NCBI GenBank assembly: GCA_025677825.1
Contig: JAIXMO010000025.1
Coordinates: 62,001 to 126,000 of the forward strand
Direction: 5' to 3'
From: Helicostylum pulchrum
Taxonomy: Eukaryota > Mucoromycota > Mucoromycetes > Mucorales > Mucoraceae
Length of the DNA: 64,000 nt
The notes beneath the pieces are model-generated. The model did no database searches. It saw nothing but the letters and a program-made list of their open reading frames with translations, and had not been told where the DNA came from. The first letter of the stretch is position 1; every line of letters starts with the position of its first letter. The translations under genes and the position numbers were made by a program. Of this stretch, positions 1 through 64,000 are shown one piece after another.

Positions 1-1178
1 AAGGTGTAGTGAATCACTTTTTACGTGTGTGGAGATGTTCTTTTCTTTTTTCTTTTTTCTTTTTTTTTTTTTACTCGGTATCGTTTATATAAACCAGTCA
101 TTTCTACTGGTTTAAAAGCCGGTTTCAAACCTGCTTTTTGCTGAATAAAGTGATACACTTTTTTTAAAAAGAAAATTCTGTCTTACACTTGGTTTCTGAT
201 AGATTCATTTAACTTGCCTGTCTTTACCTGCGCTGGAAATACTCGTAATAAACCAGAAACCTGTAAACTTTTTTCTTTTTTTTTTATATTCTCAGCAAAC
301 GCTCTTCTAAATACTAATCTTCACGTGTAAAAAGAAAAAAAAGTAAACAGGATAACAATGAAGCATGTATGCAAATCGAAAAAAAAGCAAAAGGGATAGT
401 ATCGTTATTTAGAGTAATTTATCCTTTAACTTGTGCCTATTTATTTCGGCCTACTTTTTCTCCTGTTGAGAGTTCTTTTTTTATCCCAATGCAATTACGC
501 ACAGCAAACCTTTCTTTCATCAGGCGAATCCAGTCTGTCGGTTATTTGTTTGCACACAATATTTGATTTGTATCTTTAGCAAAAAGTGTTCTTTATGACT
601 GACATAACTATGTAGTTAGTATACAAAAGCATATTCAGTGTATCGCAGCAGCGCTTTGCCCTTTTTTTTGTTTCTTTTTTTTTTTCTAAAAAAAACCCCA
701 AGTATAAATGCATTAGCTAATAACCCATTTTTATTGTTCATGTACTACTACTTTTTGGCACGGTTATTATTTATTAAATGTTTTTTTTCGAGGCAGGTTA
801 ATGAGTTCAATCAATATATACACACACACAAACATACAAAAAAAAAAAAAAAAAAAAAGCACTGTAAAAAAAGAATTGCAAGAAGGATCTTTTTATTATT
901 TCTTAATTTTTTTAAGCTGTAAAAGATGCTATTTCTTTTGCTTTTTTCAATTGACTTGGACAGATACTTTACAAGCTCTTTTTTTTAGCTTTTATACGCT
1001 ATCTTTTTTTTTGGTAAAAGGTATAAAAAAAGGTCTTTTTTTTAACAGAAAAAAAAAGGGACTTTCAAATACGGAACTTCGGCTGCCATAAAAAAAAAAA
1101 AAAAAAAGCTTTTAAAAAAAAAGATGGATTTTTTTTTTCAGTTCCGGCTTTCTCCACTTTTTGTAATTTTTTTTTGAA
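1..1178. other. Gene-free 5' flank
   Basis: No convincing coding region. The stretch is dominated by poly-T and poly-A runs (for example 839-858 and 1091-1107). The open frames crossing it translate to Phe/Lys/Tyr-rich low-complexity text. It probably holds the promoter and 5' UTR of the PRELI gene that starts at 1179. Confidence 0.6.
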
Positions 1179-1788
1179 ATGAAATTCTTTAAATCAACGC
1201 ACGAATACAGTTATGAATGGAATTTAGTGTCGGCTGCTCAGTGGCAAAAATACCCTAATGTTGACTGTCCACATGTTTCGCATGTTGACGTTTTGAATCG
1301 ACAGTTAGATCCAAAGACAGGAGTTTTAACGACAGAAAGACTTATTACAGTGAACCAGAATATACCCACTATTATCAAAAAGATCCTTGGTAGTACTTCT
1401 ACTCAATATGTTCGAGAAATTTCCATTATTGACCCACAAAAGAAGACATTAACTATGCGTTCTATCAACTTGACCTTGTGTAATTTACTATCCGTTGAAG
1501 AAACCATTGTATATCATGAACATCCTGACGATAAAACAAAGTAAGTTGTATAAATATATAAAAAAAATTTTTTTTTTTTTGTGTGTGAGTTTTGCTAAAA
1601 AGTAAAGTATTATTAGAACACAATTTACACAGCAAGCAGCTATTAAAGCAGGCAGTCTTGTTTCAGGATGGTCAAGTGTATTGGAAGAATTTTCTTTAAG
1701 AAGATTTAAACAAAATGCTGATGTTGGACGTGCTGGATTTAACAAGGTGTTGGAAAGTTTTGTAGTTATGGCTGAGGCAAAAGAATAA
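1179..1788 (+). CDS. PRELI/MSF1 (Ups/Slowmo-type) mitochondrial lipid-transfer protein
   Basis: Two exons, 1179-1540 and 1617-1788, joined in phase by a GTAAGT...TAG intron, give 177 aa. Seen: the PRELI-domain opening (MKFFKSTHEYSYEW), a central block with LTTERLITVNQN, and a C-terminal helix ending at a stop. The whole protein is essentially one PRELI/MSF1 domain, the normal size for this family. Known of the family: Ups1/Ups2/PRELI proteins pair with Mdm35/TRIAP1 in the mitochondrial intermembrane space and carry phosphatidic acid or phosphatidylserine between membranes. Which paralogue this is (Ups1, Ups2/3 or Slowmo) cannot be decided by eye. The next gene on the same strand is PEX16. Confidence 0.85.
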
Positions 1789-2176
1789 AATATTACACAG
1801 CGCACAAAAAAAAAAAAACATATACACTTCATCAAACGCACACCCTCTCTACACACTCACACTACACATTTTACAGCATAAAGAAAAAAAAAGGAGTTGT
1901 TATTTATTTACAAAGAAAAAAAAAGCATTAGACTCGTATTAAAATAAAAATAATAGAAATTTATATATTTTCAGGGGTCGATTGTCGTGTGAGTTTATAA
2001 TGTGTGTATTACATGTTAAGCATACGCACACACCTTTTTTTTGTTTTGTTTCTGTTCAAAAAAACTAAAATTGACCAATCAGCCATAACTGGCTGACACA
2101 TTTTAAATAGCCTTCTTTTTTCTTTTTTTTTTCTTTGTTGCGTTTTTTCTTCTTTTTATTACACTGTTATATAATT
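1789..2176. other. Intergenic region, PRELI gene to PEX16
   Basis: Short AT-rich spacer holding the 3' end of the PRELI gene and the promoter of PEX16. A run of T-rich tracts lies just upstream of the PEX16 start. Nothing else is recognisable. Confidence 0.5.
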
Positions 2177-3601
2177 ATGGATTTATACGAGAATTTCTTA
2201 CTTAAAAATGCTCCACAAATAACAAGTATCGAATCATCCCTTAGGTCCCTTACATATATTTTACCTGGTAACTAAAACAATAAAAATTATCCTTATTTTT
2301 ATAATTAAATCTTTTGTGTGGGTAGGTAGATTTCATGACGCTGAATTGGCTTCTCAAGCACGTACGTTATAATTTTGATTTCATCCTTGTATTATTATTT
2401 ATCATACTTGTCTTCTTTTTTTTGCGTAGTTTATGCTGCTTTAAATCTGATTGGAATTTATCATAATTCCATTATTAAGCGAGCAGCTCAAGCTCATGCT
2501 GATGAAAACAAGACGGGACCTGTACAAGAGTCTAGTTTTAACAAGTACCTCCAATTTTGGTCATCTCGGTCCAAACTTAATACCGCGGCTTCTACTTTAT
2601 TATCCGTCATTTCATATACTCAAGTCTTGATGGAAATGGCCGTTTTAAAAAAGCTTGGTCCTAAAAGGCAGTGGGAACTTATTGCCTCTTTAGAAGCTTT
2701 AAAGTAAGTTTTTTTATATTATTAAAAGTATAAATGTAGTATTATTAAAACTTATAATGTTGAAAATAATAGAGTATTGTTGAGATTAACTTTATTCCAA
2801 ACAACTGGACAAAGAATGATACTTTACCCAACTCATTTACAAAGAGATGTAGACCCTTCCACTTTAGTTTCAACAGGACCAAAACCAACAACTATGAAGG
2901 AAGAAGGCTGGGTTGGTAAAAGAACAGGAGTGACAGTGCCTTCCTTATCGAGCTCGATTGACCTTAATAATGGGTTAAGGCATAAAAATGCTCATAATGA
3001 TGTGACAGATTATTTATTGTCTAAAGTATTAACACCAGAAAAACTTCGTAAACCAGAGCAAATGGTTCAAGTACAAAAGAATATTTCAAAAATTGGTGAA
3101 TTACTTTATATCTTTAGACCTTTAGTTTACGGTAAGAGAAACATTATCATTAGTATTATTATCTTCTTTTTATTAACATGTGATGGAAAAAAAAATAGTA
3201 CTGTCAATTTTACGTTGGGGTAAACGTTCTTGGAGACCTTGGATTATATCACTTGTCATTGAAATCTTATCACAAGTGTCAATCTTAAAGGGTTATGAAT
3301 CAAAGTCAAGTCGTAATAATATGATGGCATTAGAGAAACAAGAGTTTAATAGAAGAATCAAATTAATCTTGTTTAACTTGATGCGTGGTGCCTTCTACTT
3401 GAAGGTAACTAGACCTCGCTTAGAAAGATTTTGCAACCGTACCGAATCAAAGCCTGTTGTGTCCATGGCCGCAGGTAAACTATATTATATATAAAATATA
3501 TCACTTTTTTCTTTAACTAATCACAATACCCCCCTTTAGGTATCCTTCGTGATTATTTACCATTATGGGAAAAGATTTACTTTTACACTTCTGCATCTTA
3601 A
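2177..3601 (+). CDS. PEX16: Peroxisomal membrane protein PEX16
   Basis: Six exons: 2177-2267, 2326-2361, 2430-2703, 2773-3131, 3199-3474 and 3540-3601. All junctions keep frame and give about 365 aa, close to the usual 330-380. Seen: a near-N-terminal block reading LPGRFHDAELASQ then ALYAALNLIGIYHNS, the central RPLVYVLSILRWGKRSWRPW block that marks PEX16, and a short C-terminal exon ending LWEKIYFYTSAS. Known of the family: an integral peroxisomal membrane protein that helps insert other membrane proteins and supports peroxisome formation with PEX3 and PEX19. The second exon is only 36 nt and its exact borders are the least certain part. The gene ends 155 bp before the GT62 start. Confidence 0.9.
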
Positions 3602-3756
3602 AAAAATATATAAAAAGGGATCTTCTTGTCTCCAAACCAACCAATCATTGTACCTACTTTTTGTTGTTGTCGAGTTTCACAAAATTATCTTTTTCAAACA
3701 TACTTTTTTATTCTTGTCTTTTTCAACTATCAAAAAAAGAAAAGAAAAAAAAAACC

Positions 3757-4785
3757 ATGTTGTTAAGCTCTAAAGTACAACTGATTGTAATTATATTCGC
3801 TAGTTGTACCTTACTATACTGTTTTTTTAAACCCCCAACTATTGATTCAACCCAATGGGACCCAACAAGATCCTGTAGTACTACTAATCTAGACGATTTA
3901 GCAACTACAAATCAGTACTCATACATTAATATGAACAAAGAATCTACAGTGAAACCTAAACATTCTAGCCATGTCTTAATCCTTACACCATTTAAACAAT
4001 CCGTTCAATTTATCGATCGTTACTTTGATAATGTAAATAAGTTAACCTACCCTCATCATTTAATCTCACTTGGTTTTCTTGCGTCCGATTCAACTGATGG
4101 CACCATTACAAAACTAAAAGAAAGAGCGGAAAAGGAATCCAATGCCGAAGAATGGAAAAGATTTCACAGTATATCCATCTTTCAAAAGGATTACAAGTAC
4201 GAGTTGAAATCAAATGAAGACAGACATGAATTTAATGTACAAGTACAACGTAGAATCATTATGGCTAAAAGTCGCAATACATTATTGTCTGCTGCACTCA
4301 CCGAAAAGCATGAATGGGTACTTTGGTTAGACGGTGATGTGACAGAATACCCAGAGACTTTGTTGGAAGAATTGATCGCGATGGATAAAGATATTATTGT
4401 ACCCAATTGTTACTGGCATTCGTATAACGAAGAAGCAGGGTACGATAAAAACAATTGGCAAGAGACTGAAGAAAGTTGGCTACTTCAAAAGACTTTAAAA
4501 CCAGATGATGTATTGGTCGAAGGGTATCCTGAATTAGTGACACATCGAAAATTATTAATTGATATGAAAAACAAAAATAGTAGTGATTTGTTTCATACTG
4601 TACCATTAGACGCAGTTGGTGGTACGTGCACATTAGTAAAAGCAAAAGTACATCGTGATGGGGCTATTTTTCCCCCTTTCCCTTTTCAACATCAAGTAGA
4701 AACTGAAGGTTTAGCTAAAATGGCTAAAGCTTTAGGTTATGAGGTATGGGGATTACCTAATTACATAGTCTATCATTTCATTTAA
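3757..4785 (+). CDS. GT62 family mannosyltransferase (Anp1/Mnn9/Van1-like)
   Basis: Single exon, 342 aa. Seen: a short cytosolic tail, one signal-anchor helix at about residues 7-26, then the Anp1/Mnn9 domain with HVLILTPFKQS, the SLGFLASDSTDGT block, the DxD-type metal/nucleotide-sugar motif at D192-G-D194 (VLWLDGDV), and the late block VGGTCTLVKAKVHRDG. Known of the family: Golgi type II membrane proteins of the mannan polymerase complexes that extend the alpha-1,6-mannose backbone of N-glycans. The frame is open upstream to an ATG at 3565, but that region overlaps the end of PEX16 and is poly-A/T, so the ATG just before the hydrophobic anchor was chosen. Assignment to Mnn9, Anp1 or Van1 is not possible by eye. 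Confidence 0.9.
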   Translation: MLLSSKVQLIVIIFASCTLLYCFFKPPTIDSTQWDPTRSCSTTNLDDLATTNQYSYINMNKESTVKPKHSSHVLILTPFKQSVQFIDRYFDNVNKLTYPHHLISLGFLASDSTDGTITKLKERAEKESNAEEWKRFHSISIFQKDYKYELKSNEDRHEFNVQVQRRIIMAKSRNTLLSAALTEKHEWVLWLDGDVTEYPETLLEELIAMDKDIIVPNCYWHSYNEEAGYDKNNWQETEESWLLQKTLKPDDVLVEGYPELVTHRKLLIDMKNKNSSDLFHTVPLDAVGGTCTLVKAKVHRDGAIFPPFPFQHQVETEGLAKMAKALGYEVWGLPNYIVYHFI

Positions 4786-4942
4786 AATTCCTCCTCCCCA
4801 TTATCTCATTTTAAAAACCCTGCTAAAAATAAAAATAAAAAGACATCATCGCCTTTTTTTCTTTTAGGTCTCACTTTTTTCACTTTTTTCACTTTTTTTT
4901 CTTCTCTCTCTCTCTTTCAACCTTTTATACTTTTTATATAAA

Positions 4943-6705
4943 ATGTCTTCAGTTAAAGAACACTATAATTTACTTACTTGGTTAACACATATCAAACACG
5001 TTCACGATATTAAAAAAATAGTTCCAATACTTTCACACCAAAAGCAACCAAAAGACATGGTTGTCTCTACCGTCACCATCATACAAGAAAAGAACCCAAA
5101 GTCAAAATTAGCTCGTAGAAAGAGTAATATTGCATTTTACAAGAACAATTTAATTCGGTTCCATAGACCTCACGGTTTATTTTCTAAAAAGCAACCAGAA
5201 AAGGAAGAGCAGCAACAAGATCAAGGTGAATGTGGCTGCTGTGCCCAAGGATGCTGCTCTATCTCTAGACTTCACAGACATTCTACTTCTACTTTATCCT
5301 TAAACGAAGCAGATGATGAACTGGATTCATGCGATAATGAAAGTCTACAGTCTAATAACGATGGTACCAACAAGTTACCTCCTTGTATGTGCACTACTAC
5401 TACTGCTACTACATCTACAGAAAATGAATCTGAATACAGTGATTCTCTTTCCAATAAGACAAGAACCAGTAAAGAAAGTTCAAGAGCCAGTAGAGAAAGC
5501 TCAATATATGCTTTACCGGCTGAATTAGATAGTCCAGATGTCGGATTTAAAAAATTACAACAAGATGGTGATTTGGTTGACTACGATGATATTAGTGACT
5601 TGATCGAAGATGATTATTCTGAAAACTATCTAACTAATGTACAATCATACTCTAGATCCGCTGTACATAATAGTTTGATTCGTCTTGCATTAAATGGGTA
5701 AAATATACATATTTTTGTTTTGATAGAAACTGACAATGTAATAACGCATTTGTTTTGTACGTACAGACCATTTCAAAGTCCTATTGATACCGATCAAAAA
5801 AAGCAAGTTTTGCATGTTGGCTGTGGTAATGGAGATTGGTGTGTAGATATAGCAACCTGTTTTCCAAACTGGTTAGTCGTAGGCATAGACGATAAGACAG
5901 GTGGTCCTATTCAAGACCATCGAAAGGTTCCTAGAAACTTTAAATTCGTTCGATGTTATTACGATCTATTACGAACCATGAAAGATATACCTAGTGATTC
6001 ATTTGATTTTGTCTATTGTCGCTTCTTGATATTTACTTATAGCACTGAAAAATATAATGAGTTGATTAATGAATCCTACCGTATTTGTAAACCAGGTGGA
6101 TTTGTTGAATTCTATGAGCTGGATATGAGGATCTATGGAAATCCAAAAGCTGGACCCATGACTCATCGATTAAATTCAAAAGGTATTATACATATAAATT
6201 TACTATTATATATAGATTAATTAAGCCAATCACTTTAGTATTTCGATCAATGGAACAGCATAATTTAAACCCTCGTCTAGCAAGAAAACTAGGCGACATG
6301 GTATCCGATCAATTTAATTTACCATCTCAAAAGCCATCTAGTAACGATACAAACAAAACAAAACAATATAAAAAGGAACACTTCAATACCAATTATACTT
6401 CGTTACCGTTAGGTTTATGGGGTGGTAAATTAGGCGTTATGTTTCGAGATGATATCAATGACTTGTTTGAAAACTTTGAACTAAATCTACAAGAATCCTC
6501 CTGTCCTCGTCATAGAACTCGTCAATTACAACCAACAGATAGTTCGAGTAGTTATAACACCAGTGAAGATGACAATGCAAGTAATATTCCTCAGCCTGAA
6601 GAAATCGAAATGATGGATAATGAAATGGAATCCAAAAAATCTTTTATGAACTTATATCATGTCTATGCCCAAAAAAATAACCTACAAGAAGAACTTTCAT
6701 TATAA
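4943..6705 (+). CDS. SAM-dependent methyltransferase, LaeA-like fold, with long low-complexity N-terminus
   Basis: Three exons, 4943-5697, 5767-6182 and 6239-6705, in phase, give 545 aa. Residues 1-251 are Ser/Asp/Glu-rich and carry a Cys cluster at C97, C99, C100, C104 and C105 (a possible acylation site; inference). The methyltransferase starts at residue 252: motif I is HVGCGNGDW (268-276) followed by the acidic strand VVGIDD. Further motifs are DSFDFVYCRF and the post-motif KPGGFVEFYELD. The C-terminal exon (RLARKLGDMV..., LPLGLWGGKLG) completes the usual class-I layout. Similar fungal proteins include LaeA-like regulators, but the substrate is unknown and nothing here identifies a secondary-metabolite cluster. 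Confidence 0.8.
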
Positions 6706-8058
6706 TTTTTTCTTTTTATAAAAAAAAAAATAGAATACTTGGACAGTAAAAAAAAATATATGTATGTAATTTACACATTGATATTGTTGTCCGTAAATAA
6801 ATAACAAAAAATATAAATATATTAAAAACTAGGCCCATATTTTTTATTTATTTATAGTAGTTGCTACCAATTGTAGTAGTAAAAAAACCCAATTTATATA
6901 GTAGTACTGCCACCATACTTGGTAGTTTCTCTACTATAAAAATTGGTGGCAACCGCCATAGGCAGAGCCGCCAATTATGTCAGTAAATGCTAAAATATGG
7001 TGGATTTTACGCCATACATTGGTCTATAGTGAGATACATACCCCAGTTAGAACTAAATGAACTTCTGAAGTTAATCTTGATGATATTGATATAATTGATT
7101 ACTCTGAACAAGAATACCAAAAATTGACCCTAAATACAAAACACTCTTAATACAACTCTCAAATACAATTTATTATAATACATCGAACACAAAGCTATCA
7201 ATTAACTTATTTTTTTTTAACCAGCTGAAACTATTTAAATTATAGAGATCAATCAAAATTTAAACAAAAATACCGTTTTAATATTTCAATATTAGCTTCT
7301 TTTTTTTTGTTTTATTGTGAATAACTGCCTTCCCTCCTTTACGGCAACTTACGCAGTTATTACGCGGCCGGTGAACTCGTTCAGCTTTATACCTATTGTA
7401 GTTACTCGTTTAATTCATGCGTTAGTCCCTTTTTTACGAGTAAGTGGAATAGGCCGTCGTATTTTTTAGGATCGACGGTGCAACAAAATTTTACTTTGTT
7501 TTTTTATTAGCACTTATTGAAAAAGACTATAATTTAAAATGTAAGTATGCATCAGTTATTTATTTAGGAATCAATTGCGTAATACCTAATATAAAATAAA
7601 GGAAAAGCCTTTGATGACAGTCTTTTTTTGTTTTTGTTTATCGTTCCTATTTAGCAAAACAAATAAAAATATATTTTTAATCTTAGGGGATAACGCGAAG
7701 CTGTAACTCTCGGTAGACATTAACATAGATAGAGAGTAGCCAATGTTTCCTATAAATATTCGAGTTTATTTCCTCTGAGAGGAAACATTATCTATTTTCT
7801 TTACAAGATACGTTTTTTGGATTTACCACAAATCAGACAAGTTTTCTCTCGAATACATCAAATATCATTTTTCAGCTACTGTAGAAAAGTGAGGGCATCT
7901 TAGACTGCTTTTGTTTATGGCTGTGTAAAATATAGCTCACCCACAAAAAGGTCGGAGTCGCGTCGCGTGTTTCCCACAGTGAATAAAAGGAGGGGGTGTT
8001 AAAAAGGTACGTTCATACGCGGTGGGTTTAATTTTCTCTTTTCACTTTTTTTTTCGTT
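6706..8058. other. Gene-free, repeat-bearing spacer upstream of SMC1
   Basis: 1.35 kb without a supportable gene. It contains a hairpin-forming inverted repeat (listed separately) with several CCACC/GGTGG words around it (6910-7020). A short coding-like patch at about 7059-7149 is closed by stops on both sides and is too short to assign. The final part (about 7960-8058) is probably the SMC1 promoter. Confidence 0.5.
6860..6953. repeat. Imperfect inverted repeat, MITE-like hairpin
   Basis: The left arm at 6860-6879 (gttgctaccaattgtagtag) pairs with the reverse complement of the right arm at 6931-6953 (ctactataaa...ggtggcaac). The outer 14 bases match with one mismatch. The loop holds further TGGTAG/CCACCA words. 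No target-site duplication was found at the arm ends, so a transposon origin is only a suggestion. Confidence 0.4.
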
Positions 8059-11000
8059 ATGGGTAAGCTTATTCGTATCGAAGTTGAGAACTTTAAATCA
8101 TACAAGGGCCAACAAATTATTGGCCCTTTTCATCAATTTACAAGTGTTATTGGACCTAATGGTGCAGGTATAAATTTATAAAATTACAAAAAAAGTTTTT
8201 TTTTTTGGAAAAAAAAAAAAAAGTAACATCTTTTTTGTTATAGGTAAATCTAATCTTATGGATGCCATTTCTTTTGTACTTGGTGTTCATTCGAGTCATT
8301 TACGTTCGCAGAATTTAAAGGACATGATTTACCGGTCAGAAGCATTAAAGAGTTTGGACGAAACACCTACAACACCTGGTGGTAGATCTCCTCGTAGAGC
8401 TCATGTTACAGCAGTCTATGAAACCAGTCAAGGTGTTGAGATTAGATTTATGCGTAGTATCAATCACGATGGTAAATCCGAGTACCGTATCAATGATCAA
8501 GCTGTGCCTTATAGTCAATACAATACTGCATTGGAAAAAGAAAATATCTTGGTCAAGGCTAAAAATTTCTTGGTGTTTCAAGGTGATGTTGAATCTGTCG
8601 CCAGTCAAAACCCAATGGATTTAACCAAGTTACTTGAACAAATTAGTGGGTCTTTGGAATATAGAGATAGCTACGATGATTTGAAACAAAAGATGGAAGA
8701 AGCACTTGATAATAGTGCACATGCGTTTAATCGTAAACGTGGCATCGCCGCTGAAATTAAGCTGTATGAGGATCAAAAGAAAGAAGCTGAAAAGTTTCAA
8801 GAGCTGATTGTGGATAGACGCGATTGTGTAGTTCAGTATTTGCTTTGGAAGTTGTTTCATATTGATCAAAAGGCTACAGAATTAAATAACCAAACTGCTG
8901 AAAAGAATTCTAGTAAAAATGATGCTGAGTATGATGTGGTAATTGTTTTAGAAAAGGGTGTTTTTTTAAAAAAAAACAATTTTTTGACTTTTTTTTTTGG
9001 GGGGTTTTTTAGGCTTCTTTGGAACAATCTTTCAAGAGATCAAGAGAAGAAAAAGCACTCGTTCATAGAGAAAAAATTAAGTGTGAGTTACATATTCGTA
9101 AAATCAACAGAGAATTAGACGAACAGGTAAAAAAAAAAAGAAATACGTATGTATATATTGTAATGGTACTCATGCTTCGCTTTCCATTTAGCTTCCTACC
9201 TCTATTGGATATAAAGAAAAGATTACTCACTTGGAAAAAAAACTGAGACAAACAGAGAATAGTATTGAACGTGTTAAGCGTGATGGACAGCAGCAAGAAC
9301 AAGTAGTTGCTTCTTTGGATAGAGATATTCAATTATTAAACGAAACCGAACGTGTTTACAATGGTAATATAATATATTTTAGTTTATTGCTATTTGTATA
9401 CTTACTTTTTGTATGTGCAGAAACTATCCCTGTTTCTGCTTTGAGAAATGGACCTACATTAACTGCAGCACAACTTATGGACTACGAAAGAAGAAAGCAA
9501 GAGGTCAGTGTCAAGGCTGTAGAGGAGCAACAACAGTTACTGCAATTACAACGTCAATACAAGACAGAAAAGCAACGCCTTGATGATAAGAAATCAAAGG
9601 TGGATCAATTAAAAGAATCCGAATCAGAAAATATGGATACTTTACGTCAATTAGAAGAAGAAAAGGCTTCATTGTCAATGGATGCAGAACAAATCTCGGA
9701 ACAACTCGGTCATCGTAGCTCTGAATTGCAACAATTGGAAAATGAACGTAATTCAGTTCATCAACGTGAAGTTCAATTGAATGAAAAGCTTCAAGAAACT
9801 TTGAACAAGTTGATGGAGGCCAGTGTTTCGCAACAAGAGTCAGATAAGGATACTAGATTTAATGAAAGTGTTGTTGTAATGAAGCAAATCTATCCTAATG
9901 TTCACGGCAAGTTGTCAGATTTATGTAGACCTATTCAACGTAAATACGATACAGCTGTTGCCACTGTCTTGAGTAGAAACATGGATGCGATTGTTGTTGA
10001 AGACGAACAAACCGCTTTTGAATGTATTCAATATATGAGAGAACAACATATTGGTACCGCCACTTTCTTACCTCTTAATTCATTATCTGTACCTGCCATT
10101 AATGATCGTTACCGTGGCCTTGTTAAAGGATCTCGTCTTGCTTATGATGTATTGAAATTTGACAGACAATATGAAAGTGTAATGCAATATGCTTGCGGAA
10201 ATACTTTGATTTGTGATAATATTAACATTGCTAAACAAATTTGTTTCAACCTGAATGAACCTGTTCGTTCTGTCACATTGGATGGTGCAGTTATTCATCA
10301 AAGTGGTTTGATGACAGGTGGTCAAAGTAGTGTAAAAACCACACAAAAATGGCATGATAGTGAAATTCAAGATTTGGTACGTGCTAGAGATACTTACTTG
10401 ACCGAGTTGAATGAAATTAGTAAGAATAAACGTATGGGTAGTGCTGAGGATTCTGCCAAGAGTGATTGTTCCAACTTGAAGAGTCAGTTGAATACACTGG
10501 AAGAAGAGTTAACTACACTTACAAGAAGAATTCAAGGTGTACAAGATACACTTCAAGACATTCGTCAAAAGTTGTCCGAGATGGCAGGACCTTACGAACA
10601 ATCCAAGATTGGGTTAGGTCAGTTGGAAGTTACTATGGTTAAATTGCAACAAGCTATTGCGCAAGTTGAAGATCATGTATTTGAAGACTTCTGTGCACAA
10701 ATTAATGTTGCTAATATTCGTGAATATGAAGCCTTACAGTTTGGTGTGTCTGATGAAGTTACCGAACGTCGTGCTCAATTTGCTACGCAAAGATCTAGAT
10801 TGGAAACTCAGCTTAATTTTGAAAAGGGACAATTGAATGATTTAATTGAACGTTTAAGTAAATTGGAAGCATCCGTTGTTAATGATGCTACATCAAAGAC
10901 ACAGTTGGAAGCAGATTTAGCAGGTATGTCAGGTAAAACTGATAGCTTAAAGTTACGTTTGGAAACTTTCAAGGCAGATTTGGAAAAGCAAGTTCAGTTG

Positions 11001-12152
11001 GAGTTAGAAAAGCAAACAGAGATTAGTGAAATCAATCAAGCATTGGAAGCTAAAGGAAGAGATGTTGAAGCTATTTTAAGAGAGTATCGTGCAGCAGAAA
11101 GTGAAAGTAATAAGATTCAAGCTGAACGTGTTGCTATTTTCAGAAAGTGTAAATTGGAAGGTATTACTTTACCTTTAAAGCGTGGTACAATGGATGATAT
11201 TCTTATTGAAGAAACAAGAGAGATTGGTGGTGGTGGTGGTGATAGTGAATTTGCTAGTGACTCTTCAGTATCTGCATCACCTGCACCTTCTAGTGATATG
11301 GATCTTGATGCACCTTCACAGACATCTATTCAATCTACGGATTGGGAAGTTGAAGTTGATTTTGACTTATTGGGACCTATTCAAAGAGAAAACGATGGAC
11401 CAGTTATTGATAGAGAGTTCCAAGAAAAGATTAAACAACTTGGAGAAGAAATTGATCAAATGGCACCTAATCTTAAAGCAATTGAACGCTTAGATGGTAC
11501 AACCGAAAGACTTCGATTAGCTGAACAAGAGTTTAATATAGCCAGAACAGATGCCAAGAAAGCTAAAGAGCAGTTTACAGTAGTTAAACAAAAGAGACAT
11601 ACTATATTCTATGATGCTTTTAGTCATATCTCTGAACAGATTGATAAAGTTTATAAAGAACTTACATCTAATCAACAATTCCCTACTGGTGGTACAGCTT
11701 ATTTAACTGCTACTGATTTAGATGAACCTTACTTGGAAGGAATTAAATATTATGCTATGCCTCCCATGAAGCGATTTAGAGATATGGAGCAATTATCCGG
11801 TGGTGAAAAGAGTGTGGCTGCTTTAGCCTTATTGTTTGCTATTCATAGTTATAAACCTTCACCTTTCTTTGTTTTGGATGAAGTTGATGCAGCACTTGAT
11901 AATGCAAATGTTTCTACAGTTGCAGCTTATATTCGTCAACATGCTACACCTGAATTTCAATTTATTGTCATCTCTCTCAAACATACTTTTTATGAAAAGG
12001 CTCAAAGTTTAGTTGGCATTTATCGTGATCAAGATTTAAATTCTAGTAAAACAATGACTTTAATGGTATGTAATCTAACTTCTCGAAAAAATATGTAATA
12101 TAAACTAATTTATTTTTTTACCCTCTTGTAGTTGGATCAATACCAAAATTAG
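8059..12152 (+). CDS. SMC1: Cohesin subunit SMC1
   Basis: Six exons: 8059-8167, 8244-8938, 9013-9126, 9192-9363, 9421-12065 and 12132-12152, all in phase, about 1,251 aa (family about 1,230). Seen: Walker A at G32-PNGAGKS-39, the Smc1-type block [13 protein letters not shown], two long coiled-coil arms, and a hinge beginning [16 protein letters not shown] and ending with FLPLNSL. The ABC signature LSGGEKS starts at residue 1155 and Walker B is FFVLDEVD with D1183/E1184. Known of the family: pairs with SMC3 and the Scc1 kleisin to hold sister chromatids together. The fourth intron (9364-9420, 57 nt) has no stop and could be misread as coding. An acidic Gly/Ser loop after the second arm (about 11227-11310) looks like a lineage-specific insertion. 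The last exon is only 21 nt. Confidence 0.95.
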
Positions 12153-12488
12153 GAGTGTTAATTCGCATACACACAATATACTTTCTTTTTTTTAAAAATA
12201 AAAACGTCATGATAACTATTAATAACTTGCTATCTTCTTGCTAACACTAGTTGCAGTCAAAACAACCAAAAAAAACAGGCACCTTTTTTTAAGGGTGACT
12301 TTTTAAACACATGCACAGTTTATATTTTAACAAGCAGTAAAAAAATCATCTTTTTTTTTGGTGTGAGATAGAAAAAAACGGGTCTTTTATAAATATATAT
12401 TTTTTTAAAAAAACCTTTCATCCCTTTCTTCATCCATTAAAAACTTTTTTTTTTTTTTTTTTTTTTTTATTAATACACATAATATACT
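12153..12488. other. Spacer between SMC1 and CDC10
   Basis: 336 bp of A/T-rich sequence with a 25-base T run ending at about 12468. It holds the SMC1 3' end and the septin promoter. No other feature is visible. Confidence 0.5.
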
Positions 12489-14091
12489 ATGCTTCAAGAG
12501 GTAAAAAAGGTTTTTTGTGTTTTTGCAGCGAAATGTATAGAGTTTTTATTTTATTTTATTTTTCTAAACCCGTTTATATTCATGTAGCAAACACCTTTGA
12601 ATTCTTATGTTGGTTTCGACACCATTACTCAACAAATTGAGAAAAAGTCAATCAAGCGTGGTTTCCAATTTAACGTCATGGTTGTTGGTAAGAAATACAT
12701 ACAAAAAAAAAAAAGAAAAAAAAAAGGGCCCTTTTATTCCCCCCTTTTTTTCTTTTGAAAGTGTATAGAAAAAATAAAGGAGAGGGGTGTATTAAACAAA
12801 ACTTTTTTTTTTTTTTCTGCTAGGTCAAACTGGTTTAGGCAAATCTACACTTGTAAATACTTTATTTGCTTCCCATCTTATTGATAGTAAAGGTCGTCAT
12901 AACGTAGATGAATTAGATAACCAAACGACCCGAATTGAAGCTGTATCTCATGGTAAGTTGATTAAACAAGAAATTCGATTCATGTTTATTAATGGTTTGT
13001 ATAGTTATTGAGGAAAATGGTGTCCGTCTGAGATTAAATATTGTGGATACTCCAGGTTATGGTGATCAAGTTAATAACGAGGATTGGTAAGTAGTAGTAT
13101 AGCTGTGAGCAAAAAAAAAAGGGGGGGAAAGGTCTTATTCTCTTTTTGTTTTGGGGGTTTTTTTGTATTAAAGGAGAAGGAATATATAAAAGTTGACCAA
13201 TTTTTTTTTTTTTTTTGTTATTAGTTGGGAATCCATTATCAAATACATTAAAGATCAACACTCTGCTTATCTTCGTAAAGAATTAACTGCTCAACGTGAA
13301 AGATTAATTCAAGATGATCGTGTTCATTGCTGTCTTTATTTTATTACTCCTTCTGGTCACTCGTAAAGTTTTTATTTTATTTTATTTATTGTAGTGGTAC
13401 AGAAACTTATTAATTTTTTTTTTGAATGTAGCTTAAAACCAATTGATGTAATTGTCCTTAAAAAACTTGTACAGGTTGTTAACGTCGTACCTGTCATTGC
13501 AAAAGCTGATTCCCTTACTATGGAAGAGCGTGCTGCATTCAAAAAGAGAGTAGGAAAAAGATAGATATAAAAAAAAGAAAGGGTGAATGTATTCTTATTT
13601 TATTTTTTATTTTTTTAGATTAACGCTGAATTGGCTTTCCATAATATTGACTTGTACCCTTATGATAACACTGAGGATTATGATGATGAAGAACGTATGT
13701 TGAATTCTAGTATTAGAGTAAGTATATTTATATGCAATACATATACAAATAAGGAAGGAGAACCAACGTATTTGTATAGGAACTTCTTCCTTTTGCAGTT
13801 GTAGGATCAGAAAAGCAAGTTATTGTTGATGGAAAAGCAGTGATTGGACGTAAAACGAGATGGGGATCAGTTGTAGTAGAAGATGAAAACCATTGTGAAT
13901 TTATTCATTTACGTAACTTTTTAACAAGAACTCACTTACAAGATTTAGTTGAGACTACATCCATGGTTCATTATGAAACTTTCCGTTCTAATCAATTAAT
14001 GGCTCTCAAGGGTTCCGTCAGTGCCGCTGCTAGTAGTAATGAGCCCAATAATAGTCCTATTCCTCAAAAGTCTTTCCCTCCTTTTGCTTAA
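12489..14091 (+). CDS. CDC10: Septin, Cdc10-like
   Basis: Eight exons: 12489-12500, 12588-12687, 12824-12952, 13005-13086, 13225-13362, 13432-13549, 13619-13717 and 13780-14091. All are in phase and give 329 aa. The first exon is only 12 nt (MLQE). Seen: the septin opening [16 protein letters not shown]-loop G38-QTGLGKST-46, switch DTPGYGD, the G4 motif AKAD, and the septin unique element (GRKTRWG through [10 protein letters not shown]). There is no C-terminal coiled coil, and the short tail after LMALKG fits the Cdc10 subgroup. Known of the family: a GTP-binding filament subunit at septation and branching sites. The start was chosen because exon 2 alone lacks an ATG before SYVGFD. Confidence 0.92.
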
Positions 14092-14253
14092 TTTTTTTTT
14101 TTTGATTATACCTTTTTTGTTTTTTTTGTAATAATATTTATAATTGATATCAACTTTTTTTTTATTTATGTAAACATTGAGAAAGAGAGAGTTTTTTATT
14201 TAATATTTTGCATAAATATACAAACAAACAAAAAAAAGGAGAGTAGTGATCGT

Positions 14254-15850
14254 CTAATTGTCATCGATTTTCCATGTTTCGTTTGTATTCGTCTTGCTTA
14301 ATTCAAGATCGTTATGCTTCTTTTTATCTTTTTCGCCACGTTGTACGTAAGGTTTTAATCCTTGACCAAAGTTTCGCATGGTCATTGTAGATAGACCAAT
14401 TGTAATCAGAGCAATAGCAATACCAACAACGACTTTATAAGTGGTTAATATCTTGGGTCTTTTTTTTAATATATAAATATGCAGTTACTACTTACTAAAT
14501 GCAATCCAAATATACCAGTTATTATTTGGTCTGATACTTTGATTTAATATTAAGGCAAAGTGAACAATAACAATGGCTTGAAATGTAATAAACGTAATCA
14601 TTCTACCTAGACTTTCGGTACTTCCCTACACAAAAAAAGAAGAAAAAAAAATAAGTTTAATGTATGCATATAATAATAATGTTAATAAACGTACTGCTGT
14701 TCGGGCAAAGTATAGCATCGGAAGTAACAAAACAGTAACTACAAGTTGAACCCAAGTATCCCAATTTGATTTTCCATCATTAAGAGCGAATTGAATCAAA
14801 TAAAAAAAGGAAACCAAGAACTCTGTAAAGATATCAACTTTAATAGACAATGCAAAGAATTGAAAGATTCTATACATTTCTACATATATCATAGGTACAA
14901 TTAAATTTTTGTGTCTGGTATATGGTTTTAAAAACTTACTTTGAATTCGGACATCCGCACCGATCTTTTTATAAATATTCCACCCAAACTGTTTAGACAT
15001 TTCATAACTTAAATAACACATTACGATAGCAAATGCTAAAATAACAACAGCTAGTGCAATTTCGATCTTTTCGGCTATAGCTAAATGAATCGTAGAGTAC
15101 TCAGTTTGTCTTAAAAGTTTTAACCACCTTACTCCATCGACAATTTCTAGTGCACCTAAAATCGCACATAAACAATTTAATACTGCTAAAACTAGAATAG
15201 CTGCTGTGTTTTGATAAACGGTCTGTCAAAAAAAAAAAGAGAAAAAAAAGGGTAAATGAATATAATCAAATATACACATATAAGCACTTTACTGCATCAA
15301 CAGCCATAAAGAGAAACCAAACTTGGAAACCCATAAAAGCAATATTCTCCCATTTGATTCTATCCAATCTGTCTCTCGCACGAAGAGGTATTTCACTTTC
15401 ACTATTAGTAGTCGAATCTAATAATTTCGAATCAGAGTATGGTAGTAAATTAGCTTGCATTGTGTTTTGTGAACAAATAGCTGCTTGAAGTGCAATAATA
15501 AAAATGCATTGCAAAAATGCCATGGTGATATACAGTTTCGACCAGCGAGTTTCTGTAACACGTCGAATCTATTGTATATGTATTAGTCTTTCTTTCTTTT
15601 TGTTTACTGTGTTGCCGAGATATTTTACTATTTTATTTAATGTAACCATGATAGCAAATCCAGTTTGCTTTCCTCTTGAAGCTGGTATATAATTTAAAAA
15701 ATTAAAAAAAAAGGGGAAGGAGAAAAAGAGAGAAAAAGAGATTATTTTTTTTAAAAAAAAAAGTTTATTTTTGGCGTTGCACTTACCAAATTTCGTGTGT
15801 AACAGCATTCCCCTTTTATTACTTTTGAAATGTCGTACAAACCAAATCAT
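14254..15850 (-). CDS. Multi-pass Golgi-type membrane protein (UPF0658-like)
   Basis: Seven exons on the minus strand: 15787-15850, 15608-15681, 15293-15568, 14940-15222, 14695-14879, 14492-14625 and 14254-14458. All junctions are in phase and give 406 aa. Seen: about seven hydrophobic helices, among them AFLQCIFIIALQAAI, FMGFQVWFLFMAV, AAILVLAVLNCLCAIL and ALAVVILAFAIVMCYL. A conserved-looking KVDIFTEFLVSFFYLIQFAL segment and a charged Lys-rich tail (GEKDKKKH) follow. The layout resembles fungal UPF0658 Golgi membrane proteins; this is recalled, not searched. The donor of exon 6 was set at 14492 (GTAGTA), because the nearer GTAAGT leaves the next exon out of frame. The start in exon 1 is the least certain point. 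Confidence 0.7.
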
Positions 15851-16321
15851 GGACACGGAGTATCAATAGCAAATATAACATTATCGCACCACCACCAACC
15901 TCTTTAAAAGAACCCGCACTTAAAACGATATCATTTTACATGAAAAAAATTGTTGAAATGGCCCCTTTTTTTAAAAAAAGAAAAAGAAAAGAAAAAACGT
16001 GTTACATGTATTAAAAATAATGATAATGATAAAAAGACGTGTTATATTCGATATATATTTCTGTGGCAGATCGGAAAAGAGAGGGTTACCATAACCCAAA
16101 GCCTTTTGGTGTCACCCGTAGTTTGATCCGAACATTTTATAACAGTTCAGTCAAATCACTATAAATTTTGCACTAACACAAGAGGAGCTTCCAGCAAAGT
16201 ATAAAGACGATCACTTGTATTTGATTCGCCCAAATTTTATTTTATGCATTAGTAGTAAAAAAAAATGTATTTATTTTAATTATATGTAATCTAAAAAATG
16301 AGTTTCTTTTTTGTTGTTTTT
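15851..16321. other. Spacer between two minus-strand genes
   Basis: 470 bp, AT-rich, holding the promoter of the UPF0658-like gene and the 3' flank of the LETM1 gene. No other feature seen. Confidence 0.45.
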
Positions 16322-18378
<2,057 letters not shown>

Positions 18379-18602
18379 TATCTTCTTTTTTTTTTTGCCT
18401 TCTACAACAAGTATTAAAAAAAGAAGGAAAAAAGAAAAAAGAAAAAAAAGCGAAAAAAAAATATAAAGGGTTTTTTTTTGTCTAGGGGGCACACACAAAA
18501 AAAAAGTCGTTTCCTAATTTAGTAGTCTAGAAAATTTATTAAGATTAAGATGGACTTCAAGACTTGATACACTACTTTCCGAAATTATTAGTGAACTTAT
18601 CG

Positions 18603-18693
18603 AAAAAAAATAGGCACAAAATTTTTAAAAAAATAGGCTCACAAAATGAAAAAAATTAGGTTCACAATATGAAAAAAATTAGGTTCATTATGC
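18603..18693. repeat. Short degenerate tandem repeat, about four 22-23 bp units
   Basis: Four successive units share the pattern of an A run, then ttaggttcac, then a(a/t)atg. The third unit (18646-18668) and fourth (18669-18690) are nearly identical. It overlaps the 3' end of the small Cys/His-containing minus-strand frame described next. Confidence 0.6.
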
Positions 18694-18932
18694 ATTTGGT
18701 TAAAACTTACTCTGTATCTTGATGGGTTACAGCGATAACTGCACGGAAAAACTGCTTTTTGTTTTGAGTGCCAGGGATGGAAGAAGAAGTTGATGCTTTT
18801 CTTTTGAGGTTTGGTCTTGTTGTTGAAAGTGATTGACTGTTTGTCTTGCGTAACTACGTCTCGTTTGTGTGTGTAGTAAGCGTTGACAATCACAAAGTCT
18901 TTGTCGCATTCGTTACAACGTTTTAGAGGCAT
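18639..18932 (-). CDS. Small unidentified frame with an N-terminal Cys/His motif
   Basis: 97 codons from an ATG reading MPLKRCNECDKDF and then YYTHKRD. The N-terminus has the look of a single C2H2-type finger (C-x2-C, then one clear His). The rest is basic, with an internal PWHSKQKAVFPCSYRC, and becomes hydrophobic where it runs into the tandem repeat. Zinc fingers opening a protein in this way also occur in fungal DNA transposon proteins, so it may be a transposon fragment rather than a host gene. It is not recognised, may be spliced or broken, and has no supporting neighbour. Confidence 0.25.
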   Translation of the reverse strand: MPLKRCNECDKDFVIVNAYYTHKRDVVTQDKQSITFNNKTKPQKKSINFFFHPWHSKQKAVFPCSYRCNPSRYRVSFNQMHNEPNFFHIVNLIFFIL

Positions 18933-19431
18933 TTAAAATAAATTTCTACAGGAAGCCACGCGTTCAAACCCTTCCCCTCCCCCCACAGAGTACGCTACAT
19001 ATTATATCATAAATGATAAAAAAATGGATTTGAAAAAAAAATGCTCCAAAGTTCTAGACATTATTACTATTAGAGCATACATAATTCTAAAATGACATAT
19101 TGGTGAGGGTTGATCATATTTAAGTATGTATTATATATATAATGAAAACGTAATGGTTAGATTTTATTTCATTTTATAAAAAAGGATGTGATACATTATT
19201 GATATAATAAGGGCAGAACGCCTGCCTAATAACTTTTGAATTAACATTTGCCTTGCAGCTGATTTGACCTTGTTGGGGAGGATGCAGGTTACCCGATCCA
19301 GACTTACCTATGTACACACCTAATGGGTCTCGTATTTATAAATCAGATAAAAAGACAAGTTAGATTTAAAACAAACATAAACACAATACGTACACACATT
19401 CTCTTCTTTCACTTCTAACAAGAAAAAATCA
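18933..19431. other. Upstream region of the LRR gene
   Basis: About 500 bp with no coding potential, presumably including the LRR gene promoter. The sequence just before 19432 is A/C-rich, like a fungal 5' UTR. Confidence 0.45.
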
Positions 19432-21096
19432 ATGGCTACTTATCTATTTGGCGGAAAATGCTTAAAAGGCGTAGAATATTATGGTCAAGATGAGGATCAA
19501 TCTAGTTTTTCGTTTTCTTCTTCTGGCGGTTCCTCCTTATCTGATTCTTTTAATCAGATTGTGTATCCAGAACAAGAAAGCGCGATTTTCCTTCGTAGAC
19601 AAGGTCTTTCCTCACAGGACTTATCACTCCGTCTTTCTAAAATTATTCGTTCAGGTCAAGAGAGTAGTTGTTTAGAACTTGACGCTTCTCGCAATCAGAT
19701 GACTTTTATACCTACTCATCTCGAGTTTTTTACTCATCTCACTCAACTGGTCTTATCTAACAACCTACTCTCTGTTATTCCACCTGAATTATACCAAAAC
19801 CTTGTTCAATTACAAGTTCTGGTTCTATCGGAGAACCAAATCGAAAGCATTCCTCAAGACATGCCGCACTATTTACCTGACTTGACCTCTTTTAGCTTGG
19901 ATGGTAATAATATTAGTGTTTTACCAGATAGTATAGGTTATTGGAGAAAATTGCGTGAATTTAGATTAGGATCATCTTATGGAGGTAATCATTTAAAGAC
20001 TTTACCGGATACCATAGCAAATATGACGGGATTAGTTGATCTTGATGTTTCCTTTAACCAACTGCAGTCTTTATTACCTAATACATTTCTGAATTTACCT
20101 TTACTCAGTTGTATTAATTTATCTCATAACCAAATGGATCAATTGCCTGTATTGTTTGGGTGTTGTCCAAAGTTAACAACTGTAGATTTATCTGATAACC
20201 AGATAACATCGTTATCACAAATAATGACGAATGATTTTCAAAGACTAGAAAAATTGGAATTGTTAAATCTAAGTAATAACCAGTTATGTATCCTGCCGAC
20301 CGAACTATTGGACCGATCAGGTACACAAGTCATTATTAAAGGAAACTCCATTATTGAGTTTCCTGTACTGCAAGGAGCCTATCATCAATTTGTCCGTGAC
20401 ATGACACAAAGGGCAGAACCTACACGAGATTATAGTATAGAGAATTCTTATCAGACCTCTACTACTTCACATCACAGAAAAGATATAAATCAAGTTATGA
20501 CCCATCATGCAATACAGCATCACTTGGTTGGAAGCGAAGATAACACTGCCACCAGTTCCTTATTAACAGGCGTAGCAGTGATAGAAGAGAGTATACCACC
20601 GATGACAGGCGATAAAATTTCTATGGAGCCTATGGATACGTACGATACTCCATTTCTACTTCACTCTCTACGAGAAATTTCTCTTCGAGCAGTCATTATA
20701 CTTTCATCTAATAATCAACTTTTATCACAGATACCGGATCATATTGCTGTCGATTTAAGAAATGAGAGTGTTCAATTATGTCCTTCGTGTCACGGACCCT
20801 ATATACGGGAATGGATTAGTTCAGTACAGCTCAAAAGTTATCGTGGACATCCTTCAGTTGTACGTAAAGTTCGATTTTGTGGTACAAAATGCTGGCATGA
20901 TTATCGAGCGAAATTAGCACAAAAGATTATAGACGTACAAAACTCAAGTGCATTACAACGACAAGAAGCATTAAGATTTATTCGACAACGTCAAGATACT
21001 TTAGAGTCCGGTTCTATTAATTGGATTATGGCTGCTGTATCTGCTGCATCTGCTCAAGAAGAACAGGCGGATTTATTAGCAAATACCAATACTTGA
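19432..21096 (+). CDS. Leucine-rich-repeat protein with C-terminal four-Cys segment
   Basis: Single exon, 554 aa. Residues 1-60 are Ser-rich. At least eight leucine-rich repeats of about 23 residues follow, for example LTQLVLSNNLLSVIPPELY, LQVLVLSENQIESIP, LVDLDVSFNQLQSLLP and LTTVDLSDNQITSL. The linker after residue about 320 is polar. The C-terminus has a paired-Cys segment, C450-x2-C453 ... C483-x3-C487, inside a Trp-containing basic region that could bind a metal. The repeat consensus is the cytoplasmic Ras-suppressor/SHOC2 type, and there is no signal peptide or membrane helix. The partner and pathway are unknown. The gene lies tail to tail with YAE1. Confidence 0.8.
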   Translation: MATYLFGGKCLKGVEYYGQDEDQSSFSFSSSGGSSLSDSFNQIVYPEQESAIFLRRQGLSSQDLSLRLSKIIRSGQESSCLELDASRNQMTFIPTHLEFFTHLTQLVLSNNLLSVIPPELYQNLVQLQVLVLSENQIESIPQDMPHYLPDLTSFSLDGNNISVLPDSIGYWRKLREFRLGSSYGGNHLKTLPDTIANMTGLVDLDVSFNQLQSLLPNTFLNLPLLSCINLSHNQMDQLPVLFGCCPKLTTVDLSDNQITSLSQIMTNDFQRLEKLELLNLSNNQLCILPTELLDRSGTQVIIKGNSIIEFPVLQGAYHQFVRDMTQRAEPTRDYSIENSYQTSTTSHHRKDINQVMTHHAIQHHLVGSEDNTATSSLLTGVAVIEESIPPMTGDKISMEPMDTYDTPFLLHSLREISLRAVIILSSNNQLLSQIPDHIAVDLRNESVQLCPSCHGPYIREWISSVQLKSYRGHPSVVRKVRFCGTKCWHDYRAKLAQKIIDVQNSSALQRQEALRFIRQRQDTLESGSINWIMAAVSAASAQEEQADLLANTNT

Positions 21097-21227
21097 TTTA
21101 TTTTTATATATAAATAAAATGTGTGCGTCGGAGGGGAGAAGATGTATATACTATGTACAACTTTTTCTTTTTCTTTTTCTTTTTACCATGTATCCAATAC
21201 AGATAGTTAAATAAAAAGGAAATCTTT

Positions 21228-21821
21228 TTAGCAAGCGTATTTGGTAGCAACTTGTTCTAATGTTGTTTTTACTCTTTCTTCCAACTGCTTTACATAATCG
21301 TCAGGTGAAATGTAATTCTCAGCTTGCTTTGGTCCGTTCTCACGGAAATAATCTACACTGTAAATATTTTGTACTTCAATCTTATCGACTTCTTCGAATA
21401 ATGTATCTAATTCTTTAGCAGCTTCTTCGTTTTTTACTAATTGTCTATAAAATACAATTTGGCAACTAAATAGTGATAAAAAATCAGTAATAGTTTTATA
21501 TGAATGAAAAAAAAATCCCTTACCTAATCATACCACGAAGTTTACCAATTAATTTTCCAATCATGAGGCCTTCTGTGTATCCCTTATCAAATCCTCGTTG
21601 CATTTTTACTTCTTTTCCTTCGACAATTCCTTCCTTGTATCCAGTCTATAAATACTAGAAAGTTAAATTTTTATTTTATTTTTGCTTTGTAATAATATAT
21701 TTACGTTGCCGTGGTCTTCTTGTAAACGTTCCCACTCTCTTTCTGCAAGGTTTCTTTCATAAGCAACTTGCTCTTCATCGCTACTATCAGCCCAGATATC
21801 TTCGTTGTCAGAATAAGCCAT
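21228..21821 (-). CDS. YAE1: Yae1-domain protein (Fe-S adaptor YAE1)
   Basis: Three exons, 21705-21821, 21524-21645 and 21228-21444, in phase, give 151 aa. Seen: an acidic start (NEDIWADSSDEE), then the glycine-periodic Yae1 signature GYKEGIVEGKEVKMQRGFDKGY followed by EGLMIGKLIGKLRG (one contiguous motif, split here), and a helical C-terminus. Known of the family: with Lto1, Yae1 recruits the cytosolic iron-sulfur assembly machinery to the ABC protein Rli1/ABCE1, so it is needed for ribosome recycling. Size and exon phase both fit. The start is the only Met before the acidic block. Confidence 0.88.
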
Positions 21822-21962
21822 ACTTATAAAAATATATGTTATGTAAAAGGGTGCCGCAACAACAACAAAAAAAAAGGGAAAAAACTTTTTAATGATAAAA
21901 AGCAGTCTACTTTTTTTTTGCATTTGTCATATTCTGTTCTTTTTTATTTAAAACAGTAAAAT

Positions 21963-23932
21963 TTATTTTTCATAAAGTTCCTCAATTTTATCATTATCTT
22001 CTTCTGGATCATCATCTTCATTATCTTCTTCATCATCGTCTTCATCGTCTTCATCATAATCTTCCTCGCCGTCATTATCATCTTATCATCTGCATCTTCT
22101 TCTTCTACTACTTGTTCTTCTTCATCCTCATCTTCGTCTTCATTATCCTTGTCTTCATTATCCTTGTCTTCATCATCCTCATCCTCGACGTCTTTTTTGT
22201 AAGGCTAAATCATGGCACGAACAGTCACACCTTCTTTTCCTTCTTCTTTTTGGGCTAGACACAAGCTCTATGGAAGTAAGTTAAAGCGAATAGGCAATAC
22301 ATTGCAATTTAGAAGTCCAAAAATTTACCTTAGTCTTTTCGAGGCAGTTCATTAATTTTTAGACCGAGTTATCTTTGGTTGAGGCAAGAGTAATTGGGAA
22401 GATTATGGTATCAATAATTTCTAAGACGTAAAAATCTTCAACTTGTCTTAAGACATAGAGGCGACAACTAAAGCCCATAATTTGAATGAATGGTATTAAG
22501 GTTGAAGAGGAAGGGAGAGCAGAGAGAAGAAGCTCATTGAGATGATACTTTGATACCATAACTTCCTTGAGTTTATCAACGTAAAGCTTCCTGCTAATTA
22601 CCTTCTTTGAAAACTCATCGACACAAACATCTGGTTTCTTTGTATTAAGACAAAACAAGATACGAAGATCGATTTTCATGTCTACGTTTTTATCCTTCTT
22701 TAATTTTGTTGGCGTAGTATCGCCCCTAAACAAAGTAAATCCAGTAATTTAATGGATATGCATGCTTTTATCTTCTTCGATTTTGACTTACCAGTGAAGG
22801 CATAAGCCAGTATTGTTAAAAACTTCTTCGAAAACACAGCACCATAATTTGGCGATAAAAACTTGTTCGGAATACAATGCGACATTTTGGGATTTAAACA
22901 AATACTCTTTGAACAGATGCATATTAAGATTACATAGTGTGTTAGAAAAAAGGACATTAATCCACTCTGTAAAAAAAATACTTACATGTATTTATATATA
23001 TTGATATATATTCTTTTTTGGTTGTTTTTTTTTGGAAAGAAGGTTCTTAGGGATTTATAAAAAAATTTCATGTCTGTAAGGGAAAAGGAGTTTTTCTATT
23101 TGGATAATGTCAAGTTAATTTTCTTCTCATGCTTGTGATGGCCGTAAAAATAAGTTCAATGTACTTTTTCTTTTCCAAAGTGCAATAATAAATTATACTT
23201 ACTTTTAATTCAAACCTCTTGATAATATTGATGTTGGTAGATGCAGGCACCGGAAGGATGATACGAGGAATAATATTATCGAGATAGTTTTTTAGACTAT
23301 CGGAAAAAAGAAAGAATCTAGATATGTGAGTCTTCACTATCATCGGTCTTATCAATAATAAAGTTTTTTGTGACGCTTGAGTTTATAATAATAAAGAAAG
23401 AGTAGTTAGGCATAGGTACTGCTATAAAAATGTAGATATATTTATATATACTATTCGAAGTACGTCGCCTTTTTTCCTTTATTAAGATTTTTATAGCCAA
23501 GTAGATACTGAATGGCTAGATTACTCCCGGTGATAACCTAACAAAAAGATGTAAATAATGCTTGTGATAGATATATTAAAGATAAATTTAGTGCCGAGCC
23601 TTTCTTTTTTTTTGTATTTGTGAAGAAACTGAGTGTTTCTTTTGTAAACGATATGGTTAATAACGCGTAAAATGGCACGTAAGCACAATTCAATAAACAC
23701 TTTACCTTTATCTTGATGTTTTTCTTCTTGTTCTTTTTGATATGCTTGTTCTTCTTCTTATTGCTACTACTACTCTTTTCAAGCTCCTGTAAAAGACAAT
23801 TTATTTAATGACAACAGATAAAGCTGAATGATAATTAATTCTCACCTTTATAATATCATTTATTGCTGCCGTGTTAATCTTTATAAATAGTTTCTTTGGA
23901 CTATCAATGAACTCCTTTGCCTCGTTTGACAT
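21963..23932 (-). pseudogene. Decayed multi-exon gene, resembling a Mucorales-expanded family of unknown function
   Basis: Recognisable exons on the minus strand start with MSNEAKEFIDSPKKLF at 23932, with a Lys-rich exon at 23706-23786. A later exon at 22792-22966 reads WINVLFSNTLCNLNMH and ends LCLHW. It splices in phase to 22359-22725 (GDTTPTK, MKIDLRIL, LIPFIQIMGFSCRLY). From memory, the WGDT/DLR/IMG blocks mark a large Mucorales protein family. Breaks seen: an in-frame TAA at 22359-22361, after which coding-like KLMNCLEKTK continues; an in-frame TAG at 22205-22207; a frameshift near 22085 inside an Asp/Glu-rich tail that then runs to a stop at 21963; and no frame-consistent path between 23465 and 22966. 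A nuclease-like (PD-(D/E)XK) fold is my guess only. Confidence 0.6.
21990..22193. repeat. GAT/GAA trinucleotide-rich tract (poly-Asp/Glu on the minus strand)
   Basis: An imperfect triplet repeat of TTC/ATC on the plus strand. It encodes an acidic tail on the minus strand and includes the frameshift of the pseudogene described above at about 22085. Confidence 0.7.
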
Positions 23933-25032
23933 GTTAATAGATTACTAAATAAAGATATATTATGAAAAGAAAATATAAGCAGAAGTATACTGCAAGAAGA
24001 ATATAAAGAAAAAAAAAGGAAAAGAGAAAGATGCTTGTATAGATTCGAGGTTTTTACCATTCTCTTTTTCTGTGGCAATTACTTCTTTTGTACTCTTTTG
24101 AGACGGGATTTGAAGATTATGAGCCTGGATTCCTGCGCACAACTATTTTTTTTTTTAAAAAAAAACTTTGTACGAGTTCTATTTACATGCTCAGAAAAGA
24201 AAACGCGGTGTATTACTTTTCACGTACCTTTATAAAAGAAGCCCAGATATCTGCACGGCATTACCATCGGGTGGAGTACATTCGAGCACCTCTTGCTCAA
24301 ATGGAAAACAGTTTCTTTGGAGCGTATCCATTTGTAAGAGTATAAAGTGAACAAAAAAGCTAAATATGTATATATATATATACGACGCAAGCTCATTTAA
24401 AGCGTGAACATATAAATACTTACTGGTATACATAGCTAATAATAGATAAAAAAGAGAAAGAAAATGATTAACTATTCTAAAAAAAAATCTCCCAGCTTAA
24501 ACTTAAGGTTTTGTCTCCTTCTAATCCTGACGCACGCTACGGTTCAGAATCTCAAATTATAATATATAAACAGGTGCGAATTAAGTAAGTATTTAGAATA
24601 AAACGCAAAGATTAGTGAGACCGTAATGCTATATATAACATATAATAGATCCTGGTCGATCGACAACAATGAAAAATAAAACCAAGTATTTATAATAGTT
24701 AAATCGAAAAGAAAAAGAATTAATAACAATTGTACCACAACGAATATATTATTGTGCTCCTTGAAGTTATATTTGACAGAATTACGAACAATTAACAAAA
24801 TTTACTTTATTAAGAATTTTAAGCAGCAGTTTAAAAGGCTATATTTGGGAGTTTTATTTTTATTTTTTTGTCATCCCAGCAACAAATATAAATACGCGCG
24901 CATTTCTTTGTTCCCTTTTTTATTTTTCTTATTTTTTCCCTGTATATGCATATATAACTCTTTTTCTTTTTCTCTACCTTTCTCGCTCTCTCCCTCTATC
25001 TATCTCCTTTTACATTTATAAAAAAAAAAAGA
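23933..25032. other. Gene-poor region with possible exon relics
   Basis: Minus-strand fragments look coding, for example QIPSQKSTKEVIATEKEN near 24060-24130 and FPFEQEVLECTPPDGNA near 24260-24310. No frame-consistent gene could be built. They may be relics of a gene related to the pseudogene downstream. From about 24440 the sequence is plain A/T-rich, ending with the T/C-rich leader of the gene at 25033. Confidence 0.35.
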
Positions 25033-25857
25033 ATGTCTTCTTCTATACAAGATTCTTCCAAAAAGATGAAACAAATGTCAGTGCTAGGCTTTGTTTCAGT
25101 TGCAGCAATAATCCATTCCCAACTATTCTGGGTCTATTCTATTATTTACATTGCATACCATAAGATTACACCAGCTGAAGAAACCCGAACCCTACGATGG
25201 AGACCGAAAAAAGATATACCCACAAAAAAGAAGAGACATCATCGTAAGAAATCGCTTACCAGTAATAAAAAAACCGTCATCATACCAGCAATTATACCCA
25301 CCAAAGGTACAGTGGTCATCAACCTGGGTACCACAAACACACTAACACAAAGCCAACGTGTCCTTCCGTTACAATCATTTCACACAATTCCATCTACTAC
25401 TAAGCAAGCTCCCATGATAATTAAATCTCAGCGTAAATTACTCCTTCGTAGTAGTAGTACAGGACAGCTAAATATGTCTTCATTACCGGCCCTGATAGAG
25501 GTAGACACTCGATCATCTGAAGAAAGCAGTGTTTGTAGTAGTACAAATGAAGAACATGTTAGTAAAAGGGACCGTGCGATTGATTTGCTTCGCTCAACTT
25601 TTCGAAGAAGCCATAGTTCGAATTCTTTACTTCGTAAATCCAATTCATTTTCTTCTTCCTTTTCATCCGAAGAAGATATAGTGGTTGTAGAAGAAAAGAG
25701 AAGAAAACGCGACGCAATACTTGGTATCAGACGCAAACTTTCCGTTAAAGTTATAGCTCATCACAGCAATATACTTGCAGATGAAGACACAAAGGAACCC
25801 GCAAAACCGAAATTGTTTCGTAATTTACCTTCCTGGAAGAAGGGGAAAACAAACTGA
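25033..25857 (+). CDS. Unidentified single-exon, Ser-rich basic protein with one N-terminal membrane segment
   Basis: 274 aa, no known domain recognised. Seen: a hydrophobic stretch at about residues 17-42 (LGFVSVAAIIHSQLFWVYS), then a strongly basic RWRPKKDIPTKKKRHHRKKS segment. A Ser/Thr-rich middle and a C-terminal amphipathic basic helix (AILGIRRKLSVKV) end the protein. The plan (membrane segment, Ser/Thr-rich linker with SSSTGQ-like phosphorylatable patches, basic C-terminus) recurs in the unrelated-looking protein at 42877-44367. The ATG follows an A run and a T/C-rich leader typical of expressed genes here. Function unknown. Confidence 0.6.
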   Translation: MSSSIQDSSKKMKQMSVLGFVSVAAIIHSQLFWVYSIIYIAYHKITPAEETRTLRWRPKKDIPTKKKRHHRKKSLTSNKKTVIIPAIIPTKGTVVINLGTTNTLTQSQRVLPLQSFHTIPSTTKQAPMIIKSQRKLLLRSSSTGQLNMSSLPALIEVDTRSSEESSVCSSTNEEHVSKRDRAIDLLRSTFRRSHSSNSLLRKSNSFSSSFSSEEDIVVVEEKRRKRDAILGIRRKLSVKVIAHHSNILADEDTKEPAKPKLFRNLPSWKKGKTN

Positions 25858-26844
25858 TTGGTTGGATAACATGTACAATACAATTTCCTTCTCTTTCTCT
25901 CTATATTTTAGATGTAAATACTATAATAAAATCTTTTTTTTTTTTTCGCCCAATAACTTTCTTTTTTTATTCCAGGGGGAATAATACAATAGTTAAGCAC
26001 AACTTTATTAAAAAAAAAAGAGGTCTCCGTTATTTAAAATCTTTATTTTACTAAAATGGGTAATACAGGCGTGCTCAAAATATTTAGTTGCTGAAATCTC
26101 GGTAACGGCGAAGAATTCGCCGACATTAAAAAAACAAAAAAACTTTGCGCTTACCAATAATCCACATTTTTTTCTAAAAGAATCAAAGGAAGCAAAAGAA
26201 AGAAGGAGGGGGTTTGTTTGTTTTAAGTGCATGTGGTGCTATTGTATATGCTTGTCGGTAAGTATGCATCAGGGCTAATTACGGATCTTCGTAAAAAAAA
26301 AAAGTTATGCAAGGTAAATTTGTCTCGCTGATCTTTTTACATTCCTCAGTGAGTACAAAACGTTGCAACCTGTTTAATTACAGACAAAGAAAAATGCATG
26401 GACTCCCTTTTATTTTGGGATATTTATATCTGTATGAATAGCACTGTTGAATATAGAGCAATTGCCGATTAAAAAAAAAAGTATTAATATTTCGTATCCA
26501 TACCCAACGCATCTCGACTCGGTAATTTACGGTACATTTTGACAGGTGTCCATATGCCCTGATCGAGATTTATTATTTTTATTAGTTCAATCTTAACTAT
26601 GCGATCTCGACACTTTTATACTATTCGATTCTTAACATTAAAACCCCCCTTCTTTTCCCTCTAACTTACATTATATTACTTAGTATAAATTTAACTGTAG
26701 GTATGAGAAGAAAAAAAAGTTTACAACAACCAAGATGCTATCCTAAGTATGGTATTGTATGACCGACATATCAAGTTAACGAGATTAAGAAATTGCCTGT
26801 ATGGCTAAAATATATTACCGATATTAAAAAAAAAGTCATTACAA
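25858..26844. other. Gene-free region
   Basis: A/T-rich with many short homopolymers and no supportable gene. A 15-bp word, gtaagtatgcatcag, at 26258-26272 also occurs at 7541-7555 in the other large gene-free stretch. Confidence 0.45.
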
Positions 26845-27217
26845 CTTGATAGTTATTCCGATAGCGGCAACGATTACAAGAACGGCGGGTTTCCTTCCTC
26901 TCCTCCATATTGGAAAGGACGATTCTCTAACGGGCCTACTTGGGCTGAGTGCGTAGAAAAAATATATTTCAATCCCTTTTATTAATAACGGATACGGTGG
27001 CGCAACTACGAATTATAAAGATGTTTACTCTAAGTCCAATGACTATAATGCTTTGGTAGAATATGGACTCAAGAAGAACCGACATGGTGCCGACCTGAAG
27101 TTTATAGACTCTCATGCCTGTTTTGTGAAACGGTTGTCTCATCCTGAAGCTAAGGTCCATAAAGCATGGGGTGATATGGCTATCATGCCACTTGAACATG
27201 AATACAACATTAATTAA
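26845..27217 (+). pseudogene. GDSL-type esterase/lipase relic
   Basis: The plus strand reads DSYSDSGNDYKNG then YWKGRFSNGPTWAE, the block-I region of fungal GDSL esterases, except that the Gly before the nucleophile motif is replaced. After a run-out at about 26980 the next frame continues with NNGYGGATTNYKDV, another GDSL block. It ends with a segment resembling the C-terminal part of the family (LKFIDSHACFVKRLSHPEA) and a stop at 27217. Compared with the roughly 300-aa family, most of the middle is missing and a frameshift separates the first two blocks. There is no usable start. It is best read as an internally deleted dead copy. Confidence 0.7.
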
Positions 27218-28686
27218 TCACACTGAGTCGTAATGTCTTAACATTAAAACACAACGTATAAATAAATCAGTTACTATTACCATTGGAGATGTCTTAAAAA
27301 GTAAAAAAAAAAATTCCTACATAGGTTTTAATGTTTTTGGTCGATCGAACCAAACAATGTCCTTAAATACAAAGATCGTACCTGAGACTTGATCATAAAT
27401 AAAATCAAATAACTTGACGTTCAAGGTTAAAAGCATTCGGTTAAAGTGGATTCAACTTCAGAGATTTACTTTTCTTCATTCCATCATCGTCTTCCGATTT
27501 AGAAACCCCGTTTATTGTTTAAAATGGTCCCTCTTCTTTCTACCTATAATATAACACAATGAGATAGATTAACCGTACCTAGATTATACTCGAACTGATA
27601 GAATGAAACAGGTTTAATGTATCCGTATTATATGATGTACTTTATAAAAGTATCTACCTAGTTAAACAAAAAGTACCTTGTCTTTTTTTTAATTGCCATT
27701 TTCTTTAGATTCTACCAAAAACGATCGAGAAATTTAAAATTAAAATAAACAGGTATACTCTCAAAAAGTGGCTAAACTAAATTCGCCATTTTACACAAGA
27801 GAGTTTAGCTTTTTATTCTCAGAAGGTGGTACGGCCGTTCAAAGACCTGTTTCCTATTTTACAAAAAGTACTTCAATCTATCAAGTTACATCAGTGTTGC
27901 AGTGCAACAGATTGACATAATTTACATATATTATTTTATTAACTAAAAAAAAAATAGAGCCATTTCAAATCATTTTTGTAATATATTTATGTAAGTACAA
28001 GAGCAAGGTTCAGTTTACACAAAGTAACATCTTTGTGTTCTCCCACCCCCCCCTTTTTTTTTAATATTAGAAGCTTTCAGCCCGAAGCTGTAGAAATTTT
28101 TGATCTTTTGAAATCTATCTTTAACTATAATACTCGTTTAACCGAACTCCCTTTCTTCCGAGCCAAAAAAAAATAAAATATTTTGCACAAAAGGGAGAAA
28201 AGATTAAATATCAATCATTGTTCCTGAGACGCATGGTAATGTAATTAATCATGTCTTTTTTTTCGATTTAGTCGCCACTTTTACTGATCTTGATAAAAAA
28301 ACGAGTTGATAGAAAGGGGTCCGAGATGTTTTTGTAATAAATATTTCTATTCAACTAACCTTTTACGAATAACATAAACATGTCATAATGATAGTACAAA
28401 TAGTGTTTGAAAACAATAAACTTAATCTAGGTAAGCTATTCAAAGCTTCTTTTTTTTATGAAACCGCCAAATCCTATTTTGGAACACTCACGAGGGTTCA
28501 GACTTGTATTTTTCATTGGATATCGGTGTTTGGTGGTCAATTACGATAGGTCATCATTACAAAATCCATAAAAATTTCTGGTTCCTTCGACTTTCTCCTT
28601 TCTCTTTCCTTTGATTAAAAAAATTACATTTTTTTTTTGCCTTTCATGAACAGAAAAAGATATCTGTAACTAATTAAAAAAAGAAT
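27218..28686. other. Gene-free region upstream of the SPX-RING gene
   Basis: No open frame of interest. There are short palindromes, such as tgttgcagtgcaaca at 27894-27908, and A/T homopolymers. The last few hundred bases presumably contain the SPX-RING promoter. Confidence 0.45.
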
Positions 28687-30278
28687 ATGAAGTTTGGAAA
28701 GCAGATGGAGACAGCAGCTTATGATCTGCCCGAGAATTGGAGACCACACCTTATTCACTATAAAACCCTTAAAAAGTCTATTCGACTTGTAGTAGATGAA
28801 TTAGAATCTAGAGGGTTATCGACTGAATGGATCAATACCTTGGATACTGAACAAGCAATGCGATTAGATTATATATTTGATGGTAAGCTAATATGTTCTG
28901 CAATTTGCAAAAAAGAAAAAATATATATATGCCTGACAATTTATTATTATAGGTGATGTAAAAGATCCTCACCCATGCATTAGAATTACTATCGACGACC
29001 CAACATCAATTGCTTCTTCTGAAAAGCCCACTTTGTTAAAATTAATACCTGTTACGCAACAACTTAATACCGAGCCCTTATCAATTAAAATCGAGCTTGT
29101 ACGAGACTCAGAATTCTTTCACTTGCTTTTACATGAATTATCTCATGCAGCTGCGCTCCATGATGTAGAAAAAAGCAGATTTTTAGAAATTGTACAAGTG
29201 CTAGAAGAACAATTAACAATAGCCGTAAGTTTAAAAACAATCATGAATATTTATTTTTGCATATGCTAATCTTTCTAAATCAAAAATCTGCATACTTAGG
29301 CCGCGCCGCAAAAGAAAGATTTATATGCTTGGAGAGAAATTTTTAACGTATATATGGAAGCTGCTATTTTTAAACACGAAGCGGAAGGGCAATATAGTCG
29401 GCAATCTTATCAAAGAAGTCAAAGTCAATTACAATGGTTTACAGAAGAATTGGCTCGTATGAACTTGGTATGGTATAATACTCATTGTGCAGCAAAAATA
29501 AAGAAGAAACTAAAATTTATCAATTTTTTATTATTTAGACAAAAAAGCTTACATCGAAACATTCAAAAAAAGCTTTAGCTCAGTTCCTCTCTATTAATGC
29601 TCAGCTTGTACATTTTAAACATTTTCAATCGCTAAATCAAACTGCAATGATTAAAATTCTTAAAAAACATGACAAGCGTACTAGTCTTTGGTAAAGTAAT
29701 TTTAAGGATATTTACATTATCAAATGCTAATTTATTTATATAGTGCCACATCCGAGTTTCCTACATTCGCAAAGAAAAATGCAATCTTTGTTGAAGGAAT
29801 TTTGCTTTCGCTTTATAATGCAGTACAAACAAAATTAGTTACTATTGTCCCTCAACCAGATGATTACGACTGTCCTGTATGCTTCTGTAAGTAGTAGAAA
29901 TTAAAACAATAATATCTATATAATGCTGACAGTAAAATTTTAGCAATTGCGTGGAGACCTATTCGCCTAGAGTGTGGACATGTGTTCTGTGTCCGATGCT
30001 TGATCAAAGCGCATAAAAAAAGAATGTATGACTGTCCTATTTGTAGAAAGAAACATGCAGTTGGTAACGCCGATGCTCATAATCTGGATCAAACGTTACA
30101 AAGCTTTATGTTATTGTATTTCCCAAAAGAAATCAAAGAAAAGCGTAAGGAGAACGAGCAAGAGCAAGCAACGATAGATAAGCAAAACATGAGACGTGCT
30201 TTGCCTCCTCGTAGGTTACCTGCTGCCTCTAGCGCTCCTGTTTCTTCACGCCGAGATACCAGCTGTAACATTATGTAG
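28687..30278 (+). CDS. SPX-domain RING E3 ubiquitin ligase
   Basis: Six exons: 28687-28882, 28953-29224, 29300-29467, 29539-29690, 29744-29886 and 29944-30278, in phase, 421 aa. Seen: an SPX domain opening MKFGKQMETAAYDLPENW with the basic YKTLKKSIR helix. The second SPX half has FFHLLLHELSHA and then LTSKHSKKALAQF and ILKKHDKRTS, the lysines that bind inositol pyrophosphates in this family. A C-terminal C3HC4 RING runs from C306-x2-C309 through CGHVFCVRCL to CPICRKK. Known of the family: fungal SPX-RING proteins such as fission yeast Pqr1 restrict phosphate uptake by ubiquitinating transporters. Here the same role is an inference. The tail is basic (PPRRLP) and lacks a membrane segment. Confidence 0.9.
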
Positions 30279-30645
30279 AAAACTAGGTTGTGTATATGTA
30301 TACAATAGCTTATAATAATAAATAAACAAAAAAAGGAAATGTACTAGTAGCTAGTTTTTTTTTAAGCCCAAACACGTATTAGTTTGAAAGTGTCAAAATT
30401 TTCATTATAAAAAAAAAACTTCTCACTAGTGTTTAAATCGATAGCACAGTTTAAAATTATAATGAACCTGTATACTCTTAGTGCAGGGTTTAAGTGATCA
30501 ATGCTGGATTCCCGGCCGAGATACTTCGTAGTTTCAAATACTAAGCCACATGATGGACCGGAAAGCATAGTCTCGGAGTGTGAGATTTGCAAAAGGACAA
30601 AAATGAAATCAGAGAGCAGAAGCCATTAAGTTCCTTCTCTACAAA
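30279..30645. other. RPS8 promoter region
   Basis: 367 bp between the SPX-RING stop and the RPS8 start. No gene seen. Likely promoter and leader of a highly expressed ribosomal protein gene. Confidence 0.5.
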
Positions 30646-31563
30646 ATGGGTAATTTGACAATATAACATCCAACAAAAAAACATCCATCCATGTAATCTA
30701 ATACAATCCATCAAACTATAGGTATCAGTCGTGATTCTCGTCATAAGCGTAGCGCCACCGGTGCTAGACGTGACCAATACAGAAAGAAGAGAAAGTAAGA
30801 AAAATCACCATACACATTTTTTTGTAGTTAGCAAAAAAAAAAAAAGATTCAGTTGATTCTAATTGTACGTTTTTTTTTTAAAAAAAAGGTTCGAGTTAGG
30901 TCGTCAATCTGCCAACACCAAGTTAGGTGCCAAGCGTATTCATCTTGTCCGTGTTCGCGGTGGTAACTTCAAGCGTCGTGCTCTTCGTCTTGAATCTGGT
31001 AACTTCTCTTGGGGTTCCGAAGGTATCTCTCGCAAGACTCGTGCTTTGACTGTTGTCTACAACTCTTCTAACAACGAGTTGGTCCGTACCAACACTCTCG
31101 TTAAGGGTGCTGTTATCCAAATCGATGCTACTCCTTTCCGTCAATGGTATGAGTCTCACTACGCCATCGCTCTTGGTAAGCCCAAGGCTGGTGAAGCTGC
31201 TGTAAGTACAACACAAGTGTGTAATAATAAGGGAGATTATTTTGTAACTGACTTTTTTTTATTGTTATTATTAGCCTGTCGCTGCTGAAAAGAAGTCCAA
31301 CAGTGTCGAGAAGAAGATTGCTGCTCGTGCTGCTACCTCCGCTATCGATCCTCTCTTGAACGATCAATTCAATGCCGGTCGTCTTTACGCTGTCATTGCT
31401 TCTCGTCCTGGTCAATCTGGTCGTTGTGATGGTTATATTCTTGAGGGTAAGGAACTCGAGTTCTACCTCCGTAAGATCAAGGTAAGGATTAATTTAAAAT
31501 AACAATTTAACATTTTGATACTAATCTCTTTTTTTTAAATTTAATCAGTCCAAGAAGCATTAA
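30646..31563 (+). CDS. RPS8: 40S ribosomal protein S8 (eS8)
   Basis: Five exons: 30646-30649 (just ATGG), 30722-30794, 30889-31201, 31275-31481 and 31549-31563, in phase, 203 aa. Seen: [18 protein letters not shown] and the [20 protein letters not shown] block, then [20 protein letters not shown]. The C-terminal [20 protein letters not shown] and tail KSKKH complete the family. Length matches eS8 throughout eukaryotes. The first intron begins one base after the start codon, a pattern shared with RPL11 next door. Codons are C-ending and markedly more biased than in the flanking genes, as expected for a highly expressed gene. AATAAA occurs about 25 nt after the stop. Confidence 0.97.
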
Positions 31564-31943
31564 GCTTTTTTGCTTCCATTTTTACGAATAAAAACTTATT
31601 TTTTTTTAAAGTTTTTAAAAATAATTATCTCCTGTTACTGCATAATGTGTCAATTTTAGATACTTTTTTTTTTTAATTTTGTGTTGTTTTATATTTATGT
31701 ATCTTGCATATGTATTTGGGTTTACTTTTTGAAAACATGGCAGAACTTTTTTTTTGCACATCGCGGATCGCTCAAAGCGGCTCTAACTGCTTATAAGCGG
31801 AGTTTGAAATATATCCGGTCCGCACATTTAACAGAAGTGTCATTTTTTGCCTTGTGTTTTTTGATCCCGGCCAGTCAAATTTATCATGGCGTTCAAGATG
31901 ATAGGTCTGATTCTCCCTCTTTTAGCTTACATATAGTCCAACA
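31564..31943. other. RPL11 promoter and leader
   Basis: 380 bp between RPS8 and the proposed RPL11 start. It begins with T-rich RPS8 3' sequence. A GC-richer patch at about 31758-31900, likely transcribed leader, precedes the ATG. Confidence 0.4.
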
Positions 31944-32794
31944 ATGGTATGATAGTTTTATTAAAATGGAATAGATGTCATGTAGTTTGCAAGATGAAGT
32001 TGTATTAGATGAGTAGATGGATTGTTTCAGTAGATTGATTCAAAAAGACCAAAAAAAAAAAAGTGTTTTTAAAGGAAATCTATACAACTTCATTTTGCAT
32101 TGGGAAAACATAAAGCTCCAAAAAAAAACAAAAATTCAGTGTATCTAATGTAGAATATTTTATGATAATAGAGCGCCGAAGAACAGAAGGTTACCAAGAA
32201 CCCCATGCGCAACCTCCAAATTGAGAAGTTAGTTCTCAACATTTGTGTTGGTGAGTCTGGTGATAGACTTACTCGTGCCGCCAAGGTCCTCGAACAATTG
32301 ACTGGTCAAACTCCCGTCTACACCAAGGCCCGTTATACTGTCCGTACTTTCTCCATTCGTCGTAACGAAAAGATTGCCGTTCACGTTACTGTCCGTGGCC
32401 CCAAGGCCGAGGAAATTCTTGAACGTGGTTTGAAGGTCAAGGAATACGAACTTAAGGCTCGTAACTTCTCTTCCACCGGTAACTTCGGTTTCGGTATTGA
32501 CGAACATATTGATTTGGGTATCAAGTATGATCCTTCCATTGGAATTTACGGTATGGATTACTTTGTTGTCATGGGTCGTCCCGGTAACCGTGTCGCCCGT
32601 AGAAAGCATTGTAAGTCCAAGGTTGGTGTTAACCACCGTATCAAGAAGGTAAAGTGTTTATATATATTTTGGATAGTAGTGTGTGTGTTGTGTGCATAAT
32701 TTGAATTATTAACGTTTTAATATAATAATAATAGGAGGAATCCCAAGAATGGTTCAAGGCCCGTTTCGATGGTACCATCTCCTACAAGGCTTAA
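31944..32794 (+). CDS. RPL11: 60S ribosomal protein L11 (uL5)
   Basis: Three exons. The body is 32172-32648 plus 32735-32794 and begins [19 protein letters not shown]. The start codon must lie in an upstream exon, because no ATG precedes SAEEQ after the acceptor at 32170-32171. The best candidate is an exon consisting only of ATG at 31944-31946, directly followed by a GTATGA donor. Total 179 aa, the usual size. Seen: [40 protein letters not shown], and the C-terminal [14 protein letters not shown]. Codon bias is strong and C-ending, as in RPS8. AATAAA follows the stop within 25 nt. Exon 1 is the only doubtful part. Confidence 0.93.
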
Positions 32795-33017
32795 ACCTTT
32801 TCTGTTTCCAATAAATAAAAAATGTGAACTTTTTTAAAGATCGATATCTTTTTTAGATTATGCAATTGCAAAATTAATAAATTGCTTTGTTTATTTCAGT
32901 GTTTGGTTTAATATGTAGAGAGAGAGAGGGTTGGTTGTGTTTATGCAGAGGGTTAATATGTGTTTTTAAATATATATATATATAACGGTATGGTTGAGCG
33001 AGCGAGCGAGAGAGTAA

Positions 33018-33287
33018 CTAAGTTGGTGCTGTAGCTGTTTTCCATGATGTACGATCTAAAGGGCATCGTTCGTCGTTTGTCGAACTTTGAAACCAAGTCA
33101 TCAAGCAATGCAAATGAAATACATGACTACATTCTCCCCAGATCAACGGACAGTCATCACCAGGCATCTTACAATTAGAACAACAAGCGTCATAGCTGTA
33201 ATGGCAGACACCACAAACGTCGTCGTCTCGCTGTACATCCCAGGACCATTTTGCTCCAATATTCCAAGATATAATATTAACCTTCAT
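33018..33287 (-). CDS. APC11: Anaphase-promoting complex RING-H2 subunit APC11
   Basis: Single exon, 89 aa, the whole length of APC11. Seen: MKVNIISWNIGAKWSWDV, then the RING-H2 ligands C25/C28, C35-C39 and C46 (PGDDCP), then C53, H55, H58 and C61 in the CSHVFHLHCLMTWF block, and finally C75. The last ligand position, normally the second Cys of CPxC, is Asp78 (RCPLDR), as in the cullin partner RBX1. Known of the family: the catalytic RING of the APC/C, recruiting the E2 for ubiquitination of cyclins and securin. The APC11-type first helix and PGDDCP loop favour APC11 over RBX1. Confidence 0.92.
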   Translation of the reverse strand: MKVNIISWNIGAKWSWDVQRDDDVCGVCHYSYDACCSNCKMPGDDCPLIWGECSHVFHLHCLMTWFQSSTNDERCPLDRTSWKTATAPT

Positions 33288-34176
33288 ACTCTGCTTAGAA
33301 ATAAAATAAAAGAAGAGGAAAAAGGAAAAAAAAAAGATACGCGTTTTCGGACTGTCATGCTTTAAGATTAATTTTGCCGGTGGTACAAGATCATTGCCAT
33401 AAAAAGATTACAAGATCAAACTACTGGTACGAGCAAGAGGTATACAGGTTACTAACTAATTTCCCTTTTTTACACTTTTTTTTTTTTGTAAGTGTAGTGC
33501 ATACTGTAATGTACCAATGTACAGTAGGATGCATTTCATTTTATAAGCTGCGTAAAAAAACAAGTTTTTTTTTTGTTTTTTTTGTTAGTTAGGGCTACTG
33601 GGAAAAAGCGTATTTACGAAACGTAAACATTGATCTGGGAGGAAATAGCTTGGCAGTTTTTGCCTTAACAAGTAATAAAGTAAACGTTTTGTACTTTTTT
33701 CTTCATGTGAGAAGAAATGCAAATTACCTGTATAAAACAATGACACTAGATTTCGTAATACTTTGAGAGAATACAAGTAATCTGCAGACTTTGATGAATG
33801 ATCAACTCTGATCACCTTTACATAAAATATATTGTGTACCAAGTTGGACCAGTAAATGAAAAGCACGATGACGGATATTTTCGGTATCTTATTTTAGCCA
33901 TTTTAGGATAACAATCAATGACACTTTTGCTAGTAAATTTCAGTTTCTGCTTGAAGATTGAACTATCATTATTATTGGAATTTAACCATTAAAAATTAGC
34001 TTAAAAAGTATGTTGCTCATGGCTGATAGACTTCTTTTTTTTTCTTTTTTTTTTCTGCAGTTTACAAGCCCCGCGTGATCCCTTCATTAAAATGCCTTTT
34101 TTTCCCTTTTATTTTTATTATTAAAACCTTTTCTTTCTTTGTATCCTTTTTTCTTTTTATTAATTTCAAACCAAAT
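33288..34176. other. Divergent spacer between APC11 and the DENN gene
   Basis: No secure gene. A minus-strand stretch at 33735-33897 has coding-like text in two frames (for example FHLLVQLGTQYIL) but no consistent model, so it is left unassigned. Confidence 0.4.
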
Positions 34177-37100
34177 ATGTCAAATAGTCCAGTATCTGTA
34201 GCATCACGCCTTGCCGATTATTTTTTTGTAGCGGGACTTCACGATAGCTACGTTATGCCTGCATACGAATCAGCAAAGAAATATCAAAGAACGGGAGATA
34301 GCGATATATCATATTATCAGCAGCAAGAGCAAGCAGTAGCCAGTAACGGTAACCTGTTTGAACACAAACTAGAATTTGAAGTGGTCGATAACAGTAAAAA
34401 TGGGCGTAGACGCGGACACAGTTTATCTGTGAGTCCTACCGAACCATCTGGTTCTTTACGATCTACTTTTCCCGAAGTAGCTACATCGGCTTCATTGCTC
34501 GGTGTATTAGACCATGTACAACACGTCATTGATAATTTCGATAAAGAAAGAGACACGGCAAGAGATAACGTCATTGCTGTTCATGAGTCTTTAGGAAACC
34601 ATACGGAGAAATACAAAAGAAGCGATAGTGATAAAACAATAACCCCTAATAACAGAATGAGCACTTACTCGACTGAAACAATAAATAGGCGTGTCTCTAT
34701 CCGAGATGTTGCTGCAAGGAAATGGCGAAGTCCATCTGAACCTAAACTCTGTAAGCAAAAAAAAAAAAGCTATTTTTTTGGTTCTAACTAAATAACACGC
34801 AACTTCCTTTATTATAGTTGAAAATACAAGAAAGAATTCAACAAAGGTTTCAACTGCAAGTGTGCCTACTATTCCTTTAGAACCTGAAGTTGTACCCAGT
34901 ATTTTTGATCTGCAATATACTCCAACAATTTTAATGCGTTACCCCAAAATTAATTATTCACCTCAAGAACCTTTTCCTGCTTATGCAGCCATGGTAAGAC
35001 AAAAAAAAGCAACAAAAAAAAGCATGTCCTTATTAAAAAAAAACACACACACTAGTTTTGTTTTCCTAGAGATATTTCATTATATTATGGCGAAAATCCC
35101 CCACCAGAGCAATCACATTCATTTGTAAAGTATCAGATCAGATTTTAACAAGGTAGTACTAAACGTTATTTTCTTTCTCAAAAAAAAAAAAAGGCAATGA
35201 CAGATGAAAATGGTGCGACAGTATATGGAACATGTGTAGTATTTTACGAAAAATTGACAGATAATTTAAAGGAGTCCGTAAACAAAGCCATACAGGAATG
35301 GGTGAAAACCAACATGTCATTTAGTTCGATAGAATACGCTCAGCATTTAAAAGGTAAAATCGAGTCGGAAATGATACAATTAGAACAAGCTAAACGAGAT
35401 CATGCACAATCAAATATTGGGTTGTCCAAAGCAGATAGTGCAAGACAAGCCAATGAATTAGAGGAACGTATCAAGACATGTCAAGAGAATATTGACTTGT
35501 ACAAAGAATTGCTAGAGCCAGTAAAGATGGGAGTATGTACAGCAGAAGAAGTTTGGGTACCAAAGAGTATTGGATTATTAGGTAGAATGCCGTGGATTAA
35601 TTTATATAGCGATTGGATCAGAATACTACTAGATAATATTGTAGGTGTAGGAGGTCACAAGAACGGAAAACCAACAATTGATATTGAAAGTACAGTGATC
35701 AACTTAATTGAAGAGGTACCTTTACCTCCTCCTGGAAGATTTGAAATTGGGTTAACAATTAATGGAAGACCTTTATTTTTTTCAAGACCTCCTATTAATG
35801 AAGTACCTATCTTAAAAAATGTAAGCTTTATATATAGGTTAATTATATATACATGTAAATGATTTTTTAACGTCTATTTTTAGTTTTCTTTATATCCTAT
35901 ATTTCGTGCGTTATCACCTCATCTGATACTTGCTGTCCTAGAAGTAAAGATTATATTATACTCCTTTAAAAAAAATTATAAACTAAGCCAATTTTATCAT
36001 CATAGACTTTATTAGCTGAAGGAAAGGTTGTATTCCTTTCCAAATATACAGGGATGCTTTCGCTTGCATGTGAGTCATTTCGTTACTTGTTATTTCCTTT
36101 CTATTGGCAGTTTGTGTTTATTCCTGTTCTGCCTGAAAGATTATTGACATGTCTACAAGCTCCTGTTCCGTACATTATTGGTTTTCCTGGTGATATGACT
36201 GATTTAGAAGACCATGCACCTGATGATGTAAGATAAAAAAAAACAAGAATGAAATTTCCTTAAATTTTTTTTTTTAACTTGTGTTATATATCATAGGCTT
36301 GTATAGTTAATTTAGATAGTAATACCATGCATCAAAGTCAAAGATCAATGCCGATACCTGATCGTCAAAGACGTAAACTTCAATCAGCTCTTGAACAGTA
36401 CGCACCGTTGCATACAAAATCCAAGATCCCTTACGGTGTACCACTTCCAATTCAATGCACGTTTCCCAAAGGAAAACTGATCCTGAATTGCAGTCGATCC
36501 AAGAGCACCGATGCCTTTATTAGTCCTGCTAGGCTACCACGTGACTCTGAAAGCTCAGATGCCACTTCAATCTGGTCACATCCTGCATCCCTTGTATCAC
36601 GGCCTTCGGGCTTTTGGTCCAGCAATGCAAGTACTAGAAGTTCAAACGAGTCTGCTACTTCAGATGCTCCCAATTTACCTCAGTATCCTGGGTCCGCGTT
36701 ATTATCAACCAGTGCAGGAAACTATACATCTTCAAATACATCTTTACATAGTCCTCCTATGAGTCCTATTAGAACTACTGCCAGTATTCAGTCAATTCAG
36801 TCTTCTCTATCTACATCGTCACTACCCAGGACTCCTAATCAACAACAACGTGTATCTATGCCCTCTCCTATTGTAAATGCAGCCAATCCAACCAACAGTA
36901 CAACCTTGGAGCACCAAAACTCTTATAGAAAAGCAAACTACAGGCGATCTGAACCCTCACCTAAACCTAAACGAGAAGATGTAAGTTTCTCTTGGTCCCT
37001 TTTTTTTTTGTATCGTATATTGAAATATATTTATTTTATTATTAAAATAGACACCTAAAACTAAACTCGCTACGTTTATGTCAAAACCTAGAGCAGCATT

Positions 37101-38118
37101 TCATCAAGAACAAATTGATAATAATAGTAACAGCATGACACCTTCTCCTCGTATTTCAATATCTTCGCCTCGTTTTCCAGCTAATAATTTTGACCATGGA
37201 TATCATAATGAAGTCCCTCGTCGAGTTAAACATATCGAGGGTCATATCATGGCAGAAATATTTACATCCGAACTTGGTCGTTTTCAAGGATATAGGTGTG
37301 TATGTGGTAAGCAAGTCTCAGAAGACGAGGATAACAAGCCTAGAATGTTTATGTGTTGCCAAGGTATATATATATAAAATTAAGCAGTTAAACTATAACT
37401 TTAATAATCCAACAAAACTATGTAGAATGTCACCTAGTAACACATGATACCTGTACAAATCAAATACTACACCCTTGTTTACCTGCTTGCTTTAATGAAC
37501 AAAAAGTATTGGATTCATTTATTAGAATGTTTGCCTCTCTCCTTTATAATTATCGAACGGGCTTTGTAGATCATTTGGATGATAAGTCTACTTCTATTTC
37601 AGCCGATGATTTCAATAGTAACACTGGGAATTGTTTATACTTTTCAAAAGATAGATTTTTGAAGCATTCTGATAAAGATACCAGAGTAAGTAAAAAAAAA
37701 TTCAAGTACAAAAATAAAATAAAAATAGTATAACCCCTAAAAAAGCTTTTTTTTTTATAATAGGAGTTTTTATCTAGCTTAAGTAACTCCCAAATGTTTA
37801 CACAGTTTATCACTGACAGGTTATTAAAACCAGATCAAGAACCAGAGATTTTGGTATTTGATGAATATATCAAGTTGAAATTAAATCGATCCAAACTAAA
37901 GTTTGTTAAAGAAGATACACCATTTTTAAATGTAAGGCCTGCATACTTTTTTGCACCGTACCACACAAAAAAAAATCTAACGAAGTTTTATATATACTTA
38001 GGATGATTCATTTAGAGTATCACAAATTATTTGGGCTACACCTCCACCCGATAACGTGATTATTGGACAAGGAGAATGTAGACGATTCCCCACAAATCTC
38101 CAATTTTATAACAAGTAG
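34177..38118 (+). CDS. DENN-domain protein (Rab GEF type) with an internal C1-like zinc motif
   Basis: Eleven exons: 34177-34750, 34818-34993, 35056-35124, 35194-35820, 35884-35943, 36006-36227, 36297-36980, 37051-37363, 37426-37685, 37764-37931 and 38002-38118. All are in phase; 1,089 aa. Order: Ser-rich N-terminus; uDENN (exons 2-4, MFCFPRDISLYYGENPPP); cDENN (exons 4-6, ALSPHLILAVLE, LLAEGKVVFLS, PVPYIIGFPGD); a long Ser/Pro-rich linker (exon 7). A Cys/His segment (exons 8-9, C-x-C, CC-x2-C-H-x-V-x2-HDTC) follows, then dDENN (exon 10, EFLSSLSNSQMFTQF, PEILVFDEYI). Known of the family: tripartite DENN modules exchange GDP for GTP on Rab GTPases. The Rab partner cannot be read. The frame is open upstream to an ATG at 34075, but that leader is Phe-rich. 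Confidence 0.9.
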
Positions 38119-39666
38119 TTAACAATTCCTTGGTACCATCCCTTGATATATATAAAAAAACGCCACACTCACATAAAAACTCACCATAATTATCTGTATA
38201 ACTCACTAATTTCATATAACCTTTTTATACTTGCTAAAATAATACACTAATTTCTGTCAACCCCCCCCCCCCTTTTTTTTTATACACTTTTTTTTTTTTT
38301 TTTTATTAAAATGTATTAAACGCTCAACGTAAAAGCATTTCTTAAGCAACAAAATTTAATTAATTTCCCAGATAAACATTATAAATATTATAGTGTGTGT
38401 GCAGCATTTGACAAATGTATATGTAGTAATCGATCGGATTATACCAACATGTCTTCTTCTTACTTTCTTGTCCTATCTATCTCTTCTTCTCTTGATTTAG
38501 TCATATTATAAATGCGTCATCTAGTTCATGCTCCGGATTAAAAGGCATGAATTCCACTGACCAAATGCATAAAATGGGCGCTAATACTTGTTCTTTCCAG
38601 TAAAATCTCTAGGTTATATATACATAGGAGAGATAGAGAGAGAGAGAGAGGGAAAGGTCTACTGCGCACATAAAGTATATATCTCAACACATATAGGGGA
38701 GTTGTATAAAGGAGTGAAAAATACAACATGCTTTTTTTTTTAAATAAAAAAAAGGACGTGAGCTTCCCCCAATTGATTTAGTGTTTGTTTTTTTTACGAC
38801 ATGGTGTAATAACAAATAATAAAAAAATTCGGGCTGCACATACTTTGTAAATAAAATAACTTGGTATACTATACATACTCGAACATTTAGTAATCATGTT
38901 ATGCATGTTAACATTTTTTTTATAATATTACAACAAGGGTCTCGTACTCTCTCTTTTTTTTTTTTTTTTTTTTTTTGAAGGGAATAAAGGGAGTAAAAGT
39001 TAAGTATCTATTGAATTAAGTTTAGGGTGAAATAAGCTACTTACCTTGTTTTTTTTTTCTTTTTTCTTTCTTTTTCTTTTCTTTTTCTTATAATATATAA
39101 ATTAAATTTTTATTTATTTGTTAAAGTATCCAAGAATTAGAATTTGATTTTTTGATAGGTTTGTGTGTGTGTGTGCGCGTGTAATTTTTTTTTTACTTGA
39201 GCATTTTTATTTTTTAAAATCAAATAGGAGAACTTAAAAAGCTTACATGAATGTTTTCCTTTTTTACTACATATACATTAAAAGTGGACAATAATAAGGG
39301 TAACATGTATGCAGCCACATCTTTTTTTTTTCTTACAAAATAAACAAAACCCTATCAAAAAATAAATAATTGATAGTTGTATATATTTAGAATACAACTG
39401 ATATTAACCCCCTTTTTATATATATATATCGTGTGTGCATATGTATAATACTCTTTGGACTTCCCTTTCATCTCCTTATGATGAGTGATGCAAAAGAGAA
39501 AAAAAAGAAAAAAAAAAGTCTTTTTTTTTTTGCCACCCCTTTACCTTCTCATATAATATTATATAAATACACGTATATATATTTAATATCATGTAATCTT
39601 GTACTTTTTTATTCTTTTTAGTTTCTTTTTTTCTCTTTTTTTTATTACTTTTAATATAAACATTTA
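38119..39666. other. Long gene-free spacer
   Basis: 1.5 kb of A/T homopolymers and simple repeats: a poly-C run at about 38262-38273, a GA-rich tract at 38634-38652, a T run at 38953-38976 and a TG tract near 39162-39174. Nothing coding is supportable. Confidence 0.5.
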
Positions 39667-40578
39667 ATGACAAATAACATTTATCGCTTCAGGTACTTTC
39701 TTTTGCTTAAAAAAAAACTTGTTTATTTATACATAATTTTTTTTTTAGAGTTAGCATTCAAGATTTACCATTGCCCGATTTTCTATTACATATTTTTGTG
39801 CAACATGATCAACCTCCTAAATACATTGACTTACTAGACAAAATAAAGTTGTACTCAAAAGTAAAGAAAAATATATACGTACATTTTTGACGTTGACTAA
39901 TTTTTTTTTCTTTCTCTTTAGACTGAAATAACAAATCTCAATGATTATTATATGATTATTGAAAAGGACCAAATATTTAAATACAAGTTTAAAGACGATA
40001 TAGGATTACAAAATGCATTTAATTCTATAACAGATCAAGATGCACTAGAAATTAAACTGATACGAGAAGGTAATAATAACATATATACACATGTATACTT
40101 ACAAATAAATTAACACGTATTTTTTTTTCTTTTTTAGTTTACCATAATAATGTACCGCTAGTAAAGCCGTTATTTATCAAGAGACCTACTTACACTGAAG
40201 AAGATGAGCAAATGTACCTACTACCTAGTAGAAAGGACTCTGGTATATCATTGGAACAAGAGATGGAAGCATTAAAAAAAGAGGAGCCCAACAAATCCAG
40301 AAAATTACCCGCGCTATCACACATTATCACCACTGAGTTATGGAACACGAGTAGTTTACCTTCACCACCTACCCCACAACATGTTAGTTTTTATACAAAG
40401 TCACCTATCAAATTACCGGGACTTTCATCGATTATAGATCCTAACCATCATAATCAATACCAGCAAAAGCAACTTGCTCCTATTCATGCTTATCATCATC
40501 CCGTTCGATTTGATCAAAAGCCCCTATCACCACCACTTTCTGCTTCTCCGTCTTCTCCATATAACAGTCAACCTTTAG

Positions 40579-40616
<38 letters not shown>

Positions 40617-40865
40617 GGTACAAAGACAAAGAGATCTCGTACAAGCAACACTCACCCTTCTCAATTTATTTGTGAACATATTATTGATACCATCACAGGC
40701 AAAACATGTTGTCAGGCCTTTAGACGATCTTACGACTTGTCAAGGCATCAAACAATTCATTTAAAGAATAGGCCCCTTTGTTATTGCCATGATTGTGGTA
40801 AAAAATTTACTCGTTTAGACGCCCTTAGAAGACATGAACGTATTCAAGGACATAATAATAAATAG
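39667..40865 (+). CDS. C2H2 zinc-finger protein with a possible PB1-like N-terminus
   Basis: Four exons: 39667-39692, 39749-39860, 39922-40069 and 40138-40865, in phase, 337 aa. The C-terminus carries two C2H2 fingers. The first is atypical (C-x10-C, from CEHIIDTITGKTC to HQTIH). The second is canonical (CHDCGKKFTRLDALRRHERIQGH). The middle is Pro/Ser-rich with a poly-Thr run coded by an ACT repeat. Residues 1-95 have the length and hydrophobic pattern of a PB1-like fold (RFRVSIQDLP, then IFKYKFKDDIGLQNAF, then ALEIKLIRE), but this is a weak inference. Probably a nuclear transcription factor; the target is unknown. The first exon splits an Arg codon, which fixes the start. Confidence 0.75.
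40579..40617. repeat. ACT trinucleotide microsatellite coding poly-Thr
   Basis: Thirteen consecutive ACT triplets inside the last exon of the C2H2 protein. Likely length-polymorphic. Confidence 0.85.
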
Positions 40866-41092
40866 CTACCATCTCTTTTTTTTAGCTGGTTCTCTAAAAA
40901 AAACACAATAACAGAAACAAAAAAAAAATTGCTTTTTTTTTATTTATTTACGTGTTAAATATACGTTGGCGAGTTAAAAAAAAAGAAAACGTATAAGTGT
41001 GTGTTTGTGTGTGTGTGAGTGTGTTGGAATTTTTGATATATAATAAAAATCGACATGTCCATTTAAACCTTTTTTTTGCTTATGTTTTTGTT

Positions 41093-41589
41093 TTAACGTC
41101 CACCTCTTCCTCTAGCTCCACCACGTCCACCTCTTCCACGTGCCATTCCTCTACCACGTCCACGTCCAGCACCTTCACCATCTACAAAAAGTGAGATATT
41201 AATACAAAATAATTACAAAAAAAAAAATGTTGCCGTTATATTTACCATCAGTCTTCTTCTTTGATTTAGGTGAATCGTCAATCAAAAGTGTATCTAACGG
41301 CAGACTATCGGGCAAGATAACACAGCGAATAGTGTTACCACGAATACTCAAAGTATCTAAACTAACAGGATCTCTATTTTTGACTGTCATCTTGACAGTT
41401 TTTAAATGTGTGTTCATGCTCATATCCACACCTGTAATAGTACCATGAACAACTGTACCATTTTTCATTTCGACAGAAACTGTCTCGTTATTCAACTTCA
41501 TCAAGAATCTAATTTTTTTTTTAAAATGTATTAGTTTCTTGTATTGTGTGCTTTTTTCTTTTTGCAATCTTTTACCTAACCAACTTCAT
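41093..41589 (-). CDS. SMD1: Small nuclear ribonucleoprotein Sm D1
   Basis: Three exons, 41576-41589 (14 nt), 41246-41508 and 41093-41181, in phase, 121 aa. Seen: MKLVRFLMKL, then the Sm1 motif with [17 protein letters not shown]. The Sm2 motif [20 protein letters not shown] follows, and a C-terminal RG-rich tail (GRGRGRG, then RGGRGG). Size and order are those of Sm D1 in all eukaryotes. Known of the family: part of the heptameric Sm ring on spliceosomal snRNAs; the RG tail is methylated and bound by SMN. The 14-nt first exon is supported because it restores the family's first residues exactly. Confidence 0.95.
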
Positions 41590-42178
41590 TTTATCTGTTT
41601 TTTTATTTGAAGAAAAAAAAAGGTATTCAATAGTGTTTTTTTTAGCGAAAAAAAAACCGCGTATTGTAAGGAAAAAAAAAAATAGTAAAGAAGGACTGCT
41701 AAAATGGTATATTTAAAATAACGCTTGATTTTTACATGTAAGATGTATGAACGTTTTTTTAAAAAAGAAAAGCATTTGCTTTACCCGTTTACAAAGATAG
41801 TCTACCGTAATTAAAATTCTACAATTAAGCAATTATATCTCTTGGCAGGTGTAAAAAAAAAAAAAATATCGCCAATTAAGAGCCCTGGGAACAGCAGCAA
41901 AAAAAAAGACATAAAAGAAACTCCCAATTACCTTTTTGTTGTTGTTGTCCCTGTCTGTTCTCTCTACTGGTATCACAACAACGCAATTAACTTTCTACTG
42001 GGTAACATAGCAATGCAATTAATTCTTTATTATTGCCTTGGCAACGATATTAACTTTATTTTTATTAAATGCCATTTGGTCTGGACTTAAAGTAGTTTTT
42101 GATTTCCCCCTCCAACATCCGGGGGGTCAATTTTTATTTCTTGCTACTCTTTTTTTAAGCATAACCCTTTTTTTTAAT
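41590..42178. other. Divergent promoter region, SMD1 and EMI1-like gene
   Basis: About 590 bp. The frame of the Emi1-like gene is open upstream to an ATG at 42038 with hydrophobic text, but this is unlike the family and is taken as leader. No other feature. Confidence 0.4.
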
Positions 42179-42641
42179 ATGACGGATAATACGCATAATG
42201 ATGATATAGATACCACAGCATTTTTTGCTGAAATCGAAAAGGAAAAAGTAAGCGATTACCAAACATGTAGTGCTTCTCAAGCATTTGACGCCGTCTTTCA
42301 ATGTTACAGTAAGTTTTTTTAAAATGTTGAAAGCACTATCTCTTTTTTTGTTCTAAATGTATAATAGCACTTGGATCTCAAGCAATAAATTATTATCGAT
42401 ATGGATCGAAAAGAGATTGTTCAGGGAAATGGGATGATTTTAAATTCTGTTTAAAGACAAAGACCAAATCTTCAGAATTAGCCGATGTAAGAAAAAGAGA
42501 AAGAAATGTAGACAGAGTAAAAAAAAATAAAAACTCACTATTTAATGATTATAATAGGCCATGATAAGAGAACGTCAGGCAAAAAAAGATGCTACAAAAA
42601 TGAAGGGACGTAACTCTGAAGAGATTTGGGAAGCAAGATAA
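42179..42641 (+). CDS. DUF3128 (Emi1-like) small CHCH-type protein
   Basis: Three exons, 42179-42308, 42368-42486 and 42558-42641, in phase, 110 aa. Seen: an acidic start, then the DUF3128 core with AFDAVFQCYTLGSQAINYYR, YGSKRDCSGKWDDFKFCL and a basic C-terminal helix. The paired Cys spacing (C...C, C-x8-C) resembles twin-Cys mitochondrial proteins. Known of the family: yeast Emi1, required for early meiotic induction and respiration-related processes; the exact molecular role is not established. The ATG at 42179 gives the family's normal short acidic N-terminus; the longer frame from 42038 adds a hydrophobic stretch and is disfavoured. Confidence 0.85.
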
Positions 42642-42876
42642 AAAGGGGAAAGGATATGTATAAAATAAACAATATGTGGCTGAAATAGATTACGATAAAA
42701 GAATGGCTATGTAGAATGCTTTTTTTTTACATTAAAAACTGTACAAATGTTTGAAGCGGCGCTGTTCAGCAAAGATGGGTAAATAATCTCCTTATTTTTT
42801 GTGTGTATATAAGTTTTCCCTCCCTTTTTTTTTTCCTTTTTTCTTCCTTCATTTCTTTATTTTATTTAATTGAATC

Positions 42877-44203
42877 ATGTCTAGTACAGTATTAAGGATA
42901 TCGAGTTACTTTTACTTGCTCTGCACGCTTTTACTACCACAGCAAACGATCATGGTGACATCTCAATTTCTGTCACTTATTACTACTTTACCAAAAGACC
43001 CAAATTATATTGTAGCAATGATCCATGCTTCAAAATGTTTCTTGTTATTACTGAGATTCATTGTACTATTTACTATTCTATCTGGAAAAGAACTATATAC
43101 ACTTACGGCAACAGCAACAACAAAAAAGCACGACAGTCGTGCAAAGACTAAAAAACCAGCCCTCACGCCTATTATGCAACCTAATGCAACTCTTACCTTA
43201 GAATCAACAACTCAAAACGGAACCGAACCAATCACCGTATCTCCTGTTAGTAGTAAAATGGAACCAGCTAAATTACAAAAACAAACAATTAGCAGCAGCA
43301 ACAACAACAATGTGGCAGTAGCTCAACACCAAATGCAAAATGTACCTGTTATCGATCGTCAAAAGACGCCACCCGTGTCATCTAGTACAAATGTTAAATT
43401 GGACGATAAGAAAGAGCCTAGGCCACCTATTCTATCAGATGTACCCACAATGAGCCCCGATCAACCGATTAAGCAAGAGATCGATCTTGCAAAACCCTCA
43501 TCATCTGTAGTAGTAGCAGTAGCAGAATCACCTGTTCCATCCGATAAAGAACCTAATACTGGCACAGCAGCCATTGTACTGAATAATAAAAAAGAACAAT
43601 TGGCTGAAGTACTCGATTTATCAGTAACAGATTCTATTCCATCTCTTAAATCCGATGATAGCTCCAGCTTTAAACAATCATCTGATGTTTCAAAAGAGCC
43701 ATACTACGTGGAATCGATTAAAAAGGATAGTAATCTCATGTCATCACCACTACCAGATAACACGCAACAATTATTTGATGAACTCACAGCTACTAGTACA
43801 CCTATACCATCAGATAATAGCGCTCCTCCTCCTCCTCCTCGCGGTCGTTTCTACAGCCATGAAAGAACGAGTTCTTCTACACAACCAAGTATTGAAGAAA
43901 CAGTGCCGGGCCTTTCACCACACCCTAGTACAAGTGTGTCTCGTAAAAGCAGTATGGCGAGTCAAAGGTCTGGATTAAAAGACGTATTTAAATCTACAAT
44001 TTCAAAAATGTCTAGAAAGAACTCGGTTCGTGAACTCCATCCACCACTGCCTCATCAACAACAACAACAACAACAACAACAAACAATGACGCTGGGTACT
44101 CACGATTTAGTTCCTTCCGATTCTACTACTTCCACAAAGAGATCAAGTAAACTATTTAAACTAGGAAGAAAAAAGAGTGTTACGAGTATTATATCTAAAA
44201 AAG

Positions 44204-44262
<59 letters not shown>

Positions 44263-44367
44263 GCAGCAGCTGATGATGTTGGTGCTGCTGCTGGCGCTAA
44301 GAAACGCTCTATTTCAGTTAGAGTAAAGAATAAGCTCAAGAACATTGTACATAGAAAATCTTCATAA
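42877..44367 (+). CDS. Unidentified single-exon poly-Gln, Ser/Thr-rich protein with N-terminal membrane segments
   Basis: 496 aa with no recognised domain. Seen: two hydrophobic N-terminal segments (SYFYLLCTLLLP at about residues 7-20; CFLLLLRFIVLFTIL at about 53-67), then a long low-complexity Ser/Thr/Pro region. A proline run PPPPPRGRF and Ser-rich patches spelling SSTQPS and STSVSRKSS follow. Two poly-Gln tracts come next, and a strongly basic C-terminus (SISVRVKNKLKNIVHRK) ends the protein. The basic tail and membrane-plus-linker plan resemble the protein at 25033-25857. The SRKSS and SRKNS segments are good basophilic kinase sites (inference). Function unknown. Confidence 0.6.
44207..44262. 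repeat. CAA microsatellite coding poly-Gln
   Basis: About eighteen CAA triplets in a row inside the preceding gene, with a shorter CAA run at 44057-44082. These encode the two Gln tracts and should vary in length between strains. Confidence 0.85.
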
Positions 44368-45317
44368 GATTAACCCTTTTTACTCTCTAACTATCTCTTC
44401 ATTATTACTTCTTTTTTAAAAATAAATATATATATTCATGCAATTTACTTTATAAAGTCTCTAAAAATAGTAAATTAGTGTTATCCATTTCCTTTTTTTA
44501 TTTTGTTATTGTGACACAGTTATACTTTCTTCCCCAAAGGGCTTTTCTCACAGCATAAGTTGAAACCTAAATACTAGTAGTAGTACTTTCATATGATAAT
44601 GAGTATTATAAACAATTAAACGGATTTTTTTTTTTTTTGCATTGTTTGACATAAATAGATTTTTTTTTTTTGCTCTGTTTACTGTGTGACAAACGCCACC
44701 ATGCACTTCTTTTAATTTTACATCAAAAAATATTCCCTTCTATAAAAGGGTTGTCAACTTTTAACCCATGTTAAACAGCATCAATAGAGAGAGAGAGTCT
44801 CTCAATACGCGTATTAAAGTGCTTGGTATATCTTTTATATGACTGGTAAGAAGTGGCTTCAAGCGAGAAAAAAAAACCCCCAATTAAAAAGTGGGCGTGA
44901 TGTCACGGTCAATGAAGATTCAAGTATACAGGTGGAAGCATGCCAATCATGATCCTACTGCTCTCAACAGGAAATTAGAGTCGTACGTGTCATAGAGGAT
45001 GTCACACAATACATCTCGTTAACATAATAAGCCTACAGAGAAATCCAGGGACATAGACAGTTCTCTTGAAAGACCGCCCCCTCTTTCCTACTAGAAAAAA
45101 AAAATTTCATTGGTAATGTCTCGACAGTTGAACTTCTTGCACAAAAAATCAAGGTAGTTTGGTCTTCTACACTTGTCCACACGTGATGGTAATTGGTCTA
45201 AACGTCATCCAGGACCCGCTCAAATAACCATTGAAACAACGGGAAAAACACCGATTTTTTTTTCTTTTTTTTATTTTTATCACACACATATTTTTTTTTT
45301 CTTTTTAAAAAAAAGCA
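44368..45317. other. Gene-free region upstream of the importin-like gene
   Basis: 950 bp with no supportable gene; T runs at 44626-44638 and 44660-44671. The last few hundred bases presumably hold the promoter of the next gene. Confidence 0.45.
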
Positions 45318-47512
45318 ATGGTACTGAATGAGTTTGAAGCTGATGAGATCTTTGGAGAATTAAACCGAAAGTTTGCCAATGTCTCACTTGAACAAGCTTC
45401 ACAGGATGACGTTTATCATGAGATCACATTTAGTGATGTAAGTTTTTATCCCCCCCCCCTTTTTTGTTAATTGAACTGAAGAGAATGTTTTTGTTAGCTG
45501 TTTACATATAGAGATACAATAGAATGCTCAACCAATTATCAAGCCTGTTACAGCGCTATGAGAAACATTAGAAGATATTTGACACAAAACATCTCTTATG
45601 ATCGTATCCAAAACGTATTTGATCTTGGTATACAAGACAAGATCAGGAATATCTTGCAAGAGCCTGGGTACGATGAATTAAAAGTATGCCATCGTAAAAA
45701 AAATCATAACCTTAATTTTTTGTATTAAATTTTTTTTTTTCTGAGTAGTATGAAACAGCTTGGACAATTACAAATCTAGCTGTAAGTTTAAAAAGAGTTG
45801 CGTACAAAACACCTTATTTATTCATTTTTTATCCGTAGTATGGATCGTCAGAACAAACACAAATTTTAATTGATACAGGTATTATAGATGCTTTGATACA
45901 ATGCTTCCGATCATGCGATAATTATCGAGTCAAATCACAGGTAAAAAAAATACATGATAAATTAATCTTTTTTTTTTTTTTTACTCGGTACTTACTTCTT
46001 CAAAATAGGCTGCATGGGCATTAGCAAATGTATCGATAGAATCCCCACACTACCGGGAATCTATGGCGCAAGAAAACTTAATTGGTGATATAGCGCAAGC
46101 ACTAGGACAAAAATGCGACACCATCTGCAGCAATTCAACAGGCTCAGATCAATATAAACGATCTGATAAAGGATGCATCATTGTTGAAAGCAAGGCGGAT
46201 CGAGATGATGTAAAGGATTTAACATGGTCTTTAGCTAATATCTGCAGAGGTGGATTTAAGACAGCTGAACATTGGGAGCAGTACTTGCATGCCTTTGATG
46301 CCTTTTCTAAATGTGTTAGCTTTGAAAATGTAGATATTTGGAGCGAAGCTTGGTATGTTTTTTAAAGAAAAGGGACTTTAATCATTTTTTTAGTAACGTT
46401 TTTTTTTTTTTTTTTTTTTTTTTTTGGTATTAGTTGGGGTTTATCTCGCGTTCTTAGTAATATGTATAATTATGAACCCTTCTTTCAATCTCTTAATTTG
46501 AACCCAACACTTTGTCCTCGATTAATCCATCTACTAAGGTAATTTTTTTAGCGCTACACACACGCACACACATACACACATAATCTTAAAAAAAAATTAG
46601 ACATCAGGAAATGAGTTTGTTATTACCGGTACTACAAACAATCAGTAACTTCTCTTCAGGACCAAACGAATATATCGAGATCTTACTTGACGCGGATCTA
46701 CTGAGCAATGTTTGGTGGTACATGACACCCGACACACAACACCAATTACGTCGAAATGCTATTTTAACCATATCCAATCTAGCTGCTGGAAACCAACAGA
46801 TTGTACGTGAAGTAGTGTACAGTGAAAACATCATGCAGAGTGTGATAGCTCATATTCTGGTGCCTGGCCATATATACAGGGCAGATGAAGGTAGTTGGGT
46901 ACTCTCTTCAAGTTCCGTGTTACCGCTTGAAAAAGAAGAATGGCGTATTGTAAAAGAAGTATTGTTTGTCTTGTCAAACATTACAACCTTAGCGAGCGAT
47001 GATAGTATTTGGTACAGTATATATTACTCTATGTATGTATATTTTTTACTAACTTAAGATAAAGCGCATTGTTGAGAAACTATTCTAGTATAATCAGACT
47101 ATTATCAGCATTACTTCAATACCCTCAACTATCAACTGCGGTCAGCTTAAAAGTTGTGGACGTTTTAGTCCGAATTGTAGATCGTACGAACCAAATCTCA
47201 GAACTGACACCATCTGTATTACCTAAACCTCAAAACCCGTACGCCGAAGAGATGATAAGGGAAGGAGTTATACCCGCGCTGATTAACCTGTGTCAGCAAA
47301 GCCAATCGTCTGAACTCACTGAACAGTCCGAGATATTACAAATGGCTATTACCTGTCACTCGTCTGCATCCGTCGATTCTTCAGCTAACGCATTTGGACT
47401 GTCCAGACACGGTATTCATTTACCTGGTCCAAACATTAGAAGAATCGTAAAAGGGTATGAAGATGGAGACGTTCGATTTATTGAGGATGCAATCAATAGT
47501 ATTCAACTCTAA
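45318..47512 (+). CDS. Divergent importin-alpha-like armadillo-repeat protein
   Basis: Eight exons: 45318-45437, 45498-45683, 45749-45781, 45839-45940, 46009-46352, 46434-46538, 46601-47011 and 47065-47512. All are in phase; 582 aa. Seen: ARM-type blocks with the importin-alpha W-x3-N ladder: YETAWTITNLA, AAWALANVSID, DLTWSLANICRG, WGLSRVLSNM, LRRNAILTISNLAAGN. It differs from canonical importin alpha in lacking a clear Arg/Lys-rich importin-beta-binding domain at the start (the N-terminus is acidic, MVLNEFEADEIFG). The repeats are weak, and the C-terminal 100 residues are unusual. It may be a specialised nuclear transport factor or another ARM protein. The 33-nt third exon is supported by phase. 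Confidence 0.7.
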
Positions 47513-47539
47513 TAAAATAAAAAAAATGTAGTGTTTTTT

Positions 47540-48214
47540 TTATATTCTACGGCCGAGTTTTTTCATGTAAACTACAACATGGCCATGTCCTATCAATGAT
47601 TTATTTATTTGGGTTTTAGCATAGTCTATCTTTGAAACGTGATCTGAGAGAGTGTGTGTGTCAGTGTAAGCCTTTGCGTCGGTTAAGAGGTCAAGTACAT
47701 TGGATATATCTTGTTGTTGATCCAAGTGTATGATGGTCGTCGTGGTATTGGACATAGTTGGCAAGTTGGTTAGTATCTTTGTATATCGCTTAGTTCGTTC
47801 TTCGATATCTGTTGGGTGTAAAGGTTGTGTTGTACTATTATTAATCATGGATCTATATACGTAAATCTTTTTTTTTAGTTATTTTATACAGGTATTTTAT
47901 TCTCTTTTTTTTTTACTTTGTTGCTCGTTCAATAATATCTTTCCAAACTTGTGCTTCCATTTTTTTTGTAATAATTGATTTTGGACTATCACTAAAATAA
48001 AGAAATAAACTTTCTGGTACTTTTAACAAACCAGGTTTTCTCACTTATTTACTCATCTGGACCAGACTCAATTGACTCTTCTAACAATGGTCTTCTCTCA
48101 TCTACCTAAAAAATAAATAGAGTTACATAACCCAGCACAAAAAAAAAACCAGCATAAAAAAAAATCCCCCCTTATTTTATTTACTTGATCATAACGACTC
48201 ATACAGCACCCCAT
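47540..48214 (-). CDS. LAMTOR1: LAMTOR1/Ego1-like myristoylated lysosomal adaptor, with one unresolved frame break
   Basis: Four putative exons: 48185-48214 (MGCCMSRYDQ), 48053-48105 (VDERRPLLEE...), 47917-47992 and 47540-47852. Seen: an N-terminal MGCC, the N-myristoylation plus palmitoylation signal of LAMTOR1/Ego1, followed by DERRPLL. The C-terminal exon has THTLSDHVSKIDYAK and a basic end. Known of the family: anchors the Ragulator/EGO complex to the vacuole or lysosome, recruiting Rag GTPases for TORC1. The frames of exons 1-2 and exon 4 cannot be joined through exon 3 as written: exon 2 leaves two bases but exon 3 needs one. One fewer A in the run at about 47939-47942 would restore the frame (WKDIIERATK). 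Sequence error, an unseen splice site or a real mutation are all possible. Confidence 0.65.
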
Positions 48215-48271
48215 TTTAATTTAAAAAAAGTAAAAAACCAAAAAAAGAGAGAGATAAAGGGCTTAAATAGG

Positions 48272-49481
48272 TCACGGTCGCCTGATCTTTTTCTTTGTAT
48301 TTCGAGATAATGTGGCTTCTATAACGCTGTCATTTGGTACATCCATTAAAACCTTGGTCACTGCTTGTGGCACCCACCCTGATTTTGATATCTGTTCTGA
48401 CTTGCTCCACATCTCCAACGGTGAAATAATACCCGTGAACGGAATATCCGTAAACAACCTACGATACAGTCTCTTCTTTTGTCTCTCCGCGTACTCAAAC
48501 GCAGGTCTCATTGTATCCGTACACTTTACCAGCGAAAGTGCTGTTGTCGTCGTCGCATACGGTGACTCGATCAATGGAACAGACAAACGGTTCAGTTTGG
48601 GTTTCGGTATGCATAACGCAGGATTTAAATGGGTTAAATCACGTTGAACCAAATAGAACTCGTTCCACCGGGGCCCGCCTGTCATCCGTGTGCCAGCATG
48701 CAGCGGGTGGTCTCGTGCAGCTCCGGCTTTTAATTCCAATTCACAGACAATTTCAAAAGGGAGCGGGACCTGAACCCTGTCCAGCAGCATGGATCGATGC
48801 TTCCATAGTAAGTTGACCTTTCGTCCAACGTGCAGTGGTTTATAGGAGGGTTCGGGAAGTTCTGGCTCAAGTTTTTTGCCCAAGTGCTGTGTGATGAGAC
48901 TTTTTAAGGGCGGGCAGAGAAGTGGGGGAGGCGCAGTGCGTGGGGCGTGAGGCACAAGTGGTTCTGGGTGCTGCAAGTCTTTTGGTTGATGGCAGTGTAG
49001 AAATGGCTATAGATGATATATAAGTCGTTTGGCAAGTTTTTTTTTTTTTAAAAAAAATATGTATATTCTTACGTAGAGTAAAGCATGTCGTGTCTTTCCG
49101 TTTCTACCATACACTTCTTCTAATATCTTTAATGCGCTCTTTTGGTTTCCTCGGTTAGCGTTTTCGATTCTATGCAAGTACTGGTATTTACGAGTGAATA
49201 TCTTTTTTTGATAGCAGCGTGTCTTTTTTTTTTATACCTTTCTTGATTCTTTTATTTTATATTTTACACGCTCAATATCAGTACACGTTTTATACTCTTG
49301 ACCGATTTTTCTTGCTCTGTTCTTTATATAAACTCTACGCTTTATTTTTTTATTTATTACTCCATTGACAACTTTTTTTTTGGGGGTTTTACCTTGCTCT
49401 ATCGTCAAAGAATAAAGAACCTTCAGCTAGAACCTTTTTATAAAGCGCTCGAATATAACTTTTATGGTTTGCAGAAAACAT
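48272..49481 (-). CDS. LYR-motif (Complex1_LYR-like) protein, probably mitochondrial
   Basis: Four exons on the minus strand: 49393-49481, 49268-49316, 49073-49222 and 48272-49006, in phase, 340 aa. Seen: near the N-terminus YIRALYKKVL, a variant of the L-Y-R motif, then FDDRARKIGQEYK and a basic helical region LHRIENANRG and VYGRNGKTRHALL that fits LYR-family helices. The C-terminal 245 residues are Pro-rich with short hydrophobic strands and are not recognised. Known of the family: LYR proteins bind the acyl carrier protein and help assemble respiratory complexes, Fe-S clusters or mitoribosomes. The intron between exons 2 and 3 is only 45 nt and the exon 1-2 intron is inferred from frame, so the 5' half is less certain than the long last exon. 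Confidence 0.55.
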
Positions 49482-49723
49482 GAATGAAAAAAAAAAAAAA
49501 AGTGGAAAGGGGGAAGTGTAACAAGCCACTTTTTGTGTGCAGAGTAAAAAAATAGTACGTCTGTGTTACCTTAACATATACAAAAAAGTGGATCCAATCA
49601 CGATACAAACTGCATTGATAAAGACTCCCCCAATTACCATTCTCTGTAATTTACCCGGACCTCCCTCCTCACCCCTTTTTTCTTTCTCTTTACCTCTTTC
49701 TTTCTTTTTTAAAAAGAAATAAT

Positions 49724-50549
49724 ATGGCTTCACCTTTTGAAAGAGTGATAACACGCTCTTACGTTGACGTAGATACAAGTAACGGTATACATACTGAGCA
49801 ATTTTTGGAAGCTACCGATGGTTTGATCAACATGTTTGGTGATTGTGTTAACGACATTTCGTAATCTTCCTTAAAAAACTAAACTTTTTATATGTAGACT
49901 TATTTGGTAGTAGTGCTTTTAATGTTGTTCAAAACGATATGCGAAATAACGTCAAAGTAAGTTTAACACACATAATCTATCTGTATTTACAATTAACAAA
50001 TTAAATATATTAGAAAATTCGTACTTGGTTTGTTGATGATACGGAAGCAAATGATACGCTTGAAAATTTGATGGCAAACGAATCTCATTTAAAGAAAAGA
50101 CGAGCTACTGAAGCAGTAGTATGGTTAAAGAGGTAAATAAGTGTATTTAAACCCAAAAAAAGAAGAAGGAAATGATCATAATGACGTTATAATAGAGGTC
50201 TGGATTTTACAGCGCAATCTTTATGGCATAGTCTGGATCATCCCAATGACGAACTATCCGTATCGTTTATCAAAGCGTATAATGCAACTTTACGGCCCTT
50301 TCATAGTTTTATAGTCCGTCCTATATTCAATGTAAGTATATTTACACCAGTTAAAAAACTCAAATAACATTTCTTAAAATATAGCTTGCAATGAACGCAT
50401 GTCCGTGGCGACAAGACTTTTATGCCAATATTGGCATTGAAGACGAAAAATCCACTCAGTTAATGCGAGAATGGCTTGAAGGGTTATTCAAGATTATAGA
50501 CAAGCTAAATAGAGAATTTGAACAATATCCAGCATACCTTCGACACTAA
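49724..50549 (+). CDS. Glycolipid transfer protein (GLTP fold)
   Basis: Five exons: 49724-49838, 49898-49956, 50014-50132, 50196-50331 and 50385-50549, in phase, 197 aa (family about 200). Seen: FLEATDGLINMFDLFG, the central D/N-rich block FNVVQNDMRNNVKKI which lines the headgroup site, VVWLKRGLDFTAQ with the Trp that stacks on sugars, and SLWHSLDHPNDELSVSFIKAY. HSFIVRPIFNLAMNACP closes the fold. Known of the family: moves glycosphingolipids between membranes in the cytosol and binds VAP at the ER. It starts divergently from the LYR gene with a short shared spacer (49482-49723). Confidence 0.9.
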
Positions 50550-50565
50550 ATAAATTTTTTTTTTA

Positions 50566-52004
50566 TTACTGAGTACAAGAAAATACCTCATTTTTACGTC
50601 TATCATATTCATTGAATCGAAGTACAGCATAATCCATATAATTAAAATCGATATCGGAAATCATTGCTTGAACCATAGCCCATAATCCCCAATAAAAATG
50701 TGATGCTAGTGAAAATGCGTTTACCTCCTCGAACAATTTTTCTTTTTCTGCACTAGTTGGTTTCACTATAATAAAACGATTAGTAAATAGTATGGTAGAT
50801 GTGTGCGTAAATATAAAGATGTGCGTGTACCTCCATTGTTATTTTCGGTAAGGTACCAATCAAACCATTGTAATTGAAACTGTTTTGTAGGATATCTCCA
50901 ATATTCACATTCAAAACCAGCAAACTCGTTAAAGTGATTACCAATATCAAAGCCGCGGAACGCATAGCATCCGTACTCGTAATCGATAAAACTGGCTTCT
51001 TCCTTGTCTTCGTCAAAAATGATGTTACCGTAAAGTAAATCATTATGAGAGAACACAACGGGAGAATCTAACTTTTCCAACTCTTGGATTAAGTAATCCA
51101 TCTGTAACAAAAATAAATTAGTCTTTTTCTCTCGAAAAGTAGTAGTTGTTATAAAATAGTTACTTCGGCTCTAATCTTGTTCATATCAAATCTGGTTTCA
51201 AATGTAGATTGAGTTTTTGGATTTTGATACTTTTGGGGTACTAATGTAATGGTATAAGTAAAAGAGAACGAACTAAACTATAAAATAAAAAAAGACTTGC
51301 CTTGTTCTAACCATTTAAACATTGTGTTCCATAATTTTTGGTCCTTCTTATGTTTCAAGACTTGGTGATCCTCGGGCAAAGTCACTTGATGCCATTTCCC
51401 TAACTTCTTTGCGATCCATTGGGCAGTTTTTTCTTGCCCCAATTCCTCTACAGTGGATACCTTTCCTTTAATAAACCCATACACCAACCCATTTTTAAAT
51501 CTAGCGTATAATGGAGGACACATATTTTGTTGTGATAATGTAATGATGTTCTATATGTATATTGCCGTATTTGGTTAAAATGTTACACACAGATAAAGAT
51601 CAATCTTAAAACTTACAACAACTTCTTGTTTACGATCAATAATAAGTTCTGAGCCTTTACCGTAAGCACGTACGAGGACAGAGAAATCGGTAGGTACATA
51701 AGTTACTCTTACCACTATGAAACAAAGATGACCCCATTTAGTGTTCATTGTTTTTCAGTAAAAAAAAAAATGAATTCAAAAACTTACATTGGTTTGTAAT
51801 GCCATCTTTGCATTGAACAAATTTGATATCTTTATATTGCCAGTTAGGGAATACACTAGAAACAACTTTATAGGCTCCTTCAAAAAGAGCAGTATGAGGT
51901 ACCTCGATGTCAAAATAAGGAGTTGATTCTATCAACCTATTTAAAGACTCTTCTAACGAAAGACTTTCTTCATGCGTAGATCTTGTATGCGTATTAGGAG
52001 GCAT
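50566..52004 (-). CDS. Choline/ethanolamine kinase
   Basis: Six exons: 51788-52004, 51617-51714, 51301-51550, 51164-51240, 50831-51101 and 50566-50765, in phase, 370 aa. Seen: an N-terminal lobe with LVRVTYVPTDFSVLVRAYG and LIIDRKQE, the Brenner motif VVFSHNDLLYGNIIF (H-x-D-x4-N), and the choline-kinase motif EASFIDYEYGCYAFRGFDIGNHFNEF. Known of the family: phosphorylates ethanolamine or choline, the first step of the Kennedy pathway; the neighbour GPC1 also acts on phosphatidylcholine turnover. Ethanolamine versus choline preference cannot be told by eye. The third intron (51241-51300) has a GC donor (GCAAGT) instead of GT. Confidence 0.88.
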
Positions 52005-52207
52005 TGAAAAATCGAAAGGGTATAACAAAAGAAGAAGAAGGGAAAGAGAGACGCAAAAAAGAAAAAAAATATGAAAAAATTTATAATAGACAACAAAACG
52101 AGACAGATCCAATCAAATTAGATTTTATTTTATAGTCACAAGGGGTACAAGACCAACTTTTTTTTGTCTTATGCCCATACCACTATCACATGGTTTTTGA
52201 CTTGCTA

Positions 52208-53485
52208 CTACTTCTTTTTAAGCTTTTCATCTTCTACCTTGATACTTTCGATTTCAGAGATATATCTTCGGGAAAAGATTTCAATATAGTAATTAGCACC
52301 GTTCCAGACACTGACAGCAAACATGGACATCAAGAAGAAGGTATGTAAATAAAAGTTCTTGTATAAAAAGAAAGTTGGAATAGAAGTAACGATATTATAG
52401 ATCAATTGCAAGAACATAAACATCTCTGCCTTCCATTTCGCACCAAACATAAATGCAGTCTTTTGAATAAACCCTTTTTGACCGTGCGTATCATCCAACA
52501 ACCAAGAATAAGAAGTTAATCTCAAGCCAGATTCTACCTTATCTTTTCTTCCGACCATAATAAACAAATAGTAAAGCGATTGCCAGATAATGTATGCAGT
52601 AGTAGAGTATATCATGACTTGTTTAAAGGAGATATCGTCAATGTCTCCTAGTGCTGGAAATCGGGTGTTACGGTAAATTGTTACAAACGATTGATTATCA
52701 CAATATACATCCTTTTGTAGTTCTGGCATCCACCTGATACAGTAAGTGACTAAAGGAGGAAATATATGGATAAATACAGATGTCACCTTATCAAGTGAAT
52801 GAAAAACAAGCGAGTTTCTCCATGTGATAATAGCCCAAGCAACAGGACCATTTGTCATGCAGTAGGTAGCAATAAATAAAAACGTCGATGTTGGGAACAC
52901 CCATAAGAACAACATGGTCATACAATTGACGAAATAACAAATATCAAAGATAAAGTAATGCCACCTTTTGGATCGATAGATAACATAACGTAATATTAAC
53001 AGTACAACAAGTTGAATACTATAATAGTAGGGTATCGAGTTTGGATAGCGTACAGCAAGTGCAGGTGCTACACAAGCATTTCCAACACCAACCACAAATG
53101 ATACCTTATCTCGCAGTTGCACCGTTTTTGCGTCTCGGTTCATACGCTTATCAATTTTATGATACTGTTTCACCAAGAGTTCTTGAATACGTGAACGTTG
53201 ATCTTCTAATTTTTTAGTTTGCGTCTTTAACCTGTCTTTGGTTTTAGCGGTCCATTCTGTTGATTTGGCCAAGAATTCACGCTGCTTTTCATCCAGTTGA
53301 TTAGATACTTGGTCTAGTGCTGCTGATAACATATCAATCATATCAAAATCATTTTCTGATATAAACTCGGGGGTTGTCCATTCTTCCAAATCAAACATAT
53401 CCGTTTCATCTTTTGTTTGCGTCTCTTCTTCGGACGATGATGATTCTAGAAGAGGCGTAACTGACTGAACTTCTTCTTCTTTCAT
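52208..53485 (-). CDS. GPC1: Glycerophosphocholine acyltransferase GPC1-like (DUF2838)
   Basis: Single exon, 425 aa. Seen: an acidic N-terminus with a coiled coil (LDEKQREFLAKSTEW, KTQTKKLEDQRSRIQEL), then at least seven membrane helices, for example LVVLLILRYVIYR, CYFVNCMTMLFLWVF and MFMFLQLIYNIVTSI. The family block SLVFHSLDKVTSVFIHIFPP comes before CIRWM. Length and block order match Gpc1 of yeast. Known of the family: acylates glycerophosphocholine to lysophosphatidylcholine in phosphatidylcholine recycling, in the ER. The frame is open upstream to 53533, but the Met at 53485 gives the acidic start. Confidence 0.9.
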   Translation of the reverse strand: MKEEEVQSVTPLLESSSSEEETQTKDETDMFDLEEWTTPEFISENDFDMIDMLSAALDQVSNQLDEKQREFLAKSTEWTAKTKDRLKTQTKKLEDQRSRIQELLVKQYHKIDKRMNRDAKTVQLRDKVSFVVGVGNACVAPALAVRYPNSIPYYYSIQLVVLLILRYVIYRSKRWHYFIFDICYFVNCMTMLFLWVFPTSTFLFIATYCMTNGPVAWAIITWRNSLVFHSLDKVTSVFIHIFPPLVTYCIRWMPELQKDVYCDNQSFVTIYRNTRFPALGDIDDISFKQVMIYSTTAYIIWQSLYYLFIMVGRKDKVESGLRLTSYSWLLDDTHGQKGFIQKTAFMFGAKWKAEMFMFLQLIYNIVTSIPTFFLYKNFYLHTFFLMSMFAVSVWNGANYYIEIFSRRYISEIESIKVEDEKLKKK

Positions 53486-53834
53486 TTTTTTTCTCGATAT
53501 TGTAAACAACAACAAAAAAAAGGGAAAACACAAAAAAGTAATAACACGGAGTTGTCGAATGATGTAAATACGTAGCCAGTTCCCATTTAGGCAAAAACTA
53601 TAACTGACCAGTCACTCTTTTTCAGGTGCTAACAGAAAACTGGCTTTGAACCATGAGATTTTTTTGTTTTGTTTATGTGTTCACTTCTTTTATCTAGCAC
53701 ATGGGCTTATTTATATTAACAGAAGTATACTCATCTACATATACTTTAATAAATAGAGATTAAAAAAAAAAGTGAGGGGATTTTTGACGCGCAAGAAAAA
53801 TGTTTGTTTGCAAAGATGTCCCTGAACTTTATAA

Positions 53835-53842
53835 ATTTAGTT
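53835..53842. repeat. Target-site duplication, left copy (8 bp)
   Basis: The word atttagtt lies directly outside the left terminal inverted repeat that starts at 53843. An identical copy abuts the right end at 59890-59897, in direct orientation, as expected for duplication of the insertion site. Confidence 0.7.
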
Positions 53843-53871
53843 GAACCTCCTTATTTACCAAACAGTTAACG
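53843..53871 (+). repeat. Left terminal inverted repeat
   Basis: Reads gaacctccttatttacc, then aaacagttaacg. It matches the reverse complement of 59861-59889 at 23 of 28 aligned positions, including 11 contiguous bases (ccttatttacc). Confidence 0.65.
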
Positions 53872-55002
53872 AAAGTAAGGTGATTGGATGAAACGGAAGA
53901 TGACGTCAGTTTTAATTTCTTGGGGATTTTATGAGCTCCATCCTTACCTAATTAAAGGGGCGCAAGGGCCGAACGGTGTTGAAACCGCGGCTAATGAAAA
54001 TTTTCTAAGTTTCCTCGTTGTTATACGTCTTGATACGACAAATGGCAAAGTCCTTGTTCTAAATAAGTATATGTAAGTAAAGATGTATAGATAAGTGTTA
54101 TATTACATACCAATTAATCAGAGTCATTAGCCACTATGTGCTGGTTACAGCCATAATGAGTAAATCATCGTGATATATTGTTCTAAGAGAGTAGTTAAAA
54201 GTAAAAGTAAGATTAATTTAGATGGGCCTCGAGTTAAATACATAATATTTATATTTTGATACATCTTACCTGTACTAAAATCAAACATTATTTGTAGTCA
54301 ACGGAAACCATGTAACTACCAGAATAAAGGGACCACATATCGGAATAAGATTAAGTAGACGGCATTCTTGGGTAAATAGATAAATGAGCTGCGTTCGTAC
54401 TAAACCTTGGCATCAATAAAAACCTCTTGCCACCATTAAAAAACCTTTCAAGAGGAAAAAAATTAAGGGGTACAAGATGAAAAGATAACCAAAGAGTAGC
54501 ATCAGCTTGAAAATATAGAGGCAGCAGTTGTTACCAAAGACCATAAAAGATTACTAACTAGCAAGAATTTTAGCAGGCCTTCAATAAAGGTAAGTAACCT
54601 ATTGTAGGATTGATTTATTATAAATAAGGATAGATACTTTACCAAGAGGATATGTAGATCTATAACACCTAAGTAGATATTCGCTTTTCTTTTCAGCAAC
54701 CATCTTGATTACCAGAACAGTGTATTTCTATAAAATAAGTAAACTGAGTACCGTATATGAAAACTATGCTTTTCACTTATGAAACTTATACTTCCCTCTT
54801 TTTTCTCGGATAATGCAGATAAAAAAAAAAATAAAGAAAGAAAGAAAAAAGTTGGAAAAGAAATGGAAGGTATTTATAAGAACAATGAAAGTTTGATTTA
54901 TAGTTTGAGATGTCCTGATACACGAGTTTTTTCTTTTCTTATTTCAATCCTTTTATGAAAAAGTAGATTCAAAACAATACGTTAAGCTACAAAAATGAGG
55001 AT
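53872..55002. other. Left non-coding part of the element
   Basis: 1.13 kb between the left terminal repeat and the Fanzor start, with no supportable gene. The last few hundred bases, A-rich at 54822-54850, may hold the Fanzor promoter. Confidence 0.45.
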
Positions 55003-58000
55003 ATGTTGACACCCTCCATTCAAATATATTTGCGAAGAATTCTTCACGAAACGTTTTTGATGAATCAACTTCGAGATTTATTACAACAAACAACAAATTC
55101 ATTACAACAAGAACAAATCATTCCCAACCAGTATGAAAATTTATTGGATTTGCGCGCTCAAATACAAAACTATTTTACTGAAATAATTCCCACCAGCCAA
55201 CGATTAGACGAACTATTAGTAGAATTAAACAATAATATTAACAGTCAAGAAGGTCAACTTGAATATGAACAACAAAGAACGGCACAAGACAATCTAAGCT
55301 TACATATTCACTTGGTTTTACTTGACCTACATCCGCAATTTACAGACTTAAGAACTGTTACTGCTCGTGCTGCCGAAGCCGCAGAAAATGTCAAGACCAC
55401 TACTGAAGAACAGCTCACTGCTCTTTTTAACTCGGTAACTGAAAACCAACAAGCAGTCCTTCAAAATGCTAGAAATCTAAGGGATCTGGAACGTAAAATT
55501 TTAGCTTTGCGTGGGAAACTTGCAACTATTTTAAGAGAACAGCCATTAGAACAGGCAGATAACGTTCGCTTGAGAACTATCCGGCAAATCCAGATCGCAG
55601 TTCTATCTTCACAAGCAGCTTTACAAAGAATGAGAGAACAAGAGTTGCGAGACCAAGATTTCTTGAACCAAAACGAAATAGCACAAGAATATATCCGTAA
55701 CACGCAAATTCTATTACAAACGATTGATATTGCTGAAAATTTTACCAAAATTTTTCAAATTGTCGATTCTACCTTGCAGCAAATTATTTTGGCGTTAAGA
55801 GATCCTGAGTACAACTTCATTTTTCCGAGCGTTACCGACGAGACTTTTTGGTCTTACGTATATAGAAAGGTTTTAGCAGACCCTGAAAACGATAATCGGC
55901 GAATTGTAAGTGACAGTGTAGAAAAATTCCCATATACGCAGTATCTTAATATAGTTTTTTTTTTTTCAATTTTAGAATTTCAATAGGTCAATCGTATCAT
56001 ACTTTGATGACTTTGATGTTTCAAGAAAGGTTCCTGGCACAGATAATTATTTTTATAACTTACCAGTTGTAGACAATATACACAGGGGAATTTCTCATAG
56101 TTATACCAGTTCTATAATTCAAAGTGAGTTCGATATATACTTTATATATTTAGAGACACTAACTCTTATTTTATCTAGATGTCACAATGCATCTTCTTTC
56201 CATCAATTTATGGATGATTCATCTATTCAAAGGCTTCTTATTGTTTCATCAAAGACGAAATAATGTTCAAGTTCCTGTCATGACTATAGGTAAATATATA
56301 TATTCATATATATATATATATCGCACTCAATATCTTTGAATAATGACTTATATTTTTGATTTAATATAGCCAAGAAAGCCGCCAATAGAATTATCAACCA
56401 TCATCAATACGAAGATTTACAAATTGAACATGAAATACCTGGCCTTATAGATGTATACAATCGTATTAAATTAATATTTGACGCTGACTTTCGTGCTACT
56501 GAACCTGAAGATTTATTGGATTACGAAAGCGCCAAGGCACACCCTTTAAAGTATTTACGTGTGAGCTATCGTTTGCTCCAAGAAGCCTCACGTAACGTTG
56601 ATTGGCCGGTCAAACGTTGGTGTCTCCTTCCTTCCCCGTCGAGTCATCGAATTGTTCATTTTCCTCTTAATTCATATGTTACAATGTATGGTCTATTTGA
56701 AAAAGCCAATAATCGAAATATTCGCATACCGGATGATTTATTGGGTCGTAACGGTAATTTTATAGGCGTAACAGCTTTTCTTGATATTTATTCGGAAATT
56801 GCTAATAGACAGAGAATTTGGGAAACTCTGTTTAATATTAATAAGTTACAAAAACGGTGTTTAACGTACTTACAAGGAGAAAATAATGATCTTGATATTA
56901 ACGATCCTCTCCGAAGAGCAAAACTTGGTTTTGGTCTCACTACTGATGGCCACATGATTTCAGTTTTGTTTGAGCGAGTATCCAGGGAGCAAATACCATT
57001 TGATACGAAGGAAGTAAAGTTTCAGAAAAGAAATCTTAACTTGGCAAACAAGACCAGAGGTATATATCCATTGTATAAAAACCCAACTGGTATTACACCG
57101 CAGGACAGAATTATTGGAATTGACCCTGGTATGTTAAATATTAAAAGTATGAGTATAATAGACACTAATTTTTTTTTGCTAGGTGTTCGCGACATTGTTT
57201 GTGCCGTTGACTGTACACCTCAAGAATTGACTAACAAGTACACTACTAAGGAACACTCATTATCGATTAGTAACGCGTCGTATAAGTGAGTTTATTGTCA
57301 ATAACGTTAGTCACACAATAATTTTAATAGACTACTAAAAAAAAATTTAACCTACTAGGCTCCGTTCGGGTATGCAGTGGATTAATCAAAGAGAGCTACA
57401 AAGCCGTAATAAAGAGAGAATGCAAGATTCTTACGACCGCCTAAAAAGCTCAAAGGTTTCCAATACCTACCAAATTAGACAGTTCTTAAATTCTGTTTAT
57501 CAAGAACACAAAAAGTATAAGATAAAATAATTGTAATGGACGATAGAAAATTAACTCAATTATTTGATAAATATATAGGATATTTGACTTTATAAAATCC
57601 TATAAGCACAGGGAGAATAAGGGGCATAATTATTCAAATCGCCAAAGAGCTCAAGATCATGTAGCCCGAGTTATTCTTGGTACGACAAACAAGGAAGAAC
57701 CGTACAAACTCTCTCATGGTTCTTCTTCCTCACATCAACGAAAGATAAGAAAGAGATATCGCCGAACGATTATACGACGTTTCTCTCAAAATCCTCGTCC
57801 TTCGTATCCCCCTTCAATTAGGACTCCAGGTAATAATAATCAACGCACTGTTGTAGCATATGGTGATGCTTCCATTCGAAGCACCTATAAAGGCAACACT
57901 CTTATTCCAGTAAAGGTAAAAATTATGCGCAATGTAAATGTCTAGTATTTTTTATTTATCTTTTTCTATGTATAGGCGATACAAAGAGCAATTGCAACTA

Positions 58001-58651
58001 AAGTCCTTGTAATTCCAGTCGATGAATTCCGTACGTCTGTAACATATTCCCATTGTTTTGGAAGATTAGAAACGACACCTGATGAGCGTCTAGTTTGTAC
58101 ACACACGTAACATTATTCGTTCTTTATAAATAGTACAGCAAATTATAGTTCTTTATACTCATTTTTTTTAAATTTATAGAAAAAAACTACATCGTTCAAA
58201 CGGGCAAGATGGACACCCAGACGAAAAAAAAGCAGTACTAAAATGTTTTAATGAAGAAAACCACGTCTTGCATAAAACTAGTGAATGTCCTGAACGAGTT
58301 CTTCCAGATAAAGTCTATTTTTCACTTATTGGCGCTTACAATAAACTAGTGCCGATTTCGTTAACTTTTGTAGGACGACACCGTGACATTTATCCGCTGA
58401 AGCTGTGCCGGCAATGTCAAGCTGGAAATAACGCCGGCCCATTGGTACGTAATATAACCCTTTAGTTTAGGAATATATTTATACTTACACCAAATATATT
58501 TTCTTAGTATTGGAATAGAGACGTTAACGCTGCTTCCAACATCAGGCAAATCCTTACTGCGTATGTTGAACAAGGATTCGACCTGGAATCTAGACCGGAA
58601 CAACTGTCCAGAGGTATAAGGCAACAAGATGAAGACAATGAAGAAACTTAG
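55003..58651 (+). CDS. Fanzor: eukaryotic TnpB-like RuvC nuclease
   Basis: Nine exons: 55003-55905, 55976-56123, 56179-56289, 56370-57285, 57359-57514, 57579-57915, 57976-58106, 58180-58444 and 58508-58651. All junctions keep frame; about 1,036 aa. Residues 1-300 are Gln/Leu/Glu-rich helical text with no known domain. Seen in the C-terminal half: RuvC-I IIGIDPG with D639; VVAYGDAS (D841); the pre-zinc block VDEFRTS (E874), the likely displaced catalytic Glu of Fanzors; a zinc-ribbon part C977-x2-C980; and RuvC-III WNRDVNAASN with D994. Where TS-x2-C is usual there is TS-x2-Y881, so one zinc Cys is missing; C884 remains. Known: Fanzors are RNA-guided DNA endonucleases of eukaryotic transposons, using an omega-like RNA. 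A guide RNA was not identified here. Confidence 0.88.
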
Positions 58652-58666
58652 AGCCGTTTCAAAGAA

Positions 58667-58803
58667 TCTTTTCTTTTCTTTTCTTTTCTTTTCTTTTCTC
58701 TTTTCTCTTTTCTCTTTTCTTTTCTTTTCTTTTCTTTTCTTTTCTTTTCTTTTCTTTTCTTTTCTTTTCTTTTCTTTTCTTTTCTTTTCTTTTCTTTTCT
58801 TTC
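58667..58803. repeat. TTTTC pentanucleotide microsatellite
   Basis: About 27 tandem units of ttttc, with a few ctttt variants at 58698-58715, starting 15 bp after the Fanzor stop codon. It lies in the presumed Fanzor 3' UTR, where the associated guide RNA would be sought. Confidence 0.9.
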
Positions 58804-58854
58804 TTGTAAATAAAGGCTTCTCAAACCAAAAAATGCAGACTATTATTTCTCACT

Positions 58855-59777
58855 TCAGAACCTTCCACATGCTTTTATAAGTAGTCTCTCACATCTTATA
58901 TCGAGTATGTACATTAACAGGAATTCAATTCTTACTACTAGTAGTGATGATTTAATTAGAGCTTTAAATAAAGCACAATTGGTAACATCCTCAACAGTAA
59001 CAATCAACCTACTAACTGAAATTTTGAAACACAACGCAGATTGACTCCATAAAATAACTTTTTTTAACTGGGTCAACCAAAGTTTAACGGAATCTTTCGG
59101 ATCTTGTGCTTTTTTCTCTGTGGAGTGCACCATCTGATCACGGTGAACGATAACTTGAGCTTTGTTACCAAGAGATTGCTCTACATCGATATTAAAGTTG
59201 GCTTGACTATGACGAAGAAAATTGTTTTGAATTGAAATTCTGGTGTCTCTCTTTCTGAATCCTTTGCATAATATTTGCTCATTCAACTGTTTAGCTACTT
59301 GTGACAATGGAAGAAACTTCGGGTCCTCAAGCCCAGCAATCTGATGATTATGGTTACCACTGTGATACAAGACAACGTTATTAGGATCGCTTTTATAACA
59401 GGTAGCTACCAAACTAGTTAGCAGTACATTCAATTTTTTGTTACTTTGTTTTGTAACTTTCTAGACCCTTCGCTGCTATTGTTTTGCTCTGTTTTAGCGT
59501 GCCTCTTTTCACCGGAATGATGACAAAAGTAATAAGTTTTGAAAACGTAATCAATATAGCGGGTTCTGGGCTTAGGACCTTTGGTGGCATTTAATCGCTG
59601 AGCTTGTGCCCTCTCTTGCTCCTCTGCGGTTCTAGTTGTGCCTTTCACAAATCTGACACCGTGGAGGGGAATATAGTCTGCTACCGCTTTCTCCCAATTG
59701 GTCAAAGATACGGTAAGTCTCTCTGAAATGAGCGTATAACAAATGATATTAATAGATGTAGCGTTATTACTTGACAC
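58855..59777 (-). pseudogene. Mutator-like (MULE) transposase fragment, frameshifted
   Basis: Two overlapping minus-strand frames. The first (59430-59777) reads WEKAVADYIPLHGVRFVKG and later YFCHHSGEKRHAK, the FAR1/FLYWCH-type DNA-binding start of MULE transposases. It ends at a stop. The second (58855-59433) continues with ATCYKSDPNNVVLYHSG, NHNH and FRKRDTRISIQNNFLRHSQ, the usual next block. A frameshift at about 59430 separates them. Beyond WLTQLKK no transposase pattern is visible and the DDE core is missing. The first frame has no ATG and begins just after a plausible splice acceptor (tttaaacag), so any first exon is lost or was not found. Confidence 0.65.
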
Positions 59778-59860
59778 TGTTTAAAATAAAAAGATTTGAT
59801 ATCATTAAAGTGAAAAGACTAAAATATGATTTTATTTTATTTTATTTATTTTCAAAAACC

Positions 59861-59889
59861 GCTTATCTGTTAGGTAAATAAGGGCGTTC
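59861..59889 (-). repeat. Right terminal inverted repeat
   Basis: On the minus strand it reads gaacgcccttatttacc, then taacagataagc, matching the left repeat as described there. Confidence 0.65.
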
Positions 59890-59897
59890 ATTTAGTT
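59890..59897. repeat. Target-site duplication, right copy (8 bp)
   Basis: The word atttagtt, identical to 53835-53842 and directly outside the right terminal repeat. Confidence 0.7.
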
Positions 59898-60154
59898 ACG
59901 TGATGTCATGATAACAAATTGACGGATCGGCGCAAAATATTTAAAAAACAGACTTATTTCAAACTGAAATATATAATGAACAAATAGGGGAATATTTACT
60001 TTTTTTTTGACCGTATATATACTCTAATTTATACTTGTAATTTTTTTTATAAAAAAAAAGAAAAGGGATGCTGTTTTTTGACTTGCAAATAGAATGACTG
60101 AAAAGATGAAAGGTAAAGATAAAAGCACGTGTATAAATAATATCACCCTCTAAT

Positions 60155-60595
60155 ATGTACATTATGCGAGTAGATCAATCTAAATTAACTGTCAATAAAA
60201 AAGGACCTTTCACGCCTATAGAAGCAGGGTCTCCGAAATTAGATATACCAGCACCAATACAACAACAACAAGAACAAGAACAGCAAGAAACGGGTCCTAT
60301 GGTCCAAATGGGTGGCGGTTTACCTGATTTACCTGCTAGACCAACAGCACCCGTACGTCAAACATCTGCTGCTGCTTCTGCTTCGGGGTTTGATTCAATT
60401 CCTCAACGTGTGCCCAATGTAAAGCAAGCAATTGAACCGCAACTCAGTATACCTTCCGGTAGTGATTTAGGTGCAGTTGGTAAAATAGGCGTATATCAAA
60501 TGCAACATACATCTTCTGCAGCACATGTTCATGCAAATATATTATTTTATACTATATTTATTTTTGTAACTTTTATTTTAATAAAAAGAAGATGA
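60155..60595 (+). CDS. Small tail-anchored protein, unidentified
   Basis: 146 aa, single exon. Seen: a polar Gln/Pro/Ala-rich cytosolic part (IQQQQEQEQQETGP, LPDLPARPTAPV) and a single hydrophobic helix at the very C-terminus (ILFYTIFIFVTFILI) followed by KRR. A lone membrane helix with a short basic tail is the layout of tail-anchored ER or mitochondrial outer-membrane proteins inserted post-translationally. No family recognised. It converges with the aldolase gene, whose stop is 27 bp from its own. A second ATG four codons downstream may also serve as start. Confidence 0.6.
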   Translation: MYIMRVDQSKLTVNKKGPFTPIEAGSPKLDIPAPIQQQQEQEQQETGPMVQMGGGLPDLPARPTAPVRQTSAAASASGFDSIPQRVPNVKQAIEPQLSIPSGSDLGAVGKIGVYQMQHTSSAAHVHANILFYTIFIFVTFILIKRR

Positions 60596-60621
60596 TGATG
60601 ATAAAAAAAAAAAAAAGATAT

Positions 60622-61314
60622 TTAGGCTTGAGAGTTCTTGAAAGCATCAACGATTTGATCAGAAGAAGAAGAACCGATACGAGTAGCACCTAATTCAAGG
60701 AACTTTAATACTTGATCTAAAGTCTTGATACCACCGGAGGCCTTGACTTCCATATTGCTAGGTACACTTTCTCTCATCAACTTGATATGTTCGTAGGTAG
60801 CACCGGCATGAGCGAAACCAGTAGAAGTCTTTACAAAGTGAGCACCAGCAGCTTGAGAGATTTGACAGGCCTTGACAATTTCTTCGTTGGTTAAGTAAGC
60901 AGTTTCGAAAATAATCTTGAAACTGACTTCAGGCTTCTTTTGCTTCGACTTGGAAATAATTTCAGAAAGCTCTTGTTCAACTTGGTCGTAAAGACCAGAT
61001 CTTAAATGACCAATGTTGAGAACAACGTCCAACTCAATGGCACCGTCTTCAATGGCTTGTAATGACTCGGCTACCTTGGCAGCAGTAGAAGAGTTACCGT
61101 GAGGGAAAGAAATAACGGTACCGACCATAACGTCAGTATCTTGAAGTAATTTACTGGCTTGCTTGATATCACAAGGTTTAACACAAACAGATGCTAAATC
61201 GTATTTCTTGGCAAGTTCACAACCCTTGATAACATCTTCAGTGGTTTGGTCAGGGCGAAGGATAGCGTGGTCAAAGACCTTGGCAAGCTTATAGGCGGTT
61301 AAATTTTGAGTCAT
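60622..61314 (-). CDS. Deoxyribose-phosphate aldolase (DERA)
   Basis: Single exon, 230 aa, full length for the family. Seen: FDHAILRPDQTTEDV, the phosphate/substrate strand VMVGTVISFPHG, the conserved Asp in IELDVVLNIG (D96), the Schiff-base lysine in HFVKTSTGF (K162), and the second lysine in VKASGGIKT (K191). Known of the family: reversibly splits 2-deoxyribose-5-phosphate into acetaldehyde and glyceraldehyde-3-phosphate, joining nucleoside salvage to glycolysis. All three catalytic residues are present, so it should be active. It is patchy in fungi, and whether it was inherited or transferred from bacteria cannot be judged here; codon use looks like that of the neighbours. Confidence 0.95.
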   Translation of the reverse strand: MTQNLTAYKLAKVFDHAILRPDQTTEDVIKGCELAKKYDLASVCVKPCDIKQASKLLQDTDVMVGTVISFPHGNSSTAAKVAESLQAIEDGAIELDVVLNIGHLRSGLYDQVEQELSEIISKSKQKKPEVSFKIIFETAYLTNEEIVKACQISQAAGAHFVKTSTGFAHAGATYEHIKLMRESVPSNMEVKASGGIKTLDQVLKFLELGATRIGSSSSDQIVDAFKNSQA

Positions 61315-64000
61315 ATTTATTATTTGTAATGGAGAAAGAAAAACTTTTTTTTTTTCGTTTTTTCCCGGTATTTGCCATGTAAAGAAAATGTCTCACGGAT
61401 TAACAAGTCACCTTCACATATAATTGTTCTTATTTGCTTTTTTTTTTTCAAGAAGCGCACCACTTACTTCTTTAGTATGTTCAACCCACACCCGAGCCGG
61501 AATTACACAGCCGATTTGTACCACTGATACAGTTTTGTCGTACTAAATGCGTAACGAAATACCATAAAAGTCTTGCAGGGTGTAAAGAATGATCTTTTTA
61601 CCAGCAAGCCCTGCAATACTTTATTAGATGGGACCCACACCCGTTTTTTTTTTTCAAATGGTTAACTACCATATAAAACTTTTACAAAGAAATGTTATAC
61701 TTAGAATCCTATCCCCTTTTTATTTTAAATAAATAAATGTTTTCAGTAATTAATCAATTTTATTTTACTTATTGTAATATAACGCCTTTATAATGCTTTG
61801 TACTAACAGTACAAACAAAAAAATCGTGGTATTTTTGACCCTGAGTCGCCGTCGATCTCTATGAAGAGTTTCTAATAACCTTTTTGGATTGGTGGATGGA
61901 TTCACACAAGGTTTGATATAGCTGGGAGCGAACATTTTTTCGTCTTGAAACCATAATGTAATGAAAGATTTTTTTAAACAATAAGGCTGGATAAATGTAT
62001 GCTTTCAGAGTGATAGTAGATGAATCTGGAATATATTTTAAGTGCAATAATTTCCCTTGATTTGCTGCGTACTTGAGTTTAATCCCATAATTGGCGATCG
62101 AGATGGAAACATTCGATTCTAGTAGTATTAGGACAGAATTTAATCACTAGCATTTTGGTGATTGAAATGTTGATTGTTGTACTTACTTTATTGACTACCC
62201 CTTTAATTGGTTTCATTCACTGATAAACCAGGTCTATACCCAAACCACAAAGTAAAAACTTTTTTTTATTATAGCTTTGGCTTTTTTTTTATCTTGCCAA
62301 CGGAAGCAGAAGGTGTACTATCCTCCTTCCTTTTGAATCATTTAGGCTTTTTTTAGGAAGGCGTCGAGGAAGTGGTAAAAGCGACTCTTTATTTTTCTTT
62401 TTACTGGACATCGTGTATCCAACATGTTTATACGATGTACAGCATCCTTCTCTTTTTTTTCGAGTAAAAAGCCTTTGTGTCTCAAAAGGGAAGGGATCCG
62501 AGGGAGTGGTGAAAGTGGTTCTTTCTTTTTTCTTTTACGGGGTACCATATAGCCAACCTGTTTTATACGAGGTACAACATCTTTTTTGAGGGTGTACCCT
62601 TTGTATTTTAAAGGGGGAAATAGTAAGAGCGGATCAGCAAGTCGATAATATTCGGCTTAAGATAATATTTATTTGTCATGTTAAAAAGTCGATTGAAAAG
62701 AAAAGATAATGAATAGGTAAGAAGTCAGTAAAAAACTCCTTAATTACTGATAAAATTCCAGTTTTACTGTCAAGTCTAGTATTGCGTAAATCAAGTTGGA
62801 ACAACAGGATCCGCACATGTATAATAAAGACGACTAATTAATGCGTAAATACGATTACATGAAGCAAAATAGTAGTATAAATATGCCACGATGAGTATTT
62901 TATCATCCGTTTTTATCACCTAGTTATATATATTTATTCCTGTTTTTTAAGAAGATTTTTTCAATTATTATATTTATGTTTTTCCGTTTTTATTTTATCC
63001 TACATTCGTACTTACAAACCAATACGGTTCTTCTTAGAGTAATGGTCATCCGTAAAGGTAAGTGAAAAGTAAGACGGAACAACTTCTTTTAATCAACCGT
63101 GTAAATTGACCGTGCATAATGACAAAGAAAGAAGATAAAATTACGCTCGCAAATGTTAACCTCAAGACGACAACGGACTGGCGTGTGGAAGTTTCCAATC
63201 CCGGATTCGACAGCCCAATGTAATGCTGAAAGTACAGGAGATGTTTTGATAAAGAAAGGATTAAGGCAAATATTTAGTTGCATTCGATGTTATGTCGCAT
63301 ACGAACTGACGCTTCTTCAAGTGTAACAAACGATTTAACTATTCAGAAAAACTAAACATGTGGAATTAACCCAAGATCTCTGCGATATTTTGAGTGCAGA
63401 CTGGCTATTTAATCCTTAAGATATTATGTATCAGTACTTCTGGCTGGTGCAATTCTTGCGAGAAAAAAAACAGGTATTAGAGGAACATTCAATTGCGTGA
63501 ATTCCTCCTGTCCTTCGGTAATTATTGGCAAGTCCCATCACGGACGCGACTGTCTAAGTGCTGCATCGATTGCGTCCTCTGGCTTATCCACTGTTCTTTT
63601 TGGTGTGGCCCCACAAAAGTATAAAGAAGAATTCAGTTCCTTTAATACTGATACCACATTTGCTACTACTGCTACTGACTTTCTGAAAACGAAACGCAGT
63701 TCAAGCAGGTCCGCTATGCGAGACATTACTTGAGGTTTATCAAGGTATTTTTTTCCCTGTTACCCTCACAGTATCATCCTTAATACAGCTGAACAGTATG
63801 GAAGAGGCTCTTTGGAGAAGTAGCCCTTGCCGTAATAAGAAATGGAAAGAATGCAACTCTCGACTTCGAAAAAGTAAAAGAGATTAATGAAATGACGAGA
63901 ACTGGATCAGTTACAAGATAGTCTTAATAGCCAGTTAACAGACTCGTCCACGCAAAAATGAGAAAGAAGATCATTAAAACATTTTATAAAAAAACAGAGC
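61315..64000. other. Gene-free right end
   Basis: 2.7 kb without a supportable gene. It contains a degenerate 134-bp tandem repeat (listed next). Coding-like scraps are seen near 63140-63220 (plus strand, ANVNLKTTTDWRVEVS) and 63538-63726 (both strands), but none forms a gene. Possibly worn repeats or the flank of a gene beyond the window. Confidence 0.4.
62287..62640. repeat. Degenerate tandem repeat, about 134-bp period, 2.5 copies
   Basis: Marker words recur at a constant distance: gtggtaaaag at 62372 and gtggtgaaag at 62506; ccaacatgtttatacgatgt at 62419 and ccaacctgttttatacgagg at 62553. A less clear third partial unit begins near 62287. On the minus strand the copies encode related text (KRKKKEPLSPLPRIPSLL and KRKIKSRFYHFLDAF). 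Confidence 0.6.

Follow-up and report, generated by a model that had tools for sequence, protein, structure and literature searches.

A rearranged Mutator-like element with Fanzor1 cargo in Helicostylum pulchrum, and a possible placement of its family beside CRE-like sites

Fanzors are known as cargo of many eukaryotic transposons, and a locus in the fungus Helicostylum pulchrum raises the question of how such a nuclease came to lie between the ends of a Mutator-like element (MULE) and what directs insertion of the unit. We take Helicostylum, like Mucor, Rhizopus and Parasitella, to belong to the Mucorales. The element spans 53843-59889 of the window, by which we mean the whole stretch of 64,000 nucleotides analysed here. 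The first-pass annotation had described 28-bp inverted ends abutted by an identical 8-bp repeat, and both observations were borne out. The left terminal inverted repeat (53843-53870, plus strand) starts GAACCTCCTTATTTACCAAACAG, the reverse complement of the right one (59862-59889, minus strand) starts GAACGCCCTTATTTACCTAACAG, and the two agree at 23 of 28 positions; a repeat search independently paired 53842-53869 with 59863-59890 at 86% identity. The 8-mer atttagtt adjoins both ends as a target-site duplication (TSD), at 53835-53842 and 59890-59897. Nor are the ends a chance pairing or peculiar to this locus: a scan of the 32.2-Mb genome found the end pattern at 33 places and its reversed control at none. 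Taken together with the interior described below, we consider it likely that 53843-59889 is a non-autonomous, rearranged MULE with a Fanzor1 cargo, for which we infer mobilisation in trans and spacing from a cyclic AMP response element-like (CRE-like) site.

Long interior stretches of the element are about 98% identical on four other contigs (C116, C166, C139 and C83). Exact TSDs flank only two of the seven two-ended copies, those of the window and C139, at 8 bp each, and both TSDs and flanks differ between these two; MULE TSDs are given as 8-11 bp next to the terminal repeats (PMC6446971). A third copy, on C108, would have a matching TSD on the assumption that an A run there has lost one A, and the flanking 8-mers of the two-ended copies on C138, C32, C94b and C83 showed no match. 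Among all pairings of 13 left with 20 right ends, three were exact over 8 of 8 bases (the window, C139 and a cross pair, C32/C132), compared with a mean of 0.156 and a maximum of 2 when the bases of the left 8-mers were shuffled 2000 times. In the cross pair, the right flank that matches the left flank on C32 lies where contig C132 begins, and the contigs may therefore be misjoined or recombined at the element repeat. A genome search for a paralogous empty site, with the joined flanks as query, matched only the window's own two flanks.

The transposase inside the element had been read as a decayed MULE transposase. A remnant is indeed present on the minus strand (58858-59780), apparently the public annotation EDC94DRAFT_649420 (295 aa), and a Pfam search of it found no PF10551, the MULE catalytic domain. 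Simple decay does not describe it, however, as it is an inverted N-terminal half. This is apparent from sister copies, which we call type B, in which the same ends enclose, on one strand, a related Fanzor together with a transposase that has both MULE and SWIM domains; the match of the window remnant to a 336-residue type B piece is confined to residues 1-145. In the two sisters scanned, C32 and C108, PF10551 was found at 28.8 and 34.5 bits (cutoff 27.6) and SWIM at 19.9 and 20.0 bits (cutoff 19.6). The left arm (53843-55002 in the window copy) is common to the type B copies and to the rearranged copies, type A, at 84-98% identity. Relative to type B, the N-terminal transposase half is inverted in an arrangement common to five contigs, and for this reason the rearranged form seems to have spread. 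Presumably the type A copies moved with transposase supplied in trans by type B copies, although in each of six type B copies inspected the transposase is split over at least two frames when counted without modelled introns. Thus, the proposed history, in which a Mutator-like element mobilised a Fanzor and then lost its transposase core, holds as far as the association with a MULE and the missing catalytic core are concerned, but plain decay does not account for an inverted remnant.

A similar qualification applies to the nuclease, which had been called full-length and apparently intact. A Fanzor-like RuvC gene does lie inside the element (55003-58651, plus strand), in a frame that is otherwise open when nine GT-AG introns, placed by eye, are removed. 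The ten exons left are 55003-55905, 55976-56123, 56179-56289, 56370-57128, 57183-57285, 57359-57514, 57579-57915, 57976-58106, 58180-58444 and 58508-58651, and the stop is followed by a (TCTTT)n microsatellite of 27 copies (58667-58802). Compared with C139, however, this copy is missing 846 bp at 55018; the deletion ran between two ATTC repeats, and ATTC now marks the junction (55018-55021). The deletion took the first Fanzor exons, 114 residues in the numbering of the homologue P0001; the left arm of this copy contains no former Fanzor exon, and the first few residues of the remaining 1018-aa protein are former left-arm DNA. The homologue P0004 has this deletion junction too, and the second H. 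pulchrum assembly (HPULCUR) may therefore contain the insertion as well. In addition, the first zinc-finger cysteine is a tyrosine here (VTYSHC) and a cysteine in C116, C166, C139 and C83 (VTCSHC), so that the four-cysteine finger of Fanzor1 belongs to the gene family and is broken in this copy. The Fanzor of the window copy is probably dead; those of intact relatives would, by analogy with other Fanzors, act by RNA-guided cutting.

Several lines of evidence place the gene in Fanzor1. The published motif, D-X(125-275)-[TS][TS]-X-X-zinc finger-X(5-50)-RD (PMC3627910), is present in the window protein, with D639 separated by 219 residues from TS859 and RD975 lying 12 residues after the last finger cysteine, Cys 962. 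The alternative RuvC glutamate and the WED-domain TDG motif that another study gives for Fanzor1 (PMC10711439) correspond to E856, in DEFRTS, and TDG579. All 13 homologues found come from fungi of the Mucorales, among them the Mucor relative P0003 at 45% identity; P0001, P0002 and P0013 carry precomputed PF07282 assignments, and in the three Fanzor relatives that we scanned this domain scored under the curated cutoff (25.5, 20.0 and 24.7 against 26.3 bits). Pfam on single exons returned nothing above cutoff, PADLOC on three exons returned nothing, and the window protein as a single query matched no solved Fanzor. A profile of 11 relatives did match the Spizellomyces punctatus Fanzor, SpuFz1 (PDB 8gkh, 9ceu series), over the TDG region and the start of RuvC, 8gkh being the best of eight at E 5.9e-4. 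Within the significant stretch the TDG motifs of the two pair with each other; DEFRTS pairs with SpuFz LLDEYKTS in a stretch that by itself scores -0.7 bits. SpuFz1 likewise has the alternative glutamate before its zinc finger and was the best fold match: Foldseek gave 460 matches at E <= 10, of which only four reached E <= 0.001, all of them SpuFz, from a poor model of low confidence (mean pLDDT 56, pTM 0.35). Identity in the structure alignment is about 14%, and P0003 differs from SpuFz1 in that about 290 residues at its N terminus are predicted, by a weak model, to form a helical region.

What directs insertion of the family is suggested by a short palindrome, TGACGTCA, which we take to be a CRE, using the ATF/CREB and bZIP terms in that sense. 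It lies inside the left end of the window copy at 53901-53908 (plus strand, element positions 59-66). TGACGT or TGACGC stands at element position 59 in 12 of 13 left ends scanned, C108 being the one without it, whereas TGACGT, TGACGC or ACGTCA occurs in the first 120 bp of only one of 19 right ends, a left-like end (C132b) that we set aside. Outside the right ends the situation is reversed. The window has a half site, TGACAT, on the minus strand at 59903-59908, 13 bp outside the right end and beyond the TSD, and TGACRT or the other half occurs in this one register in 10 of 18 unique right flanks and in none of 14 left flanks. With 1 bp of slack the count rises to 12 of 18, giving Fisher values of 1.3e-3 and, with slack, 1.1e-4, both of them post hoc in that the motif was read from the same right flanks later used for testing. 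TGAC at offset 15 was seen in 8 of 18 right flanks, whereas in 1000 dinucleotide shuffles no 4-mer at any offset from 0 to 49 exceeded 5. Searching the genome with the motif and right-end pattern combined gave 10 matches, two of them with the same flank, and none for the control; a second end pattern, intended to supply hold-out right ends, found no further ones in the genome. The motif was absent even with slack from six of the 18 right flanks (C32, C84a, one of C90, C94a, C94b and C139). The C139 copy thus combines a perfect TSD with a right flank that lacks the motif.

From these flanks, the family appears to place its right end at a constant distance from a TGACGTCA-like site, with the CRE centre about 15 bp away, and insertion would be both oriented and CRE-guided. 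The left ends point the same way. Four solo left-end fragments stop matching at element position 77 (53919 in the window copy), two of them matching one base more, and on C166 the right end of another copy is joined to a left end at position 77, at the same spacing from the left-end CRE. This junction suggests that the left end's own CRE also serves as a target, and our guess is that the solo left ends are stubs left by self-insertion; their far sides were searched for element DNA over distances from about 0.3 kb (C125) to about 3.9 kb (C93). That they might instead be 77-bp mini-elements was rejected by eye, the 8 bp on their two sides failing to match.

These observations are consistent with a model in which TGACGTCA inside the left end would be occupied by the transposase itself or by an associated bZIP protein. 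The right end usually has no CRE, which would leave the same surface available to bind a target CRE, and the left end's own CRE would thereby also become a target for the family. On this proposal, the presence of an internal CRE in the left end and its absence from the right would fix the orientation, and use of the left-end CRE as a target would explain the 77-bp stubs. We offer, tentatively and with somewhat more doubt than belief, the reading of a eukaryotic cut-and-paste transposon family with both a MULE transposase and a Fanzor1 that inserts at fixed orientation and spacing beside a CRE, its left-end CRE being a self-target. The candidate placement of right ends beside CREs is the new part of the finding. 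If the rule holds, the family's choice of target would be, for a eukaryotic DNA transposon, unusually precise and oriented.

Could the motif instead reflect a general tendency to insert near promoters, where CRE-like sites may be frequent, without direct recognition? The window insertion does lie between two divergent open reading frames, whose predicted starts are 358 bp and 266 bp away by hand calculation, but promoter proximity predicts neither a fixed register nor a preferred side, and the 10 of 18 right flanks in one register against 0 of 14 left flanks make this explanation unlikely. Slightly less probable still is that the motif belongs to the element, as part of a longer and variable right end. 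The left end carries the same TGACGTCA internally, and the motif beside the right end on C166 belongs to a family left end. Against this, the window motif is reached only past the TSD that adjoins the right end, as in the C32/C132 cross pair, and copies differ both in the 13 bp that separate the motif from the end and in the bases preceding the motif.

The type A copies could be segmental duplicates of one rearranged element that did not move as transposons after the rearrangement, as might be thought from transposase remnants lacking a catalytic domain and from the copies on C116 and C166, which reach contig ends at the same point; the different exact TSDs and different flanks of the window and C139 copies make this improbable. 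The least probable alternative is that the Fanzor rather than the transposase sets the site, its guides or TAM accounting for the motif and the breaks at position 77: Fanzors do cut beside a TAM, and a guide derived from the right flank would include the CRE, given that insect-virus Fanzor1 guide RNAs are reported to run about 15 nt beyond the TSD (PMC10711439), but copies differ in the 13 bp that separate motif from junction, which cutting with a single guide would not produce, and neither Rfam nor folding of the ends found a guide RNA or scaffold. In that search for an ωRNA, the left and right end regions of the window and C138 copies folded no better than shuffles (z-scores -0.20, -0.15, -0.17 and 1.28). 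Of 16 Rfam matches, 15 (in L011) fall at or close to an 88-bp perfect palindrome and read as hairpin artefacts; the other was weak and lay outside the element, in L013. A left-arm module at about 585-967 was rejected as a Fanzor RNA gene, its relatives on nine contigs not coinciding with Fanzor matches as scored for 46 of 96 candidates, with one module relative (L063) inspected.

For CRE-guided insertion, a parallel concerns Atf1, an ATF/CREB-type factor. The Tf1 element of fission yeast integrates near Atf1 binding sites and in this resembles the insertion proposed for our family, although it is an LTR retrotransposon with a different enzyme, and the available part of the report mentions neither a fixed 13-bp register nor a one-sided orientation (PMC7175516). 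By title and abstract, none of the open-access papers found dealt with a TGACGT target rule for MULEs, and no paper on transposable elements of Helicostylum pulchrum was found there.

The Fanzor1 cargo itself has precedent. Bao and Jurka 2013 was the only open-access paper found that joins Fanzor with MuDr elements in its title or abstract. Fanzor1 in MuDr-type elements of Mucorales (ROr-4, PBl-3 and MCi-4) was published in 2013, and the elements are described as having no MuDr transposase (PMC3627910). The window copy shares with them the Fanzor1 cargo, MuDr-type terminal repeats, Mucorales hosts and the lack of a catalytic transposase. In its sisters, by contrast, a transposase with the MULE domain accompanies the Fanzor, and TSDs are 8 bp here compared with 9 bp there. 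Without a mover, the interplay of nuclease and transposase could not be studied in the 2013 cases; the Helicostylum family has both, with recent copies. The MULE-Mucorales group (PMC6446971) is similar in its Mucoromycota host, its SWIM zinc finger in the transposase and terminal repeats of tens of bp, but has a TSD of 10 bp, terminal repeats of 40 bp and one open reading frame, whereas the present family has 8 bp, about 28 bp and a Fanzor besides, and does not fit that group in TSD and repeat length.

The terminal inverted repeats at 53843 and 59889, and the atttagtt adjoining both element ends, are exactly as the first-pass annotation described them, and the further copies it called for are present. 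In the Helicostylum pulchrum genome (32,194,346 bases, 168 contigs), 33 places match the end pattern with up to 3 mismatches, and the interior recurs at ~98% on contigs C116, C166, C139 and C83. A second end pattern again gave 33 places, with no right end that was not already in the set. The family consists of copies with the same ends, two of them with their own 8-bp duplication (exact in 2 of the 7 copies with both ends), that carry a Fanzor gene as cargo and have been rearranged. Two flank observations fit less well: the C32 left flank pairs 8/8 with a right flank lying right at the beginning of contig C132, and one right flank is common to C115 and C138, suggesting misjoined contigs or recombination between copies. 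The window element itself is flanked by divergent host ORFs at 52208-53485 (a DUF2838 protein, Pfam E 5.2e-43) and 60155-60595 (a small ORF), which would have a common upstream region of roughly 620 bp without it.

The window copy and those on C116, C166, C139 and C83, with interiors matching at about 98%, form what we call type A. The C116 and C166 copies extend into contig ends, and the C83 copy, which the H. pulchrum protein P0006 fits, lacks the middle part of Fanzor. Type B (C138, C32, C108, C115 and two copies on C94) encodes a transposase on the plus strand and shares with the window copy its left arm (94-98% for C138, C115 and C94; 84-85% for C32 and C108) and a right end of about 46 bp (89-93%). 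Fanzor is also present in C138, C32, C108 and C115, with most aligned segments 66-76% similar; of the two C94 copies, the first retains the later portion of Fanzor alone, and the second has none. The C139 copy (L011) has a perfect 88-bp palindrome with 44-bp arms at element 1246-1333, near the Fanzor start exon; C116 and C166 are gapped there, and no counterpart was found within element 1100-1500 of C138, C32 or C108. The left-arm noncoding stretch has relatives (67-83%) at C94:237728-238182, C104, C46, C98, C10, C108:84k, C103, C113 and C81, none near the Fanzor matches found.

MULE and SWIM domains were detected in the type B transposase, which has 50 homologues, the named ones nearly all from Mucorales and one from Entomortierella; the other H. 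pulchrum assembly contributes P0014, a gene model of 653 residues in which PF10551 is present. In all type B copies that were read, without intron modelling, the transposase gene is broken into two or more frames. The decayed MULE transposase proposed for the window is indeed a remnant, matching nothing of the type B piece beyond its residues 1-145, but it is also inverted. Type A may have been mobilised in trans.

The Fanzor gene had been considered apparently intact and full-length, which does not hold: the gene lacks 846 bp that include the first exons, and its zinc finger is short of one cysteine, a loss confined to the window copy. The protein P0004 of the second H. pulchrum assembly also starts across the junction left by this deletion, which is therefore no error of the present assembly. 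Ten exons joined at GT-AG sites encode 1018 residues, with the catalytic D, alternative E and second D in place. The 13 related proteins come from Helicostylum, Mucor, Rhizopus, Benjaminiella and Cunninghamella. As a single query, the window protein matched none of the solved Fanzors; a profile of 11 relatives matched the Spizellomyces punctatus Fanzor SpuFz1 at E 5.9e-4, and SpuFz1 was the first match in a fold search with the predicted structure of a Mucor relative, a weak model (pTM 0.35). PF07282 scored 25.5 bits in the homologue P0001, just below the 26.3-bit cutoff. Other Fanzor-like genes or fragments beyond the main copies lie at C130:58421-61860, C156:34838, C154, C1, C24, C123:161k, C158, C108:85-639 and C79:248833.

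Fanzor1 had already been reported in MuDr-like elements from Rhizopus, Phycomyces and Mucor (Bao and Jurka 2013, PMC3627910), so in kind our finding has a precedent. Those elements lack a transposase and have 9-bp TSDs, whereas the present family has a transposase beside Fanzor and an 8-bp duplication. As far as the literature searched shows, this transposase beside Fanzor and an oriented CRE rule are new.

That rule emerged from the ends located by pattern: 18 right ends, after removal of a duplicated flank and of an end resembling a left one, and 14 left ends with C83 added. Eight of 18 right flanks have TGAC at offset 15; across offsets 0-49, no 4-mer exceeded a count of 5 in any of 1000 dinucleotide shuffles. 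TGACRT at 13 bp, or the other half in the same register, occurs in 10/18 right flanks, or 12/18 with 1 bp of slack, and in none of the 14 left flanks. Binomial figures for the motif are inflated because it was picked from these very flanks; a fair assessment comes from the shuffles and from the contrast between left and right flanks. Two of the six misses carry TGACGT 17 bp out (C84a) or TGACGC 15 bp out (C32). The C139 copy has a perfect TSD yet no flank motif.

The left end holds TGACGTCA at element position 59-66, a CRE-like site; such a site lies inside 12/13 left ends and 1/19 right ends. This asymmetry, with a CRE inside the left end and a target CRE beside the right end, leads us to a model in which a free right-end complex would grip a CRE in the target. 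Left-end stubs could then arise by self-insertion into the left-end CRE. On C166, the right end of another copy is joined exactly 13 bp past the left end's TGACGT, at element position 77. Among lone left ends, the match ends at exactly position 77 in C102 and C125, runs one base further, by a T, in C93 and C123, and ends at 83 in C57. Separately, C90 carries three right-type ends inside 4 kb (380852 and 384732-384844), two of which form a tandem pair spaced 90 bp apart.
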